Positions 1 through 64,000 of a stretch of 64,000 bases of DNA are shown piece by piece. How positions within the stretch are numbered: the first letter of the stretch is position 1; each line of letters begins with the position of its first letter. Both the position numbers and the translations under genes were made by a program. The DNA comes from Marinigracilibium pacificum (GTDB lineage: Bacteria; Bacteroidota; Bacteroidia; Cytophagales; Cyclobacteriaceae): the NCBI RefSeq assembly GCF_012926615.1, contig NZ_JABBNU010000003.1, positions 372,001-436,000 on the forward strand, given 5' to 3'. The notes under the pieces were generated by a model. That model made no database searches and had not been told where the DNA came from. It saw nothing but the letters and a program-made list of their open reading frames with translations.

Positions 1-445
1 AACCGAAAGATTCTATAAATGGCTCAATCTGATAATAATATTTACTGGTTTTAATATAATCCGAATCAATTTTAATAAGTTCATCTATTTCATGACTTTT
101 AATTCTATGACGATATAAATCATGATGTAAATGAGAAACTAACCGCTTAATGGGGTCTCTAACTAAATATATAATCTTTAAATCCTTTTTAGTTGAATAC
201 ATATTATGTACTGTTTCTGGGTAAATATGTCTTCGACTATAATTTGGTGATGTCTCACCTAAAATTTCTTTATTATCCTGAAATTGATTTAAGTACCAAT
301 CTATTCCTTTATCAAAATTTCTATTAAAAAAATTGGGCTCTTTTGTTTTGGTAAATCCTATTTGAGAATGATTTAGAAGATTCCTGTCTAATGTTGTAGT
401 GCCCGACTTCATTGCACCAATAATTATAAATTCGGGTAATTGCAT
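1..445 (-). CDS. Sulfotransferase family protein (3' end outside window)
   Basis: The reverse strand from the ATG at 443-445 stays open to the window edge, giving about 148 residues of the N-terminal part. Residues 10-18 read GAMKSGTTT, the 5'-phosphosulfate-binding loop of PAPS-dependent sulfotransferases, and a later VRDPIKRLVSH fits the 3'-phosphate-binding segment. The family moves sulfate from PAPS to sugar or other hydroxyls. It is the last visible gene of a minus-strand exopolysaccharide locus, 93 bases beyond the end of the glycosyltransferase gene. The substrate is inferred to be the polymer or a precursor of it. The C-terminal substrate-binding half is not visible. Confidence 0.85.
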   Translation of the reverse strand, partial: MQLPEFIIIGAMKSGTTTLDRNLLNHSQIGFTKTKEPNFFNRNFDKGIDWYLNQFQDNKEILGETSPNYSRRHIYPETVHNMYSTKKDLKIIYLVRDPIKRLVSHLHHDLYRHRIKSHEIDELIKIDSDYIKTSKYYYQIEPFIESFG

Positions 446-538
446 ATAAAGAAAATTAAAACAGATTTTACTTTAAGTAATAATATATAATTCTTAGATA
501 TTTTTAATGTAAATATCAGACCAAGAATAACTACACAT

Positions 539-1504
539 TTATAGATTCACCTTATTGAAATCGACGTTAAACACCTTAGATTTTATATATATGAAAACAT
601 TCTTAAAATTAAGTGGTTTCAGTTTAATTAATTCAAACAACAACATATTAAGGTAATTCTTCATGACTTTTTTATTCTTACCATTAAGAATAAAGTACAA
701 AGATAAATTTGTGTTAAACTTATAGAAATTTGATAAATATTTTTGCTTTTTAAAAGCACCTAGTCTACCTGTAACTAATGTATTTTTTATTCCTAAAACT
801 TTATTTATATAACCTATATACCCATATTTTATCATTACTATATCGATAACCCTGTCTCCAACATTAGACGTAAGTAGAATATCTATATGATTCATTAAAT
901 ATTCCTTTCGAAATACATAGCTGAGTGAAGGTAGTCTAATCTTCCGTTGAATTATAAGCTCTGGATCAATAAATTTAAATTCATGGTCTTTAATATTCAT
1001 AATATTTTCTTTTTGACCATTTATTAATTCGTAAGCATCGTGAACTACCATAGATATATTTCTATCACTCTCTAACATTTTAACTTGGCTTTGGAGCTTA
1101 TTTTCATCAATCCAAAAATCATCTCCTTCACAAAATGCGATATATTCCCCTCTTGCTAGAAATAAATTATACAACAAATTAAATCTTCCAGTAGGATGAT
1201 TATTAATTATCATATTATTCTCACGATGATGGAGTACTAATCTAAATATATCAGGATATTCTTCTGCGTACTTTATGCATATTTCTCTTGTACCATCATT
1301 TGATTCATCATCCCCAACAATAATTTCAAATTTAAAATCAGTTTTTTGGGATAAAATTCCCTTCAAACATTTTTCTATATAATTTTTATGTTGATATGTT
1401 AAAACTATTACTGAAACAAGTGGATTATCTGATAATGCATAATTATTAAGTTCATGCACTTCCTTTTTTTCATACTTCAGTTTAAACTCCCGAAAATCCA
1501 TCAT
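539..1504 (-). CDS. Glycosyltransferase family 2 protein
   Basis: This is a 321-residue GT-A-type glycosyltransferase. Residues about 29-75 hold the nucleotide-sugar-binding start of the family (PLVSVIVLTYQH, then EIIVGDDESNDGT), and a later FCEGDDFW is the expected acidic metal-binding segment. No membrane helix is evident, so it should act on the cytoplasmic face on a lipid-linked oligosaccharide. Donor and acceptor cannot be read from the sequence. It sits in the exopolysaccharide locus, separated from the upstream acyltransferase gene by a terminator-like hairpin, so it may be transcribed partly on its own. Confidence 0.88.
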   Translation of the reverse strand: MMDFREFKLKYEKKEVHELNNYALSDNPLVSVIVLTYQHKNYIEKCLKGILSQKTDFKFEIIVGDDESNDGTREICIKYAEEYPDIFRLVLHHRENNMIINNHPTGRFNLLYNLFLARGEYIAFCEGDDFWIDENKLQSQVKMLESDRNISMVVHDAYELINGQKENIMNIKDHEFKFIDPELIIQRKIRLPSLSYVFRKEYLMNHIDILLTSNVGDRVIDIVMIKYGYIGYINKVLGIKNTLVTGRLGAFKKQKYLSNFYKFNTNLSLYFILNGKNKKVMKNYLNMLLFELIKLKPLNFKNVFIYIKSKVFNVDFNKVNL

Positions 1505-1529
1505 CTATATAACTCTTTACAAAATAAAA

Positions 1530-1548
1530 GCCTCAAAATACATGAGGC
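1530..1548 (-). terminator. Hairpin terminator after the short hexapeptide acyltransferase gene
   Basis: The arms gcctca (1530-1535) and tgaggc (1543-1548) form a stem with a 7-base loop. On the minus strand it is followed by a T-rich tail. It lies between the stop of the 161-residue acyltransferase and the start of the glycosyltransferase, so it may end or attenuate the operon here. Confidence 0.6.
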
Positions 1549-1574
1549 CTTTGATGCTTTAAATATCAAATATT

Positions 1575-2060
1575 TTAATTGTGTTTCTTGAAAAACTTTG
1601 CAGGGTTACCAAACCAAATCTCATCATCTCCAACTTCAGATCTTACTTGGGAACATGCACCAATTACCGATCTTTTCCCAATATTAAAACCTGGCATTAA
1701 AGTTACGTTGGCACCAATTAAAGTACCATCACCAATCTTCCCAACAACCTTTTCATCCCCTTTATCAAGATTTGGAGTATCTGTTAAAACAAAAGCATAT
1801 TTAATTGTTACATCATCACCTATCTCTGCATTAGCAGAAATTGTACATCGACTACCAAAAGAAACACGATTTCCGATTTTAACATTTTCTCTTATTTCAC
1901 AATAAGCAGTAAACTTACAGTTTTCTCCAATTCTAGCCCCTTTTCGAACAATACAAAAAGGACCAACCTTCGTTCCATCGCCGATAACAGTATCCTCTTC
2001 TACAAGAGCAAGTGGATGAATTTCTACATTTTTTCCGATTGTTGCTTTGTCTGATATCAT
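1575..2060 (-). CDS. Hexapeptide-repeat (left-handed beta-helix) acyltransferase, WbpD/FdtC-like
   Basis: Almost all of the 161 residues are hexapeptide repeats of the left-handed beta-helix fold (IGKNVEI, IGDGTKV, IGENCKF, IGNRVSF, IGDDVTI), ending in the GNPAK segment typical of sugar N- or O-acetyltransferases. Enzymes of this size and shape often acetylate an amino group placed on a nucleotide sugar by a DegT-type aminotransferase, and such an aminotransferase is encoded two genes upstream (2997-4076). The likely role is acetyl-CoA-dependent acylation of that amino sugar. The exact sugar is not determinable. Confidence 0.85.
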   Translation of the reverse strand: MISDKATIGKNVEIHPLALVEEDTVIGDGTKVGPFCIVRKGARIGENCKFTAYCEIRENVKIGNRVSFGSRCTISANAEIGDDVTIKYAFVLTDTPNLDKGDEKVVGKIGDGTLIGANVTLMPGFNIGKRSVIGACSQVRSEVGDDEIWFGNPAKFFKKHN

Positions 2061-2071
2061 ATTTATAGAAT

Positions 2072-3004
2072 TTATTTTTTAGGTTTAGGCATCCCACTTG
2101 GGTTTTCACTAGTTTGCATGGCTCTTGCTGGGTTACCTACCAAAGTAACTCCTTCATCACTATTATTTTTTACTACATTTGCACCAGCACCAACTATTGT
2201 TTTTTTGCCTATTTCTACTTTTGGCCGAAAAGTGGCAGATGAACCAATAAAACAATAATCTCCTATTTTTGTATTTCCTCCTGTAACTACATTGTTAGCG
2301 AAATGCACATATTCCCCAATTACCGAACCATGACCAAGACGACAACCTGGAGCCATCATGGTATAATCTCCTATAATAGTCTTCTCTGAAAGTGATCCTC
2401 TTACTGCAATAGTATTAGCTCCCAGTATACAATACTTCCCTACAATAACTCCTCCTAATTGAGGCTGGATGATTTTTTCAGTTTGATTTTCATTCCAAAT
2501 CCAAGCCATACCACGAGCACCAATTACACTCATTGGTTCAATTATTGTGCCTACACTAATATAAGAATTATCATGTATATGACAATTATTTTTTATAATT
2601 ACGTCATCTTCTATTTTCACCTTCCCAATCACGCAAAAAGGATCAATCTGAACATTTTCACCAATTTCAGCTTCAGGGTCAATAATAGATTGTTGTGATA
2701 TTTTGCCTGTTGATTTTTCAGGAAATAATTCTGACAATAATTTATAGAAAATAACCTGAACATTTTGATTTGTCAAAAAATAAATATTGCAATTTTCAAT
2801 ATTTCGTTCATAGGTATTAGCTATAATAAAGGAATTCTTAACCTTACTTTCAAGATTACCAGTCATATCAAAATATAAACCTTCATTAATAGGTGAGAAA
2901 ATAGAGGCTGGAGTAATACTAAGTGATCTAAAGTTAATAAGTTCTCCCTCGATCCCTAAATCAAAAATTTTCTCTTTAATTATATCAGATGTTATTTTAA
3001 TCAT
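2072..3004 (-). CDS. LpxD-like hexapeptide acyltransferase
   Basis: The protein has 310 residues. The first 100 or so form a non-repeat domain, followed by a long left-handed beta-helix beginning SIIDPEAEIGENVQIDPFCVIG. This two-part layout resembles LpxD, the UDP-3-O-acyl-glucosamine N-acyltransferase, more than simple sugar acetyltransferases. Helix repeats run to about residue 285 and end VGNPARAM. The ATG overlaps the end of the aminotransferase gene by 8 bases, indicating translational coupling. Its place in an exopolysaccharide operon suggests it acylates a nucleotide amino sugar rather than lipid A, but this is inference. Acetyl and longer acyl donors are both possible. Confidence 0.75.
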   Translation of the reverse strand: MIKITSDIIKEKIFDLGIEGELINFRSLSITPASIFSPINEGLYFDMTGNLESKVKNSFIIANTYERNIENCNIYFLTNQNVQVIFYKLLSELFPEKSTGKISQQSIIDPEAEIGENVQIDPFCVIGKVKIEDDVIIKNNCHIHDNSYISVGTIIEPMSVIGARGMAWIWNENQTEKIIQPQLGGVIVGKYCILGANTIAVRGSLSEKTIIGDYTMMAPGCRLGHGSVIGEYVHFANNVVTGGNTKIGDYCFIGSSATFRPKVEIGKKTIVGAGANVVKNNSDEGVTLVGNPARAMQTSENPSGMPKPKK

Positions 3005-4076
3005 ATCGTTGTGTTCTTAGGATAATCCTCGAGATCATATCTATCTCCTCAATACTCAATGTTTGAAAAAGAGGTAAACATAATATCCTTCTAGAAATAT
3101 CATCTGAAATTGGTGTGGAATATTTTTTAACATATCCAAGATTAGATAATGATGGATAAAAATATCTTCTTGGAAATATCTCTTTCTTCTCAAGTGCATC
3201 CTTTATTTTTAAAGCTTCTTTTTCACTCTCGATAATAATAGGGTAATATGAAAAATTATGCTCTGTATCAGAATATATTTTCTGTTTTGAATGCTTTAAA
3301 GATTCAAGAGCTTTATCATAAGCTTTGCTCAATTCCTTTCTTTTAGCTAAAATATTTTCAATATTATCAAGAATAACCAACCCCATAGCTGAGTGAAATT
3401 CAGAGTTTTTTCCATTAATTCCTACTCCATTAAATTTATCAGGACCATCATGACCAAAATTCCTTAAATAGGCCATTTTCTTTAATAATTCAGGATCTTT
3501 AGTAAATACGGCTCCTCCTTCAACGGAATGCATAATTTTTGTAGCATGAAAACTAGTCGTACTTATATCACCATATTCAAAGATACTCTTCCCTTTATAT
3601 TTTGTTCCAAAACAATGAGCTGCATCATAAATTACAGGGAGGTCGAATTTTTTAGCTATTTTTTCGATTTTGTCTATTGCACACGGATTCCCAAAACAAT
3701 GAGTTGCCAAAATTGCAGATGTATTTTCTGTAATTGCTGTTTCAATTTTATCCGGATCAATATTTAAAGTTTCATCAATATCTACAAAAACAGGTTCACA
3801 ACCCTCCCAAACAATACTACTAGTTGTAGCAACATAAGAAAATGGTGTAGTAATTATTTCTCCTTTTAGATTTAACGCTTTTATAGCTATCTGCAAAGCT
3901 ATCGTCCCATTACCTACGACTAGGGTATGATCTAATTCTAAATATTTCTTTAGCCTTAATTCAAATTCATTTAATAAAGGTCCATTATTCGTTAACCATT
4001 GACGGTCCCAAATCCCATCAACATACTTCAAGAAATCTTTCTTTTCTGGCAAAAATGGCTTAGTTACTGGAATCAT
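2997..4076 (-). CDS. DegT/DnrJ/EryC1/StrS family sugar aminotransferase
   Basis: This 359-residue PLP enzyme belongs to the sugar aminotransferase family that converts a nucleotide keto-sugar to an amino sugar, usually with glutamate as donor. Lys180 in SFHATK is the Schiff-base lysine, and Asp151 in DAAHCFG should bind the pyridine nitrogen. VVGNGTIALQIA near residues 53-64 is the phosphate-binding region. It overlaps the LpxD-like gene by 8 bases and begins 3 bases after the sulfotransferase stop. With the two acyltransferases downstream it forms a likely N-acyl-amino-sugar module. The dehydratase or reductase that would make the keto-sugar is not in the window. Confidence 0.9.
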   Translation of the reverse strand: MIPVTKPFLPEKKDFLKYVDGIWDRQWLTNNGPLLNEFELRLKKYLELDHTLVVGNGTIALQIAIKALNLKGEIITTPFSYVATTSSIVWEGCEPVFVDIDETLNIDPDKIETAITENTSAILATHCFGNPCAIDKIEKIAKKFDLPVIYDAAHCFGTKYKGKSIFEYGDISTTSFHATKIMHSVEGGAVFTKDPELLKKMAYLRNFGHDGPDKFNGVGINGKNSEFHSAMGLVILDNIENILAKRKELSKAYDKALESLKHSKQKIYSDTEHNFSYYPIIIESEKEALKIKDALEKKEIFPRRYFYPSLSNLGYVKKYSTPISDDISRRILCLPLFQTLSIEEIDMISRIILRTQRYD

Positions 4077-4079
4077 CTT

Positions 4080-4739
4080 TTATGTCTTATTTTCCCAAGG
4101 AAAGTTATCAAAATCAGTTTTAACTTTTATAAACTTAATAAATTTTGAATACGCATTATTATCTGATAAATTTATAATCAAAAGATCATTAGGCCTATTC
4201 TTAAAATATTCAATAATCATTTGATTGTGTTTTTCATAATGTTCTTTTAATATTTTCTCATTATAAGGATCCTCTTTAGGTGATTTATAATTCAACTGAT
4301 TACATTCCCAAATCCACCCTTTCCAAACATAATTTGAATTAATTAGATCATTATAAGTTGGTAATTTACCATCCCCAAATTTTTTTGAATGAAATTTAAC
4401 TAAGGAGTTATACCATTGATCAGCAGAATCCCTTATTGTCAATATATATTTAGAATTTGGAAATTCTTTATCTAATACTTCATGAATACCACTAAAACTA
4501 AAAGGAATATCTTGAAACACTTGCGCTGTTTTACAGTACTTGATCAAAGAATCATATTCCCCTTTTTCAAAATCTTTAATTAAAATTTCAGCATTATGCT
4601 GATTCCCTACAACATACCCTAAATCTTTAAAAGCCTTTTTTAAAGAAGTAGTACCTGTTTTATTCCTTCCAATGCAAAAATATTTCGGCTTATTTCTAAC
4701 CTTTAATCTATTTATAAAATTCCTAACTATTGATCTCAA
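4080..4739 (-). CDS. Sulfotransferase family protein
   Basis: The 219-residue product carries FCIGRNKTGTTSL at about residues 21-33, matching the PAPS 5'-phosphosulfate loop, and YILTIRDSADQWYNSL as the 3'-phosphate-binding strand and helix. It resembles the short single-domain sulfotransferase family (often labelled sulfotransferase family protein or Sulfotransfer_4). Its start overlaps the flippase stop by 4 bases (ATGA), so the two are coupled. Together with the partial gene at 1-445 it makes two sulfotransferases in one polysaccharide locus, pointing to a sulfated polymer. Target and linkage are unknown. Confidence 0.82.
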   Translation of the reverse strand: MRSIVRNFINRLKVRNKPKYFCIGRNKTGTTSLKKAFKDLGYVVGNQHNAEILIKDFEKGEYDSLIKYCKTAQVFQDIPFSFSGIHEVLDKEFPNSKYILTIRDSADQWYNSLVKFHSKKFGDGKLPTYNDLINSNYVWKGWIWECNQLNYKSPKEDPYNEKILKEHYEKHNQMIIEYFKNRPNDLLIINLSDNNAYSKFIKFIKVKTDFDNFPWENKT

Positions 4740-6175
4740 ACTAGTTTTTTTAAAATTACCTGTACAAAATTGTATTTTATATACTTTAAACCATCATTAT
4801 TAATTATCATATTAAAAATAATGTAGACTAAAATAAAGAAAAATGTATATAATACTCTTTGCCAAAAGAATTCAAATTGAAAATAATTAAAGAGTAAGAT
4901 GAAAATTATTAAAGGCCCTATTCCCTCAAAGATTTTTCTAAGGTGGATTTTTGCTGACAAACCTAAATTCACATTAACAAAATATATATTAAGCAGTATT
5001 ATCAAATAACTAACTAAAACATATCCAACTAGAAATTCATTTAACCCATAAAACACGGCAATGGATAATGGAATTAATTGAAATACTTTTCTTAAAAGAC
5101 CTATTTTAAAATTCATCCCACTTTTCCCTTTGCTTAAATAGGCATTTACCATCATTGCATTTAATGGCCTATTACATATTGCGAGAACTAAAATTTGAAA
5201 AATTCCAATAGAGGGAATCCATTTTTCCCCAAATAAAAAAATAATTATATCTGGGCCTAAAAAAAACAAAACACCAGTTATTAAATAACTCAAAAATGAA
5301 ATTATTGATAAAACCTTGAAGTAAATTTCTTCATACGCATTCTTATTATCCTGAAGATTTGAGAGTACAGGAAAAAATACTTTAGTTAAACTTGATGAGG
5401 AATATTTTGTCACTTGATCTCTAAGAGAAGAAGCTCTTGAATAAAAGCCAAGCATATTTGCAGAAAAAACTTTCCCAATAATCAATACATCAAGTCTTAA
5501 AAACAAACTTGAAATAAACCTATCAAAAAAAACAAATAAACTGAAAGAAGATAATTTCCTTATTTCATTATATGAAAATTCAATACCTGGTTTCCATTCT
5601 GAGTAATACCATAATAAAATTGTACTAATGATAGCAACAGTAAGTTGTTGAATAACCAATGAATAAACCCCAAATCCATAAAATGCAGAAATTACACCCA
5701 AAGCCCCCCCAATTATATTTGCAATTAAAAGTCTTAAAGTCAAAGCTTTAAAGTTCAAATCACGTTTTAAAATAGCAATCTGAACCTGGCCAAATGAATT
5801 TGAAATAAAAATTAATGATAACCATTTAACCAAATTTTCAATCTCTTCATTATTATAAAAGTCAGCTATTAATGGTGAAATAACATAGAAAACTAAAGTC
5901 AATATTATTCCCGCACTTACGTTAAAGTAGAAAACTGAATTATATGTTAAATTTGAATTTGATTTATTTTGAATTAATGCTGAAGATAAACCTACATCAA
6001 CAAATACCTGTGATATTGTAATAAATACTAAGGACATTCCAACTAGTCCAAAATCAGCAGGAGATAATAACCTGGCTAAAAAAATTGAAATAATAAAAGA
6101 GCTGCCTTGGTTTAAAACAGTTCCAAAAAAATCCCAAAGGAATGCAAATGTAGTTCTTCCCTTAATACTTTTCAT
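4736..6175 (-). CDS. Wzx/WzxC-type polysaccharide flippase (MOP superfamily)
   Basis: The 479 residues are mostly hydrophobic with about 12 to 14 predicted membrane helices. The N-terminal pattern FLARLLSPADFGLVGMSLVF is typical of the WzxC/oligosaccharide-flippase branch. It should flip the undecaprenyl-linked repeat unit across the inner membrane in a Wzx/Wzy-dependent pathway. It lies 35 bases after the Wzc-like gene and overlaps the sulfotransferase. No Wzy polymerase is recognisable in the window; it may lie beyond base 1. Confidence 0.9.
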   Translation of the reverse strand: MKSIKGRTTFAFLWDFFGTVLNQGSSFIISIFLARLLSPADFGLVGMSLVFITISQVFVDVGLSSALIQNKSNSNLTYNSVFYFNVSAGIILTLVFYVISPLIADFYNNEEIENLVKWLSLIFISNSFGQVQIAILKRDLNFKALTLRLLIANIIGGALGVISAFYGFGVYSLVIQQLTVAIISTILLWYYSEWKPGIEFSYNEIRKLSSFSLFVFFDRFISSLFLRLDVLIIGKVFSANMLGFYSRASSLRDQVTKYSSSSLTKVFFPVLSNLQDNKNAYEEIYFKVLSIISFLSYLITGVLFFLGPDIIIFLFGEKWIPSIGIFQILVLAICNRPLNAMMVNAYLSKGKSGMNFKIGLLRKVFQLIPLSIAVFYGLNEFLVGYVLVSYLIILLNIYFVNVNLGLSAKIHLRKIFEGIGPLIIFILLFNYFQFEFFWQRVLYTFFFILVYIIFNMIINNDGLKYIKYNFVQVILKKLV

Positions 6176-6210
6176 AAATTAAGCTTTACTACAAAAAATA
6201 GACTACATTT

Positions 6211-8589
6211 TTATTCTTCATAATATCCTTTGGACTCATTATAACCATAACCATAGCCATAACCATAGCCATAACCATAACCTAAACCTCCTTTACGAAT
6301 ATCATTTAAAATAATACTCATATTTTTCAATAAGCCTTTTTCATAGATTTCCTGTGAAGCTTTTAACACATTTTTCGGAGAGTACCCTTGTCTTACTATA
6401 TATAATGTATGATCCACATGTTTTATGATTTCAAGTGCATCTGCTACAATACCCACGGGTGGTGTATCAATAATTATATTATCAAATTCCTTATGAAGAT
6501 CAGTTAATAACATACCAAATTGTTTACTCATTAACAATTCACTTGGGTTAGGAGGTACCGGGCCACCTGAAATCAAACACAAATTCTCAATTTCAGACTC
6601 CTGAATAACTTCATCTAACGTAGCCATGCCTGATAAATATGTACTTAAACCTTTGGCATTAGAAAGATTCAGGTCTCCATAAATTCTAGGTTTTCTAAGG
6701 TCAGCTCCAATAATTACTGTTCTTCGACCAGAGTAAGCCATAATTGTTGCAAGATTCAAGCTTGTAAAAGTTTTACCTTCTCCGGCAATTGAAGATGTAA
6801 CCATGATTATTTTTTTATCCTTTTGACCAATAAAGTAATTAAGATTAGTTCTTACCGATCTAAAAGCTTCGGAAATTGCAGATTTTGGTTTCTGAGCAAC
6901 TACTAATGATCCGTCAATATTGGTATGTCCTATTCCTCCAACAACTGGTATGGTAGTAATTCGATCTATATCTTCTTTAGATTGAATTTTATTATCTAAT
7001 AACTCTAGTAAAACAAACAATGCTAATGGAAGCATTAAACCAATTGCACCAGCAAATGTATAATTTTGAGTTGGTTTTGGCACTATTGCCCCCCCGCGCT
7101 GCATTGGAGGATTTACCATTTCGATATCAGCAGTTGTACTTGCAACTGATATACTTGCTTCAGCCCTTTTTTGTAACAAATAGGTATATAATCCTTCTAA
7201 TAGATCGTAATTTCGTTGTATGTTAATTAATCTTCTCTGGGCGATAGGCAATTTATATAATTCACTCTCTAATTCTCTTATTTGCTTTCCTAAAAGACTA
7301 ACGGTAATTTTATTAGTCTCTCTTAAATTCCTAACGCTTTCAAGTATATTTTGCCTAATATTTCTAATTTTTTGCCTACTCTGGATGAATAATGGATTCT
7401 TTTCACCTCCATTAATCAAAGCCGTATTCATTTCAAGTTGAATATCAACTATTTGATTAACTAATTTTGATAATAAACCATCTTCTATTCCAACTGAAGT
7501 AGGAAGAATTATCTGATCAAGATTTTCTCCATTTTCAACATATCTAACTAAATAGTCATAATAATTTTCCTGAGCTAAAATTTCAGTTTTATCAGAATCA
7601 AGGTCTTCAATTTTATTATATAATCTTTGAGCCTCTGCATCAAGATCTGTAATTCCATTAGCCTGTTTAAAACGTTCTAATTGAGCCTCAAAATATAACA
7701 GGGAATCAGATATTTCTTCCAATTGATCATCAATAAAATCAACCGATCTACTTGCTGCACGACTCTTTTTACGGATGGAATAATCAACATAATTCTCAAG
7801 AATCCCGTTAATAAAATCAATATCTTTTTGAGGATATGGACCTGTCATTGAAATATTAACAACTCCTGAACCTTGTTCTGCCCAATTCACTTTCAATCGA
7901 TTAATATAACTCCAGGTTATATTGGCAGGGTTAGTAAATCTTATAGTATATTCTCTTCCTATCTGATTTTTAAAAGGCATCCCGGTTGGAATTGAGACCA
8001 GGTTAATACCATTATATGATACTGTATCTCCAATATTAAACGAGTTTTCACCATTTAATTTCTCACCTTCAAAATTTATAGGCTGAAGAGAGTACGAATT
8101 AGCACTTATTATCTTGAAATTAAATGATTTGCCATAGGCTTTTGATTTATCACCCAGGAGATATACATCAACAGGTAATGTCCTGTAATAATCTGTATTT
8201 TTCACTTCTCCAAGTCTAAGAAACGAAACTTCAAAATTAAGCTTTTCAAGAGTTTCTTTAACCATTGGAAAAGATCTCAATATATACAATTCGTTTAAGT
8301 AGTTCTTATAATTATTTACAAGTGCATTATTGTATAATAATTTAGCTCCACTCAGTTCGCTTTGAGTTTCTTTTATTATCACCGAAGAGGTAACATTATA
8401 TATTTTTACAGTATAAAGGTTTATAAAATATGCAATCGTTAAAGCTGCTAATACTGAAATCACAATTAAATACCAGAACTTTAAAGCTCTGGCAAGTACT
8501 CTTTTGATATCAATATGAAAACCTCCTCCACCAGATTTAGACGGAGTCGCTTGTTCATTTTCAAATTCTGCAAAATCTATTTCAGACAC
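6211..8589 (-). CDS. Wzc-like polysaccharide co-polymerase / tyrosine autokinase
   Basis: The 792-residue protein has a Wzz-type N-terminal part with a membrane helix near 38-58, a large periplasmic region with coiled coils (about 285-470) and a second helix near 510-531. A BY-kinase domain follows: Walker A SSIAGEGKT (599-607), Walker A' VIIGADLRKPR (625-635) and Walker B NIIIDTPP (704-711). The tail has seven Gly-Tyr dipeptides and then GYYEE, giving nine tyrosines as an autophosphorylation cluster. The family controls chain length and export of capsule or exopolysaccharide with Wza. It starts 2 bases after the Wza-like stop. The dipeptide tail is unusually regular. Confidence 0.94.
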   Translation of the reverse strand: MSEIDFAEFENEQATPSKSGGGGFHIDIKRVLARALKFWYLIVISVLAALTIAYFINLYTVKIYNVTSSVIIKETQSELSGAKLLYNNALVNNYKNYLNELYILRSFPMVKETLEKLNFEVSFLRLGEVKNTDYYRTLPVDVYLLGDKSKAYGKSFNFKIISANSYSLQPINFEGEKLNGENSFNIGDTVSYNGINLVSIPTGMPFKNQIGREYTIRFTNPANITWSYINRLKVNWAEQGSGVVNISMTGPYPQKDIDFINGILENYVDYSIRKKSRAASRSVDFIDDQLEEISDSLLYFEAQLERFKQANGITDLDAEAQRLYNKIEDLDSDKTEILAQENYYDYLVRYVENGENLDQIILPTSVGIEDGLLSKLVNQIVDIQLEMNTALINGGEKNPLFIQSRQKIRNIRQNILESVRNLRETNKITVSLLGKQIRELESELYKLPIAQRRLINIQRNYDLLEGLYTYLLQKRAEASISVASTTADIEMVNPPMQRGGAIVPKPTQNYTFAGAIGLMLPLALFVLLELLDNKIQSKEDIDRITTIPVVGGIGHTNIDGSLVVAQKPKSAISEAFRSVRTNLNYFIGQKDKKIIMVTSSIAGEGKTFTSLNLATIMAYSGRRTVIIGADLRKPRIYGDLNLSNAKGLSTYLSGMATLDEVIQESEIENLCLISGGPVPPNPSELLMSKQFGMLLTDLHKEFDNIIIDTPPVGIVADALEIIKHVDHTLYIVRQGYSPKNVLKASQEIYEKGLLKNMSIILNDIRKGGLGYGYGYGYGYGYGYNESKGYYEE
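6241..6282. repeat. Hexanucleotide tandem repeat coding the Gly-Tyr tail
   Basis: Seven consecutive 6-base units, each ataacc or atagcc on the plus strand, encode the (Gly-Tyr)7 tail of the Wzc-like kinase. Because the unit is two codons, slippage would change tail length without shifting the frame. The synonymous Tyr-Gly variants (ataacc and atagcc) alternate in part. Confidence 0.9.
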
Positions 8590-8591
8590 TT

Positions 8592-9380
8592 TTATTTAAT
8601 TAAGTTCAACGCTAAAAGTACAACAGATACAGTTGACACAAACAGGGCAATATTTTGTCCGAAATATTTCCTCATTGGACGTTGCCTCAATGGTGGCACG
8701 ATCAATATATCCCCTTGATGCATATAGTAATAAGGAGAATCCAGCAAATCCTCATCCAGCAAATCAATATAAATGACATCACTTATTCCTTTATTTGATC
8801 TGATCAGTTTAATTTGACTCCTGTCAGCCAGTTCTCCCATACCTCCTGCCATAGCTATAGCTTCGGGTAAAGACACTCTATGGTTTTGAAGAATAACAGA
8901 TTTCTCGATATTAACTTCTCCTAATACAGAAAATCTAAAATTCAGTATTCTAACCTTTACAACCGGTTCTGATACATATTGAGCTGCCAACAACTTTAAT
9001 TCTTCTTGTATCTGAAATATTGTTTTCCCACCTACCTCAACTTTTCCTACAACAGGATATTCAATCATTCCCTCGGGATCAACTAGTTCTCCTCTAAATG
9101 ACATATTCTGCCCTCCACTATTCCCTATATTTTCCTCTGTCTCAGCAAAAAAATCATACTCTTCACCAGTAAGACTATTTATTTTAATATATAGTACATC
9201 TTCAGGCTGAATCAAATAGGTGTATTCCGGAAGATTATATGTTCTTACTACAGTATCTGTGGGTAAAGAATGCTGTCGTGCATTCACATCATCATGTTGC
9301 ATGTATTGTACCTTTTTATTGGTAACACATGAACTTGCAAGTATGATCAAAAATAAAAATGCCGTATTAAAAAATTTCAT
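8592..9380 (-). CDS. Wza-like polysaccharide export outer-membrane lipoprotein
   Basis: The 262-residue product begins with a lipoprotein signal (LIILASSC, Cys18). A polysaccharide-export domain starts near EYTYLIQPEDVLYIKI and is followed by SLBB-like beta-grasp sequence (VSVLGEVNIEKSVIL-type region about 145-215). A hydrophobic C-terminal helix of about 20 residues (243-262) could span the outer membrane, as in E. coli Wza. It should form the export pore that works with the Wzc-like protein encoded 2 bases downstream. The family identification is firm; oligomer state is inferred from the family. Confidence 0.92.
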   Translation of the reverse strand: MKFFNTAFLFLIILASSCVTNKKVQYMQHDDVNARQHSLPTDTVVRTYNLPEYTYLIQPEDVLYIKINSLTGEEYDFFAETEENIGNSGGQNMSFRGELVDPEGMIEYPVVGKVEVGGKTIFQIQEELKLLAAQYVSEPVVKVRILNFRFSVLGEVNIEKSVILQNHRVSLPEAIAMAGGMGELADRSQIKLIRSNKGISDVIYIDLLDEDLLDSPYYYMHQGDILIVPPLRQRPMRKYFGQNIALFVSTVSVVLLALNLIK

Positions 9381-9388
9381 TAACGGAT

Positions 9389-10216
9389 TTATTCGTTGGA
9401 CAATGACCAGATGGTCTTTAACTGATTTAAAAATTTTGCCATCTCGGCAAGTGGAACCATATTTGGACCGTCACTCAATGCTTTTGATGGTTCAGGATGT
9501 GTTTCAATAAAAAATCCATCCACTCCCGCTGCAGCAGCAGCTTTAGCCAGAAAAGGAGCAAACTGACGCTGACCTCCACTTTTACCTCCCAATCCTCCGG
9601 GTTGTTGTACACTATGTGTCACATCGAATACCACAGGGGCATACTGCCTCATTATAGGAAGAGATCGAATGTCTACGACTAAATTATTATATCCAAAAGT
9701 AGTTCCCCTCTCTGTCAAAAATGCCTTATTAGCATTTATTGCATTAACTTTTTCCGCTGCATATTGCATTCCCTGAGGATCCATAAACTGGCCCTTCTTG
9801 ATATTAACAGCACATCCACTTTTACCAGCTTCTACCAACAAACTAGTCTGTCTACATAAAAATGCCGGAATCTGAAGAACATCTGCAACTTCAGCTACAG
9901 AAGTAATTTCATGAGTCTCATGTACATCTGTTACAATTGGTAAGTCAAATTCATCTTTTACGCGCTGTAATACTTTTAGTGCTTCGTCAACACCAATACT
10001 TCTAAATGAATCTGCACTGGTTCGATTGGCTTTATCATAAGATGCTTTAAAAACATATCCAAATCCTTCTTTCTCTGCAACAGCTTTCATTTGCTCAGCA
10101 ACTGTAGCACATACATCCCAGTTCTCAACAGCACACGGACCTGCCAATAATACCGGAGTCTCTCCACCAAGAATTACCTTATCAGTTATTTTAACAGGTT
10201 CTTTATATCTTTCCAT
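9389..10216 (-). CDS. kdsA: 3-deoxy-8-phosphooctulonate (KDO-8-P) synthase
   Basis: At 275 residues this has the usual KdsA length and the diagnostic segments LLAGPCAVEN, VFKASYDKANR, TDVHE, IPAFLCRQT, KGQF and VFDVTHSVQQPGG. It condenses phosphoenolpyruvate with arabinose-5-phosphate to KDO-8-phosphate in the cytoplasm, for lipopolysaccharide core or a KDO-containing surface polymer. It lies 8 bases upstream of the Wza-like gene, inside the export operon. The next enzyme of the pathway, KdsC, is encoded about 10.7 kb away at 20885. Confidence 0.97.
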   Translation of the reverse strand: MERYKEPVKITDKVILGGETPVLLAGPCAVENWDVCATVAEQMKAVAEKEGFGYVFKASYDKANRTSADSFRSIGVDEALKVLQRVKDEFDLPIVTDVHETHEITSVAEVADVLQIPAFLCRQTSLLVEAGKSGCAVNIKKGQFMDPQGMQYAAEKVNAINANKAFLTERGTTFGYNNLVVDIRSLPIMRQYAPVVFDVTHSVQQPGGLGGKSGGQRQFAPFLAKAAAAAGVDGFFIETHPEPSKALSDGPNMVPLAEMAKFLNQLKTIWSLSNE

Positions 10217-10307
10217 CTATAACAATTTTAAACAAATCTAACTGTTTTTATTTTCAAAGCCAATAAATCTCTATGGGCTTAAAACATCATATTAAAATAA
10301 GAAATAA

Positions 10308-11375
10308 TCAGGAATAATACTCATTATACCAATCTACAAATGCTTTTACTCCTTTTTCAAGTGGTGTATCAGGTTTATAATCAAAATCAGTCTTTAACTC
10401 ACTAACATCTGCATAGGTATTTTTAACGTCACCTGGTTGCATTGGCAAAAACTCTTTTTTAGCTTCTTTTCCAAATGCAGTTTCTAATGTCTCGATATAA
10501 TCCATTAACCTTACTGGATTATTACTGCCAATATTATAAATTCGATACGGAGCTGTTGATACATCAGGAGTTGGGTCTGAACCATTATTACCTGTTGATT
10601 CAGCAGGTTTATCGATTGTCTTCACCACTCCTTCAACGATATCATCAATATAGGTAAAATCTCTCCCCATATCTCCATTGTTAAATACTTTCAATGACTT
10701 ATCATTTTTAATTGCATCAGCAAAAAGAAACAATGCCATATCAGGTCTTCCCCAGGGGCCATAGACTGTAAAGAATCTCAACCCAGTTGTCGGAATATTG
10801 AACAAATGACTATATGTATGTGCCATCATTTCATTACTCTTCTTTGTTGCAGCATAAAGAGATAATGGATGATCGGTTTCATGCTTAACTGAAAAAGGCA
10901 TCTTTGAGTTCAAACCATATACTGAACTCGATGAAGCGTAAACTAAATTTTTAATATTGGTATGACGGGCTGCTTCCAAAATATTTAAAAATCCCTGGAT
11001 ATTAGCATCAATATATACCTGTGGATTTTCAACAGAATAACGAACTCCTGCCTGAGCTGCCAGATTAACTATAACTTCAAACTTTTCTTGCTGACAAATT
11101 TCCATCAACAATTCTCCGTATTTCAAATCATGTTTAATGAATCTGAACCCTGAAAATAATTTACTTTGTACTAGACTACCTTCAGTTATTTCTTCTCGGT
11201 TGATCGCCAACTCTGCTAACCTTCCAAACTTCAAATTAACATCATAATAATCTGAAATATTATCAAGACCTATTACTTCATCTCCCCTTTCAAGAAGTTT
11301 TTTTACAAGATGAAATCCAATAAAGCCGGCAGCGCCAGTTACCAATATTTTCTTTGAAGTATTACTCATTTTCAA
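10308..11375 (-). CDS. NAD-dependent nucleotide-sugar epimerase, UDP-glucuronate 4-epimerase-like
   Basis: This is a 355-residue extended short-chain dehydrogenase. VTGAAGFIGFHLVKKLL near the N-terminus is the NAD-binding Gly motif, ASSSSVYG and the SLYAATKKSNE segment supply the Ser and Tyr-x3-Lys catalytic residues, and GRDFTYIDDIVEGV is typical of UDP-glucuronate 4-epimerases (CapI/LspL type), as is NISDYYDVNLKFGRL. The likely product is UDP-galacturonate for an acidic polymer. It starts 6 bases after the stop of the neighbouring epimerase, in the same operon. ORF1 of some capsule loci encodes a similar enzyme. Substrate assignment is by motif only. Confidence 0.87.
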   Translation of the reverse strand: MKMSNTSKKILVTGAAGFIGFHLVKKLLERGDEVIGLDNISDYYDVNLKFGRLAELAINREEITEGSLVQSKLFSGFRFIKHDLKYGELLMEICQQEKFEVIVNLAAQAGVRYSVENPQVYIDANIQGFLNILEAARHTNIKNLVYASSSSVYGLNSKMPFSVKHETDHPLSLYAATKKSNEMMAHTYSHLFNIPTTGLRFFTVYGPWGRPDMALFLFADAIKNDKSLKVFNNGDMGRDFTYIDDIVEGVVKTIDKPAESTGNNGSDPTPDVSTAPYRIYNIGSNNPVRLMDYIETLETAFGKEAKKEFLPMQPGDVKNTYADVSELKTDFDYKPDTPLEKGVKAFVDWYNEYYS

Positions 11376-11381
11376 ATTCTA

Positions 11382-12347
11382 TTATTCAGCAAACCTTTCA
11401 ATATACCAATTGAATACTCTCTCAAGCCCTTCCCTGAATTTAACTTCAGGTTTATATCCTAATCCGTCAATGATCTTCGAAATATCGGCCTTGCTATGTT
11501 TTACATCTCCTGGTCTTTCAGGACCGTAGGTAGCCTGAATTTCCTTACCGGTTATTTCTCTTAGCATTTCAACCATTTCATTTAATGATGCCTGTTCGCC
11601 ACAAGCCATATTATAAATCTGGTTTAATGCCTCTTTCTTTTCAGTAAATAAACCTAAAATGTTAGCCTGAACAGCGTTATCAACGAACGTAAAGTCTCTG
11701 GAAGTTAAACCGTCTCCGTTTATATTTGGCTGCCTGCCTTCTATAAATGCCTTACAAAATATCGGGATTACTGCTGCATACGGGTTGTCAGGATTCTGCT
11801 TTGGGCCAAATACATTAAAGTATCTGAAACCAATATAGTTTAATCCATAAGCTTTCTGGAAAACATCAGCATAAAGTTCAACAGCGTACTTTGTAACTGC
11901 ATATGGACTTAAAGGTTTTCCAATTTTATCTTCTACTTTTGGTAAAGCTTTACTATCTCCATAGGTGCTTGATGAACACGCAAGAATAACTCTGTCAATT
12001 CCATTGGTTACAGCTGCATGAAGAATATTAATTGTACCATCTACATTAACTTCATTAGATAACATAGGGTTTTCAATCGAACGGGGAACTGATCCAAGTG
12101 CAGCCTGATGTGAAATAGCATCATAACCTTTAGTCAATGATACCATTTTATCATAATCCCTGATATCTTCTTTTTGAAACTCAAACTTAGGATGATCTTC
12201 AAATGGTTCAATATTTTCGTAATAACCATTTGATAAGTTGTCAATAACTAAAACTTTTGATACTCTTTCGTCATTCAACAAAGCTTCTACAAGGTTTGAG
12301 CCAATAAAACCGGCTCCCCCCGTAACGACGATCTTCTTTTGATTCAT
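11382..12347 (-). CDS. UDP-N-acetylglucosamine 4-epimerase-like enzyme (WbpP/TviC type)
   Basis: The 321-residue extended SDR has the N-terminal VTGGAGFIGSNLVEALL NAD-binding motif, the catalytic Tyr-x3-Lys in LSPYAVTKYA, and the substrate-binding stretches GFRYFNVFGPKQNP and TSRDFTFVDNAVQANI. The combination is characteristic of the WbpP/TviC group, which interconverts UDP-GlcNAc/GalNAc or their uronic acids. As the first gene of the minus-strand exopolysaccharide operon it lies directly downstream of the proposed promoter and inverted repeat at 12414-12450. The precise sugar is not certain. Confidence 0.87.
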   Translation of the reverse strand: MNQKKIVVTGGAGFIGSNLVEALLNDERVSKVLVIDNLSNGYYENIEPFEDHPKFEFQKEDIRDYDKMVSLTKGYDAISHQAALGSVPRSIENPMLSNEVNVDGTINILHAAVTNGIDRVILACSSSTYGDSKALPKVEDKIGKPLSPYAVTKYAVELYADVFQKAYGLNYIGFRYFNVFGPKQNPDNPYAAVIPIFCKAFIEGRQPNINGDGLTSRDFTFVDNAVQANILGLFTEKKEALNQIYNMACGEQASLNEMVEMLREITGKEIQATYGPERPGDVKHSKADISKIIDGLGYKPEVKFREGLERVFNWYIERFAE

Positions 12348-12413
12348 GCTATCCTTTATATCCTAAAAGTAAATTCTTCCCCCTGCTAATTCCAAATCCC
12401 CTCATTCAACGGA

Positions 12414-12421
12414 CAAACTTA
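12414..12421 (-). promoter_or_regulatory. Candidate -7 promoter element of the exopolysaccharide operon
   Basis: The minus strand reads TAAGTTTG, an exact match to the Bacteroidota TAnnTTTG -7 element, 67 bases or more before the first start codon. No TTG was found at the usual -33 distance; the inverted repeat at 12437-12450 occupies that place, so the promoter may need an activator. Confidence 0.45.
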
Positions 12422-12436
12422 TCAATAATTACTTAA

Positions 12437-12450
12437 AATGTGGTCACATT
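12437..12450. promoter_or_regulatory. Inverted repeat AATGTG-GT-CACATT, candidate operator
   Basis: Six-base arms with a 2-base centre form a compact dyad in the -33 zone of the candidate exopolysaccharide promoter. The symmetry fits a dimeric DNA-binding protein. The family of that protein is not determinable from the site alone. Confidence 0.45.
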
Positions 12451-12584
12451 ATTTATTGAATCGATATTATTATTGGAAAAGATTTATGAAAACTGCAGAA
12501 AGTATAATTATTAAAGAAAAATATGACAATAAGGGCTCATTTGTGACTTTAATAAATAATTCATTTTTACTATTTGAAATGAAT

Positions 12585-12609
12585 AAGGCTGCCAATAATT
12601 GACAGCCTT
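12585..12609 (-). terminator. Terminator hairpin after the phytase gene
   Basis: aaggctg (12585-12591) pairs with cagcctt (12603-12609), extended inward by caat/attg. It lies 41 bases past the phytase stop on the minus strand and is followed there by an A/T-rich stretch, so it should end the receptor-phytase transcript. Confidence 0.65.
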
Positions 12610-12649
12610 TCGGAAATGTTCTTTCCTGATTATGGGATTCAGGTTTTAG

Positions 12650-13789
12650 TTATTGAACATTTAACTTTTCTAATATTGCTCTATCAATTAAACTCTGAAT
12701 ATGATTCCAATTGTAAATTTGAAATGTTTTATCATCAGACATTGCTACAAACAAGCCTTTTTTAAATTCTGGATTTAAAGAGATGCTGGTTACTTCATTG
12801 CCATCACTTTCAACAGTACTTGTTGGTATATAACAAATAAGTTGATGATGATCCGGATCCTCCTCCGAACCTTCTCTTGGATAGATGGCAAATCTACCAG
12901 CTTGTTGGTCACTTAAAATCAAATAACCTGTTCCATTCTCTCTTTTATAAATGCTAATACCTTCATGATCTTCCTTAATATCATTAGTTGCAAACAATGC
13001 GATTTGTGTATCACTACTATCCGGGTGAGCATAATACTTTCTTACTCCTACATTCTCATCTGAATAATATACATACCCTAATTCACTATCTACAGCTATC
13101 GCCTCTATCTCCTTAACACCACTAAACTTTCCGAATTTTCTAACCAACTCGCCTTCGACATATCCTTTTTCATTGGGAACTAACTTATACTGCCATAAGT
13201 ACTCATTCTCAGGACCATACTTACGGCCTACTATTGCATAAATATCTTTAGTTATAGGGTCAGTGTATAAAGCTATACCCATTGGGTCTTTTATAGAATC
13301 TCCTTCAAAAACATAAATACCTCCATTATCTATTTCCTTCATTTCCGGTAAGGAAAAAACTCTTAACTTATTTGTCAGTCGCTCGGTTGTAACTGCGATA
13401 TCGACAATTTGTCCATTTAAGTTAAATCCATAAGCTATATCTACATTATTAGGTCTTTGGATTCCTCTTACAGACCTCGTGGTATCTAGATTACCCTCCA
13501 GATCAAAGACGAACAACCCTCCTTCTCCTTTTTCACCTCCCTTATCTGTCCCAATTATCAAACTTTTTGATGGGTCATTCTGGTTTATCCAGATAGCCGG
13601 ATCATCTGAATCAAATGTTACCGGATCTGTTACATATTGTGGCTTTAATGGAACTATCATAGAATCTGACATTACGATTTCCTTTTTACCATTAGCACCT
13701 TCTGATTTCCCGCAATTTGTTAAAGCAACAATGCAGAATAAAACCCATATAGCGAATAATATTACCTTTGTTTTAGTATAGACTTTCAT
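12650..13789 (-). CDS. Beta-propeller phytase lipoprotein
   Basis: The 379-residue product begins with a lipoprotein signal (VALTNC, Cys26). DSDDPAIW at 60-67 is the first beta-propeller phytase signature and NNVDIAY at 114-120 matches the second, except that the usual Arg is Ala119. Further propeller strands carry KEIEAIAVD, YYSDENVG and DHEGISIY, which supply calcium and phosphate ligands in the family. Such enzymes release phosphate from calcium phytate outside the cytoplasm. The gene follows a TonB-dependent receptor on the same strand, 69 bases apart with a hairpin between. The lipid anchor suggests placement on the outer membrane, possibly the cell surface. Confidence 0.9.
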   Translation of the reverse strand: MKVYTKTKVILFAIWVLFCIVALTNCGKSEGANGKKEIVMSDSMIVPLKPQYVTDPVTFDSDDPAIWINQNDPSKSLIIGTDKGGEKGEGGLFVFDLEGNLDTTRSVRGIQRPNNVDIAYGFNLNGQIVDIAVTTERLTNKLRVFSLPEMKEIDNGGIYVFEGDSIKDPMGIALYTDPITKDIYAIVGRKYGPENEYLWQYKLVPNEKGYVEGELVRKFGKFSGVKEIEAIAVDSELGYVYYSDENVGVRKYYAHPDSSDTQIALFATNDIKEDHEGISIYKRENGTGYLILSDQQAGRFAIYPREGSEEDPDHHQLICYIPTSTVESDGNEVTSISLNPEFKKGLFVAMSDDKTFQIYNWNHIQSLIDRAILEKLNVQ

Positions 13790-13810
13790 CTGATATAGAA
13801 ATTAAAATTA

Positions 13811-13837
13811 AACGGACCCGCTGAATTGGAGTCCGTT
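13811..13837 (-). terminator. Hairpin between the TonB receptor and phytase genes
   Basis: aacggac (13811-13817) pairs with gtccgtt (13831-13837) and is followed on the minus strand by tttaatttt-type sequence. Placed between phytase start and receptor stop in transcription order, it would sit after phytase is NOT yet read: the receptor is transcribed first, then this hairpin, then phytase. It could end the receptor transcript or lower phytase expression. Confidence 0.6.
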
Positions 13838-13858
13838 TTAGTAAGGTTTACAAAAAAA

Positions 13859-16648
13859 TTATAAGCTAGATTTGAACATATCAAATTTGACTCCAAGTGT
13901 AACTCTTGAATTATAATATTCAACTTGCATAGTCCTGGCAGAAACACCCTGATAATATCTCAAAGGTTGATTTGTAAGATTATTAGCTTCGATGAATAAT
14001 CGCCAGTTCTTGCTAAAGGCATAGGAAGCATTTGCATCTAAAAATAGTTGCTTATCGTAATATCTATCTTCAAACTGATCACCTCCAAGTTCATCGATAT
14101 AATCATCAGAATAGTTAAGTGAAACTCTAAGAACCAGTTTGCTAGTCTCATAACTTAATGACCCGTTAAACATGTGTGATGCGGTACCTGGCAGTTCAAG
14201 GTCTTCATCTTCCCTTCCCTGAATCCCTTCTGTAGTTGATTGTGTAAATGTATAATTAATATAAATACCTAGTCCTTTCCATATCTGCTTTTGAAATGCA
14301 ATCTCAGCACCAAATACATTTGCATTTCCACCATTATCAAAAGTTGTATATTCCAGCCCATTACCAAACTGTGGGTCATCATAATTATCAATTGATCGGC
14401 TGTAATTAAAATCATCTATATTCTTAAAGAATACACCACCTGACATAATACCAATTGATTCAAAATAACGTTCAGCCATAAAATCAAAATTCATTGATTT
14501 CGCAGGTTTCAGAGCCGGATTACCTCTAACTAACTCTTCATCATCAGGAGAATATTCAGCATATGGAACAAGGTCGTAATAATTAGGTCTGGCTATAGTA
14601 TTCGTCCAGGCTAATCTTAATACAGTTTTATTATTTGGATTATACTTTAAATGTATTCCAGGCAGATAATTTGTATAACTATCAGATCCGTTGGTATTAA
14701 AAAATGTCTCTTCATCAATATTCAAGGCATATCCTGAATAATTAATTTCAGTATGCTCAACCCTGAAACCAAGAATAACTGATAGATTATCATTAAACTG
14801 ATGGTCTACCATTGCATAGGCAGCATAAATCTGCTCATCGGCAGAATAATTCCCTGGTAAATATTCATCCAGAGCATCTTCCTTGTCAAACAATAAAGGA
14901 TTATTCAAGTCAAGGTTGGCCAGGAATTCTTCAGAGACAAAATCACCTGGCTGATACTGACTACCCGGATTAAAATCAGGATCGGTTAGATTTCTAAGAT
15001 TAGAAATTGCTCCTAATGTACTTCCAAATGCCTCAAGATCTACAGGCTCATAGAAATTGAAGTTATTCTCTCGTTCTTTATGTTTATTGCGGTATCTGAG
15101 ACCGGATTTAACAATTGATTTTTCTCCAACCGGGAATTTAAAATCAAGTCTCGAGTTTAAATCACGGTCAAAAGTATATTGGTATTCTTCTGAAATCTCT
15201 CTGAACTCAATTGCATACTGATTGTTAAGATCATTCAAGGCAACAATAGGAAACTCAGAGTTTGTTAAATTCATTGTAACTGGCATATCACTCGATCGAT
15301 AGCTAATATATCTTTCATTGGGTCTTTCTTCTGAAGCCTTTGCATAGTTTACTGACCAATCAATGATTACACTATTAAGGATATGTTCTCCTCGTAATTG
15401 AAGATTTCTATTCCTTTGATCTTCGAGTCTTCTGTTCTTATTCCGGTTACTGTTATTTCCACCTTTGGTTTCATATTCTACTCTACCAGGCATCTGGTAG
15501 ATACCAGTTGAAACTCCCGTTGCCAGATCATCATCAAAGGCATCATCCAATTTACTAAACCCATTGGCAAACCTATTTTCCCAGTCATCCCTCCAGTTAT
15601 ACATACTTGAAAGATAGATGGTGTTATTTTCATTTATACTATAATCTAGATCCAGAGAAATACTTCTTCTTGCTCTTCTTACGAAATAATTCCTGGTTTC
15701 AAACTCACCTAAAACAACATCTCCATTTTCGGTTTCAAACCATTCGGCCTCAACATTTTCAGATCCGAAATCATTATTATAGTAAGAAGTAGAAAGTATT
15801 GCGCCCAACTTGCCATCAGCAAATCGGTCTCCAATTACCAAGCCACCTGTATAAATTGGTTTATCAGTTAAAAAATTAATTCCACTTCCTGCTGTTAGTG
15901 AAAGACGAAAATCTTCTGGTGCTTGCCTTGTGATCAGGTTAACTGCTCCACCGATAGCATCAGCATCCATATCCGGAAGCACAGCTTTACTCACTTCTAC
16001 TGTCTGGATCATGTCAGAAGGAATAAGGTCAAGTTGAATTTTTCTGTTATCGCCTTCTGCGGAGGGAATTCTTTCTCCATTAATCATTACAGAGTTTAAT
16101 TGAGGTGCCATACCTCTTATAATGATATCTCGCGCTTCACCCTGATCATTCTGGATAGTTATTCCCGGAATTCTTTTTAGTGCATCCCCCATATTTGCAT
16201 CAGGAAAACGCCCTAGCTGGTCAGAAGAAACGACATTGGTAATATTTGAATTATTCTTCTGCTTATTTAATGCTTTCGCCTGTCCTCTTAATCGATCTCC
16301 GATCACTACTACCTCATCTCCTACGGTAATTGATGTAAACAACTCATAAGTTAATGTACTGGTTTTACCTCCTGTAACTTTTATCTCTTCCTCAATCTTT
16401 TCATACCCTATATACGTAAGAGAAAGGTTGTATTTCCCTTCGGGAACTGAAAGTAAAATCAATTGACCATTAACATCAGTGATATTTCCTTTTTCAACAA
16501 CTCCTTTAAGGACAATTGTTGCTCCAGGCATTGGCAAACCAAATTCATCAACAACTTTGATAAGCACTCTCCCGTTTTCTTGTGCGGACAATTGAATACT
16601 AATAAAAGAAACCAATGAATATAAAATGACTTGTAAGAATGTTTTCAT
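13859..16648 (-). CDS. TonB-dependent receptor with N-terminal carboxypeptidase-like domain
   Basis: This 929-residue outer-membrane receptor has a signal peptide ending near Ala22 (QLSAQ). A carboxypeptidase-regulatory-like beta domain follows (about 27-110, GLPMPGATIVLKG). The plug domain includes FPDANMGDALKRIPGITI and IIRGMAPQLNSVMINGERIPS, and a long 22-strand-type barrel ends VTLGVKFDMF. It imports a large solute through the outer membrane with TonB energy. The phytase gene directly downstream suggests phytate, its lower inositol phosphates or another organophosphate as substrate. It is not of the SusC length class and has no SusD partner. Confidence 0.92.
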   Translation of the reverse strand: MKTFLQVILYSLVSFISIQLSAQENGRVLIKVVDEFGLPMPGATIVLKGVVEKGNITDVNGQLILLSVPEGKYNLSLTYIGYEKIEEEIKVTGGKTSTLTYELFTSITVGDEVVVIGDRLRGQAKALNKQKNNSNITNVVSSDQLGRFPDANMGDALKRIPGITIQNDQGEARDIIIRGMAPQLNSVMINGERIPSAEGDNRKIQLDLIPSDMIQTVEVSKAVLPDMDADAIGGAVNLITRQAPEDFRLSLTAGSGINFLTDKPIYTGGLVIGDRFADGKLGAILSTSYYNNDFGSENVEAEWFETENGDVVLGEFETRNYFVRRARRSISLDLDYSINENNTIYLSSMYNWRDDWENRFANGFSKLDDAFDDDLATGVSTGIYQMPGRVEYETKGGNNSNRNKNRRLEDQRNRNLQLRGEHILNSVIIDWSVNYAKASEERPNERYISYRSSDMPVTMNLTNSEFPIVALNDLNNQYAIEFREISEEYQYTFDRDLNSRLDFKFPVGEKSIVKSGLRYRNKHKERENNFNFYEPVDLEAFGSTLGAISNLRNLTDPDFNPGSQYQPGDFVSEEFLANLDLNNPLLFDKEDALDEYLPGNYSADEQIYAAYAMVDHQFNDNLSVILGFRVEHTEINYSGYALNIDEETFFNTNGSDSYTNYLPGIHLKYNPNNKTVLRLAWTNTIARPNYYDLVPYAEYSPDDEELVRGNPALKPAKSMNFDFMAERYFESIGIMSGGVFFKNIDDFNYSRSIDNYDDPQFGNGLEYTTFDNGGNANVFGAEIAFQKQIWKGLGIYINYTFTQSTTEGIQGREDEDLELPGTASHMFNGSLSYETSKLVLRVSLNYSDDYIDELGGDQFEDRYYDKQLFLDANASYAFSKNWRLFIEANNLTNQPLRYYQGVSARTMQVEYYNSRVTLGVKFDMFKSSL

Positions 16649-16811
16649 ATTCGATTATAGTTGTTTGTTAATTTTGGCTGCAAGATATAATCAGCCTTTT
16701 ATCCGAATATGAAGCATCATTTAAGTGTTTATAACTTAATTAGATTAAAAAATGATTCTTAAACGCTTTGTTTACATTCTGGTATAATTACCATATCATA
16801 TTGATAACAAA

Positions 16812-16840
16812 AAGGCCTGTCATTTTTAGTGACAGGCCTT
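16812..16840 (-). terminator. Terminator after the AIM24-like gene
   Basis: A perfect 11-base stem, aaggcctgtca (16812-16822) with tgacaggcctt (16830-16840), is followed on the minus strand by tttttgtt. It lies 21 bases past the stop of the gene at 16861. Confidence 0.85.
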
Positions 16841-16860
16841 AATTGTATAATTATTGAATA

Positions 16861-17670
16861 TTAAAAGCTATTATCTCCATCTAGCAAGTTACCTAGCCCT
16901 CCAAGCAAGCTTCCTTCTCCTTTACTCTTACCTCCCAACTGTGGAGCAGCAGCAAAAACTCTAGATGCCAACCTGCTAAAAGGTAAGGATTGAATATATA
17001 CAGCTCCCGGACCTCTTAGGGTTGCATAAAACAGCCCTTCACCTCCAAAAATTGTATTTTTAATTCCTCCAACGAATTCAATATCGTAATCTACTGTGGG
17101 TGCAAAGCCGACCAGGCAACCTGTATCAACTTTTAATACTTCTCCAGGTTGCAAGTCTTTTCTAACAATGGTTCCCCCTGCATGCACAAATGCCATTCCA
17201 TCACCTTCAAGTTTCTGCATAATAAACCCTTCTCCTCCGAAGAATCCTCTTCCAAGTTTTTTAGAAAACTCAATTCCAACTGTTACTCCTTTAGCCGCAC
17301 ACAAGAATGCATCCTTTTGACAAATAAACTTCCCTCCTTTTTCTGATAAATCTATTGGCATTATTCTTCCAGGATATGGTGAGGCAAAGCTCACTTTCTT
17401 CTTACCATGAGCTTCGTTAAGATAAACAGTCATGAATAAGCTTTCCCCGGTTAACAATCTTTTTCCGGCAGAAAAAAGTTTACCCATCACTCCTGAATCT
17501 TGATTTGACCCATCTCCAAAAATTGTCTCCATTCGGATTCCGGTATCCATCATCATAAAACTTCCAGCTTCGGCAATAACAGCTTCATGGGGATCCAGTT
17601 CGATTTCCACAAATTGCATCTCTTCGCCATATATCTGATAATCTATTTCATGTGAAGTCATCTCTTTCAT
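16861..17670 (-). CDS. TIGR00266/AIM24 family protein
   Basis: The 269 residues match the AIM24-like family (TIGR00266), seen by the glycine-rich beta-sandwich segments [68 protein letters not shown] and [32 protein letters not shown]. There is no signal peptide or membrane helix. The family has a tryptophan-attenuator-like fold and no settled biochemical function in bacteria. It appears monocistronic, bounded by its own terminator downstream. Confidence 0.88.
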
Positions 17671-17853
17671 TGTTTATGGTTAATAAATCAATTACAAATA
17701 AATTTAATATTTGGAGAATTAATAAAACAGTTTCAAGATTCATTTTACATAAACGGTAATATCAAATGGAATAAGGAAAAATTCAACTCCTTGAAATTAC
17801 TTCAAATAATAAATATCATTTTAGGGTCCACTTAAAAAGGGGTAAATAAAAAA

Positions 17854-17873
17854 GGGTATACTTCAGTACACCC
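17854..17873 (-). terminator. Terminator after the small membrane protein gene
   Basis: gggtatac (17854-17861) and gtacaccc (17866-17873) form an 8-base stem with one G-U pair in minus-strand RNA, followed by ttttttattt. It ends the penicillin-acylase operon, 28 bases after the stop at 17902. Confidence 0.8.
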
Positions 17874-17901
17874 CTAATTAAAATTTTATTGTTAATTAGA
17901 A

Positions 17902-18282
17902 TTATCTTTTCCCATAATACATAGCATCGGTTCTTTTTTTGATAATCATACGACGAAATGAATATCCTAGAAATGCTCCGAGAATCCCACTTATTCCAGC
18001 AAACAAAGCAGTGATAACATGTAGATATATTCCTGATGTCAGCCCGAATACTCCTGCCATCCGTGAACTCATGATAGCATCATTTGCATTATCAATGCTT
18101 ACAGTAAGAATAATAGATGCCAATACGGAACCAAAAAAAGAAGAGGTTACCATATTTCCGGCATTCATTTTAAATATTGCAAATAATATTATTGAAATAA
18201 TCATCGGGCTATACCAAGGCAAATATGAGTGCAGAAAATACACCAACAACCCGGTTAATATTGTCATTCCTAATGTCTTCAT
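17902..18282 (-). CDS. Small membrane protein of unknown function
   Basis: I do not recognise a family. The 126 residues hold about four hydrophobic segments (roughly 5-20, 24-40, 48-65 and 85-108) and a basic C-terminus (FRRMIIKKR), so an inner-membrane protein with a cytoplasmic tail is likely. The ATG lies one base beyond the stop of the penicillin-acylase-family gene, which implies translational coupling and a shared transcript ending at the hairpin at 17854. The glycine-rich helix content (FAGISGILGAFLGY) suggests helix packing. No function is inferred. Confidence 0.8.
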   Translation of the reverse strand: MKTLGMTILTGLLVYFLHSYLPWYSPMIISIILFAIFKMNAGNMVTSSFFGSVLASIILTVSIDNANDAIMSSRMAGVFGLTSGIYLHVITALFAGISGILGAFLGYSFRRMIIKKRTDAMYYGKR

Positions 18283-18283
18283 C

Positions 18284-20707
18284 TTATTTTTGTTTTATCC
18301 TCAGCACTACATTATTAGTTAGCAGATCTTCTTTTTTCTTCGCAAAATTCAGTTTGTAATATTTACCTGCTGCCCAGTCTCTTATAAACTGATTGTATTT
18401 GCTGCTTCCCGGATTCCCTCCTTGTCCACCGGCTATTATTGCATACCCTTGAACATTACCAGGCTCCATTGATACAATCATCCTCCAGGCCGGACCGTGA
18501 TTTTCTTTGGTAGCATTAACAATATTTTGCCCACCACCAATATTTAAATGTGTCTCATTAAAGGATTTAAAAGCAGGAACCAGGTGTGATGCATAAGTAT
18601 CTTTATATGATGCCCATGTCAATGAATCATTTCTTTGGGATAATAAAGTATCGATAACTGTAACTGATCTTATAAAACTTTCCCTAATTGAATCTTCTAG
18701 AGAAATATTATACTTCTCAATATATGGTTTAATTGTTCCATTTATTAGCAATGTTGATAAGGCCCCATCTTCAGGCATCAATACCGGTCCTCCAAGATCT
18801 TTAATTGGTTTCCAGATCATATCAGTCAAGGTATCATACCAAATTTTAAAATAAACTGGCCCAACTTTATCTGGATCATTATTAAAATCCCATTTGTTAA
18901 GAGTGCTTAATACTGCCTTTTGACTTGCTGACATATCTATGATATTAAGCGTATCCAACATCCATGGCAATATTTCTTTTGCTTTAAGGTTTTTATTATT
19001 TTGCTGTAAAGTCATCATATCCTCTACAGTAATATTATTCATCTCAGCTAACTCAGTATTTATAACTCTGTTTCTGTAATGTTCATAATCTCCTGAAAGA
19101 TACCAATATGGATAGTCGGTAGAAGTTGGAACTTGGTTTGCTGAACTCACAAATCCACGCTTTGGATTTATTGATGACGCATTATTTTCACTTGGAATAT
19201 AATCAGACCAATCATATACGCTGGAAGTTCCATCCATTACAAATTTTCCTTGTTCTGGAAATCTAACTGGAAATTTCCCTTGAATGGTCATTGCTATATC
19301 ACCATTAGTAGAAGCAAACACAAAATTCTGTGCCGGTGACTTATAGTGATTTAATGCTAATCGATATTCATCATAATTTTCAGCACTATTTAATTGAACA
19401 AAAGTTTTCAACTCATTACTTCTTTCATGAGCTATCCACTTCATTGCAAACCCCTTTCTTGGAGAATCAGCACCAAAGGATTCATCATACATTACCGGCC
19501 CATGATGAGTGTATATTACTGTATCAATAAAACTTTTCTTTCCTTTAATCTCGATAGTTTCGATCTTCGGTCGGGTTGGATAAAATTTCCCTTCATGCAG
19601 GTATTGCTTTTTGTCTTCATTCTTAAATTCTATAGAGTACCAATCAACCAAATCCCTTCTGGCATTGGTTACACCCCATGATATATCTCTGTTAAAACCG
19701 CTAATCACAGCAGGAGATCCTGGTATTGATGCTCCCATAACCTCATATCCTGGAGCCTGAAGGTGAATAATATACCAGATTGAAGGCAATTGAAGTCTCA
19801 AATGTGGATCATTAGCTAAAATTGGGTAACCTGATTTAGTTTTACTTCCTGAAACTGCCCAATTATTTGAACCATTATCTTTATCTGGCTGATCAAACAT
19901 ATTTTCGGGATAAACTGAATTTATTGAATCAATATTCTTTCCGTACTGCTGACCTTTAAAATCCCACTTCCTTTCAGAATTTATAATTGGATCTTCATTT
20001 TCAAGGTGCTCCGGGTATATCAGATCAAATATTTCTTTCCCAAGTTTTTGATATAGGTTTGTATATTGAAAATCATTATTTCTGAAGGCCAGATCATTAG
20101 CCATCATCTTTAATAATAATGCTGTTTTAAGGGGAGTCCATTTCTCAGGTTTGTAATCCAGAATTTTGTATTCTATAGGCAGATCCTTTTCTTCTAACTG
20201 AGATATATAATGATTTGCTCCTGCGGTATAAGCCAGCACAACCTCCTTTGTTTCAGGATCATCCATTAAAGCTTGCAGAGCATTTTCAGCTGCAAACACC
20301 AAGCCTCTTCGTCGCATCGATCGATCATAATCTAATGCTATATCCCCAACAATTTCAGAAATTCTCCCGGCTGCTCCTCTAGTTTGAAAGTCCATTTGCC
20401 AAAGTCTGTCTTTAGCTGTAACATAACCCTGAGCAAAGAATAAGTCATATCTATTTTCAGCAAAGACATGTGGTATATTTAAGCTGTCATAAATAATTTC
20501 AACAGTTCCTACCAAAGAATCTACTTCCAAATCTATGGATATTGGTTCCTGATTTACAGGTTCAGCATTTTTCCAAAAGCCATCGCTAACGGATAATATT
20601 TTACCTGGTGGTGGCACATTAGTAGTGCCAAACGAAATTGGATTTGAAAGAAAATATACCCATGATAGACACAGGACAAGAGCGAAAAAAAATCTTAGCC
20701 AGTTCAT
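18284..20707 (-). CDS. Penicillin acylase family protein (Ntn hydrolase)
   Basis: The start is taken at the ATG at 20705-20707, because the longer frame would begin with TTG at 20749 and lacks a better leader. This start places a signal-anchor (WLRFFFALVLCLSWVYFL) at the N-terminus and gives 807 residues. DNGSNNWAVSG contains the autocatalytic Ser280 that becomes the N-terminal nucleophile of the beta chain; the preceding alpha chain includes GYVTAKDRLWQMD and RGAAGRISEI. The family cleaves amides such as penicillins or acyl-homoserine lactones in the periplasm. The natural substrate cannot be told. It is coupled to the small membrane protein gene. Confidence 0.93.
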   Translation of the reverse strand: MNWLRFFFALVLCLSWVYFLSNPISFGTTNVPPPGKILSVSDGFWKNAEPVNQEPISIDLEVDSLVGTVEIIYDSLNIPHVFAENRYDLFFAQGYVTAKDRLWQMDFQTRGAAGRISEIVGDIALDYDRSMRRRGLVFAAENALQALMDDPETKEVVLAYTAGANHYISQLEEKDLPIEYKILDYKPEKWTPLKTALLLKMMANDLAFRNNDFQYTNLYQKLGKEIFDLIYPEHLENEDPIINSERKWDFKGQQYGKNIDSINSVYPENMFDQPDKDNGSNNWAVSGSKTKSGYPILANDPHLRLQLPSIWYIIHLQAPGYEVMGASIPGSPAVISGFNRDISWGVTNARRDLVDWYSIEFKNEDKKQYLHEGKFYPTRPKIETIEIKGKKSFIDTVIYTHHGPVMYDESFGADSPRKGFAMKWIAHERSNELKTFVQLNSAENYDEYRLALNHYKSPAQNFVFASTNGDIAMTIQGKFPVRFPEQGKFVMDGTSSVYDWSDYIPSENNASSINPKRGFVSSANQVPTSTDYPYWYLSGDYEHYRNRVINTELAEMNNITVEDMMTLQQNNKNLKAKEILPWMLDTLNIIDMSASQKAVLSTLNKWDFNNDPDKVGPVYFKIWYDTLTDMIWKPIKDLGGPVLMPEDGALSTLLINGTIKPYIEKYNISLEDSIRESFIRSVTVIDTLLSQRNDSLTWASYKDTYASHLVPAFKSFNETHLNIGGGQNIVNATKENHGPAWRMIVSMEPGNVQGYAIIAGGQGGNPGSSKYNQFIRDWAAGKYYKLNFAKKKEDLLTNNVVLRIKQK

Positions 20708-20884
20708 AATGTTTTTTGATCCCACATTAAATTGCGTAAGAATTAACAAATAACAAAAAAAACTTATTTTGCATTTACAAACTCTTTGATTATTAGAACA
20801 AAATATTCAATTAATACATCTTTATAAAATTAAACAGTCCAAATAAAATATACACCTCATATTAATGGGTATAAACAAACAAAA

Positions 20885-21421
20885 ATGAACAAAACAATCT
20901 ACTCAAGTGCCAGGAAAATCAAAGTTGTATTATTCGATGTTGATGGAGTCCTAACTGATGGGGGCATCATTTATGACAATTCTGGTATGGAATACAAGCG
21001 TTTTCATGTTCGAGATGGTCAAATAATTCGTTTTTTGAAGGAATCTTCTATAACTGTAGGAGCAATTACAGGTAGAAATTCTGTTGTTGTTAAAAACAGG
21101 TGTGAAGAATTAAAGCTCGATTTCCATTTTCATGGAGTAAAAAATAAATTAGACACATTCAAAAAAATAAAACTTGACTACAAAGTGTCAGATGAAGAGA
21201 TCTGTTTTATTGGAGATGATGTTATTGACTTACCCATTTTAACACGAGTTGGTTTCTCAGCAACACCTGCAGATGCTCCGGATTATATGGATAACTATGT
21301 TGATTATCGCTGCATAAAAAAAGGCGGATATGGTGTTTTGAGGGAAGTTGCAGACTTAATTCTTTTAAGTCAGGGGAAACTTCACGATATCCTTGAAAGA
21401 ATGGCAGAAGGCGGAGAGTGA
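20885..21421 (+). CDS. kdsC: KDO-8-phosphate phosphatase (HAD family)
   Basis: The 178-residue protein has the KdsC size and motifs. FDVDGVLTDGGI carries the catalytic Asp18 and Asp20, AITGRNS is HAD motif II, and IGDDVIDLPI is the Mg-binding motif IV. It removes phosphate from KDO-8-phosphate, the product of KdsA, to give free KDO for lipopolysaccharide or capsule. It is transcribed divergently from the penicillin-acylase gene and followed by a bidirectional terminator. No cap domain is present, as expected for this tetrameric subfamily. Confidence 0.93.
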   Translation: MNKTIYSSARKIKVVLFDVDGVLTDGGIIYDNSGMEYKRFHVRDGQIIRFLKESSITVGAITGRNSVVVKNRCEELKLDFHFHGVKNKLDTFKKIKLDYKVSDEEICFIGDDVIDLPILTRVGFSATPADAPDYMDNYVDYRCIKKGGYGVLREVADLILLSQGKLHDILERMAEGGE

Positions 21422-21516
21422 AGAAAAATAAATCTAGATTTCAGACTATAAGGTAGACTTAATAAAATTCACTACTAACTAACTGAACAAAAGACAATTA
21501 ACAATAAAACAAAAAA

Positions 21517-21534
21517 GGCGACCAAATGGTCGCC
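21517..21534. terminator. Bidirectional terminator between kdsC and the hc1-like gene
   Basis: ggcgacc (21517-21523) and ggtcgcc (21528-21534) form a GC-rich stem with an AAAT loop, flanked by an A-tract upstream and a T-tract downstream. It serves convergent genes on both strands. Confidence 0.88.
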
Positions 21535-21560
21535 TCTATTTTTTTTAACATCAAAACGTA

Positions 21561-21737
21561 TTAAGCGTTGTTTTTGATGTCTTGAACTTCTACTCTGATT
21601 TCTTGAGCTAAATTCTTTAAATCTTGCATACCTTTTCTAACTCTAGTTCCAGCAGCTTGGTTGCTTTTGTCATAGAATTTCTCGAAGTCTCCTTCTAACG
21701 ATTGAACCAAGTCTAAAAGTTGCTCGTATCTTTTCAT
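21561..21737 (-). CDS. Histone H1-like protein Hc1 type (short Bacteroidota form)
   Basis: This 58-residue gene is shorter than common ORF cut-offs. The protein begins MKRYEQLLDLVQSLEGDFEK and contains AAGTRVRKGMQDLKNLAQEIR, matching the short histone-H1-like Hc1 family of Bacteroidota (PF07432-type). It is strongly helical and charged, likely a coiled-coil DNA- or RNA-associated protein in the nucleoid. The lysine-rich tail of chlamydial Hc1 is absent, so DNA compaction is not assured. The gene is monocistronic, with the terminator at 21517-21534 after its stop. A weak TTG-N19-TATATTGC promoter-like arrangement lies upstream. Confidence 0.85.
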   Translation of the reverse strand: MKRYEQLLDLVQSLEGDFEKFYDKSNQAAGTRVRKGMQDLKNLAQEIRVEVQDIKNNA

Positions 21738-21836
21738 TTTCTTTTGTTTAAGGTTGTTGATAAAACAATTAATTAATGATTTACAGTGGGCAATATAGCT
21801 GAATTCTGCCTGAAATCAAGGAAAAAGCCATTTTTT

Positions 21837-23093
21837 TTAATTTTCTAAATTAAACTCAGCAAATTCTTTGATCTGATGGTATTCTCCCGAGTCTATTTTG
21901 GATTTTACCGCTTCGAAAGCAGCTATAGTTTGCTCAACATCTTCAAGTGTATGTGCAGCTGTAGGAATAATCCTAAGCATAATTACATCTTTTGGCACTA
22001 CCGGATACACTACAACAGAACAGAAAATCCTATAGTTTTCTCTCATATCGTGAGTAAGTCCTGTAGCATCAGGTAATCCACCTTTTAATATCACTGGAGT
22101 TACCGGTGATTGAGTGGTTCCAATATTAAAACCTCTTTCTTTCAAACCTCCTTGTAAAGCATTAACAACTTTCCAAAGATTGTCTTTAAGTTCAGGTCTT
22201 GTTCTTAATAATTCTAATCTCTTCTTTGCTCCTATTACCAAAGGCATTGGCAATGACTTTGCAAATATTTGAGATCGGGTATTATATCTTAAGAAATTAA
22301 TAATTTCCTTATTTCCGGCAATAAAAGCTCCGATGCTTGCCATTGACTTTGCAAATGTTGAGAAATACAGGTCAATATCATCCTGAACTCCCATCATCTC
22401 ACCAACACCTGCACCGGTTTCACCCATAGTACCGAAACCATGAGCATCATCAACAAACAATCTAAATTGATATTTCTTCTTAAGATCTGCAATTTCTTTA
22501 AGTGCACCGCAGTTTCCTGACATACCAAAAACACCTTCAGTTATTACAAGAATACCTCCACCGGTTTCACCTACTAATTTTGTAGCACGCTTCAATTGAG
22601 TTTCTAAGCTCTCCATATCATTATGCTTGTAAACAAAACGTTTACCCATATGAAGACGAACCCCATCTAAAATACAAGCATGACTTTCAGCGTCATAAAC
22701 AATAACATCTTTTCTGTCTACAACCGCATCGATGATTGATAGTACACCTTGATATCCGAAATTAAGCAACATTACGGCTTCTTTCTTTATAAAATCAGCC
22801 AACTGCTGCTCTAATTCTTCGTGGTGCTTTGTATTTCCTGACATCATTCGGGCACCCATCGGATAAGCAAGACCCCACTCAGCTGCTGCATCAGCATCAG
22901 CCTTTCTTACTTCAGGGTGATTAGCCAAACCCAGGTAGTTATTCAAACTCCAGGTCAACACTTCTTTACCCTGAAAGCGCATGCGTGGCGCAATCTCTCC
23001 TTCCAATTTAGGGAACATATAATACCCTTCACTTCTCTGTGAGTGCCTTCCTAGAGGCCCCATATCAGCCAGTAATTTTTCAAATAGATCCAC
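21837..23093 (-). CDS. Alpha-oxoamine synthase family enzyme (serine palmitoyltransferase / cysteate acyltransferase-like)
   Basis: This 418-residue PLP enzyme belongs to the family of KBL, BioF and serine palmitoyltransferase. Lys249 in STFAKSMAS is the Schiff-base lysine, His138 in DAESHACILDG should stack on PLP, and Asp215 with His218 in VDDAHGFG bind the cofactor. It condenses an acyl-thioester with an amino acid. In Bacteroidota such stand-alone enzymes can make the long-chain base of sphingolipids from serine, or capnine from cysteate, as in gliding Cytophaga relatives. The sequence alone does not decide between them. A good promoter lies at 23127-23159. Confidence 0.82.
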   Translation of the reverse strand: MDLFEKLLADMGPLGRHSQRSEGYYMFPKLEGEIAPRMRFQGKEVLTWSLNNYLGLANHPEVRKADADAAAEWGLAYPMGARMMSGNTKHHEELEQQLADFIKKEAVMLLNFGYQGVLSIIDAVVDRKDVIVYDAESHACILDGVRLHMGKRFVYKHNDMESLETQLKRATKLVGETGGGILVITEGVFGMSGNCGALKEIADLKKKYQFRLFVDDAHGFGTMGETGAGVGEMMGVQDDIDLYFSTFAKSMASIGAFIAGNKEIINFLRYNTRSQIFAKSLPMPLVIGAKKRLELLRTRPELKDNLWKVVNALQGGLKERGFNIGTTQSPVTPVILKGGLPDATGLTHDMRENYRIFCSVVVYPVVPKDVIMLRIIPTAAHTLEDVEQTIAAFEAVKSKIDSGEYHQIKEFAEFNLEN

Positions 23094-23126
23094 AGCTATT
23101 TTATTTTAGATTGTTAAATCAAGTTT

Positions 23127-23159
23127 CAAAATTAGCAAAACACATCCGTAAACCAAAAA
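23127..23159 (-). promoter_or_regulatory. Promoter of the alpha-oxoamine synthase gene
   Basis: The minus strand reads TTTTTG, then 19 bases after the TTG, then TAATTTTG. Both elements match the Bacteroidota sigma-ABfr consensus (TTG at -33, TAnnTTTG at -7). Transcription would begin near 23120, leaving a leader of about 27 bases before the ATG. Confidence 0.8.
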
Positions 23160-23319
23160 TTGCCCCCATATTTTAGTGCTTTTGGGGATAAACTCACAAA
23201 ATTTCGTTAATTAGCATACGCTTTACTTTAAGCTCATTTAAAGCTTTATTTAATACCCTAATCATTTACGTTAATCTATGATAAGGGTTTTTTAAATACG
23301 CTAACCCAATTACATCTGT

Positions 23320-24825
23320 ATGAAAAATATCAAAAAAGTCTTAATAGCTAATCGCGGTGAAATTGCGTTACGGATCATCCGTTCATTAAAGGAAATCAAT
23401 ATAAAATCGGTTGCTGTCTATTCTGAAGCTGACCGAAATGCTTTACATGTCAGAGAAGCTGATGAAGCAGTTCTTCTTGGCCCTCCACCTTCGAATCAAT
23501 CCTATTTATTAGGAGACAAAATCATAGAAAAGTGTAAAGAATTAAATGTTGATGCTATTCACCCTGGGTATGGATTCCTTTCTGAAAATGCAAATTTTGC
23601 CAGAAAGGTAAAGGAAGCCGGATTGATTTTTATCGGACCATCACCTGAATCTATTGAAGTTATGGGTGATAAAATTTCAGCTAAGAATGCTGTAACAAAA
23701 TTTGATATCCCGTTAGTTCCGGGTACTAAAGATGCTATTACAGATATTGAGGAAGCAAAAGTAAAAGCAGCCGAGATTGGATACCCTATTCTTATAAAAG
23801 CAAGTGCCGGTGGTGGTGGAAAAGGAATGCGTATTGTTGAATCTGAAGGTGAATTCGAATCTCAAATGAAGCTTGCTGTAAGTGAAGCAACTTCAGCATT
23901 TGGTGATGGTTCAGTATTTATTGAAAAATTTATTACCTCTCCGAGACATATTGAAATTCAAATTCTTGGTGACACTCATGGTAACGTTGTTCACCTTTTT
24001 GAGAGGGAATGCTCAGTCCAAAGACGTCACCAAAAAGTTATCGAAGAGGCTCCTTCTTCTGTTCTGACTCCTGAAATCAGAGAGAAAATGGGTGAAGCAG
24101 CTATCGGTGTTGCAAAAGCTTGTAATTATTATGGTGCAGGAACTGTAGAATTCATAGTGGACGATAAATTGAATTTCTATTTCCTAGAGATGAATACTCG
24201 ATTACAAGTTGAGCATCCGGTAACTGAAATGATCACCGGTATTGATCTTGTAAAAGAACAGGTTCGTATAGCCGAAGGACATAAACTTCCTTTCCAGCAA
24301 TCTGATCTTACTATAAATGGTCATTCATTAGAGGTAAGGGTTTATGCCGAAGATCCTAAAAATAATTTCCTTCCTGACATCGGTAAATTAAAATCCTATC
24401 GAAGACCTCAGGGACCGGGTATCAGAGTTGATGATGGTTTTGAGGAAGGAATGGATATTCCTATTTATTATGACCCTATGATTGCCAAGCTTGTGACACA
24501 TGCTGCAGACAGAGATAAGGCTATTGAAAGAATGATCAGAGCAATCGATGAATATAATATTACAGGAATAGAAACAACACTTGATTTCTGCAAGTTTGTT
24601 CTAAAGCATGAAGCCTTTACTTCAGGAAACTTTGATACAAAATTTGTAGAAAACTATTTCACTCCGAAAGTGCTGGAAAAAGATCTTTCTGATGAAGAAA
24701 TAAAACTAGTTTCTGCATTAGCTGCGAAACTAATCAATGAAAATAAACAGAAATCTATTGAACAAACTTCAGGAGCTGGTGGCAACACTGTTAGCGCCTG
24801 GAGAAGAAGAAACAATCAATATTAA
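23320..24825 (+). CDS. accC: Biotin carboxylase (acetyl- or propionyl-CoA carboxylase subunit)
   Basis: The 501-residue ATP-grasp enzyme shows the start VLIANRGEIALRIIRS, the ATP-binding GGGGKGMRIV loop, the FLEMNTRLQVEHPVTE metal and biotin site and the C-terminal biotin carboxylase domain. It carboxylates biotin on the carrier protein. It is about 50 residues longer than E. coli AccC, with a tail ending SAWRRRNNQY as in propionyl-type carboxylases. No carrier (AccB) or carboxyltransferase gene is next to it, so the acyl-CoA it serves is uncertain. The stop overlaps the next ATG by one base (TAATG). Confidence 0.88.
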   Translation: MKNIKKVLIANRGEIALRIIRSLKEINIKSVAVYSEADRNALHVREADEAVLLGPPPSNQSYLLGDKIIEKCKELNVDAIHPGYGFLSENANFARKVKEAGLIFIGPSPESIEVMGDKISAKNAVTKFDIPLVPGTKDAITDIEEAKVKAAEIGYPILIKASAGGGGKGMRIVESEGEFESQMKLAVSEATSAFGDGSVFIEKFITSPRHIEIQILGDTHGNVVHLFERECSVQRRHQKVIEEAPSSVLTPEIREKMGEAAIGVAKACNYYGAGTVEFIVDDKLNFYFLEMNTRLQVEHPVTEMITGIDLVKEQVRIAEGHKLPFQQSDLTINGHSLEVRVYAEDPKNNFLPDIGKLKSYRRPQGPGIRVDDGFEEGMDIPIYYDPMIAKLVTHAADRDKAIERMIRAIDEYNITGIETTLDFCKFVLKHEAFTSGNFDTKFVENYFTPKVLEKDLSDEEIKLVSALAAKLINENKQKSIEQTSGAGGNTVSAWRRRNNQY

Positions 24826-26147
24826 TGGCTGACATTCTTCCAATCAGAGCTTGGCGGTACAACGAAAGTAAATTCAATGATCTTGAAGAGTTAACAGCTC
24901 CTCTCTTTGATGTGGTATCAAATACTCAAAGAGAGCAGCTTTATAAAAACCCCTTCAATAGTATTCATTTATCAGTTCCTTTAGGTCCTGACCCAATTGC
25001 TAATGCTCAAAAGAAACTTGAGGAATGGAAAAATAATGAAATAATTAAGCTCGATACCATACCTGGTATTTATGTCTATTACCAGTACTTCAAGCTCCAT
25101 GGTGAAAAAAAGGAATATGTTAGGAAAGGATTTATTTGTAACATCCGTGTCCATGACTGGGATGATAAAGAAAAAATAAACTCAAATGACGCCATTCTCA
25201 GACATGAAAACACAATTCCTAATGCTGTAAATGACCGAATAGAACTTTTACAGGCAACTCAAATTCAAGCTAGTCCAACTCATGGTCTTTATTCTGATAA
25301 GGAACATCAATTAGAGAATTTAATGGATGAAGCCATCAAACATCCAATTGCTATTACTGAAGATTATCAGGGAGTAAAGGATGTTTTAGGCGTTATTCAT
25401 GATTATGAGTTGATAAAGAAATTCATAAAGGTTATAAAAGACCGTTCAATTATCCTGGCAGATGGTCATCATAGATATGAGGGTGCACTTTCATATTTCA
25501 AAAAAATGAAGAGTGATAACCCTAATCATACTGGAAATGAACCATATAATTTCCATATGATGTATCTGACAAATATTGAATCAGATGATTTAAGAATTTT
25601 ACCAACACACAGACTCATTAATGGTATTGAAAACTTCGATATTGATGAAATTCTGAAAAGAACAGCTGAATGGTTTACTATAAAACCTGTAGATAATCCG
25701 TTCGACATTGGTGAAGTTATCCTTGGTAAACCCTGGGCATTCGGTTTGGTATTTAAAGATCAGACATATAAAATCAGGCTAAAACCAGAAATGATAGATC
25801 AGATTTCCTGGAATTTCCCTGACATAATAAAAAAACTAGACCTGACAGTATTGCATTACTACTTTATTGAAAAAGTATTGGGTATTCCAGGGCGAGATCA
25901 GAGAAAAAGTTCCGAGATTTCGTTTGAAAGAAATTTCACTTCATGCATTAATTCTGTTGTTACTGAAAAATCACAATGTGCATTGATCACGCAAGAATTA
26001 TCTGTTGAAGATGTCAAAAATGTATGTTACAGTGGATATACTCTACCTCAAAAATCAACATACTTCTATCCAAAAACCATTAGTGGCTTTTTATTCGGAT
26101 CATTAAAGGAAGATGAATTTTACACGACCCCTCATATTAGCTTCTAG
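24825..26147 (+). CDS. DUF1015 family protein
   Basis: The 440-residue cytoplasmic protein fits the DUF1015 family, with the N-terminal PIRAWRYNESKFNDLEELTAPLFDVVSNTQREQLYKNPFNSIHL-type opening (motif around residues 5-48) and the conserved ILADGHHRYEGAL segment near residues 210-222. No catalytic function is settled for the bacterial family that I can state with confidence. The start overlaps the accC stop by one base and its 3' end overlaps maf by 35 bases in another frame, so the three are co-transcribed. The tight coupling with maf is unusual. Confidence 0.85.
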   Translation: MADILPIRAWRYNESKFNDLEELTAPLFDVVSNTQREQLYKNPFNSIHLSVPLGPDPIANAQKKLEEWKNNEIIKLDTIPGIYVYYQYFKLHGEKKEYVRKGFICNIRVHDWDDKEKINSNDAILRHENTIPNAVNDRIELLQATQIQASPTHGLYSDKEHQLENLMDEAIKHPIAITEDYQGVKDVLGVIHDYELIKKFIKVIKDRSIILADGHHRYEGALSYFKKMKSDNPNHTGNEPYNFHMMYLTNIESDDLRILPTHRLINGIENFDIDEILKRTAEWFTIKPVDNPFDIGEVILGKPWAFGLVFKDQTYKIRLKPEMIDQISWNFPDIIKKLDLTVLHYYFIEKVLGIPGRDQRKSSEISFERNFTSCINSVVTEKSQCALITQELSVEDVKNVCYSGYTLPQKSTYFYPKTISGFLFGSLKEDEFYTTPHISF

Positions 26148-26691
26148 GTCACCAAGGAGAAAGCAATTAGTAGAGCAACTTGGACTAAGTGTTATTGTTC
26201 AACCGATGGATATTGAAGAAACTTATCCAGACACACTAGACCCATATAAAGTCCCTGAATATCTGGCAAGAAAAAAGGCTCTTGCATTTGAAAAAATCAC
26301 GGATAATGCCATTATTCTTACAGGAGATACAGTTGTAATTCTCGACAATAAAATTCTTGAAAAACCAGCAGACAGAAATGAAGCAATTAATATGCTTAGC
26401 TCCCTTTCTGGTAAAAAACATGATGTCGTTAGCGGGATATGCTTAAGAGACAATTCAAACATTATTACTGCATCAGAAACAACCACTGTTTGGTTTAATA
26501 ACCTATCTATTGAAGAAATATCTTATTATGTAGACAATTACAAACCATTTGATAAGGCTGGAGCTTATGGAATTCAAGAATGGATTGGAATGATTGGTGT
26601 GGAAAAAATTGAAGGTAGTTATTTCAATGTAGTAGGTTTCCCTATTCATCTGGTTTATCAAAAATTAATTCAATTCAATAAAGGCAATTAA
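26113..26691 (+). CDS. maf: Maf-like nucleoside triphosphate pyrophosphatase
   Basis: At 192 residues it has normal Maf length. LILASRSPRRKQLVEQLGL is the signature opening, GDTVVILDNKILEKP holds the catalytic acidic residue, and DKAGAYGIQEW with VEKIEGSYFNVVGFPI are the conserved C-terminal motifs. The family hydrolyses non-canonical or pyrimidine nucleotides (dTTP/UTP in the YhdE branch) to monophosphates. The ATG at 26113 is required to include the LILASRSPRR motif, so the 35-base overlap with the DUF1015 gene appears real. Confidence 0.92.
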   Translation: MNFTRPLILASRSPRRKQLVEQLGLSVIVQPMDIEETYPDTLDPYKVPEYLARKKALAFEKITDNAIILTGDTVVILDNKILEKPADRNEAINMLSSLSGKKHDVVSGICLRDNSNIITASETTTVWFNNLSIEEISYYVDNYKPFDKAGAYGIQEWIGMIGVEKIEGSYFNVVGFPIHLVYQKLIQFNKGN

Positions 26692-26717
26692 TTCCACAAA
26701 CTTCCTAAAATAAAAAA

Positions 26718-26742
26718 AGGCCTCACTAAAATAGCGAGACCT
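26718..26742 (-). terminator. Terminator after the efflux adaptor gene
   Basis: aggcctcac (26718-26726) and gcgagacct (26734-26742) pair completely in minus-strand RNA when G-U pairs are counted, and are followed by a T-run on that strand. It lies 24 bases past the stop of the adaptor gene. Confidence 0.75.
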
Positions 26743-26765
26743 TTAACCGGGCGATCAATCTAAAT

Positions 26766-28157
26766 TTATTCGTCTACTTTTGCAAGATTTTGTTCATCGT
26801 CATCATCTTCATTTGCTGCTACCAAATCTCCATCCTCTAGATTTTTAGATACAGCAATAAACGGACCACTAACAACCTTTTCTCCTTTTTTCAATCCTTT
26901 AGTTACCTGGATATACTCAAAATTACTTATACCAGTTTCTACTATTCTTTTAGATACTTTGTTAGTAGTTTCATCATACACAAATACCACTTCTTCTACT
27001 TTCTTACCCTTTTCAGATTCTCCTTTATCTGAATCTTCAGACTTTTTCTCAGCATCTTTTTTAGCATCCTTTCCGAATTTCGGCTCATCAGATCGAGTTG
27101 TAACAGCCGCAATTGGAATACTTAGTGCATCACTTACAGTCTTGGTGATTATTTCCACAGATGCTGTCATTCCAGGTCTGAATGGAGAAAGACCTTCAGA
27201 TTCAACTGGTAAATCATCATATGATTCGTTTAATATCAGAATGCGAACTTCAAACTCAGTAACTGCATCAGCACTAACTTTGTCTTTTGCTGTATTAGCA
27301 ATCTGCGTAACTACACCCTTAAACATTCTATCCAAATGAGAATAAGCGTCAACGTCAATCTCTACAGTGTCATTGTTAGAAATTCTGATAATATCATTTT
27401 CGTTAACATCAACTCTTACTTCCATATTGTTAAGGTTAGCAAGAATCATCATTTCAGTACCAGCCATTTGGTTTGTACCCACTACTGTTTCACCCTCTTC
27501 AACACTTAATTTAGAGATTGTACCGTCTTGTGGAGCAAATATTTTAGTAAGGCTAAGGTTTTCTCTCGCATCACTTACTGTTGCCTGAAAACTGGCTACA
27601 TTATACCTTGCAGCTTCCACATTTTTTTGTGCCGCTTCATAATCTTGAATAGCTATCTGGTAGTTATTTTCAGCAGTCTGCCATTCAGCGTCTGAAATCA
27701 CCTTTTCCTGATATAATTTTTTATTTCGATCATAATCAAGTTTTGCTCTATCAAGATTAGCTTTAGCTTTAATCATATTTGATTCAGAAGCTTTTAAACT
27801 TGCTCTCTGTTGGTTTAAGTTAGCAACAGTTCTATTCAAAGCAAGTTCGAAGTTATCTTTACGAAGCTCTGCCAAAATATCACCTTTTTTAACTTTCTGA
27901 CCTTCAACCACATGAAGCTTTATAATTTCTCCTGAAACTTCAGGGCTTATCTTAATTTCTGTTACTGGTTGAACAACTCCGGTAGCTCCCACTCTTTCAG
28001 TAATCGTTCTTGCCTCAGCTTCAGCCAATTCTACCTCTTCAGCTTGAGGGCCACCAATTACCTTAAATTTCTTCAGAGCGAATAAGATACCTAATCCGAC
28101 AACGAGTACCAGCAATACCCGGATTATTAATTTTCGATTATTTGTGCGCTTTGCCAT
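26766..28157 (-). CDS. Efflux periplasmic adaptor (HlyD/MacA-type membrane fusion protein)
   Basis: The 463 residues begin with one membrane helix (about 9-27), then a barrel-sandwich lipoyl half (VSGEIIKLHVVEGQKVKKGDILAEL), an alpha-hairpin coiled coil (about 95-180), the second lipoyl half (IFAPQDGTISKLSVEEGETV) and beta-barrel domains. A Lys/Glu-rich insertion occurs near 365-395 and an acidic tail ends the protein. It bridges an inner-membrane pump to the TolC-like protein encoded 5 bases upstream. No RND or ABC pump gene lies next to it, though MacA-type adaptors usually pair with MacB. Confidence 0.9.
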   Translation of the reverse strand: MAKRTNNRKLIIRVLLVLVVGLGILFALKKFKVIGGPQAEEVELAEAEARTITERVGATGVVQPVTEIKISPEVSGEIIKLHVVEGQKVKKGDILAELRKDNFELALNRTVANLNQQRASLKASESNMIKAKANLDRAKLDYDRNKKLYQEKVISDAEWQTAENNYQIAIQDYEAAQKNVEAARYNVASFQATVSDARENLSLTKIFAPQDGTISKLSVEEGETVVGTNQMAGTEMMILANLNNMEVRVDVNENDIIRISNNDTVEIDVDAYSHLDRMFKGVVTQIANTAKDKVSADAVTEFEVRILILNESYDDLPVESEGLSPFRPGMTASVEIITKTVSDALSIPIAAVTTRSDEPKFGKDAKKDAEKKSEDSDKGESEKGKKVEEVVFVYDETTNKVSKRIVETGISNFEYIQVTKGLKKGEKVVSGPFIAVSKNLEDGDLVAANEDDDDEQNLAKVDE

Positions 28158-28162
28158 ATCTA

Positions 28163-29503
28163 TTAAAGTTCAATCTTTTTACCCTGATAGTAATCCAGGA
28201 CTTTCAATTTAAAAATGTAGTCATATTTATTTCTTGTCAGGTCATTTTGAGCCTGAATGTAAGTGCTTTGTGCGATAGTCAGGTCAACAACATTAATTGC
28301 TCCTGCATCAGCTTGCTGTCTGGCCATTCGATATGCCTCCTCAGCTGCTGCTGTAGCTTTTTCTGCTGCCTGATATGCCAATCTGGCTGCCGCTACATCA
28401 TTTGAAGCTTGCTCGATTTCCTGTCTTATTCTTAATTGCTCATTCTTATAAGTCAGCTCTGCTCTATCACGTGAAATCTTTGAGCGCTGGATATTAAATC
28501 GGCTATCCCAGTTATTGAAAATCGGTATATTTATACTTGCTCGAACTGAGTAATTTCTGAACTCCTCAAATTGTCTTCCGAAATTATATTCTGGAAACTG
28601 ATCCTGAAAACTACTTGAAAAGTTAGTTCCATAATTTGCATTCAAGCTTAAAGAAGGTAATAATGCACCTCTTGAAATCTTAAGATCATATTCTGAAGAT
28701 TCAAGTGAAAGTTCCGCAGATCTCAAATCTGGTAAACTATCAATCGCTGCTTGATAAATTGAATTTTTATTAACAATTACATTTGAATATTGTGCGGCAT
28801 CAAGTTCAGGAACTACAATATCAAATGGAACATCACTTTCAATTCTTAAAGCTTGCTTAAGAAGTAATTTACTATATTGAAGGTCATTCTTGGCTTGAAT
28901 AAGTTGAAGTTCATTGGAAGCAACTTGCGAAGCTAATTGAAGCTCTTCAGATTTTGCCATTGAACCAACTTCTACCATTCGCTTGGTTCTTTCATATTGT
29001 TGACTTGAACTTTCAAGAACTATTTCAGCAGACTCTACTAACTCCTTATTAAAAATAACATTAAGAAAAAGATTAGCTACCCGCAGACTTAACTCATTCC
29101 TTGATCGTTCAAAGTCATATTGTGTTCTTTCCAGATTTACCTTACTTTGCTGTAATGAACGCATTGTTCTTAACCCGGCATATATTATCCACTGAGCATT
29201 TGCACTTACCCCTGCAGTATTCAACTGATTTGTGGTAAACTCATTAGTTGTAGGGTCAATAGAACGTCCCCATTGTGATCCATAACTTCCTCCAATACTC
29301 AATGAAGGCAGGTAATCAAATTTGACATTTTTAACTGATGATTCAGATTCATCAATACTTAATCTTGTGATTTGAAGATCGATGTTATTCTGAACAGCAT
29401 ACTCAATACATTCTTCAAGTGTCCACAAAGTGTCTGCTTGATTTTGAGCATTGGCAGTCAAACCGACAGCCATTAGAAACAATAGGGTAAATATCCTTTT
29501 CAT
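28163..29503 (-). CDS. TolC-family outer-membrane efflux protein
   Basis: The 446-residue protein has a signal peptide (cleavage near LTANAQ, residue 19) and two tandem outer-membrane-efflux halves with long helices (about 30-215 and 235-440). The first half opens LWTLEECIEYAVQNNIDLQI, the typical TolC start. It forms the outer-membrane channel of a tripartite exporter. The adaptor gene is 5 bases downstream and sdaAB 24 bases upstream, all on the minus strand. Confidence 0.92.
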   Translation of the reverse strand: MKRIFTLLFLMAVGLTANAQNQADTLWTLEECIEYAVQNNIDLQITRLSIDESESSVKNVKFDYLPSLSIGGSYGSQWGRSIDPTTNEFTTNQLNTAGVSANAQWIIYAGLRTMRSLQQSKVNLERTQYDFERSRNELSLRVANLFLNVIFNKELVESAEIVLESSSQQYERTKRMVEVGSMAKSEELQLASQVASNELQLIQAKNDLQYSKLLLKQALRIESDVPFDIVVPELDAAQYSNVIVNKNSIYQAAIDSLPDLRSAELSLESSEYDLKISRGALLPSLSLNANYGTNFSSSFQDQFPEYNFGRQFEEFRNYSVRASINIPIFNNWDSRFNIQRSKISRDRAELTYKNEQLRIRQEIEQASNDVAAARLAYQAAEKATAAAEEAYRMARQQADAGAINVVDLTIAQSTYIQAQNDLTRNKYDYIFKLKVLDYYQGKKIEL

Positions 29504-29527
29504 AATTAAAGTAAAAGTTAACCTTCC

Positions 29528-30205
29528 TTAGAGGTCGATATTTGGTATATATATAACTTCATGCACCCATTTAAGATGCTTAATATATTCTATAGAAATC
29601 GGGCTTAAAGGAGAGTCCATTTCGATGACCATACATGCTATATCACTTTTCCCTTTTCGTGATACAGACATTGTTGCGATATTGCACTCATCATTAGAAA
29701 GCACATTTGATATAAATGCTATGCTTCCCTTCTGATCATCATTAGTCAAAATTAAAGTATGAAGATTAGCACTGAAGTTAGCATTGAAGCCATTTACCTT
29801 TGAAATATTGATCAAACCTCCTCCAAGGCTTTCTCCAATTACTTCAACACTTCTGTTTTTTCTCTTCAGATTAAGCTTAACTGTATTAGGATGATAAATT
29901 GAAGCATTTCCAACAGACTTAAACTTAAAGCTCATTCCATTTTCCTTTGCTATATCCATCGACTTCTTGATTCGCTCATCATCAGTCTTAAAATCCATGA
30001 TTCCAGCTATTATAGCCCTGTCACTTCCATGACCTTCGTATGTACGAGCAAAAGAATTATAAAATGTAATTTCTGCTTCTTCCGGCATCCCACCTAAAAC
30101 GCGGTTAGCTGCTCTGCCAATACGTACTACTCCCGCAGTGTGTGAACTGCTTGGACCAATCATTACCGGACCGATCATATCGAATATACTGCTACGCTCT
30201 CCCAT
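29528..30205 (-). CDS. sdaAB: L-serine dehydratase, iron-sulfur dependent, beta subunit
   Basis: The 225 residues match the beta chain of the two-subunit iron-sulfur L-serine ammonia-lyase: SIFDMIGPVMIGPSSSHTAGVVRIGR at the N-terminus, FYNSFARTYEGHGSDRAI in the middle, and a C-terminal ACT-like domain (about 145-220, LHTLILTNDDQKGSIAFISNVL). The enzyme converts serine to pyruvate and ammonia. The alpha chain that carries the 4Fe-4S cluster is not encoded nearby. The gene is followed by the tolC-like gene after 24 bases, and a tandem 10-base repeat lies upstream. Confidence 0.9.
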   Translation of the reverse strand: MGERSSIFDMIGPVMIGPSSSHTAGVVRIGRAANRVLGGMPEEAEITFYNSFARTYEGHGSDRAIIAGIMDFKTDDERIKKSMDIAKENGMSFKFKSVGNASIYHPNTVKLNLKRKNRSVEVIGESLGGGLINISKVNGFNANFSANLHTLILTNDDQKGSIAFISNVLSNDECNIATMSVSRKGKSDIACMVIEMDSPLSPISIEYIKHLKWVHEVIYIPNIDL

Positions 30206-30232
30206 TTTCTTAATATCAAATTTTAAAAGTAA

Positions 30233-30252
30233 ACCTTACAATACCTTACAAT
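30233..30252. repeat. Tandem 10-base direct repeat upstream of sdaAB
   Basis: Two perfect copies of ACCTTACAAT abut, 28 to 47 bases before the sdaAB start codon. The period equals one helical turn, so two protein molecules could bind the same DNA face. No regulator is identified. Confidence 0.6.
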
Positions 30253-30354
30253 TATTTACGAGTGGTTAAATTTTTATTTAAAGACCAATTAATCCAATGT
30301 AGTCCATTTCAATAAAAGGCTATTACCATATATTTTGAAGCTATAAAAATAAAA

Positions 30355-30379
30355 AAAGAGCAACCAATGGCTGCTCTTT
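30355..30379 (-). terminator. Terminator after the OmpA-family gene
   Basis: aaagagcaacc (30355-30365) pairs with ggctgctcttt (30369-30379), with one G-U pair in minus-strand RNA, and the A-tract before it reads as a T-tract on that strand. It lies 22 bases past the stop at 30402. Confidence 0.85.
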
Positions 30380-30401
30380 CGAAATCAAAATTATTTATAA
30401 A

Positions 30402-31688
30402 TTAATTTTTTAGTACCTCTATTTCCACTCTCATATTATTGATAGCATCTTTTGATTCAACATCATAGAGTGGTTTTTCGCCTCCCCACCCTTTTGTGGT
30501 TATCCGAGCTTCATCAATTCCATTAAAAACCAGGAATCTTTTGATTATTTCGGCTCTCTCCTCACTTAATCTCTTGGCTGTTCCTAAAAAGGATTTATTA
30601 TTTGAACTTAAACCAAAAAAATTATCATCACTATCTTTTAAGGTTTGAATTTTTCCGAAGGTATCGCCATTGGTATGCCCATTAATTTGAATTTCCAATT
30701 CTTGATTTTCATTTAAAAGCCTGACAAGTTCATTCAACTGCTTTTTTGAAGCGACTTTCAAAATTGCTGCATCGGTATAAAAATAAACTGCATACATTAC
30801 TGCTATATCTCCTTTTGTATAACGCTCCAGATCATACTTTACATTTAAGGTATCACCCTTCAATTCTGCCTCAGTTTCAGCCAGCGTTTTATTAAAATTT
30901 CCCGGATAAATATCTTTCTCAACAGATTTATACCCAAATGTGCTAACTCTAGTCCTAATCATATCTTCTTCCATATTATAAATTTCAAATGGAATGGATT
31001 GATTAGAATTCACACGCAGAATTTCATTTTGACCTGCTTCATCATTGTACACATAAATAGTACTCTCTATCTCTTCTCCTGTTTGGACGGCTTGCGTAAT
31101 GAATTTTATATATAACTCGCCCTTTTCTGCCTTTTCTTCTATTGTAAATTCTTCAGATACCTGACTAACGGGACTTTCTACCCCTTCGCTTATTTCATAC
31201 GCATCATTTGAAGGTTCATCTATAGGTTGTGCTTGAGAGGAATAATCATTTAATATATCCGAAACTTCTTGATACTGTATACCACTTTTAGCAATTCCAT
31301 CAACTTGATGAGCATAAACCCATGCATCATAATATGACCTGTCTCTGACATCCTGAACTAAATGATTAGCATGTCTCTTTTCAGCTAATTGATAAGCATA
31401 AATATAAAAGAGATCTCTTTCCGGAACATAACCATAATTGTAGTTAACAAGTCTTCTCCTTAACCAAGTCATCATAGTTATAGCATTCTCAGTCTGTCTG
31501 AATGCACCAACAACTACATAATATCCCGGAGCAAGTGTTTGACTTTTATCAGGAGTAGGCACAGGCCTGTCGTAAGGTAATGGTTGAGCATCAACCCCGA
31601 CACTCAATACAAATAGCAAAAGTACAATCAAAACACTTCTGAATGAGTTAATTTTGCTATCACCTGTTAAAAAATTGCAAAAAATCAT
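30402..31688 (-). CDS. OmpA-family protein with N-terminal SPOR-like segment
   Basis: The start is placed at the ATG 31686-31688; the longer frame would begin with TTG at 31724 and run through an inverted repeat. The 428 residues open with a signal peptide (SVLIVLLLFVLSVGVDAQ). A SPOR-like region follows (GYYVVVGAFRQTENAITMMTWL), then a linker rich in acidic residues, and a C-terminal OmpA peptidoglycan-binding domain (LEIQINGHTNGDTFG, SEERAEIIKRFLVFNGIDEARI) containing an insertion of about 30 residues. It probably ties the outer membrane to peptidoglycan. thyA lies 88 bases upstream of this start on the same strand. Confidence 0.85.
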   Translation of the reverse strand: MIFCNFLTGDSKINSFRSVLIVLLLFVLSVGVDAQPLPYDRPVPTPDKSQTLAPGYYVVVGAFRQTENAITMMTWLRRRLVNYNYGYVPERDLFYIYAYQLAEKRHANHLVQDVRDRSYYDAWVYAHQVDGIAKSGIQYQEVSDILNDYSSQAQPIDEPSNDAYEISEGVESPVSQVSEEFTIEEKAEKGELYIKFITQAVQTGEEIESTIYVYNDEAGQNEILRVNSNQSIPFEIYNMEEDMIRTRVSTFGYKSVEKDIYPGNFNKTLAETEAELKGDTLNVKYDLERYTKGDIAVMYAVYFYTDAAILKVASKKQLNELVRLLNENQELEIQINGHTNGDTFGKIQTLKDSDDNFFGLSSNNKSFLGTAKRLSEERAEIIKRFLVFNGIDEARITTKGWGGEKPLYDVESKDAINNMRVEIEVLKN

Positions 31689-31690
31689 AC

Positions 31691-31709
31691 CATATATCGT
31701 TGATATATG
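31691..31709. promoter_or_regulatory. Perfect 19-base inverted repeat at the OmpA-family start
   Basis: CATATATC-GTT-GATATATG is a perfect dyad ending 2 bases before the chosen ATG. It could be an operator or, in mRNA, a small AU-rich hairpin at the ribosome site. If the longer TTG start were used, it would be coding. Confidence 0.5.
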
Positions 31710-31776
31710 ATAAAATAACGACAATTATTAAAAAAGTCCTAATAAACTTTCTTTTTTTACACTTTTTTAACCCAAC

Positions 31777-32571
31777 CTATACTGCAACTTCTGCTTTAAT
31801 ATGAGGATGTGGATCATATCCTACCAATTCAAAATCTTCAAATTTGAATTCAAAAATATCCTTTACATCCGGATTAATCTTCATTTGAGGTAATGATCGA
31901 TGTTCCCTTGATAACTGAAGTTTGGCCTGATCAAAATGATTTGAATATAGGTGAGCATCCCCAAAAGTGTGAATAAATTCATGAGGAACCAGATCACACA
32001 CCTGTGCCATCATCATTGTTAATAATGCATAAGATGCAATATTAAACGGTACTCCCAAAAATACATCTGCACTTCGTTGGTACAACTGACAAGAAAGCTT
32101 ACCCTCTGCTACATAAAATTGAAACATTGTGTGACATGGAGGTAAAGCCATGCTTTGAATATCACTTACATTCCATGCACTTACAATTAGTCTTCTCGAA
32201 TCCGGATTATTCTGGATCATATCAACCAATTGGCTTATCTGGTCAACTGTATTTCCATCAGGAGTTGGCCAACTTCTCCATTGATGACCATATACCGGTC
32301 CCAACTCTCCGTTTTCATCCGCCCATTCATCCCAGATTCGGACCCCGTTTTCTTTTAGATATTTTATATTGGTATCACCACTCAAAAACCATAGCAATTC
32401 ATGAATAATTGATCTTAAATGAAGCTTTTTTGTTGTCACAAGTGGAAAACCTTCCTGAAGGTCAAACCTCATCTGATGACCAAATATTGATCGGGTTCCG
32501 GTACCGGTTCTATCACTTTTATCTGTCCCTTCGTTCAGAATCTTTTCCATTAAGGCATGATATTGCTCCAT
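31777..32571 (-). CDS. thyA: Thymidylate synthase
   Basis: The 264 residues equal the E. coli ThyA length. Cys146 in [12 protein letters not shown] is the catalytic nucleophile, RSVL-equivalent phosphate ligands appear in [12 protein letters not shown] and [11 protein letters not shown], and [10 protein letters not shown] with the C-terminal [11 protein letters not shown] complete the fold. It methylates dUMP to dTMP with methylene-tetrahydrofolate in the cytoplasm. It is followed by the OmpA-family gene on the same strand. No dihydrofolate reductase gene is adjacent, although thyA-folA pairs are common. Confidence 0.98.
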
Positions 32572-32689
32572 AAGTAATGCTTATTTTCAGGTGATATTTT
32601 TCAAAACAATATACAAATTTATAAGATTATATCGGAATAACATTAACTTGATACCAGAATACCAAAATCACTATTGACCTCAATCTTTC

Positions 32690-34960
32690 ATGTATAGAAA
32701 ACTTGCAAGATATTTTCTTTTTACAGCCCTGTTATTCACAATTTTCTTTGGCTACTCACTAAAAGATGTTGGCTTTGATTATGATTTCGAACGTTTCTTT
32801 CCAGAGAAAGATCCGGATTTAACTTATTACAATAAGTATAGAGAGGTTTTTGGTGAGGACAATGACTATTTTCTGCTTGGAATAAATTCTGAGAATGAAA
32901 ATTTTCTAGATACCTCATTTCTTAAAAAAACAATCATACTCAAAGATTCGCTCCTTAAAATAAAAGGTATCACTAATATCATTTCGCCACTTGATGCCAA
33001 AAAGATGGTGAAAACACCACTTGGAATGGTTCAAGTCCCATACTTCCACCCTGATTCTCACTCAAAACTAAATCAGGATATTGAAAGATGGGAAAATGAA
33101 AAACCTGCACCTTTCTATGATCTAACAAATATAGATAAAGGAGCAATTGCTCTACTAATTATTCATGAACCTATAAAAGAGGATATTGGAGCCTCAAGAG
33201 ATTTATTTCAAAAAATAGAATCTACTACAGGAGCTTTTTTTAAAGACTACAAACTCGCCGGGAAGCTGAAAGCTCAACCGGTCTTTGTAGATAAAATGCA
33301 AAAGGAACTATTACTATTTCTTTCCATATCGGTGGTATTAACAACCATCATTCTATTTTTAGTTTTCAGAAGTTTCAGAGGGATAATCTTTCCACTTTTG
33401 ATTGTGGTTGTGTCAGTATTATGGACAATTGGATTCATGACAATTACTGGTAAAAAACTTGACTTACTTATGGTTATGCTACCTACAATCCTGTTTGTTG
33501 TGGGTATGTCTGATGTCATTCATTTCTCCAACAAATACATTGAAGAATTAAGACAAGGTAAACCAAAACTTAAGGCATTAATTAAAACAGTAAGAGAAAT
33601 CGGACTAGCGACATTCCTTACCTCATTAACCACAGCAATAGGTTTTTTCACTTTATATACTCTAAACATTGCGCCGATTAGAGAATTTGGAATCTATACA
33701 GGTATAGGAGTTTTTATGGCTTATATGGTAACACTCCTTGTATTGCCATCTCTATATATTTTCACAAAGAAGCCAAGGCAATCACACAACCAAAACAATA
33801 AAACCTTCTGGCTAAAACTGATGAGTAAATGCTTTAGGTTCGTCTTTAAAAACAGAAGAGCAATTCTTATTTCTTCAATTGTTTTGACCTCAATATGTCT
33901 TATAGGAACATCCAGTATAAAAGTTAATGCATTTCTTATTGATGACTTGCCTAAAGATGATCCACTGAAACAGTCATTTGTATATTTTGATGAAAACTTC
34001 GGTGGAGTAAGACCTCTGGAAATAGCTATTAAAAGCGAGGACAATAATTCATTATTAGATTTAAAGCATGCAAAGGAGATTGAAAAAGTAGTAAACTTTA
34101 TAGATACAGCCTACCATGCGGGAAATATATTATCAATCAATACCATAATTAAAAACACTAACCAGGCACTTCATTCAGGGAAATATGAATTTCATAAAAT
34201 CCCTGAATCAACTAATGATTTTAGAAAAATCGAACCTATGCTTGATGTTTTAAGGAAGCGGGGTGATTTAGATATTTTACTTGATAGTGGCGAAACTTAT
34301 TCAAGGATCACAGCCAAAATCAAAGATTACGGTAGTGAAATAACCACTCAAAAAAATATTCAGTTTAAGGAATATATAGAAAGTAACATTGACAATTCGC
34401 TAATCAGTGTACGATTAACAGGTACCTCAATTTTAATTGACAAATCAAATAATCTATTAATAGGTAATGTTCTAAAAGGAATGGCTATTGCATTAATTGT
34501 AGTAGCATTATTGATGGCAATACTTTTCAGAAGCTGGAAAATGATTATCATTACCTGGATTCCGAATTTAATTCCATTATTGATAATGGCTGCAATCATG
34601 GGATTTTTTGATATTAACCTCAGACTTAGTACCGGAATAATATTTACAATTGCTTTTGGAATTGCTGTTGATGATAGCATACATTTTTTATCAAAGTTCA
34701 AACTAGAACTAGATGAAGGAAAAAGTGTGCTTTACTCCTTAAAAAGAGCTTACCTCAGTACCGGAAAAGCAATAATCCTGACATCATTAATATTAGTGTC
34801 AGGATTTCTAAGCTTGGTGCTATCTGATTTTGGAGGAACCTTTTATACAGGATTACTAATCGGAATCACATTACTCATTGCAATGGTTATCGACTTGACT
34901 GTATTACCGGTCCTTATATTATTAATTTTCAGAGATAGCGATTCCAGAATAAGAAGATAA
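32690..34960 (+). CDS. MMPL/RND superfamily membrane transporter
   Basis: The 756-residue protein has two repeats, each with one leading helix, a periplasmic domain and a block of five helices. The first block runs about 205-350 and contains GMSDVIHFSNKYIEELRQGK; the second, about 605-750, contains GIAVDDSIHFLSKFKLELDEGK. These are the paired sterol-sensing-like cores of the MMPL/HpnN-type RND exporters, which move lipids or hydrophobic solutes outward. It stands alone without adaptor or outer-membrane partner, and converges with the pspC gene two bases after its stop. Substrate unknown. Confidence 0.88.
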   Translation: MYRKLARYFLFTALLFTIFFGYSLKDVGFDYDFERFFPEKDPDLTYYNKYREVFGEDNDYFLLGINSENENFLDTSFLKKTIILKDSLLKIKGITNIISPLDAKKMVKTPLGMVQVPYFHPDSHSKLNQDIERWENEKPAPFYDLTNIDKGAIALLIIHEPIKEDIGASRDLFQKIESTTGAFFKDYKLAGKLKAQPVFVDKMQKELLLFLSISVVLTTIILFLVFRSFRGIIFPLLIVVVSVLWTIGFMTITGKKLDLLMVMLPTILFVVGMSDVIHFSNKYIEELRQGKPKLKALIKTVREIGLATFLTSLTTAIGFFTLYTLNIAPIREFGIYTGIGVFMAYMVTLLVLPSLYIFTKKPRQSHNQNNKTFWLKLMSKCFRFVFKNRRAILISSIVLTSICLIGTSSIKVNAFLIDDLPKDDPLKQSFVYFDENFGGVRPLEIAIKSEDNNSLLDLKHAKEIEKVVNFIDTAYHAGNILSINTIIKNTNQALHSGKYEFHKIPESTNDFRKIEPMLDVLRKRGDLDILLDSGETYSRITAKIKDYGSEITTQKNIQFKEYIESNIDNSLISVRLTGTSILIDKSNNLLIGNVLKGMAIALIVVALLMAILFRSWKMIIITWIPNLIPLLIMAAIMGFFDINLRLSTGIIFTIAFGIAVDDSIHFLSKFKLELDEGKSVLYSLKRAYLSTGKAIILTSLILVSGFLSLVLSDFGGTFYTGLLIGITLLIAMVIDLTVLPVLILLIFRDSDSRIRR

Positions 34961-34962
34961 AG

Positions 34963-35190
34963 CTAGTATCCTCTATTATTTCCGTAATATTGTCTCTCCG
35001 GCATTATAACCCATAAAATAATGTATACTATTAATCCAGGAAATGCAGCACTGAATAATGACACTAATACATAAATGATTCTTAGCAGACTAGAATCCAT
35101 ATTAAAATACTCTGCCAGACCGCCAATTACTCCTGCCACCATTTTATCTCTTGAAGATCTTCTCAACTCTTTTTCATTATAATTCGCCAT
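34963..35190 (-). CDS. PspC domain protein
   Basis: The 75-residue protein is a minimal PspC domain: RRSSRDKMVAGVIGGLAEYFNMDSSLLRIIYVLV, then a hydrophobic helix pair (about 33-62) and a short basic tail. Members are small inner-membrane proteins linked to envelope-stress responses, though many Bacteroidota copies have no known role. It is a single gene converging with the MMPL transporter, the two stops being 2 bases apart. A LacI-like site lies 135 bases upstream. Confidence 0.9.
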   Translation of the reverse strand: MANYNEKELRRSSRDKMVAGVIGGLAEYFNMDSSLLRIIYVLVSLFSAAFPGLIVYIILWVIMPERQYYGNNRGY

Positions 35191-35324
35191 ACTGCTATAA
35201 GTTTAAATTCAATTAATAAGGTAATAGATATTAACTTTTTGTTGCAATATATCAAAAACCATTTAAGCATTCTTCGATACAAAGCATCATAACAATATCT
35301 AATCACAATTCATTCCTAAGTTTT

Positions 35325-35334
35325 CAAACGATTG
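35325..35334. promoter_or_regulatory. LacI-like half-matched site upstream of pspC
   Basis: caaacgattg is identical to ten bases of the site at 45999-46010 upstream of the susE-like gene. It lies 135 bases before the pspC start. Whether it acts on pspC is unknown. Confidence 0.3.
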
Positions 35335-35676
35335 ATTATCAATAATTTAACATAAACACACTAAATTATTTCTGTCCAATACTGAACACCCTTATTGAAA
35401 AAATGTACACTATACCTAATAGATATTTCTTTCATCGAAATCTCACATACTTTATGATGCATACAATAATGACAATCTATTAACACATAATAAAATTAAA
35501 GTCAAAACACCCAAAAGCACTCCAAAACAAAATTTTAAACTGAATTAACCACAACTAACCAAATAATCACACACCATTAAACAATAAACTAAAAATTTTC
35601 ATTTGCAAATAATTAAAAAAACTTACATCTATAAGATTTTAAAAAATTGTTAATGTTTAAGTGACAGATTATGAGA

Positions 35677-35684
35677 TAGCTTTG
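35677..35684 (+). promoter_or_regulatory. Candidate -7 element for the small membrane ORF
   Basis: TAGCTTTG matches TAnnTTTG exactly. Transcription would begin near 35691, nine bases before the Shine-Dalgarno-like AAGGAG at 35700-35705. No TTG was seen at the normal -33 spacing. Confidence 0.5.
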
Positions 35685-35718
35685 TAAGACTAGCTAACTA
35701 AGGAGATATAAGTGAGAT

Positions 35719-35811
35719 ATGGATTTGTTAAGTATTTTTGTTTTTGCGATAGTTGTTGGTGGACTGATGTTTGGTAAATCAATTAAGCACGAGATTAAAC
35801 ACAGTAAATAA
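35719..35811 (+). CDS. Candidate 30-residue single-span membrane protein
   Basis: The frame encodes MDLLSIFVFAIVVGG followed by LMFGKSIKHEIKHSK: one hydrophobic helix of about 18 residues and a basic tail with three His and Lys clusters, an inside-positive orientation. An exact TAnnTTTG element and an AAGGAG sequence, rare in this AT-rich leader-poor genome, precede it in order. The distance from AAGGAG to ATG is 13 bases, longer than ideal. I recognise no family. It converges with the FabH-like gene. Small size means it could be chance, but the ordered signals argue for a real gene. Confidence 0.5.
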   Translation: MDLLSIFVFAIVVGGLMFGKSIKHEIKHSK

Positions 35812-35833
35812 TTTTTTTATATTTCTTATGGGG

Positions 35834-36775
35834 CTATTTTTTCAACAGCATACTCCCATAAGAATAACCACCTCCAAACACACTGAGGGCGATAAGGTCA
35901 TCTTTCGACAATCTATCAAATCTTTCTGATAGACCAATTGTACATCCGGCACAACCAGTATTACCCAGGTATTCAACATTGGAAACTGTTTGCTCAGTTC
36001 TTAGACCAAGTTGATCTCCTACATTTTTGGTAATTCTGAGATTTGCCTGGTGTGGAATAAAGTAATTAAGATCCTCTGGAGTTAAATCATTCTTAGAAAG
36101 AATTTCTCTGGTGATTTCAGTCATATACTGACAGGCATGAATGAAAACATCTCTCCCGTTTGGCATATACAAACCATCAATAAGATTCAAATTCACACTT
36201 TCATTTGCCTTCCCTAGTGTACCGCCTCCACGAGTAATAATATCAAGAACCTTAACACTTTCTTCAGAATGCTTCTTTTTAGTTATATAAAGAGCTGAGG
36301 CTCCATCACCCCATAAATGCCCAGCCTTTTTATCTGTCACATCTGCAAATCTTGAATTATGGTCAGAAACCACAGCAAGGGCTTTAGTTGCTTTTCCCAT
36401 AGCAAAATACCCTTCTATTACTTCCATAACATTAATAAAAGAAGAACAAGCAGAGCTTAAAGATAAAACCATGGCATTTTCTGCACCCACATATCGTTGT
36501 ACAGCATGACCCAAAGTAAATATAGTATCAAATGGAGTATAAGTTCCTCCAACAATTAGATCTACATCTGATAAATCAACATCAATTTTTAATTGAAGAT
36601 GCTTTACGGCATCAATACCCATAGTATTGGTATTCTCATCATCTTCGGCTTTACGGCGTTCTCTCATCCCTGTTCTTTCTGTAATCCACTCATCCGAAAG
36701 ACCGGATTTATCCAAAAAGAAATCATTATTCACTACCGAATGAGGCAGGTAATGGGCAATTTGATCAATATACAT
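35834..36775 (-). CDS. 3-oxoacyl-ACP synthase III family protein (FabH-like)
   Basis: The 313-residue thiolase-fold enzyme keeps the KAS III triad: Cys110 in LSSACSSF, His242 in IPHQANLRI and Asn272 in LGNTGCAG. GGGYSYGSMLLKK closes the fold. KAS III enzymes condense an acyl-CoA with malonyl-ACP. The sequence diverges from housekeeping FabH (for example the LDKSGLSDEWITERTGMRERR opening), no other fatty-acid gene is adjacent, and a second FabH elsewhere is likely, so a specialised ketosynthase role is possible. The gene is divergent from the esterase gene. Confidence 0.88.
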   Translation of the reverse strand: MYIDQIAHYLPHSVVNNDFFLDKSGLSDEWITERTGMRERRKAEDDENTNTMGIDAVKHLQLKIDVDLSDVDLIVGGTYTPFDTIFTLGHAVQRYVGAENAMVLSLSSACSSFINVMEVIEGYFAMGKATKALAVVSDHNSRFADVTDKKAGHLWGDGASALYITKKKHSEESVKVLDIITRGGGTLGKANESVNLNLIDGLYMPNGRDVFIHACQYMTEITREILSKNDLTPEDLNYFIPHQANLRITKNVGDQLGLRTEQTVSNVEYLGNTGCAGCTIGLSERFDRLSKDDLIALSVFGGGYSYGSMLLKK

Positions 36776-36834
36776 TTGCTGGTTGAGTTAATTCGGTGTC
36801 AAATATTTAAATTAATGAGCAAAATTCCTTTAAA

Positions 36835-37713
36835 ATGAAGCAATATTTTAGTTCTTTTCTATCATACGTATTTTTTTCAACTTTGATTACCTGCGCTTTG
36901 CATGCTCAGGAACTAGAAGAAAATACTTTATTAAATAACAGTTGGGTAAAAGCTAAGTCACTTTCTTCAAACTCTCGAGCTAACGATAATGTCTATGTTT
37001 ATACAGATTCATTATCCAACCAATATATTAAAGGAAAGCGAGGCTTAATTATTGCTTTACCTAATTCGTATTTTGAGAATCCAGCAAAACACTACCCTGT
37101 TATTTACATGATGGATGGTCAGAATTTATTTGATGCTGAAACTTCCTATGCAGGTGAATGGAATGCAGACTCTACCCTCCTAGCATCAGGTAGCCAGTTG
37201 ATTATTGTGGGCATTGATAATGGTAGCGCCCAACGCATAAATGACTATACGCCACGTGAACACAATGAATATGGAGGGGGCAATGGCAAAAACTTTCTGA
37301 AGTTTATTATTGAAACTGTAAAGCCTTTAATAGACACTCAACTTAGAACCATACCAGATAGAAATCACACATATATCGGAGGTAGTTCATTAGGAGGATT
37401 AATAAGTATTTATGCCCTCATGAACTTTGAAGAAACCTTTAGTAAAGGAATAATCTTTTCCCCATCATTTTGGTTTGATGACCTGATCATGGGTGAATTA
37501 AAAGAATGGAATCCCAAACATAAAATTAGTTTATATCTCCTAGTAGGTGGAAAAGAAGGTGAATCTATGGTTCCCGATACTGAATTAGCATATTCAATCT
37601 TAAAAACGAAAAAAAAGATCAGAAGCAAACAAATTACCGACATAAATGGAGAACACAATGAAAGATTCTGGTCTAAATACCTGTCATACGCCATTGAATT
37701 CATAAAATACTAA
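36835..37713 (+). CDS. Secreted alpha/beta-hydrolase, esterase D/IroE-like
   Basis: The 292 residues begin with a signal peptide (FSTLITCALHAQ, cleavage near 24). HYPVIYMMDGQNLFD is the typical opening of the putative esterase family (PF00756), and IGGSSLGGL holds the nucleophile Ser185. GEHNERFW near 273 would supply the catalytic His. Members cleave siderophore, carbohydrate or cinnamoyl esters outside the cytoplasm. The substrate is unknown and no siderophore gene is near. The stop lies against the A-tract of the terminator at 37719. Confidence 0.87.
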   Translation: MKQYFSSFLSYVFFSTLITCALHAQELEENTLLNNSWVKAKSLSSNSRANDNVYVYTDSLSNQYIKGKRGLIIALPNSYFENPAKHYPVIYMMDGQNLFDAETSYAGEWNADSTLLASGSQLIIVGIDNGSAQRINDYTPREHNEYGGGNGKNFLKFIIETVKPLIDTQLRTIPDRNHTYIGGSSLGGLISIYALMNFEETFSKGIIFSPSFWFDDLIMGELKEWNPKHKISLYLLVGGKEGESMVPDTELAYSILKTKKKIRSKQITDINGEHNERFWSKYLSYAIEFIKY

Positions 37714-37718
37714 AAAAA

Positions 37719-37747
37719 ACCCTCAGATGAATTTTTCAACTGAGGGT
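37719..37747 (-). terminator. Terminator between the esterase and a small secreted protein gene
   Basis: accctcag (37719-37726) and ctgagggt (37740-37747) form an 8-base stem. The A-run at 37712-37718 gives a strong T-tract on the minus strand, so it chiefly ends the gene at 37781, and may also stop plus-strand transcripts. Confidence 0.8.
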
Positions 37748-37780
37748 ACCACACATAAAGAAACCAAAATAAACTAATTG

Positions 37781-38062
37781 TTATTTTCTGTAACTAGTCT
37801 TTACTTTATCAGCTTCAGACTTGTCACCATTATTTATCATTACTTTTTGCTGCTCCTTTTTCTCATATCGGCTTCTTGCAGCTTCGAAGTAACTAATGTT
37901 TTTTGCTGTCTTTTTATTTTCATTAACCTCGCTATTCCCCTGAGCTTCTTTGGTGCCTGTTCCATCCGGAGATTCTACTCCTTCTGTGATACTTTGCCCA
38001 TTCACAAATGTTGCAGACAATACAAATAAAAATAGGGCTCCAAATAAATTTCTTTTAATCAT
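37781..38062 (-). CDS. Small secreted protein of unknown function
   Basis: The 93-residue product has a clear signal peptide (NLFGALFLFVLSATFVNGQ, cleavage near 22). The mature part is short, charged and low in hydrophobic residues, with a Gly/Glu/Asn-rich first half and a helical Lys/Glu-rich second half (ARSRYEKKEQQKV). I recognise no family. AAAAGGAAAAGA precedes the ATG as a plausible ribosome site. It is monocistronic with a strong terminator. Confidence 0.75.
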   Translation of the reverse strand: MIKRNLFGALFLFVLSATFVNGQSITEGVESPDGTGTKEAQGNSEVNENKKTAKNISYFEAARSRYEKKEQQKVMINNGDKSEADKVKTSYRK

Positions 38063-38385
38063 AATCTTTTCCTTTTTAACTTAATAAACATTTTAGCTGG
38101 TCGAGGAATAATACAAATGTAGTTATTCCATTAATCATAAAAACGCGGGGTTCTCTCCATATATTACATATGTATTCATTTAAAAAAGAATAGAAAAGAA
38201 TTGTCTCAGCACTAAAAGACAGTAATTAATAACGTCAGTTTCAAATAAAATACTGCTGTGTTTATTTAAATATTAGAATTAATCAACATAATTCATTCTG
38301 TATGTCCACATATATTACTCCTGATTGGCGAATAGGTTTTTGAATACTGACTAAGGGAGTTTTGTGCAATTCATATAAATAATCT
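38063..38385. other. Intergenic region between the small secreted protein and leuS
   Basis: About 320 AT-rich bases between divergent genes. No open frame, tRNA or clear attenuator hairpin was seen. The leuS promoter lies at its right end. Confidence 0.6.
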
Positions 38386-38418
38386 TTTGTGTAATCCGAG
38401 TTAAAAAAGGTATTTTTG
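38386..38418 (+). promoter_or_regulatory. Promoter of leuS
   Basis: TTTG at 38386-38389, a 21-base spacer and TATTTTTG at 38411-38418 match the Bacteroidota -33/-7 consensus. The start would fall near 38425, giving a leader of about 20 bases before the leuS ATG and leaving no room for a leader-peptide attenuator. Confidence 0.8.
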
Positions 38419-38444
38419 CCTCAAATCGGAAATTCATAATAATT

Positions 38445-41216
38445 ATGCCTCAATACGATCATAAGGCTATAGAAGCCAAATGGAAAAAATTTTGGAAAGA
38501 AAATAAAACCTATCAAGTTACTGAAGATACAACAAAGCCAAAATTTTATGCTTTGGATATGTTCCCGTATCCTTCAGGCGCCGGCTTACACGTAGGTCAC
38601 CCACTAGGTTATATTGCTTCAGACATTGTTGCAAGATATAAAAGGAATAAAGGCTTTAATGTATTGCACCCTATGGGATTTGATTCATTTGGTCTTCCTG
38701 CTGAGCAATATGCTATTCAGACCGGACAGCATCCTGCTATTACAACTGCAGAAAATATAAAAAGATATAAAGAACAGCTAGAGAATATTGGATTCAGCTA
38801 TGATATGTCAAGAGAGGTACAAACAAGCTCTCCTGAGTATTATAAATGGACACAATGGATCTTTATGCAATTATTTAATCATTATTACGATAATAATGAA
38901 GACAAGGCTGTACCTGTTAGTATACTAGTTGAAAAACTAAAAACAAATGGCTCTGCAGGTGTCAATGCTACCTGCGATGATGACACCCCTCAAATAAGTG
39001 CTGATGACTGGCAACAAATGAATGAGGATGAGCAACAAAAATATTTGCTTCACTATAGGTTAGCCTTCCTTTCAGACGCTATAGTTAACTGGTGTCCTGG
39101 CCTTGGTACGGTTTTAGCCAATGACGAGGTTAAAGACGGAGTATCAGAAAGAGGCGGATTCCCTGTTGAAAGAAAGAAAATGAGACAGTGGAGTTTGCGC
39201 ATTACTGCTTATGCTGACAGGCTGTTAAAAGGTCTTGAGACAATCGAATGGCCTGAAGCAGTTAAGGAAATGCAGAAAAACTGGATCGGAAAGAGTGTTG
39301 GAGCTCAGGTAACCTTTGATTTAGAAAATTCTGATCACCAGATAAAAGTTTTCACCACTCGTGTTGACACCATTTATGGGGTAACATTCCTTGTACTTGC
39401 TCCGGAAAGTGAAATTATAGATGATATAGTCACTGCAGAGCAAAAGGAAAAGGTTGATGCTTATGTTACTGAAGCAAAAAACCGATCTGAAAGAGAGCGA
39501 ATGACGGATGTAAAAAACATCTCAGGGGTTTTCACAGGAGCTCATGGTATTCACCCATTTACCGGTGAAAAAGTACCTGTATGGGTTGCCGATTATGTAC
39601 TTGGAGGTTACGGTACAGGTGCCGTTATGGCAGTACCTTCCGGTGACCAGCGAGATTATGATTTTGCTAAGCATTTTGATCTTCCAATTGTTCAAATAAT
39701 CGATGCCCAGAAAATAGAAGATCAGGCCGACCCTACCAAGGAAGGTAAAATGGTGAATTCAGGTTTTATTAATGGGTTATCTGTTACTGAGGCTACAAAA
39801 AAAGCTATTGAAATTCTTGAAGAAAAAGGAAAAGGCTTTGCCAAGATTAACTACAGAATGCGTGATGCTGTATTTAGCAGACAACGCTACTGGGGTGAAC
39901 CTATTCCGGTATATTTCAAAAATGAGGTTCCATATTTGATCAATGAAAGTGAACTTCCTTTAGAACTACCGGAAGTTGACAAGTATTTACCAACAGAAGA
40001 TGGTGAACCTCCTTTGGCAAGAGCTGAGAACTGGAAAACTTCAGAAGGGTATGAATATGAAAAGAGCACAATGCCAGGATGGGCTGGATCAAGCTGGTAT
40101 CTATTCAGGTATATGGACCCTAAAAATGAAAACACCTTTGCCGATAAGGAAATACTGAAATACTGGAAAAATGTAGACCTTTATATTGGAGGTTCTGAAC
40201 ACGCAACAGGACACTTATTATATAGTCGTTTCTGGACAAAATTCTTAAAAGACATAGGTTACTTAACAGTTGAAGAGCCTTTTAAAAAGTTAGTAAACCA
40301 GGGAATGATCCAGGGAAGATCTAACTTTGCTTATCGAGTTAAAGATTCACATAAGTTCGTTTCATATAATCTTAAAGATGATTATGATGTATCAGCTATC
40401 CATGTTGATGTATCATTAGTTCATGGAAATGATGAATTGGACACTGAAGCCTTTAAAAGCTGGAGACCAGATCTGAAAGATGCAGAATTTATTCTGGAAG
40501 ATGGAAAATACATCTGTGGCTGGGAAGTTGAAAAAATGTCTAAGAGTAAATATAATGTTGTCAACCCTGATGATATTATCGAGCAATATGGTGCTGATAC
40601 TCTAAGAATGTATGAAATGTTTCTGGGGCCTCTTGAGCAATTTAAACCATGGAACACCCATGGTATTGATGGGGTTGCTAAGTTTCTAAGAAAATTCTGG
40701 AAACTGTTCTATAATGAAGAAGGAGAATTAATCGTAAATGATACCCCAGCTGATAAAAAAGCATTAAAGGTAACTCATGCTACGATCAAAAAGACAATTG
40801 AAGACATCGATAGTCTTTCTTTCAATACAGTGGTGAGTGCGTTTATGATCTGCACGAATGAGCTAACGAAAATGGATTGCCATAGCAAAGAAGTTCTTGA
40901 GCCATTGGTTATTGCCTTATCACCATTTGCGCCTCACATATGTGAAGAATTATGGGAAGGATTGGGTAATAGCGAAAGTATAACGAAGGCAGAATTCCCT
41001 TCTTATAATGAGACATATCTTGTTGAGGATAGTCATGAATATCCAATCATGATTAACGGAAAAATGAGAACTAAAATATCATTTTCATTAGATACGCCAG
41101 TTTCTGAAATGGAACAAACAGTTAAAGAAAATGAGGTTGTTCAAAAATGGCTTGAAGGCAAAGATCCTAAAAAGATCATTGTTGTTCCGAAAAAGATTGT
41201 GAATGTTGTTATTTAG
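38445..41216 (+). CDS. leuS: Leucyl-tRNA synthetase
   Basis: The 923-residue class Ia synthetase has the HIGH motif as HVGH in PYPSGAGLHVGHPLGYI, the CP1 editing domain (TTRVDTIYGVTFLVLAPE, the conserved GTG-rich and Asp-containing YGTGAVMAVPSGDQRDY segments), and KMSKS in EKMSKSKYNVVNPDD. It charges tRNA-Leu and hydrolyses mischarged products. About 60 residues of insertion (FAYRVKDSHKFVSYN to ILEDGKYICGWEVEK) occur just before KMSKS, where the leucine-specific domain sits, a feature of Bacteroidota LeuS. A perfect palindromic terminator follows. Confidence 0.98.
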   Translation: MPQYDHKAIEAKWKKFWKENKTYQVTEDTTKPKFYALDMFPYPSGAGLHVGHPLGYIASDIVARYKRNKGFNVLHPMGFDSFGLPAEQYAIQTGQHPAITTAENIKRYKEQLENIGFSYDMSREVQTSSPEYYKWTQWIFMQLFNHYYDNNEDKAVPVSILVEKLKTNGSAGVNATCDDDTPQISADDWQQMNEDEQQKYLLHYRLAFLSDAIVNWCPGLGTVLANDEVKDGVSERGGFPVERKKMRQWSLRITAYADRLLKGLETIEWPEAVKEMQKNWIGKSVGAQVTFDLENSDHQIKVFTTRVDTIYGVTFLVLAPESEIIDDIVTAEQKEKVDAYVTEAKNRSERERMTDVKNISGVFTGAHGIHPFTGEKVPVWVADYVLGGYGTGAVMAVPSGDQRDYDFAKHFDLPIVQIIDAQKIEDQADPTKEGKMVNSGFINGLSVTEATKKAIEILEEKGKGFAKINYRMRDAVFSRQRYWGEPIPVYFKNEVPYLINESELPLELPEVDKYLPTEDGEPPLARAENWKTSEGYEYEKSTMPGWAGSSWYLFRYMDPKNENTFADKEILKYWKNVDLYIGGSEHATGHLLYSRFWTKFLKDIGYLTVEEPFKKLVNQGMIQGRSNFAYRVKDSHKFVSYNLKDDYDVSAIHVDVSLVHGNDELDTEAFKSWRPDLKDAEFILEDGKYICGWEVEKMSKSKYNVVNPDDIIEQYGADTLRMYEMFLGPLEQFKPWNTHGIDGVAKFLRKFWKLFYNEEGELIVNDTPADKKALKVTHATIKKTIEDIDSLSFNTVVSAFMICTNELTKMDCHSKEVLEPLVIALSPFAPHICEELWEGLGNSESITKAEFPSYNETYLVEDSHEYPIMINGKMRTKISFSLDTPVSEMEQTVKENEVVQKWLEGKDPKKIIVVPKKIVNVVI

Positions 41217-41232
41217 CGACAAAACAAATATT

Positions 41233-41278
41233 AAAAAAAATACAAAAGGCCTCAATTGAGGCCTTTTGTATTTTTTTT
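41233..41278 (+). terminator. Terminator of leuS
   Basis: A 46-base perfect palindrome is centred between 41255 and 41256: an A-run, acaaaaggcctcaa, its complement and a T-run. The hairpin stem aaaaggcctc/gaggcctttt is followed by eight T. It works on either strand but lies just after leuS. Confidence 0.93.
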
Positions 41279-41397
41279 AATGGTATTCGATTATTTTGGT
41301 GATATATCGAACCTTTAAAATAGGAGGTCTAAAACCCTCTATCTTAAAATAACCATTTATGCTTCGGTTTCAATTGGAACTGGTATTAAATAAAAAT

Positions 41398-41419
41398 CCC
41401 GGCTCTTTGAGGAACCGGG
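41398..41419 (-). terminator. Terminator of the POT transporter gene
   Basis: cccggctc (41398-41405) pairs with gaaccggg (41412-41419) in minus-strand RNA, including one G-U pair, and is followed there by tttttattt. It lies 33 bases past the stop at 41452. Confidence 0.85.
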
Positions 41420-41451
41420 ATATTTTTATATTATGATTATGTATATCTTAT

Positions 41452-43005
41452 TTAGTGAACATTGGCCATCCAACGTTTCATTAATGGAGCAATAATCAAT
41501 GCTACTAAAGCAGCTCCAAATGCATAATACGCTATTAATTGAAATCCTTCAGAGTATACTCCTAAAGAAGCTACAGTATCAAAATCACCACTTGGATTTT
41601 CCTCAATAGCTAATTGCTTCGCTACAAAACCAACAACCTGGAATGCATAAGCAGAAGACAAGAACCAAACTCCCATCATAAAAGCTACGAATTTTTGAGG
41701 AGAGAGATCAGTAATCTTAGATAATCCAACAGGAGACATAAATAACTCACCTCCTGAAATGAAGAAATACATTATGTATAGGAAAATAGCAGGAACCATA
41801 CCTTCAGCTGATGCACTTCCCTTTCCTAAATAAAGAATGTAAAAACCAATACCTAATAAGGCTAATCCCATAGAGAACTTAAATGGCGTTCTAGGGTTTG
41901 CTTTATGCTTACTTAAAAAGCCCCAAAGCGCAGACATTGGAATAGATAATAATATGATAAATGCCGGATTAATAAAGTTTGTCTGAGCAGCATTTAAGAA
42001 TACCAGGTCAACATTTCTTTTAGCAAAAAGAGTTAATACAGATCCACTTAGTTCATGAAAACCCCAGAAGACAGTCATAAACAAAGTAAGAAGAACAGCT
42101 GAGATCAACTTAAGCCTTGCTACTTTATCTACTTGATATAAAATCCAGATGATATAGGCTAAAATTATAACACCTAATAACCTGAATAAAATATTAACTA
42201 CAGTTACTTCACCAAAATAAGGGTTCAGGAAGCCTATATAATTATAGCTAGATAATAAAAGAGCTACTACAGGAACTGCAATAAAAGACAAAATAACTAC
42301 CCAGTGTCCAGTTTTGACTCCTAAAGTTTTGTTATCAATCAATCTATCCTCAGGAGGCATACCTTTATCACCAAATACACCTTTCTTCATCCCTGCATAG
42401 AAAAACAACAGTCCGGTTAACATACCAAAACCTGCTAATCCAAATCCATAATGGTATCCAAATGCTGTTGCCAGGTAACCACATAAAAGAGGTGAAACAA
42501 AAGCACCGATGTTAATACCCATATAGAATATGGTAAAGCCTTTATCTTTTCGGACATCGCCAGTCTCATATAAGGTTCCAACAAAAGTTGATATATTAGG
42601 TTTAAAGAAACCATTACCGACAATGATGAAAGAAAGGGCGAGGTAAAACATAATGTTATTCTCAAAGGCAAGGATAAAGTGTCCGATAGCCATAAGAACT
42701 CCACCAAGCATGATGGAATTACGATACCCCATTATTTTATCAGAAAGACGGCCGCCAATTACAGTTGAAGCATAAACCATTGAACCATAAGAGGAGTAGA
42801 CAATAGCTGCAATTGCATCTTTGGCTTGCAAGGCCTCAAATACCTTTTCGACCATGTAGAGCGTAAGTAACGCTCGCATTCCATAAAAACTAAATCTTTC
42901 CCACAGTTCGGCAAAGAATAGGTAAAATAATCCTTTAGGGTGGCCGAACATTTCATTCTTACCTGTAGATATTGAGTTATCTAAGGGTTCTACTGTTTGA
43001 CTCAT
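41452..43005 (-). CDS. POT family proton-dependent oligopeptide transporter
   Basis: The 517-residue membrane protein has about 12 to 14 helices. LFYLFFAELWERFSFYGMRALLTLYM is the POT signature with the E-x2-ERFxYYG-type proton-coupling motif (ELWERFSFYG), and GNGFFKPNISTFVGTLYE is the second PTR2 signature. It imports di- and tripeptides with protons across the inner membrane. It is monocistronic with its own terminator, and transcribed away from pckA. Confidence 0.95.
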   Translation of the reverse strand: MSQTVEPLDNSISTGKNEMFGHPKGLFYLFFAELWERFSFYGMRALLTLYMVEKVFEALQAKDAIAAIVYSSYGSMVYASTVIGGRLSDKIMGYRNSIMLGGVLMAIGHFILAFENNIMFYLALSFIIVGNGFFKPNISTFVGTLYETGDVRKDKGFTIFYMGINIGAFVSPLLCGYLATAFGYHYGFGLAGFGMLTGLLFFYAGMKKGVFGDKGMPPEDRLIDNKTLGVKTGHWVVILSFIAVPVVALLLSSYNYIGFLNPYFGEVTVVNILFRLLGVIILAYIIWILYQVDKVARLKLISAVLLTLFMTVFWGFHELSGSVLTLFAKRNVDLVFLNAAQTNFINPAFIILLSIPMSALWGFLSKHKANPRTPFKFSMGLALLGIGFYILYLGKGSASAEGMVPAIFLYIMYFFISGGELFMSPVGLSKITDLSPQKFVAFMMGVWFLSSAYAFQVVGFVAKQLAIEENPSGDFDTVASLGVYSEGFQLIAYYAFGAALVALIIAPLMKRWMANVH

Positions 43006-43148
43006 AGGTTATTGTTAAGTTTTTTCCAGTTTTCAAAAAAATCTGCTAAATCTACAATCTGTATTGCGGAAATACAACTGAAAAGCACATAAGGTAGGAA
43101 AGAGGGATAAAATAGCATTTTTGTTTTCCATGTTAATTAATTAATAAT

Positions 43149-43156
43149 TAGTTTTG
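43149..43156 (+). promoter_or_regulatory. Candidate -7 element of pckA
   Basis: TAGTTTTG matches TAnnTTTG. A TTG occurs at 43121-43123, with a 25-base spacer that is longer than usual. Transcription would start near 43163, inside the operator that directly follows, and downstream of the TTG codon at 43154, ruling that codon out as translation start. Confidence 0.6.
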
Positions 43157-43168
43157 CGAAAACGTTTG
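43157..43168. promoter_or_regulatory. LacI-like operator at the pckA start
   Basis: cgaaaacgtttg has the aaacgttt core typical of LacI-family operators and lies immediately after the -7 element, a classical repressor position. The identical 12 bases occur upstream of susC at 59281-59292. Confidence 0.6.
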
Positions 43169-43204
43169 AAATCAACAAAAAACCCTTATTTAATCAATAT
43201 TGCA

Positions 43205-44824
43205 ATGGTAGAATACGGCTTGAAGTCAACGGTCGCTGGATTAGACAGATATGAAATCGACCGGGCAAGACAGGTATTTTGGAATTTGACCCCCGCAGAA
43301 TTAGTTGAGCATGCCTTAAATAATGAAGAAGGCAAATTAACTGATACTGGTGCACTTATGTGTGACACTGGAAAATTTACCGGACGCTCTCCAAAAGATC
43401 GTTTTGTTGTAGAAGATGAAAAAACAAAAGATTCTGTATGGTGGGGAGACATCAACATTCCGATTTCTCCGGAAAACTTTGACAGGATCTATAATAAAAT
43501 GATCGCTAACCTTGAAGGTAAAAACCTTTATGTTCGCGATGCTTTTGCTGGTGCTGATCCTCGATACAGACTTAATCTGAGAGTGATCAATACAAAAGCA
43601 TGGCAGAATTTATTCTGCAATAACATGTTTATGAGACCAGAACGCAACGAACTAAAGGACTTTGATCCGAACTTTACTATCATTTGCGACCCTGATTTTA
43701 AAGCTGATCCTTCAACCGATGGAACTCGTCAGGATAATTTCGCTATTATCAACTTTACAAAAAGAATGATATTGATTGGCGGAACAGGTTATGCAGGTGA
43801 AATGAAGAAAGGTATCTTCTCTGTTCTTAATTTTATTTTACCTCATGATGAAAGTGTATTATCAATGCACTGTTCAGCGAACATGAGTACTGATGAAACT
43901 GATACGGCAATATTCTTTGGTCTTTCAGGAACAGGAAAAACAACTCTTTCGGCTGATCCGAACAGACTCCTTATTGGTGATGATGAGCACGGCTGGACTG
44001 ATAATGGTGTATTCAATTTTGAGGGCGGATGTTATGCAAAGGTTATTGACCTTAGCAGAGAAAAAGAGCCTGAAATTTGGGATGCTATTAAATTTGGTGC
44101 TATTGTAGAAAACACAAGATTCCATGAAGGAAGCAGAACTGTTGACTACAAAAACACATCAGTAACAGAGAATACAAGAACAGCCTACCCTATTGATCAT
44201 ATTGCAAATGCAAGAATCCCATCTATGGGTGGCATTCCTAAAAACATATTCTTCCTGACTTGTGATGCTTTCGGTGTGTTACCTCCTATTTCAAGATTAT
44301 CTAAAGGTCAGGCAATGTTCCATTTCATTTCAGGATATACAGCTAAGGTTGCAGGAACTGAAGCAGGAATTACAGAACCTCAATCAGCATTCTCTGCTTG
44401 CTTTGGCGCTCCTTTCCTACCTCTTCACCCAACTAAATATGCTGAAATGCTTGGTGAAAAGATGGAACAGTATGATGTCAACGTTTGGCTAGTGAATACT
44501 GGCTGGAGCGGTGGACCATATGGTGTAGGTTCAAGAATGAAATTACCTTATACCAGAGCAATGATCACTGCTGCATTAGATGGCAGCCTTGCTAAAGGTG
44601 ATTTTGTTAAGCACAATATCTTTGGTTGTGAAATGCCAACAGCATGTCCAGGTGTTCCTGATGAGGTATTAGACCCAAGAAATACATGGAGTGATAAGAG
44701 CGCTTATGATGAGAAAGCTAGTAACCTTGCAGCGATGTTCGTTAAAAACTTCGATAAATTCTCAGACTTTGCTAATGACGAAATCATGGCAGGAGCTCCT
44801 GTAGCAAGTGAAAAAGTAAAATAA
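43205..44824 (+). CDS. pckA: Phosphoenolpyruvate carboxykinase (ATP)
   Basis: The ATG at 43205 is preferred over the TTG at 43154, which lies before the predicted transcription start. The 539 residues then match the usual enzyme length. GLSGTGKTTLSADP (about 239-252) is the P-loop, GDDEHGWTDNGVFNFEGGCYAK holds the metal-binding and PEPCK-specific residues, and RHYPSIGG-like LPGRSPKDRF equivalents appear as TGRSPKDRF. It converts oxaloacetate and ATP to phosphoenolpyruvate, the entry to gluconeogenesis. The operator at its promoter suggests control by sugar status. Confidence 0.96.
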   Translation: MVEYGLKSTVAGLDRYEIDRARQVFWNLTPAELVEHALNNEEGKLTDTGALMCDTGKFTGRSPKDRFVVEDEKTKDSVWWGDINIPISPENFDRIYNKMIANLEGKNLYVRDAFAGADPRYRLNLRVINTKAWQNLFCNNMFMRPERNELKDFDPNFTIICDPDFKADPSTDGTRQDNFAIINFTKRMILIGGTGYAGEMKKGIFSVLNFILPHDESVLSMHCSANMSTDETDTAIFFGLSGTGKTTLSADPNRLLIGDDEHGWTDNGVFNFEGGCYAKVIDLSREKEPEIWDAIKFGAIVENTRFHEGSRTVDYKNTSVTENTRTAYPIDHIANARIPSMGGIPKNIFFLTCDAFGVLPPISRLSKGQAMFHFISGYTAKVAGTEAGITEPQSAFSACFGAPFLPLHPTKYAEMLGEKMEQYDVNVWLVNTGWSGGPYGVGSRMKLPYTRAMITAALDGSLAKGDFVKHNIFGCEMPTACPGVPDEVLDPRNTWSDKSAYDEKASNLAAMFVKNFDKFSDFANDEIMAGAPVASEKVK

Positions 44825-44846
44825 TCTGATAATTAACTCAAATAAA

Positions 44847-44870
44847 AAAGGGATCCGATTGGATCCCTTT
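44847..44870. terminator. Bidirectional terminator between pckA and the susE-like gene
   Basis: aaagggatcc (44847-44856) and ggatcccttt (44861-44870) form a 10-base perfect stem with a GATT loop, flanked by A- and T-runs. It separates convergent genes and serves both. Confidence 0.9.
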
Positions 44871-44893
44871 TTGCATTTACTATAAATTCTTAA

Positions 44894-45892
44894 TTAGTTT
44901 TTAGTAACTGTATAAGTGTTGTCAAGGAAGTTAATAGAAACGGTATAATTACCATCTTCAGCAATAGCAATATTACCACCCTTATATTCCAAATTCCCAG
45001 AGCTTCCACCCCAATCATCAGTCCAGTCATCATCCGCTCTAAACTTAATTTCGCCAACTACTAAATCAAGTGTTATACTATAAATATTTGATCCTGCTGA
45101 TTCTTGTGTCATATTTTGATCAGCGTTCCAACCTTCAGGAGTTGCCGAACCAATTATACCAATAGAATTTAATTGTTTGAAGCTATAAGTTTGAGTTTCT
45201 GCTCCTAAAATATAATCCATGGTAATTAAATATGTCCCTTCACTGATTGGGATATTGGGTCCATCTTGTGTACCAACTTGATCTATTCCAATATCACCTC
45301 CATAATTCTCAGCCCAGTCATCATTCATTCTGAATTTTGCCTGTCCATCTACTAATGCAAGGGTTGTTCTATATAAATATTCAGTAGGTGAATTTTCAAT
45401 TTTCTGCAAATCTGTATCAGCTCCCCATCCTCCTGGAGTTGCATCACCAATGATACCTAACTCTTTCACGGGTTGAATAATAGCACTTTTTTCTTCAATT
45501 GTAGTAACAACTCCTCTAATATCAGTTACACTACCTGAAATTAATATTGAATCACCTAACTCCAAAATACCTTCTTCATCCATCCAGATCAGGGTAGTAT
45601 CTTTTACTCCATTCAGATCTAGAGCATCTATTACAGCACCTGATCCAATCTGACTACCATCTTTATAAGTGACAGTATACTGTGCGGAGGCAAGTCCTCT
45701 ATCATCATGAAGAATCAGGTCAACTCCTGTTCCAAATGGATAACCACCTAAAGCAAGAGATGCATCTGGAATTCTTATTACAGGATTGGCATTTGCATCA
45801 GTATTGATCGATAAGTCTTCCTCACAGGAAATCAATGTGCCAATAAAAATCATGGCAAACATCAATTGTAAAATTTTATTCATTCTTTTCAT
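44894..45892 (-). CDS. SusE/SusF-like outer-membrane lipoprotein
   Basis: The 332 residues start with a lipoprotein signal (FIGTLISC, Cys23) followed by EED, a surface-export-like acidic tail. An Ig-like domain (about 35-140) is followed by two repeated SusE/SusF modules: GIIGDATPGGWGADTDLQ and GIIGSATPEGWNADQNM, each with a RMNDDW/RADDDW strand. Such modules bind starch-like glycans at the cell surface. A second ATG at codon 4 gives spacing to the leader aacctaaataaac closer to that of susC and may be the true start. It has a LacI-like site upstream and a shared terminator downstream. Confidence 0.85.
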   Translation of the reverse strand: MKRMNKILQLMFAMIFIGTLISCEEDLSINTDANANPVIRIPDASLALGGYPFGTGVDLILHDDRGLASAQYTVTYKDGSQIGSGAVIDALDLNGVKDTTLIWMDEEGILELGDSILISGSVTDIRGVVTTIEEKSAIIQPVKELGIIGDATPGGWGADTDLQKIENSPTEYLYRTTLALVDGQAKFRMNDDWAENYGGDIGIDQVGTQDGPNIPISEGTYLITMDYILGAETQTYSFKQLNSIGIIGSATPEGWNADQNMTQESAGSNIYSITLDLVVGEIKFRADDDWTDDWGGSSGNLEYKGGNIAIAEDGNYTVSINFLDNTYTVTKN

Positions 45893-45998
45893 GTTTATTT
45901 AGGTTTTAGTATTCAAATATTATGTTTATCAGTCTATTATTCAGTCTAATATATTAAGTTTTTTGATGTTATATGAAGAAAATTTCTTAAAAAAACAC

Positions 45999-46010
45999 CG
46001 CAAACGATTG
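45999..46010. promoter_or_regulatory. LacI-like site upstream of the susE-like gene
   Basis: cgcaaacgattg matches ten of twelve bases of the pckA and susC sites and keeps the aaacg centre. It lies 107 to 118 bases before the start codon, between the susE-like gene and the upstream haloperoxidase-like gene, suggesting the susE-like gene has its own promoter. Confidence 0.5.
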
Positions 46011-46028
46011 AAATAAGCCATTTTCTAC

Positions 46029-47378
46029 TTATTCACCCTGTAATGCCATTTGTTCTGTAGCTTCTTTTGTTTTAAGGTTTTCAATTATATAACGGCCTAC
46101 CCTTTCACCTTGCTTTACACCTTCTTCGATCGCTGGACGATAATGAATTCCCCCATAAAGACGACTCACTGCCGCTTCTTCCGAAGCTTCCATAAATGAA
46201 TTAAAATTTCGTGCTGGCAGACCATATCTTTCTTCTGTATCATCATAGAAAGAAAACTCTTCTCCATACAAATAGGTTAAAACTGTTGCCGCAGATCTTG
46301 ATATCACACTATGTCCACTAGTATACTCCGGAAATGGTGGTGTCTGTAATAATGGCACCCATTCTTCATCTACAATCTGATTAATAATGGTTTCAGGTCT
46401 TACCAATGAACTTCTATATTTTTCATCCCAGCATGAAATAAATCCATCTGCTAAAGCCACAGAAACCCATGTATACGCTTCAATTGTTTCCGAAAAGTCA
46501 TTATCAGCCTTATCTGTCACCAATCTTACAATTTCTATCCAATGTCCTCCAGGTGTTATTTTCTTGGTAGCAAACATCATATGCCCTTGTTGATGAGCCA
46601 CATAAGGATTACAGTCCCAAAACTTGGCAATTGCTTCCTGCTCCTTAGTTAAATTCACTCCAACGTTATATACCTCCATCATTTCTGAATAGAACTTAGA
46701 TTCCTTATCAGTAGAAAATGGTGTCGGAGGAATAGGCTTAAATTGACTGGCTGAATCAATCACAAAAGGTCTTATTTTATCCCAATGGGGCTCAATCCCT
46801 TCCATATATGCTGGTGGGGTCGGTTTCCAATAAGCATCCCCTTCCATAATCGCATATTTCTCAAATGATCTCGTTTGTTTATAGTTATCTTTATCTGCCC
46901 ATTTCAATACTTCCGCAGATGCCATTGCAGCATATTCCTTCGCATTATCAATTTCAGTCTGGGGAATACCACTTGCAATAAATACAGAATCTAGATCATT
47001 TACATAATCTGATATCATATCTTCAGAAAATATTAATGCCCTACCAGTGTTAAGAGCTCCATAAATAGCACTTAATTCATAATTCAAACTAGTATCAGCA
47101 GCAGGTTCAAAAGATTTAAAATCAGTTAACTGGCCAGATAAACTAACATATTCGTCATTATTCACTGCCATGATTTCATAGCCTGTGATATTAGTGTAGG
47201 CATAGATCCTTGATGCTACAGGTGGAGAAAAAATATCATGAACAATAACATCAGTCAGTTTTGTTAATGACTCTCTATAAAGCGAATCATAATCAATTGA
47301 AACCCTCTCTACTTTCTTTGTATCACAACTAATGCCTAAAGCTGCGATAAATAAAAACCCTGCAATTAGCCTTCTCAT
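46029..47378 (-). CDS. Vanadium-haloperoxidase/PAP2 superfamily lipoprotein
   Basis: The 449 residues begin with a lipoprotein signal (ALGISC, Cys18). All ligands of the vanadate/phosphate site are present: K320-x6-R327-P in KYRSSLVRP, S354-G-H356 in YTSGHSVIS, and S405-R406-x5-H412 in SRLYGGIHY. The family includes vanadium chloroperoxidases and acid phosphatases that share this site. The final Asp of the phosphatase motif (HxxxD) is Ala416 here. Activity could be halide oxidation or dephosphorylation; the sequence does not decide. It overlaps the upstream ASPIC gene by 4 bases (ATGA). Confidence 0.87.
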   Translation of the reverse strand: MRRLIAGFLFIAALGISCDTKKVERVSIDYDSLYRESLTKLTDVIVHDIFSPPVASRIYAYTNITGYEIMAVNNDEYVSLSGQLTDFKSFEPAADTSLNYELSAIYGALNTGRALIFSEDMISDYVNDLDSVFIASGIPQTEIDNAKEYAAMASAEVLKWADKDNYKQTRSFEKYAIMEGDAYWKPTPPAYMEGIEPHWDKIRPFVIDSASQFKPIPPTPFSTDKESKFYSEMMEVYNVGVNLTKEQEAIAKFWDCNPYVAHQQGHMMFATKKITPGGHWIEIVRLVTDKADNDFSETIEAYTWVSVALADGFISCWDEKYRSSLVRPETIINQIVDEEWVPLLQTPPFPEYTSGHSVISRSAATVLTYLYGEEFSFYDDTEERYGLPARNFNSFMEASEEAAVSRLYGGIHYRPAIEEGVKQGERVGRYIIENLKTKEATEQMALQGE

Positions 47379-50300
47379 AGCTTTCCCTCAGATTTATTTA
47401 TAAAAAATGTTTTTAATTTATCATTGTAGCTACTCACAATAGCAACTTTACCTTTTATTGTATTGAATACTTCAATATCCCGAAAATCAGTAAAACCCAA
47501 ATTAAGTGATTCAATTTTAAGCTGAGTTCCAATATCGGTAATACAAATACCAGAATTAGCATCAAGCCTTCCAAATTCTGGTCTTAAACCATGGAAATTC
47601 CCAATAGCTATTACACCAGATTCTTCTTCATCTATTACCACTGAGGAGTTTATCGGGCCGTACTGGCCAGCAAGAGGCAGGTCATTTACTTGAGCACCTT
47701 TATCATCAAAAGATATCATCACGTTTGATAATGTAGTTAGTTCCTTCTCTTCTATTCCTTCAGTTCTCAGACCTTCCAACACCTTACTAACAGGTTGTTC
47801 ACTAAATTCACTGTAAAATAAATATTTCTTTTTCAGTAATGGAAGTTCTGAAGTCAAAACGTTCTTTCCATATACAGTAAAATACTGATTTTCATAGTAA
47901 TGAGCAAGAATTTGATCTATTGAACCATTTGCATTGAAATCACCAACATACATTTTTACAGGGTTCTTTGCCGAAACTCTGAGCTTTAGGTTCGGACTCA
48001 TATTACCTAATAATACAGTTGTAGAGTTATCAGATTTTTTGAATAAATTAACTGACCTCCATAAGCCTTTCAGGTTCTCAAGATTATCCGGTGTGATAAC
48101 CTCAAAATTCTTTATTCCCCTCCTAAAAGATACTATCTTTGGAGACATCCATTCACCAACTACCAATAATTCTGATCCATCAGAATCTTTGATAATATCT
48201 TCAAACAATGCATCAGTAATCATTCCTCCAAATGAAAGCCTGGTTATAAAATCAAATGATTCCTTTTCTTTATCCCACGTAAACACTACAGCAGCTCCAT
48301 CCCGACCATACTTTTGAATAACTGATCGTTCTCCTATAAACAAATCAATATTCCCATCTAAATCAAAGTCTTCCAGAATCAATGCACCAACATTCAGGTG
48401 ATTTTCGTTTTGTTTAAATGCATTTTTCCTTTTATAGGAATATTCACCATCTTCACTTAGATAAACCCTGATCATATTCCCTTTATTCAGATCAGCTTCG
48501 ACAAGTCCAGAACTCCCAAGTACAATATCAGGGATACCATCATTATTCAAATCCTCAATAACCATAGCAACATCTTCAAAGGCACTATCCTGTTCAATTG
48601 CTAAAATCGGCATATGAATAAAGGCCCCTGATTTATCCTGAATAAATAAACGTGTTGGTTGTTGTCTACCTCCTGTTAAGAAAAAGTCCTCCAAACCATC
48701 ACCATTCATATCATATTTAACAATCTCAGCCCCTTCTGTTGATGTCATAAAAGGCTTTAATGACTCAGCAGCATACTCATTATAAAACTGGTCTTGATGA
48801 TATACATCCCCATCAATAAAAGCATTACTCAATGAAGTAAATGAATATCTGAAATTCCTATTTCTAGGATCTTCTACCAATTCAGCAGAGTTATCATATG
48901 TTATTATAATTTTATTACATCCACTAGACAGAGAAACTTCATGAATTCTGAATTTTTGTTCGCCAGGCCACTGGACAAATACTTTTGTTGATAAAGCCCC
49001 ACTATCCAGGTTAAAAATCAATTCATTCGAAACTGAACTTTGCCATCCCTTATTGACATAGTGTTCTCTAAGCAAATACCCAGACTTATTTCCTACCAGT
49101 ACTTTAGCTCCAATTCCATTTCTATTTTTAACCTCCGGGTTTAATAAACTCAGTTTTAATATAGCTTTGGAATTGTCACATGGATTAGAAGTATTTTCAA
49201 GAATAGTTACTTCATCATTTATATTGTTAATCACCAGGTCAAGATCACCATCATTATCAAGGTCTGAATAAGCTCCGCCAGTAGAATAAGTACTATCAGT
49301 GGATCCACTAAAGGTGTAATTCCTGATAAATCCACCTGCCTTATTTAAAAACAATGTGTTGGGGAATTTACCATCAGGCATTTTATTCATTGCCTCATTA
49401 AAAATAGAATCATTAAATTCATTCATCAATTTACTTACCCTGCTATTGGATATGAAATTGATGTAATCAAGATCATTCGGACGTTTCATTATTCCATTGG
49501 TAATAAAAATATCATTTGACCCATCCCCGTCAAAATCTGCGATTAGCGGTCCCCAGCTCCAGTCTGTTGCATCTACATTGCTTGCTACAGCAATATCCTT
49601 AAACGTTCCACCCTGATTTATTTGCAACGAATTACGAGGATTTTGCTCGTAGTAGCCAAAAGACCTCTTGAGTTTATATATTTCATAGCTATCATCTCCA
49701 CCTGATCTTTTTAGTATACTCTCATCTTCCGGCATCATATCACATACAAAAAGATCACTAAACCCGTCTCCATTTAAATCTCCAAAATCACTTCCCATGG
49801 AAAACCTTGAAGTATGCCCAAATCGTAGTTCTAATTCTTCCTTAAAAGTACCGTCTTTCTTGTTTATGTATAAATAATCATTTTCATGAAAATCATTAGC
49901 AACATAGATATCCGGATAACCGTCATTATTAACATCTGAAAAACTTACAGATAATCCATAGCCAAGAGCAGAAGAATATATACCTGATTCTAATGTTCGA
50001 TCATAAAATTTTCCATTTTCTTGAATAAACAGCCGATCTCCGGCTAGATTATCCTGAACAGTTCTCTGAGTAGTCTTTCCATATGATCTAGCTGTATGTA
50101 CAGAGTGATTTAGAAGATACATATCTAGATCGCCATCATTATCCGCATCAAAAAAGCCTGCATGAGTAGAGTAGCCAGAAAAATCAAGTCCATACTCTTC
50201 AGCAGATTCGGTAAAAGTCAGGTCTCCATTATTGATATAAAGTTCATTTCTTCCATGGAAAGCAAGAAATCCACTTACGTTACAGACATATAAATCCAGA

Positions 50301-50710
50301 TATCCATCTCCATTAACATCAGCCATAACAGTACCCGTAGACCAGTTTCCCATTTTACCGATTCCTGCCTCACTTGTAATCTTCTTAAACTTCATTCCTC
50401 CAAGGTTCAAGTAAAGCTCATTTTGCTCCATATTGGAAGTCAGGAAAATATCCGGGAGCGAATCATTATTAATATCACCTATGCTTACTCCTCCTCCATT
50501 ATAATAATAGAGGTAATCAATAATGTTGAAAGAATCTCTTACTGTTAAGGAATTTTTGAAATCAACACCTGTTTTTTCTTTAGATAAATCATTAAAAATT
50601 CTATATTCAATAATATTCGATTGAGCACCAGGTTCATTATTAACTTTTCTATTGCAGGAAAAAACAATTGTAATACTTATCAAAAAAATGAATTTAAAAA
50701 CCTTTGCCAT
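47375..50710 (-). CDS. FG-GAP/VCBS repeat lipoprotein with ASPIC/UnbV domain
   Basis: The 1,111-residue protein has a lipoprotein signal (TIVFSC, Cys19). Repeated calcium-binding FG-GAP/VCBS units follow (DINNDSLPDIFLTSN, DVNGDGYLDLYVCN, DADNDGDLDMYLLN, DLNGDGFSDLFVCD, DFDGDGSNDIFITN), an ASPIC/UnbV domain lies near 520-595 (GIGAKVLVGNKSGYLLREHY, VFVQWPGEQ), and more FG-GAP repeats fill the C-terminal half. A seven-bladed beta-propeller pair is likely. The family includes CRTAC1-like surface proteins with unknown ligands. It shares its layout with the next gene upstream, 5 bases away, so the two probably arose by duplication. Confidence 0.9.
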   Translation of the reverse strand: MAKVFKFIFLISITIVFSCNRKVNNEPGAQSNIIEYRIFNDLSKEKTGVDFKNSLTVRDSFNIIDYLYYYNGGGVSIGDINNDSLPDIFLTSNMEQNELYLNLGGMKFKKITSEAGIGKMGNWSTGTVMADVNGDGYLDLYVCNVSGFLAFHGRNELYINNGDLTFTESAEEYGLDFSGYSTHAGFFDADNDGDLDMYLLNHSVHTARSYGKTTQRTVQDNLAGDRLFIQENGKFYDRTLESGIYSSALGYGLSVSFSDVNNDGYPDIYVANDFHENDYLYINKKDGTFKEELELRFGHTSRFSMGSDFGDLNGDGFSDLFVCDMMPEDESILKRSGGDDSYEIYKLKRSFGYYEQNPRNSLQINQGGTFKDIAVASNVDATDWSWGPLIADFDGDGSNDIFITNGIMKRPNDLDYINFISNSRVSKLMNEFNDSIFNEAMNKMPDGKFPNTLFLNKAGGFIRNYTFSGSTDSTYSTGGAYSDLDNDGDLDLVINNINDEVTILENTSNPCDNSKAILKLSLLNPEVKNRNGIGAKVLVGNKSGYLLREHYVNKGWQSSVSNELIFNLDSGALSTKVFVQWPGEQKFRIHEVSLSSGCNKIIITYDNSAELVEDPRNRNFRYSFTSLSNAFIDGDVYHQDQFYNEYAAESLKPFMTSTEGAEIVKYDMNGDGLEDFFLTGGRQQPTRLFIQDKSGAFIHMPILAIEQDSAFEDVAMVIEDLNNDGIPDIVLGSSGLVEADLNKGNMIRVYLSEDGEYSYKRKNAFKQNENHLNVGALILEDFDLDGNIDLFIGERSVIQKYGRDGAAVVFTWDKEKESFDFITRLSFGGMITDALFEDIIKDSDGSELLVVGEWMSPKIVSFRRGIKNFEVITPDNLENLKGLWRSVNLFKKSDNSTTVLLGNMSPNLKLRVSAKNPVKMYVGDFNANGSIDQILAHYYENQYFTVYGKNVLTSELPLLKKKYLFYSEFSEQPVSKVLEGLRTEGIEEKELTTLSNVMISFDDKGAQVNDLPLAGQYGPINSSVVIDEEESGVIAIGNFHGLRPEFGRLDANSGICITDIGTQLKIESLNLGFTDFRDIEVFNTIKGKVAIVSSYNDKLKTFFINKSEGKL

Positions 50711-50715
50711 ACTGA

Positions 50716-53700
50716 TTAATCTTTGCTGATGGAGGGAGTTTGAGTCTCAATTCTAAATAATGACAGAGGTCCATTATTATTTGCATTTACTAAAAATAAA
50801 TCACCTCCCTGATTTAACAATTTCAAGTCTCTCACTGCCCCAGGTAAATTCAGTCCAGTAATTGAATTCGGAATTACTTCAAACTCATCATAATTATGAT
50901 TATATATCAAAAGAGTTCCAAATGATGCATCATAGGCTCCAATCTCTGGTTTAACTTCCATAAAATTTCCTCCCAGTAATATCTCTAATTTACCATCATT
51001 GTTAACATCTAAAAAAACCGAACTTTCTACAGTACTAAACTGAGCTTGATCAGGAAAAGGTTTCCATTTAAAACCATTATCCTTTTGAAAAAGAACTCCA
51101 CTTGATAAATTACTTATTGAAAGGTCGATTGCAGAATTTAATCCTTCTCCAAAAATTTGTTGAACTGTCTTATTCTTAAAATCATTATATTTAAGAAATC
51201 TTTTATTAAGATAGGGCATTTGCTTAACCAGATCATGTCTTAATGCTGTTGGATATAATTTACCACCCTTCTGATACTGTGCAAAAACGTGATCTACTGC
51301 ACCATTTTTATCAAAATCATTTATGAACAAATGTAATGGCTGATTGACAGAAGCCTGAAATCTGGTATTTAAACCCAGATTACCTAAAATAATATCGGTT
51401 TTACCATCTTTATTAATATCTTCCAGATTTACTGACCTGTACCATCCACTTAATTCATGCTTATTTTCGAAGGAAATTATAAATCCCTTATTCTTATTCA
51501 TTAAAATAACTGGAGACATCCACTCACCAACAACTACCAGATCCGGATACTCATCATCGTTTATATAACCTACCTTCAAATCGGTTATCATTCCAAGATG
51601 ACTTTTTAAATCTTTTGGGAGTTTGTTCGATGAATCTACAAATTTCCCATGACCGGTATTCTCCAAAAGAATAATATTTGAAGGTGCTCCTATTCCAACA
51701 ACTGAATAACGTTCTGCAATAATTAAATCATAATCACCATCAAGGTCAAAATCAATAATATCAACAGATGAAGACGATGATGGATTATTTCTATTAGGTA
51801 AATTCCCGGTTGCATTCGAAAAACCTCCTTTTCCATCATTTAATAACAAAACATCTTCAACTTGTGCAGAATATATATCATATTCTCTTCCACCTCTAGC
51901 TATGAATATATCTAGATCATTATCATTATCTGCATCAAAGAGCACAGCATCAACATCTTCACCCTCTTTAAGTTTAAATAATATTTCTGGTGTAACAATT
52001 GTATAACCACCTGATAATGATCCTAATATAATTTGTGAAGAATTACCCTTTGCTCCTCCTAAAAAGAAATCACTTATTCCATCTCCATTTATATCACCAA
52101 TTGAAAGCGCAGGACCTTCTGTTGACCTCATATTATACACAAGTCGATCCTTATCAAAATCAACAAATCTATTTTCCTTATGTTGGGTAATAATCACCTC
52201 ATCGGTGAAAATTTCTATTGAAGGATTACCTTGAATAAATGGTTTATGAGAAACTGTTTCTGATTTAATGATTGTATTTAGATTATTTAATTCAGTAGAC
52301 GTTACCTTTTGCCATGACATGTCAGGCCATTGCACCCAGACTGAATCAATTTGCGAGTATTTGCCCAACCCAAAATTAGCCCTGATATCTGAACAAGATT
52401 GAAACCCGCGAACTGGGACTATAATCTGATTTTGATAATTACTATTGTACCATATATGAATTATAGCACCTACCGCATTTATATTTCCTGAGCCTGGTTG
52501 TTTTAAGAGAAACTTAATAAAATTCGTTGAGTCTTTTTGTATCGTTTTATTTTCATATACAAAAGCATTCATTTCATTATTATTAATTACCAGATCAAGA
52601 TCACCATCATTATCAAGATCACCATAAGCAGACCCATTACTAAAAGAAGGTGTACTCAGTCCCCAGTCAGATGATTTTTCATCGAATTTTAGTCCATTCA
52701 AATTTTTAAATATCTGATTAGGAATTTTTTGTTCTGGTATTAAATCAATAAGTTCCTTATAATCTATTTTACCTCCTTCAAGAATCTTTTGAGTTACATT
52801 TTTGTTGGAAATATAGGTGATAAAATCCAGATCAGTCATATCCTTTAAAATGCCATTTGACACAAATAGATCTTTCAGACCATCATTATCAAAGTCGGCT
52901 AATAAAGCTCCCCAACTCCAGTCTGTAGCTTCAACACCAGCAAATCTACCAATCTCGCTAAAATTAGCTCCATTGTTTAAATGCAAGGCATTCCTGGTGT
53001 ATTGTCGTCCGTAACCGTTTTCCCAGTTGTACGTATACTTATCCCAGTTCTCAAAAGTCGTTTTCGACTTATACCTCTGATAATCAGATGGAAGCATGTC
53101 TGTAACGAAAATATCTTGCCTGCCATCATTGTTGATATCAGCCATATCTGCTCCCATAGATGTAAGGGACATTGATTTAAGGTAATTGTCTTGAGATTCA
53201 GTAAAAGTGCCATCACCATTATTTATATAAATATAATCATGCTCAAAGAAATCATTAGAAATAAAAAGATCTATCCAGCCATCATTATTTATATCTCCTG
53301 CAGTTACTCCCAGTCCAAACCCAATAACTGAGCCATAAATACCTGCTTCTTCACTTACATCAACATATTTCCCATTATCATTTCTAAGTAATTTATCTCC
53401 ACCCTCAGGATCCCTTTTAGGTCTTTCATTCCTCCTTAAATCAAAACTTCCGATTGCTTGATAAGAGTTGTTTAACAGATATACATCAAGGTCATCATCA
53501 TTATCATAATCAAAAAATAATGCATGAGTACCATAACCAGAGTCATTCAAATTATATTCTTTTGCCTTCTCAATAAAAGTATTATCTCCTTGATTAATGA
53601 ACAATTCATTTTGTTTATCATCACCCTTGATATCACCGGAATTACACACATATATATCAAGAAATCCATCGGCATTTATATCTACAAGTGTTACACCAGT

Positions 53701-54075
53701 AGACCATGATTTTGATCCGGCAGTGCCTGATTCCTGAGTTATATTTTTAAATTTCAGGTTACCAAGGTTAAGGTATAATGAATTGGCACCCATATTTGAA
53801 ACCATATAAATATCCAGTAACCCGTCATTATTTATATCACCTAGTCCGACTCCACCTCCATTATAAAAGTTCCTATAGGTATAAATATTAAAATCCTCAT
53901 CATATTTGAGTGTATTATTAAAGTCAATTCCTGTAATATCAGGAGATAATAATTCAAACCTCAAGACTTTATCACTTTCATTCTTTTTATCACATGAAAA
54001 ACAAAAAATCAATAATGAAAAAAACAGAAACAGCGATAATAGTTTTAAACCTATTATTTTAATTTTGCTACACAT
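50716..54075 (-). CDS. FG-GAP/VCBS repeat lipoprotein with ASPIC/UnbV domain, second copy
   Basis: At 1,119 residues it parallels the downstream gene. The lipobox is FCFSC (Cys28). FG-GAP units include DINNDGLLDIYMVSN, DINADGFLDIYVCNS, DYDNDDDLDVYLLN and DIDLDGDYDLII-type repeats, and the ASPIC/UnbV domain (NAVGAIIHIWYNSNYQ to DSVWVQWPDMSWQ) lies near 520-590. The two proteins share a conserved opening after the signal (GIDFNNTLKYDEDFNIYTYRNFYNGGGVGLGDINNDG-type segment). They may act as a heteromer on the surface. The ATG overlaps the upstream lipoprotein stop by 22 bases. Confidence 0.9.
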   Translation of the reverse strand: MCSKIKIIGLKLLSLFLFFSLLIFCFSCDKKNESDKVLRFELLSPDITGIDFNNTLKYDEDFNIYTYRNFYNGGGVGLGDINNDGLLDIYMVSNMGANSLYLNLGNLKFKNITQESGTAGSKSWSTGVTLVDINADGFLDIYVCNSGDIKGDDKQNELFINQGDNTFIEKAKEYNLNDSGYGTHALFFDYDNDDDLDVYLLNNSYQAIGSFDLRRNERPKRDPEGGDKLLRNDNGKYVDVSEEAGIYGSVIGFGLGVTAGDINNDGWIDLFISNDFFEHDYIYINNGDGTFTESQDNYLKSMSLTSMGADMADINNDGRQDIFVTDMLPSDYQRYKSKTTFENWDKYTYNWENGYGRQYTRNALHLNNGANFSEIGRFAGVEATDWSWGALLADFDNDGLKDLFVSNGILKDMTDLDFITYISNKNVTQKILEGGKIDYKELIDLIPEQKIPNQIFKNLNGLKFDEKSSDWGLSTPSFSNGSAYGDLDNDGDLDLVINNNEMNAFVYENKTIQKDSTNFIKFLLKQPGSGNINAVGAIIHIWYNSNYQNQIIVPVRGFQSCSDIRANFGLGKYSQIDSVWVQWPDMSWQKVTSTELNNLNTIIKSETVSHKPFIQGNPSIEIFTDEVIITQHKENRFVDFDKDRLVYNMRSTEGPALSIGDINGDGISDFFLGGAKGNSSQIILGSLSGGYTIVTPEILFKLKEGEDVDAVLFDADNDNDLDIFIARGGREYDIYSAQVEDVLLLNDGKGGFSNATGNLPNRNNPSSSSSVDIIDFDLDGDYDLIIAERYSVVGIGAPSNIILLENTGHGKFVDSSNKLPKDLKSHLGMITDLKVGYINDDEYPDLVVVGEWMSPVILMNKNKGFIISFENKHELSGWYRSVNLEDINKDGKTDIILGNLGLNTRFQASVNQPLHLFINDFDKNGAVDHVFAQYQKGGKLYPTALRHDLVKQMPYLNKRFLKYNDFKNKTVQQIFGEGLNSAIDLSISNLSSGVLFQKDNGFKWKPFPDQAQFSTVESSVFLDVNNDGKLEILLGGNFMEVKPEIGAYDASFGTLLIYNHNYDEFEVIPNSITGLNLPGAVRDLKLLNQGGDLFLVNANNNGPLSLFRIETQTPSISKD

Positions 54076-54560
54076 TTTGTTTCGAATTTCCCTTCGGGTT
54101 GAAGTGTAATAAGGATAGCATCATCCTGATAATAAAAGTTATTTTTCGATTCTTCAGATCTTATCAATTCTACATGAAAGATTTCTCCAATTAACAGTCT
54201 GGATTGTTGAAGTTGAAAATTTTGATCTAGTTCCTTATTCCAGGGGGACCATTGTGGAAAGCCAAAATACAATGTAAACTGGTTTATTAATTGATTCTCG
54301 TAATCAGGAAAAAAATTCAAATCAACCTGGTATTTCATTGAATCAATTTTATGGTAGACACTTATACCTTTCCAACCTTGCCTTATCTCACCTTTAAGAT
54401 TATACACTGTGCAAGAATCGATAAAAGCATCCCTGTCCATACCATACCCTACTCCAAAGAATAGAGGCTTGCTAACATCAAATGGAGACTGTTTATCAAA
54501 CTCCTCACCTCCGTCAAGACCACATGAAGTAATCAAAAGTATCAACAATACATATCTCAT
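54054..54560 (-). CDS. Small lipoprotein of unknown function
   Basis: The start is set at the ATG 54558-54560 because the longer frame would begin inside a hairpin terminator (54586-54615). It then opens MRYVLLILLITSCGLDGG, a lipoprotein signal with Cys13, and totals 168 residues. The rest is a mixed alpha/beta sequence with many aromatic and polar residues (FFGVGYGMDRDAFIDSC, QVDLNFFPDYENQLIN). I recognise no family. Its place between susD and the ASPIC genes, and the 22-base overlap with the next gene, tie it to the same transcript. Confidence 0.8.
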   Translation of the reverse strand: MRYVLLILLITSCGLDGGEEFDKQSPFDVSKPLFFGVGYGMDRDAFIDSCTVYNLKGEIRQGWKGISVYHKIDSMKYQVDLNFFPDYENQLINQFTLYFGFPQWSPWNKELDQNFQLQQSRLLIGEIFHVELIRSEESKNNFYYQDDAILITLQPEGKFETKCVAKLK

Positions 54561-54585
54561 AATAATAAAATTGTATTTGAATAAA

Positions 54586-54615
54586 ATATGGCCCAGCAAA
54601 ATTGCTGAGCCATAT
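54586..54615 (-). terminator. Hairpin between susD and the downstream lipoprotein gene
   Basis: atatggc (54586-54592) pairs with gccatat (54609-54615), with an inner agcaa/ttgct stem, and a T-rich tail follows on the minus strand. Lying inside the operon after susD, it could partly stop transcription so that SusC/D are made in excess over the downstream lipoproteins. Confidence 0.7.
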
Positions 54616-54633
54616 CAAATTAAATTTTATAAT

Positions 54634-56109
54634 TTAGTAACCAGGATTCTGAGTTAAATTTGAATTGGCTACTATTTGAGATTGCGGTATCGGATACAAA
54701 TTCTTGTTTGCACTTTGAGGTGTCTTTTCCCACCAACTTTGAGAAGTAAATTTACCGAACCTGATTAGATCTTGACGTCTATGGGCTTCAGCAAACAATT
54801 CTCTAGCACGCTCATCAAGAATCAAATCAAGATTAACACTAGATACAACTGGCAGTCCAGCTCTTGTACGAACTTCATTTAATGGTACAAGTGCATCAGA
54901 TGCTCTATTTAGTCTAAATAATGCCTCTGCTTTCATTAGCATGATATCAGCTAGCCTGAAAATAGGGAAATCATTAGACATGTTTTGACCGGTGGACAAA
55001 GTAAATTCATACTTGCCTATTCTTGCACCATCAACTTCTGTTGCAGTTAATAATCCAGCTATCGATGGAGTTAGAATCAAATCATTATTCTGAGTACCAT
55101 AAGTAATTACTTCACCATCAACAAGAGAAATTTGAGGCCCATAAATAAATGAGCCTTTACGGGAATCAGCATCATCAAACTTGTTAAAATACTCTTCTAC
55201 AGCACAGAAACCATTCCACGGATTATTATCATAAGGGAAATCAGGTTCTGTCATAGCATAATGTAGAGTCATTTGCCCCATCAAAAATCCTTCAAGCTGA
55301 TCCTTATCATAAGGTATAACCCATATATTTTCATTTGACCCTTCATTATTGGTTACAAAGTTTGAAAAGAAATCCTCAGATAAGGAATATGGACCATTAT
55401 TAATTATCTCCTCACATGCATCTAATGCCTTTTGCCATTCTGCATTACCTGTGTACACTTCAGCATTCAAGTATACTTTAGCTAATGTAGCTAAAGCTAC
55501 CCACTTATTCATACGACCATAAGTATCAGAAACATCTTCACTTAACTCTGGAATCGTTGCTTCAAGCTCTGCTACCACAAAATCATAAACTTCTTGCCTT
55601 GTTGCTCTGGATGGATTTGCTTCATCCTTATTCTCTTCTGTTACTAATGGAACACCACCAAACAAATCCATAAGCATATAATAACTCCATGCTCGAAGTG
55701 CTCTAACTTCTGCTAAACCTTCTGGATTAATTGCAAATTGATCATAATCAGAATTCACATCAGCTACAATACCATAAAGGGTATTCCATACAGAACTGAT
55801 TATTGTTTCGTTAGGATCGAAATCCTGAGTGTGAATTTTTCTCCATCTACCTCCATCATCCCAGTTTGTTCCACGAGTGGGCACTGTTATTGCATCAGTA
55901 GACACTTCCTGTAAGGTAAATATGTGTTCATTCCCCATGAATGGTGATAAATCACTATAAATCCCTAAAACTACTGCTTTAATTTGCTTCGGATCTGAAT
56001 ATACTTCCTCAGTTGATAACCAGTCAAATTTTTCTGGTTCAGCTTCCATACAACCACTTACTCCTAATAGAGTAAATACTCCCACAATAATTAAATTCTT
56101 TATTTTCAT
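54634..56109 (-). CDS. susD: SusD/RagB-family outer-membrane lipoprotein
   Basis: The 491 residues have a lipoprotein signal (LLGVSGC, Cys20), the N-terminal SusD-like region (VYSDPKQIKAVVLGIYSDLSPFMG) with TPR-type helices (about 60-290), and the C-terminal RagB/SusD domain ending LRFGKFTSQSWWEKTPQ and LTQNPGY. Such proteins lid the SusC channel and bind the imported substrate at the surface. It follows susC after 4 bases. Homology is to the family; starch specificity is not implied, and the gene name is used only in the family sense. Confidence 0.95.
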   Translation of the reverse strand: MKIKNLIIVGVFTLLGVSGCMEAEPEKFDWLSTEEVYSDPKQIKAVVLGIYSDLSPFMGNEHIFTLQEVSTDAITVPTRGTNWDDGGRWRKIHTQDFDPNETIISSVWNTLYGIVADVNSDYDQFAINPEGLAEVRALRAWSYYMLMDLFGGVPLVTEENKDEANPSRATRQEVYDFVVAELEATIPELSEDVSDTYGRMNKWVALATLAKVYLNAEVYTGNAEWQKALDACEEIINNGPYSLSEDFFSNFVTNNEGSNENIWVIPYDKDQLEGFLMGQMTLHYAMTEPDFPYDNNPWNGFCAVEEYFNKFDDADSRKGSFIYGPQISLVDGEVITYGTQNNDLILTPSIAGLLTATEVDGARIGKYEFTLSTGQNMSNDFPIFRLADIMLMKAEALFRLNRASDALVPLNEVRTRAGLPVVSSVNLDLILDERARELFAEAHRRQDLIRFGKFTSQSWWEKTPQSANKNLYPIPQSQIVANSNLTQNPGY

Positions 56110-56113
56110 AACT

Positions 56114-59100
56114 TTAGAATGTTAAGTTAAGTCCTACTAAAAATGTTCTAGTTCTAGACCAGGTAGTATTGCGATCTTCTATTCCTGCCGCTAAAGGTCC
56201 ATCAGAATTATACCTGACTTCCGGACTTACCCCTGAATATCCAGTAATGTAGAAAAGATTCTGCCCAGTAACATACACCCTGCACCTATCAAGCCAGGAT
56301 CTGTTTGTAGTATTAAAGTTATATCCAATAGTAGCATTATCTAGAGTAATGAAGGATGCATCTTCAACAAAGTAATCATTAATATTTTGTACTGCAGCAT
56401 TATCAAGTGCTAACAATTCTTCAACAGAAGCAAGTACATTTCCAGCTGCAATCTGCGCTGGAACCTGATAATAAACTCTATGTTGACTTAAAATATCATG
56501 ACCAACTGCTCCCCTAAAAAAGAAGTTAAAGTCAAAGTTTTTATAAACAAAACTATTTGTCCAACCAAAAGTGAAATCAGGCATTCCATTACCTATTTTA
56601 GTTTTATCAAAATCATTGATTATACCATCACCATTGATATCTTCTCGTAACCATTGACCATCTCCATCAATTCCAATCAACTTAAATCCCCATAAATCAC
56701 CAACTTCTCCTCCTTCAAAAACTCTTGCGAAAGTTTGTCCAGACAATCCTGGGGAACCAGCTCCTACTTTATCTACGAAACCTCCATCACCAGCTAATTC
56801 TAAAATCTCAGCTTTTACATGGGCAAAATTTATTCCTGTTGTATAACTAAAATCTGTATTATTAACCACCTGGTAATTTAACGCAATTTCAACTCCTGAG
56901 TTTCTTATACTACCAGCGTTAATAACTGTTGTTGGCGCTCTATTTGGTGGCACGGCAACATTTTGTCTTTCAATAAAATCTTTAGTATCTCTAACATACC
57001 AGTCGATGGTACCCGATAACCTTGATTCAAATAAAGCGAAATCCACACCAACATTAAATTCGGATTTTTCTTCCCATTTTAAATCTTCATTATCATTTTG
57101 AATTGGGGTATAACTTGGCACCCAATCAGGAGTTCCTGTAGGATTTATATTTTGCCAATTACGAAATTCATATTTTAAGAAATATAGATCATCTTCATTT
57201 GGCAAGTTACCTGTAACACCATACCCTACTCTTAATTTCAAAATATCAAATGATGATAAATTAGCAAGTCTAGCAATATCAATTCCAGCACTCACTCCTG
57301 GAAATAATCCATATCTATTATCTGGTCCAAACCTTGATGAACCTTCATATCTACCCGAAAGAGTTAAGAAAACTGCATCTTTATAATTTATTGATGCTCT
57401 GGCAAAAAGAGCTGTCAAAGTATTAGAGTTTTTATAAGAAGTTGGTGCAGTAACTCTTAAAGAATTGTCATCAGAAACCTGCCAACTTAAGGCAGTTTGC
57501 ATATTATGGTATGAAAATCCATATCTTGCCAATCCTTCACCAAAAATATTATCTCCAACTGCCTGAAAATATTGATATGAATAACCAGCTGTTACATTTA
57601 AGTTAAAGTCACCAAAATCATCAAAATAATTCAGATATGCTTCAAACAAATCATTTGAATTTTGATTTGTATACCTGCTCATTGTACCTCCAGAAGCAAT
57701 TGCATCATCCAGGGGTGTAAACTGTGACACTACCTTACCTCCATATTCATCAAAAGTAGTATTTGAATATTGAATTACTCCTAATAAATTATCAGTAAAA
57801 TTTAAGTTTAATTTGGTAGTAAAAAATATTCTTTCAGTTTTATTCTCATTGATAATATTTTCAACAAGATTAACCGGGTTGAATTGATTAAAAATGTTTG
57901 GAGTTTCAAAGTATCCTCCAAAATTCCTGTCAGCTCCATAAAATAAACTATCAGCTTCACTCCAGCGAACTGGAGCAGTCGGATTAAAAACAACTGCACT
58001 TCCAAAAGCTCTGTCCTCACCAAACTTATTTTCTCTTTTTGTAGAAGCAAATTGAACACTAACAGTAGCAAAATCATCAAATAAATTTTGATCAAGGTTT
58101 AAACGAACAGAATGTTGTTTCAAACCAGTACCCTTTAACATTCCCTGTACATCACGATAAGTGTAAGATACTCTATATTTAGTCTGACTATTTCCACCAC
58201 CAACTGCAATATTATGAGACTGTGAAAATCCAGTTTCTCTAGTTATTTCATCTAACCAGTCTGTACTGCTTCCATAGTCGGCTGGCCTTCTTGGATCACC
58301 TTCAGGAAACACCTCATTTCCAAGTCTAATGTACTCTTCCGCAGATAATACTTCTACTCTATTGGCAATGCTTTCGAATGAAGTGAAACCATTATAATCA
58401 ACTTTAGCTTCACCTGATTGCCCTGATTTTGTTGTAACGATAATTACACCTGAAGATGCTCTAGTTCCATAAATCGCTGCTGCCGAACCATCTTTTAATA
58501 CATCAATAGATTCGATATCATTAGGATCAACAGAATTCAGGTCTCCTCCAATCACACCGTCAATTACAACTAATGGAGAAGTATTAGAACCTGAAGTTGA
58601 CACTCCTCTTAATTGGATATTATATCCTGCAAAAGGGTTTCCCGGATTAGGAGAAGAAATATTCAAACCAGCAACTTTACCTTGTAACAACTGAGCCGGA
58701 TTAGATATATTACCTTTATTAAATGATTCTTCATCAACGCTGGTTATCGCAGAAGTTACTTCCTTCTTTTCCTGGATACCGTATCCAACTACTACCACTT
58801 CTGATAATGCTTGAATATCTTCGACTAAGGTAATATCAATACTTGTTCTTCCGTTTACAGGAATTTCCTGCTTCTCAAATCCAACAGATGAAAAAACCAA
58901 AATGGCATCACTCGCTACAGTTACCGAATAATTACCCATTACGTCTGTCACCGCACCGTTAGTTGTTCCTTTTTCCATTACGTTAACAGCAGGAAGACCC
59001 TCGCCATTAAAATCAGAAACCACCCCGGAAACAGTGATTGTTTGTGCTTGAATCGGTGAATGTGCCATTAATGCCAACATCACGATCGCGAAGCACGTTA

Positions 59101-59122
59101 ACTTTTGATAAAGCTGCTTCAT
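56114..59122 (-). CDS. susC: SusC/RagA-family TonB-dependent transporter
   Basis: The 1,002 residues carry a signal peptide (MALMAHSPIQAQ, cleavage near 27). A carboxypeptidase-like beta domain (about 29-105) is followed by the plug with VVVGYGIQEKKEVTSAITSV and LRGVSTSGSNTSPLVVIDGV, and by a long beta-barrel ending RTFLVGLNLTF. The GYGxxxKK-type plug start and the adjacent susD gene define the SusC class. It imports a ligand captured by SusD, powered by TonB. It is the first gene of the minus-strand locus; a LacI-like site is centred about 165 bases upstream. Confidence 0.96.
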   Translation of the reverse strand: MKQLYQKLTCFAIVMLALMAHSPIQAQTITVSGVVSDFNGEGLPAVNVMEKGTTNGAVTDVMGNYSVTVASDAILVFSSVGFEKQEIPVNGRTSIDITLVEDIQALSEVVVVGYGIQEKKEVTSAITSVDEESFNKGNISNPAQLLQGKVAGLNISSPNPGNPFAGYNIQLRGVSTSGSNTSPLVVIDGVIGGDLNSVDPNDIESIDVLKDGSAAAIYGTRASSGVIIVTTKSGQSGEAKVDYNGFTSFESIANRVEVLSAEEYIRLGNEVFPEGDPRRPADYGSSTDWLDEITRETGFSQSHNIAVGGGNSQTKYRVSYTYRDVQGMLKGTGLKQHSVRLNLDQNLFDDFATVSVQFASTKRENKFGEDRAFGSAVVFNPTAPVRWSEADSLFYGADRNFGGYFETPNIFNQFNPVNLVENIINENKTERIFFTTKLNLNFTDNLLGVIQYSNTTFDEYGGKVVSQFTPLDDAIASGGTMSRYTNQNSNDLFEAYLNYFDDFGDFNLNVTAGYSYQYFQAVGDNIFGEGLARYGFSYHNMQTALSWQVSDDNSLRVTAPTSYKNSNTLTALFARASINYKDAVFLTLSGRYEGSSRFGPDNRYGLFPGVSAGIDIARLANLSSFDILKLRVGYGVTGNLPNEDDLYFLKYEFRNWQNINPTGTPDWVPSYTPIQNDNEDLKWEEKSEFNVGVDFALFESRLSGTIDWYVRDTKDFIERQNVAVPPNRAPTTVINAGSIRNSGVEIALNYQVVNNTDFSYTTGINFAHVKAEILELAGDGGFVDKVGAGSPGLSGQTFARVFEGGEVGDLWGFKLIGIDGDGQWLREDINGDGIINDFDKTKIGNGMPDFTFGWTNSFVYKNFDFNFFFRGAVGHDILSQHRVYYQVPAQIAAGNVLASVEELLALDNAAVQNINDYFVEDASFITLDNATIGYNFNTTNRSWLDRCRVYVTGQNLFYITGYSGVSPEVRYNSDGPLAAGIEDRNTTWSRTRTFLVGLNLTF

Positions 59123-59487
59123 AGATTATGTTTATTTAGGTTATCAGTTAAATACAATTAGTATAATTTAAAAATTTTTAATCAGAATAGTAATTACTAC
59201 CCTCTTAAATTCGGTTTTTCTATTTCTTTACTTCGGAATTACCAAATCATTAAAATATCAGGTTAAATTGCTTTATGTTTCGAAAACGTTTGCAATTACC
59301 ACCTTCCATTAAAAAGGGCTATAAAGCCATTAAAAATTGATTTTTTATGTAATTCCTTACTAGCATGTCTATCAAGTATAAATAAATATATTACCTAAAA
59401 ACAAAGATTATTTTACTTTTTTTAACAATAAGTGAAATGAAATAAGGATATTTTATTGAAAACCAGTAAAAAAAGCATTCGCGAAAG
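59123..59487. other. Divergent intergenic region between susC and an MDR dehydrogenase
   Basis: These 365 bases hold the LacI-like site at 59281-59292 and, next to susC, the leader gtttatttaggtt (59130-59142) shared with the susE-like gene at 45893-45905. No open frame, tRNA or exact TAnnTTTG element was found on either strand. Confidence 0.65.
59281..59292. promoter_or_regulatory. LacI-like operator upstream of susC
   Basis: cgaaaacgtttg is identical, base for base, to the pckA site at 43157-43168, and extends here to a longer dyad with flanking ttgcaatt. It lies 159 bases or more before the susC start. Confidence 0.6.
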
Positions 59488-60489
59488 ATGAAAGCAATTG
59501 AAATACAAACACTTACCGAAAACAAAGTTGTCTTATCAGAAAAAAACAAACCAACAGCAAGTGATTCTGAAGTAATTATTAAAGGTTTGGCAGCTGCTTT
59601 AAACCATAGAGATCAATATATCAGAGAAGGTCTTTACCCTGGTATAAAGGATGGCGTTACTCTCGGCTCTGATCTTTGTGGGGTAGTAATTGAATCTCCT
59701 TCTGATTCTTCACTTATAAATAAAAGAGTAATTGTTAATCCAAACAGACAATGGGGAGACTCAGAAAAAGCTCAGTCCAAAGATTACCATATCATGGGCC
59801 TTCCTACAGATGGTGCTTTAGCCGAATTCACAAAAGTCCCTATTGATAAAATATTTGAAGCTCCACAGTTTCTATCAGACGAAGAATGTGCTGCACTACC
59901 CCTTGCAGGGATGACTGCTTATCGAGCTTTATTTTACCATGGTCAGGCCGAAAAAGGCCAAAAAGTATTAGTAACAGGTATTGGTGGTGGAGTTGCTCAA
60001 TTTGCTGCTCAATTTGCCTTAGCTCAGAATTGTGATGTTTTTGTTACTACCAGTAGTGAAGTAAAGGCCTCTAAATTTAAAGAGTTGGGAGTGAAAAATT
60101 CTTATAACTATAAGGATGAAAACTGGTATAAAGCTTTAATAAGTGATACTAATGGAGGAGTTGACTTAGTAATTGATAGCGCCGGGGGTGATCTTATGAA
60201 CACCTATATAAAATGCACCAAACCAGGAGGTAAAATTGTCTTTTATGGCGCCAGTGCTGGTAAAACCAATAAATTTGACCTCCATTCTACATTTTGGAAA
60301 CAAATAACAATACAAGGGTCAACCATGGGAAGTGATGAGGAATTTACAAAAATGATTGATTTTGTAAACAAACATAAAATTCATCCTATAATCGACAATG
60401 ATCAATTCACTTTAGATACAGCAATTGATGCTTTTGATAAAATGAAGTCAGGCAAGCAATTCGGCAAATTAGTGATTAAATTAACTTGA
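59488..60489 (+). CDS. Zinc-type/quinone-reductase-like MDR alcohol dehydrogenase
   Basis: The 333-residue medium-chain dehydrogenase has a GroES-like N-terminal domain (RDQYIREGLYPGIKDGVTLGSDLCGVV) and a Rossmann domain with the nucleotide-binding VTGIGGGVAQFAAQFAL. The catalytic-zinc Cys/His pattern is weak (LGSDLCG, no structural-zinc Cys cluster), so it is closer to the quinone oxidoreductase/zinc-independent branch. NADPH is the likely cofactor. The reaction is unknown. It is transcribed divergently from susC and may or may not belong to that locus. Confidence 0.85.
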   Translation: MKAIEIQTLTENKVVLSEKNKPTASDSEVIIKGLAAALNHRDQYIREGLYPGIKDGVTLGSDLCGVVIESPSDSSLINKRVIVNPNRQWGDSEKAQSKDYHIMGLPTDGALAEFTKVPIDKIFEAPQFLSDEECAALPLAGMTAYRALFYHGQAEKGQKVLVTGIGGGVAQFAAQFALAQNCDVFVTTSSEVKASKFKELGVKNSYNYKDENWYKALISDTNGGVDLVIDSAGGDLMNTYIKCTKPGGKIVFYGASAGKTNKFDLHSTFWKQITIQGSTMGSDEEFTKMIDFVNKHKIHPIIDNDQFTLDTAIDAFDKMKSGKQFGKLVIKLT

Positions 60490-60593
60490 ATTTTGTTGTG
60501 AACTCATTTCAATCTTCATCTTGATAAAATTTATAACAAAATTTAAGTTACCCTGTTTAAAATTTCAATTTCCAGTCAGGGTATAGGGAAAAT

Positions 60594-60914
60594 CTATTCC
60601 TGTTCAAACTGCCAGTTGGTATATGCATTTTGAAGTTCAGCCAAAGCTTTAAAATCGCCTTGTTGCTGAGCCAATTTAATACCATCTTCAAATATTTTAG
60701 CTGTTTGCTCAGGATCAGTTTCCATAAAATAATGTGCTGCATGATAATATGTCGGAAGATAATTCGGAAAATTTGTTAAAAGTATAACAAAATATTCTTT
60801 GGAAGAGGCTGAATTTTCTCCTAAATACTCAAGCGCTAATGCGTAGTAGTTAAAAGGATCGGAAGAATCTTCTTTAATATAGGATTTTAGTAACTCTATG
60901 CGTTTTTTATTCAT
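60594..60914 (-). CDS. Tetratricopeptide-like protein
   Basis: The ATG at 60912-60914 starts a 106-residue protein; the longer frame upstream overlaps the etfB start region and lacks a sensible N-terminus. The sequence is helical and shows TPR-like pairs (DPFNYYALALEYLGE, YLPTYYHAAHYFMETDPEQTAKIFEDGIKLAQQQGD), enough for about three repeats. It is probably a small cytoplasmic protein-binding module. It is divergent from etfB, with about 85 bases between them. Confidence 0.8.
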   Translation of the reverse strand: MNKKRIELLKSYIKEDSSDPFNYYALALEYLGENSASSKEYFVILLTNFPNYLPTYYHAAHYFMETDPEQTAKIFEDGIKLAQQQGDFKALAELQNAYTNWQFEQE

Positions 60915-60999
60915 CGTTTTAGGTTTTAAAATAACGTTTGAATGAGTATATTCGTGCAAAAATAGTATGTATTCATAACAAATTTTATTCTGTATAAAT

Positions 61000-61737
61000 A
61001 TGAAAATACTGGTTTGTATAACACACGTACCCGATACTACATCAAAAATCAGTTTTACTGATAACAATACCAAATTTGATTCTACGGGTGTGCAATATAT
61101 CATCGGCCCTTATGATGATTATGCACTGGCTCGCGCAGTTGAGTTAAAAGAATCTTTAGGTGCTACAGTTACAGTTCTTAATGTTGGAACTGCTGAAACT
61201 GAGCCTACAATCAGAAAAGCATTAGCAATTGGTGCTGATGATGCTATCAGAGTTAATGCATTTCCTGAAAATGGTCATTTTGTAGCTGAACAAATTGCAC
61301 ACATTGCAAAAGAAAACAATTACGATCTAATCCTTATGGGTAGAGAGTCTATTGATTACAATGGTGGTGCTGTTCACGGAATGGTTGCTGAAATGCTTGG
61401 ATTACCATCTCTTTCACCTGTAATGACTCTTGATATTGAAGGCAATACTGCTAAGATGACTAGAGAAATCGAAGGTGGAAAAGAATATGTTGAAGTTGAC
61501 CTTCCTTTTGTTGCAGGATGCCAGGAGCCTATTGCAGAGTGGAAAATCCCTAACATGAGAGGGATCATGACTGCAAGATCTAAGCCATTAAATGTTGTTG
61601 AAGCTGTTGATACAACAGAGAAAACATCACTTAAAAACTATGAGCTTCCTCCTGCTAAAGGTGAGTGCAAAATGGTAGATCCTGATAACGTACAGGAATT
61701 AGTAGATCTATTGAAAAATGAAGCTAAGGTTCTTTAA
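61000..61737 (+). CDS. etfB: Electron transfer flavoprotein, beta subunit
   Basis: The 245 residues match EtfB: MKILVCITHVPDTTSKISFT at the start, VLNVGTAETEPTIRKALAIGADDAIRV (the AMP-binding region) and the signature-bearing GREIEGGKEYVEVDLPFVAG segment. With EtfA it passes electrons from acyl-CoA and other dehydrogenases to the quinone pool. etfA follows 21 bases later in the same operon. The nearby atypical inverted motif ataacgtttg (60931-60940) is a one-mismatch relative of the LacI-like site, of doubtful value. Confidence 0.97.
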   Translation: MKILVCITHVPDTTSKISFTDNNTKFDSTGVQYIIGPYDDYALARAVELKESLGATVTVLNVGTAETEPTIRKALAIGADDAIRVNAFPENGHFVAEQIAHIAKENNYDLILMGRESIDYNGGAVHGMVAEMLGLPSLSPVMTLDIEGNTAKMTREIEGGKEYVEVDLPFVAGCQEPIAEWKIPNMRGIMTARSKPLNVVEAVDTTEKTSLKNYELPPAKGECKMVDPDNVQELVDLLKNEAKVL

Positions 61738-61758
61738 TCAATCAAAAAGAAATTAATT

Positions 61759-62718
61759 ATGTCATCTATATTAGTATTTGCGGAAAGTACAGACGGAAAA
61801 TTCAAAAAAACTTCTCGTGAAGCAGTTAGTTATGCTGCAGCAATGGGGGGTGATGTGACTGCAATCGCTTTTGGCAACATTGATCAGGCTGAACTTGAGT
61901 CTTTAGGAAACAATGGCGCTTCTAAAGTTTTGCATGCATCTGACGATAAACTTAGTCAGGGTGTTATTCAGGCTTATGCTTCTGCTATTGCACAAGCTGT
62001 TGAGCAAACAGGTGCTGAGACTGTTATCATGTCTAAATCATCACTTGTTGATGCTGTTTCAGCAAGATTAGCTACAAAATTAGGAGCTGCATTAGTAGGT
62101 AATGTTGTTAGTCTTCCTGATACATCAAATGGTTTTGTTGTTAAAAGAAGTATCTACACTAACAAGGCATTTGTTAATGTAGAAATGAACGATGGTAAGA
62201 AAATTATTGCCATTAAAAAGAATGCAGTAGCAATTAAAGAAGATGGCGGAGCGGCTACTGTTGAAGCTTTTTCTCCTTCATTATCTGATGCTGACTTTGC
62301 AGTAAAAATCACTAAAACTGAAAAAGCTGAAGGCGATGTTCTTCTACCGGAAGCTGACATCGTTGTTTCTGGTGGCCGTGGTCTTAAAGGACCTGAAAAC
62401 TGGGGAATGGTTGAGGAGTTAGCTAAAGAACTTGGTGCTGCTACAGGTTGTAGTAAACCAGTTTCTGATATGGACTGGAGACCTCACCACGAACATGTGG
62501 GTCAAACAGGTGTAAAAGTCGCACCTTCCTTGTATATTGCAATCGGAATCAGTGGAGCAATACAGCACCTTGCCGGTGTAAATGCATCTAAAGTACTGGT
62601 TGCCATTAACAAAGACCCGGAAGCACCATTCTTCAAAGCTGCTGATTATGGTATCGTGGGTGATGCTTTCGAAGTTGTGCCAAAATTGATCGAAGCAGTT
62701 AAAGCTTCTAAAGATTAA
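61759..62718 (+). CDS. etfA: Electron transfer flavoprotein, alpha subunit
   Basis: The 319 residues have an N-terminal half parallel to EtfB and the C-terminal FAD domain: GGRGLKGPENWGMVEELAKELGAATG, PVSDMDWRPHHEHVGQTGVKVAP and YIAIGISGAIQHLAGVNASKVLVAINKDPEAPFF, the classical ETF alpha signature. It binds FAD at the dimer interface. It follows etfB by 21 bases and precedes the nuclease-family gene by 17 bases. Confidence 0.97.
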   Translation: MSSILVFAESTDGKFKKTSREAVSYAAAMGGDVTAIAFGNIDQAELESLGNNGASKVLHASDDKLSQGVIQAYASAIAQAVEQTGAETVIMSKSSLVDAVSARLATKLGAALVGNVVSLPDTSNGFVVKRSIYTNKAFVNVEMNDGKKIIAIKKNAVAIKEDGGAATVEAFSPSLSDADFAVKITKTEKAEGDVLLPEADIVVSGGRGLKGPENWGMVEELAKELGAATGCSKPVSDMDWRPHHEHVGQTGVKVAPSLYIAIGISGAIQHLAGVNASKVLVAINKDPEAPFFKAADYGIVGDAFEVVPKLIEAVKASKD

Positions 62719-62735
62719 TTAATTTTTATATATCT

Positions 62736-63338
62736 GTGGATAATAGAATACGACTGGAAATACTTGGACTATCATCAAGCCAATCTCAAAGCGGCTCATT
62801 CGCATTGGTTTTAGGCGAAGTTGGCGGAAACCGACGACTTCCCATCATCATTGGTATGCCTGAAGCACAAGCAATTGCTATCGAGATTGAGAAGATTACT
62901 CCAAACAGGCCCATGACTCATGACCTGTTCAAGTCGTTTGCCCATAGCTTTGACTTCACTGTTGAATCAATTGTTATCAGCGAGTTGAAAGAGGGCGTTT
63001 TCTATGCAAAAATTGTTTGCCGAAACGAAACAAAATCGGTCGAAATCGATGCCAGACCTTCTGACGCAATTGCAATCGGTCTTCGCTTTGATGTACCGAT
63101 ATTTACTTTCGAGCAAATAATGGAAGAGGCAGGAATCGAACTTACCGAAGAAGCTGATGAAGAAATGTCAGAGGCTAAAAAGGAAAAGAAGGTTTCTTCC
63201 ACTGAAAAAAAACCATTCACAGATCGTCTCAAGGATTTTTCTATTGACAAACTCAAAGAAATGCTCGACAAGGCACTGGCTGATGAAAGTTATGAGGAAG
63301 CAGCCAAAATCAGAGACGAAATTAATCGTAGAAATTGA
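62736..63338 (+). CDS. Bifunctional nuclease (DUF151) family protein with UVR domain
   Basis: The start is the GTG at 62736, 17 bases after etfA. The 200 residues comprise the bifunctional nuclease domain (about 5-125: FALVLGEVGGNRRLPIIIGMPEAQAIAIEIEK, DARPSDAIAIGLRFDVPIF) and, after an acidic/Lys linker, a UVR motif (DKLKEMLDKALADESYEEAAKIRDEI). Plant and archaeal relatives of the first domain have both DNase and RNase activity; UVR motifs bind partner proteins such as UvrB or Clp. The combination is common in Bacteroidota. The linkage with the etf genes seems to be transcriptional only. Confidence 0.87.
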   Translation: MDNRIRLEILGLSSSQSQSGSFALVLGEVGGNRRLPIIIGMPEAQAIAIEIEKITPNRPMTHDLFKSFAHSFDFTVESIVISELKEGVFYAKIVCRNETKSVEIDARPSDAIAIGLRFDVPIFTFEQIMEEAGIELTEEADEEMSEAKKEKKVSSTEKKPFTDRLKDFSIDKLKEMLDKALADESYEEAAKIRDEINRRN

Positions 63339-63368
63339 TATAATATCAAGATTATCATAACCTTTTGT

Positions 63369-63400
63369 AAAAAGCCTTTCCATCTTTGGATAGGCTTTTT
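63369..63400 (+). terminator. Terminator after the nuclease-family gene
   Basis: aaaagcctttcca (63370-63382) pairs with tggataggctttt (63387-63399) with one mismatch, then a T-run follows. It ends the etfB-etfA-nuclease transcript. Confidence 0.8.
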
Positions 63401-63426
63401 TATTTTTGACGATATTTTTAATTTTT

Positions 63427-64000
63427 ATGGATATTCTTAGAGCCTTATTTGGCATTTTGTTCCTTATTGGACTTGGTTATTTGTTTTCAAACAACAAAAA
63501 AGCGATCGACTGGAAGATCGTTGGTATTGGTATTGCATTACAAATCATTTTTGGTTTGTTGATTGCTGAAGTTGAAATAGTAACCAAGCTATTCAGAGGA
63601 GTATCCTATGCATTTGTAAAATTCCTTGACTTTGCCGGAGAAGGCGCTTTTTTTCTGTTTGGTGGATTAGCCCGAAACAGCTTTGAAGATTCCTCAGCTG
63701 GCCATCAACTAGGATTTATCTTTGCTTTCCAGGTTTTACCTACAATTATTTTCTTTTCAGCTGTATCTAGTGGTCTTTACTATCTGGGTGTTCTTCAAAA
63801 GATCGTTTATGGCATAGCCTGGGTTATGTCTAAAACTATGCGTCTTTCTGGTGCAGAATCTCTATCAGCAGCAGGCAACATTTTCCTTGGTCAGACAGAA
63901 GCTCCTTTGCTTGTTCGTCCTTTCATTAAAAACATGACGCAATCTGAATTGATGTGTTTAATGACAGGTGGTATGGCAACCATTGCAGGAGCCGTTCTTG
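63427..64000 (+). CDS. Concentrative nucleoside transporter NupC family (3' end outside window)
   Basis: The ATG at 63427 opens a frame running to the window edge, 191 codons. The sequence is strongly hydrophobic and matches the NupC/CNT start: MDILRALFGILFLIGLGYLFSNNKKAIDWK, then FVKFLDFAGEGAFFLFGG, FQVLPTIIFFSAVSSGLYYLGVLQKIV and SLSAAGNIFLGQTEAPLLVRPF, the conserved nucleoside-binding GQTEAP loop. It imports nucleosides by proton or sodium symport. It is preceded by the terminator at 63369-63400, so it likely has its own promoter. Confidence 0.93.
   Translation, partial: MDILRALFGILFLIGLGYLFSNNKKAIDWKIVGIGIALQIIFGLLIAEVEIVTKLFRGVSYAFVKFLDFAGEGAFFLFGGLARNSFEDSSAGHQLGFIFAFQVLPTIIFFSAVSSGLYYLGVLQKIVYGIAWVMSKTMRLSGAESLSAAGNIFLGQTEAPLLVRPFIKNMTQSELMCLMTGGMATIAGAVL

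Follow-up and report, generated by a model that had tools for sequence, protein, structure and literature searches.

A conserved 30-codon reading frame that is very probably an overlooked gene for a single-helix membrane protein in one genus of Bacteroidota

Small membrane proteins, as characterised in PMC7549839, have fewer than 50 residues, consist essentially of one helix and are encoded by small open reading frames (ORFs) of their own that escape annotation, and according to PMC11539335 the few that are well studied regulate larger membrane processes or proteins. The small ORF described here was found in a 64,000-nt stretch of Marinigracilibium pacificum DNA (the window), and like proteins of the Escherichia coli YohP type its product would have fewer than 50 residues, one (predicted) transmembrane helix and an ORF of its own; no sequence relationship between them is apparent, and the Lys/His tail and the range within one genus of Bacteroidota are peculiar to the present protein. 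With CydX, KdpF, AcrZ and MgtS it shares a length of about 30–50 residues, a single helix and the mode of packing proposed below, whereas those four have known partners and a wider distribution and the small ORF stands alone. A third comparison is with type I toxins that have one transmembrane helix, such as DinQ (the subject of PMC3567139), peptides of similar size whose general features include a long structured leader that silences translation. DinQ is like the small ORF product in length, hydrophobicity and positive C-terminus, whilst here neither a second copy nor a structured leader nor an antisense promoter box was found. The kind of protein is already familiar and the member is new; a literature search by the genus name Mangrovivirga returned no title about this locus.

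The features of the locus, with positions counted along the window, are as follows.
32690–34960, plus strand: MMPL-type permease gene.
34963–35190, minus strand: pspC, the gene for a PspC-domain protein.
35654–35658, plus strand: possible −33 region TGTTT, found by eye, a weak match to the TTTG consensus.
35677–35684, plus strand: −7 promoter box TAGCTTTG, of the TAnnTTTG type (TACCTTTG at the equivalent place in the relatives).
35689–35718, plus strand: predicted mRNA leader of ~30 nt, its start site deduced from where the −7 box lies.
35700–35705, plus strand: AAGGAG, 13 nt away from the ATG and unconserved; it probably does not serve as a Shine-Dalgarno (SD) sequence.
35719–35811, plus strand: the small ORF, 93 nt with ATG start and TAA stop, for a predicted 30-residue single-helix, basic-tailed protein (MDLLSIFVFAIVVGGLMFGKSIKHEIKHSK).
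35823–35864, no strand assigned: conserved inverted repeat with an 11-bp stem and a 20-nt loop, a candidate 3′-end hairpin.
35834–36775, minus strand: 3-oxoacyl-ACP synthase III (FabH)-like gene, 313 aa.
Beyond the fabH-like gene, plus strand: putative esterase gene.

The ORF, the TAGCTTTG box and AAGGAG are all present where an earlier note on this DNA had placed them. That note had also set the ORF upstream of a fabH-like gene, which has to be corrected, since the minus-strand fabH-like gene has its end at 35834, so that the two genes converge (tail to tail); with pspC the small ORF is divergent, ~500 bases of AT-rich DNA separating them. The stretch 35201–35672 (plus strand) is the G-poorest of the window and is also poorly conserved: there are 25 G and 79 C in the 422 bases of 35219–35640, and a G count this low occurs in 6 of 6358 segments of that length, all of them in this stretch.

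Sequence comparison makes it very probable that the ORF is a genuine, overlooked gene for a tiny membrane protein with one helix: its frame, its promoter box and its neighbourhood are kept in two other species of the genus, and a real small gene explains the data far better than any alternative. All three genus genomes, including that of the window, carry the ORF at the same locus with the same start and stop codons, and in both relatives (M. cuniculi and M. halotolerans) it is of equal length, 77% identical in amino acid sequence without a gap, and has the same neighbours on both sides. Conservation of the reading frame had been proposed in the earlier note as a check on the ORF, and this check was run and passed, the frame being intact in both of the other genus genomes (2/2). 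The M. cuniculi and M. halotolerans ORFs are one synonymous base apart and, since two of the three genomes differ by a single base in the ORF, the coding claim is a strong one resting on effectively one comparison, with translation predicted.

Differences between the window and the two relatives are distributed over codon positions 1/2/3 as 3/2/11 and 3/2/10 (third positions: 11/16 and 10/15), with a dN of 0.103, a dS of 0.87 or 0.71 and a dN/dS of about 0.12–0.15. Seven residues differ (F7L, V8I, A10V, I11V, V13A, G19S and E25D); the first six are invariant, and the tail (residues 20–30) changes only by E25D whilst several of its codons differ synonymously between genomes. The BLOSUM62 total of 124 compares with a mean of 97–99 when the same base changes are scattered randomly, and was reached in 40 and 63 of 20000 such trials, although the count of amino acid differences is by itself only slightly out of the ordinary (equally few in 631 and 998 of 20000 trials). 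The antisense frame with the third codon positions in common is also open, scores 117 against 124 and, in the species of the window, contains no start codon. Identity with the relatives in 30-column blocks is 0.30–0.60 from 35218 to about 35612, 0.77 in an upstream patch at 35613–35641, 0.53–0.67 over the promoter and leader and 0.77–0.87 in the blocks starting at 35732–35792, and high identity continues past the ORF into the hairpin and the fabH-like gene.

According to PMC6847099, the primary sigma factor of Bacteroidota has TAnnTTTG as its −7 box, and the refined Flavobacterium consensus is TAHHTTTG, in which G is almost never found at the H positions. Measured against this Flavobacterium consensus, TACCTTTG of the relatives fits, and TAGCTTTG, the window's version, contains a G that is disfavoured. 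TAnnTTTG stands in the same place in 3/3 genus genomes, and the promoter claimed in the earlier note is upheld in that a Bacteroidota-type box is present at a position conserved in both relatives. Read by eye, the spacing between TGTTT and the −7 box is identical in all three genomes, and in all three the predicted leader begins with ACTAGCTAA. The mean leader length reported for F. johnsoniae is 33 nt (PMC6847099), and position −3 of the ORF is G in all three genomes, A being favoured in Flavobacterium (PMC6847099).

The upstream signals had further been described as sparse in this genome, which is right for positions just upstream of genes and wrong for the strings as such: the window holds 89 copies of TAnnTTTG against 92.9 expected from shuffles, and 53 of AAGGAG against 35 expected. 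TAnnTTTG occurs within 60 nt upstream of 4/40 large ORFs, and within 25 nt upstream AGGAG occurs at 0/40 and the looser AGGA or GGAG at 5/40, counts that cover 40 of the 43 large ORFs (17939–18322, 26113–26691 and 54054–54599 were left out) and take the first possible start codon of each as its start, so that some starts are misplaced. The over-representation of AAGGAG in the window (0/100 shuffles as high) probably reflects coding sequence, because the minus strand, which carries most genes, has 44 of the 53 copies.

The AAGGAG upstream of the small ORF had been taken for a Shine-Dalgarno sequence, an argument to be dropped because the motif is distant from the ATG, is missing in both relatives, where other A/G-rich sequence takes its position, and belongs to a signal mostly unused in the phylum. 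Bacteroidota ribosomes are described as mostly ignoring SD sequences (PMC9976891; PMC6847099); PMC9976891 reports that in Bacteroidia the anti-SD is sequestered, so that ribosomes fail to recognise the SD, and that strong SDs precede some ribosomal genes, Cytophagales included. A 21-aa GTG ORF at 35712–35777 with better spacing to AAGGAG was rejected, its GTG being AAA in both relatives; there, the frame overlapping it shows 68% identity across 90% of its length.

At the protein level, the hydrophobic helix and basic tail ascribed to the ORF product in the earlier note are supported, as a prediction, by hydropathy (best 16-residue mean 2.7) and by AlphaFold2, which predicted one helix over residues 3–29 with a mean pLDDT of 80 (89 and 86 in the first two ten-residue blocks, 65 in the tail). 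The tail, KSIKH[DE]IKHSK, is near-invariant and follows the pattern K-x-x-KH-x-x-KH; as judged from the sequence, its basic residues lie on one face and I22/I26 on another, with H24 and H28 spaced i/i+4, and within the helix G15 and G/S19 form a small-xxx-small pair. By the positive-inside rule basic residues are found on the cytoplasmic side, so the predicted topology is N-out/C-in, with D2 outside and K20, K23, K27 and K30 inside. No profile was matched in Pfam (E up to 1), NCBIfam or PHROGs (both E up to 10), and there was no match in the PDB.

Outside the genus, a family profile search of 390 genomes gave no convincing relative, as judged from the matches listed and ten that were read. At E up to 1 a match was found in 193/390 genomes, about chance level, and the best match below the three genus genomes had an E of 0.00122. 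Among the matches listed most were partial and many lay inside frames of about 340–355 aa; of the ten short-frame matches read, one had an ATG before the match, none had TAnnTTTG upstream and eight were overlapped by a larger open frame. An order-level search with the single protein (E up to 0.05) matched 1/390 genomes, the window's own, in a set evidently without the two genus relatives and overlapping the family set. Among the nearest relatives 12/59 genomes matched at E up to 10, and those below 0.09 were the three genus genomes alone. Phages gave no match at E up to 10, plasmids gave two records, both from Staphylococcus at E 10 and regarded as chance matches, and in viral contigs none of 121 pattern matches was confirmed.

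Neighbourhoods were compared at 19 fabH-like, 30 pspC and 30 MMPL loci, two of each from this genus. A filter for 20–45-aa ATG ORFs with a hydrophobic helix and a basic tail was run on 17/19 fabH loci (the genus ones left out), 30/30 pspC and 30/30 MMPL loci, and no counterpart of the small ORF was found at these neighbourhoods in other genera. Apart from the ORF of the genus itself, six ORFs that passed at the loci L046, L053, L059 and L090, and one at L115, were by eye unlike the small protein and were taken as unrelated. A fabH-like profile scan of genome contigs matched 1 of 13 candidate stretches, that of M. halotolerans. ‘Genus-restricted’ here means that no relative was detected outside the genus; at 30 residues and 77% identity within the genus, such a protein may no longer be recognisable beyond it.

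We consider the following whole explanation to be probable, with some reserve: a stand-alone small gene whose inner-membrane product tunes a larger membrane protein. The TAnnTTTG promoter of the primary sigma factor would give a short mRNA, with a ~30-nt leader, the 93-nt ORF and a 3′-end hairpin in common with the fabH-like gene, and translation without a Shine-Dalgarno interaction would yield a 30-residue single-pass inner-membrane protein with its acidic N-terminus outside and its lysine/histidine tail inside. The helix might pack through its small-xxx-small face (G15 and G or S19) against a larger integral membrane protein, the basic tail, as an amphipathic continuation of the helix, might bind the head groups of lipids or the partner's cytoplasmic side, and such binding could tune the partner's activity or stability. 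By analogy, regulation of a larger membrane protein or process is the most likely role, because well-studied small membrane proteins act in this way and the near-invariant tail and conservatively changing helix fit it.

Two other readings, a function at the RNA level and a type I toxin, are less supported. The hairpin bears on the former. Its left arm occupies the space separating the two stop codons, its right arm falls within the final codons of the fabH-like gene, and over the three genomes all 33/33 cells are paired, with one compensatory T-A/C-G change; neither strand has a T-run after it, and a scan for the usual intrinsic terminators gave none. We infer that it may protect the two convergent mRNAs at their 3′ ends or set where they end. 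That conservation runs past the stop codon into this hairpin, and that a plus-strand transcript would overlap the fabH-like mRNA at its 3′ end, would also suit a conserved RNA, either a small RNA or a 3′-end antisense to that mRNA, in which the ORF is incidental. We regard this as unlikely given the third-position bias and conservative replacements in the ORF, a transcript structure not beyond that of shuffles and the lack of any Rfam match in the window; the right arm of the hairpin is also constrained by the fabH-like codons, and its covariation, from three sequences, is not significant (149/500 shuffles reach it).

A type I toxin, a hydrophobic peptide that would harm the membrane whenever its silencing by an antisense RNA failed, is suggested by the size, the one hydrophobic helix and the positive C-terminus that recall DinQ, yet it too appears doubtful. 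A search covering the TAnnTTTG promoter type only gave no such box from 33134 to 37514 of the minus strand, nor in either relative from 200 bases before to 500 after the start codon. The leader is short (~30 nt from the inferred start site) and the transcript fold z-score is −0.31. The three genomes hold no second copy beyond weak matches at E 0.07 or more, no phage, plasmid or viral copy was convincing, and the chromosomal neighbourhood is conserved. One candidate second copy, in M. cuniculi (L013, E 0.07–0.4), was rejected as lying inside, and antisense to, a 528-aa ORF.

A bolder version of the membrane-regulator reading, which we think quite improbable, is that the small protein founds a new lineage-specific family whose HxxxH/lysine juxtamembrane helix responds to a metal ion or to the charge of lipids and so controls a protein of membrane stress, possibly its divergently encoded PspC-domain neighbour, as an envelope-stress regulator private to Mangrovivirga. 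Of separate interest, the diverged region upstream of pspC in M. halotolerans contains two TCGTACACA repeats 21 nt apart (1172–1201 of locus L002). Both of the other genomes have counterparts, which in the window are TGAACAC and TGTACAC at 35380–35412, and the pair is a possible binding site for a regulator acting on pspC.

A chance ORF in an AT-rich intergenic region, which the shortness of the ORF and a mean of 2.3 ATG ORFs of 25–60 aa per random region would allow, is the least probable reading by our estimate and is already largely refuted by the frame, start, stop and promoter box conserved in both relatives and by the rarity of helix, basic tail and box together in random regions (0.067%). 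These were 3000 first-order sequences modelled on this intergenic region; 0.6% of them had an ATG ORF of 25–60 aa that combined a strongly hydrophobic stretch with a tail whose net charge was at least +3, and the 0.067% are those with TAnnTTTG within 60 nt upstream as well.

Conservation of other short ORFs was assessed over 6241–44887 of the window, the part syntenic with M. cuniculi, where 36 ORFs of 20–99 aa lie in 4312 bases between large ORFs. The filter (at least 75% identity and at least 95% coverage, no gap or stop, in both relatives, with the synteny of best matches unchecked) was passed by 5/36, counted by hand from the table; the M. halotolerans stretch matches the window from 21504 onward, so four ORFs before that point are without a true counterpart there. 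The five that passed are
the small ORF;
a Hc1 histone-like gene (PF07432);
an ORF antisense to Hc1;
an ORF antisense to pspC;
a 21-aa GTG ORF at 23132.
The pspC gene itself (88% and 87%) fails solely since its match in one relative includes a stop. Two further conserved stretches were noted. The first, 23125–23200 (minus strand), upstream of a class I/II aminotransferase gene (21837–23093), is strongly conserved in the genus, contains the 21-aa GTG frame (85–90% identical in both relatives) and could be a promoter, a leader element or a very short ORF. The second, 32591–32677 (plus strand), in the gap between a thymidylate synthase gene (minus strand) and the MMPL permease gene (plus strand), holds a 28-aa GTG frame that is 92% identical over 89% of its length in both relatives, and may be a regulatory element or a shared promoter region.

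The finding leaves long-standing open questions untouched. If translated, the small ORF would add a protein family absent from the libraries searched. Small genes of this phylum are hard to find because most of its genes are without Shine-Dalgarno signals, and on the same condition the small ORF would show that two or three related genomes can suffice to recognise one amid AT-rich intergenic sequence.
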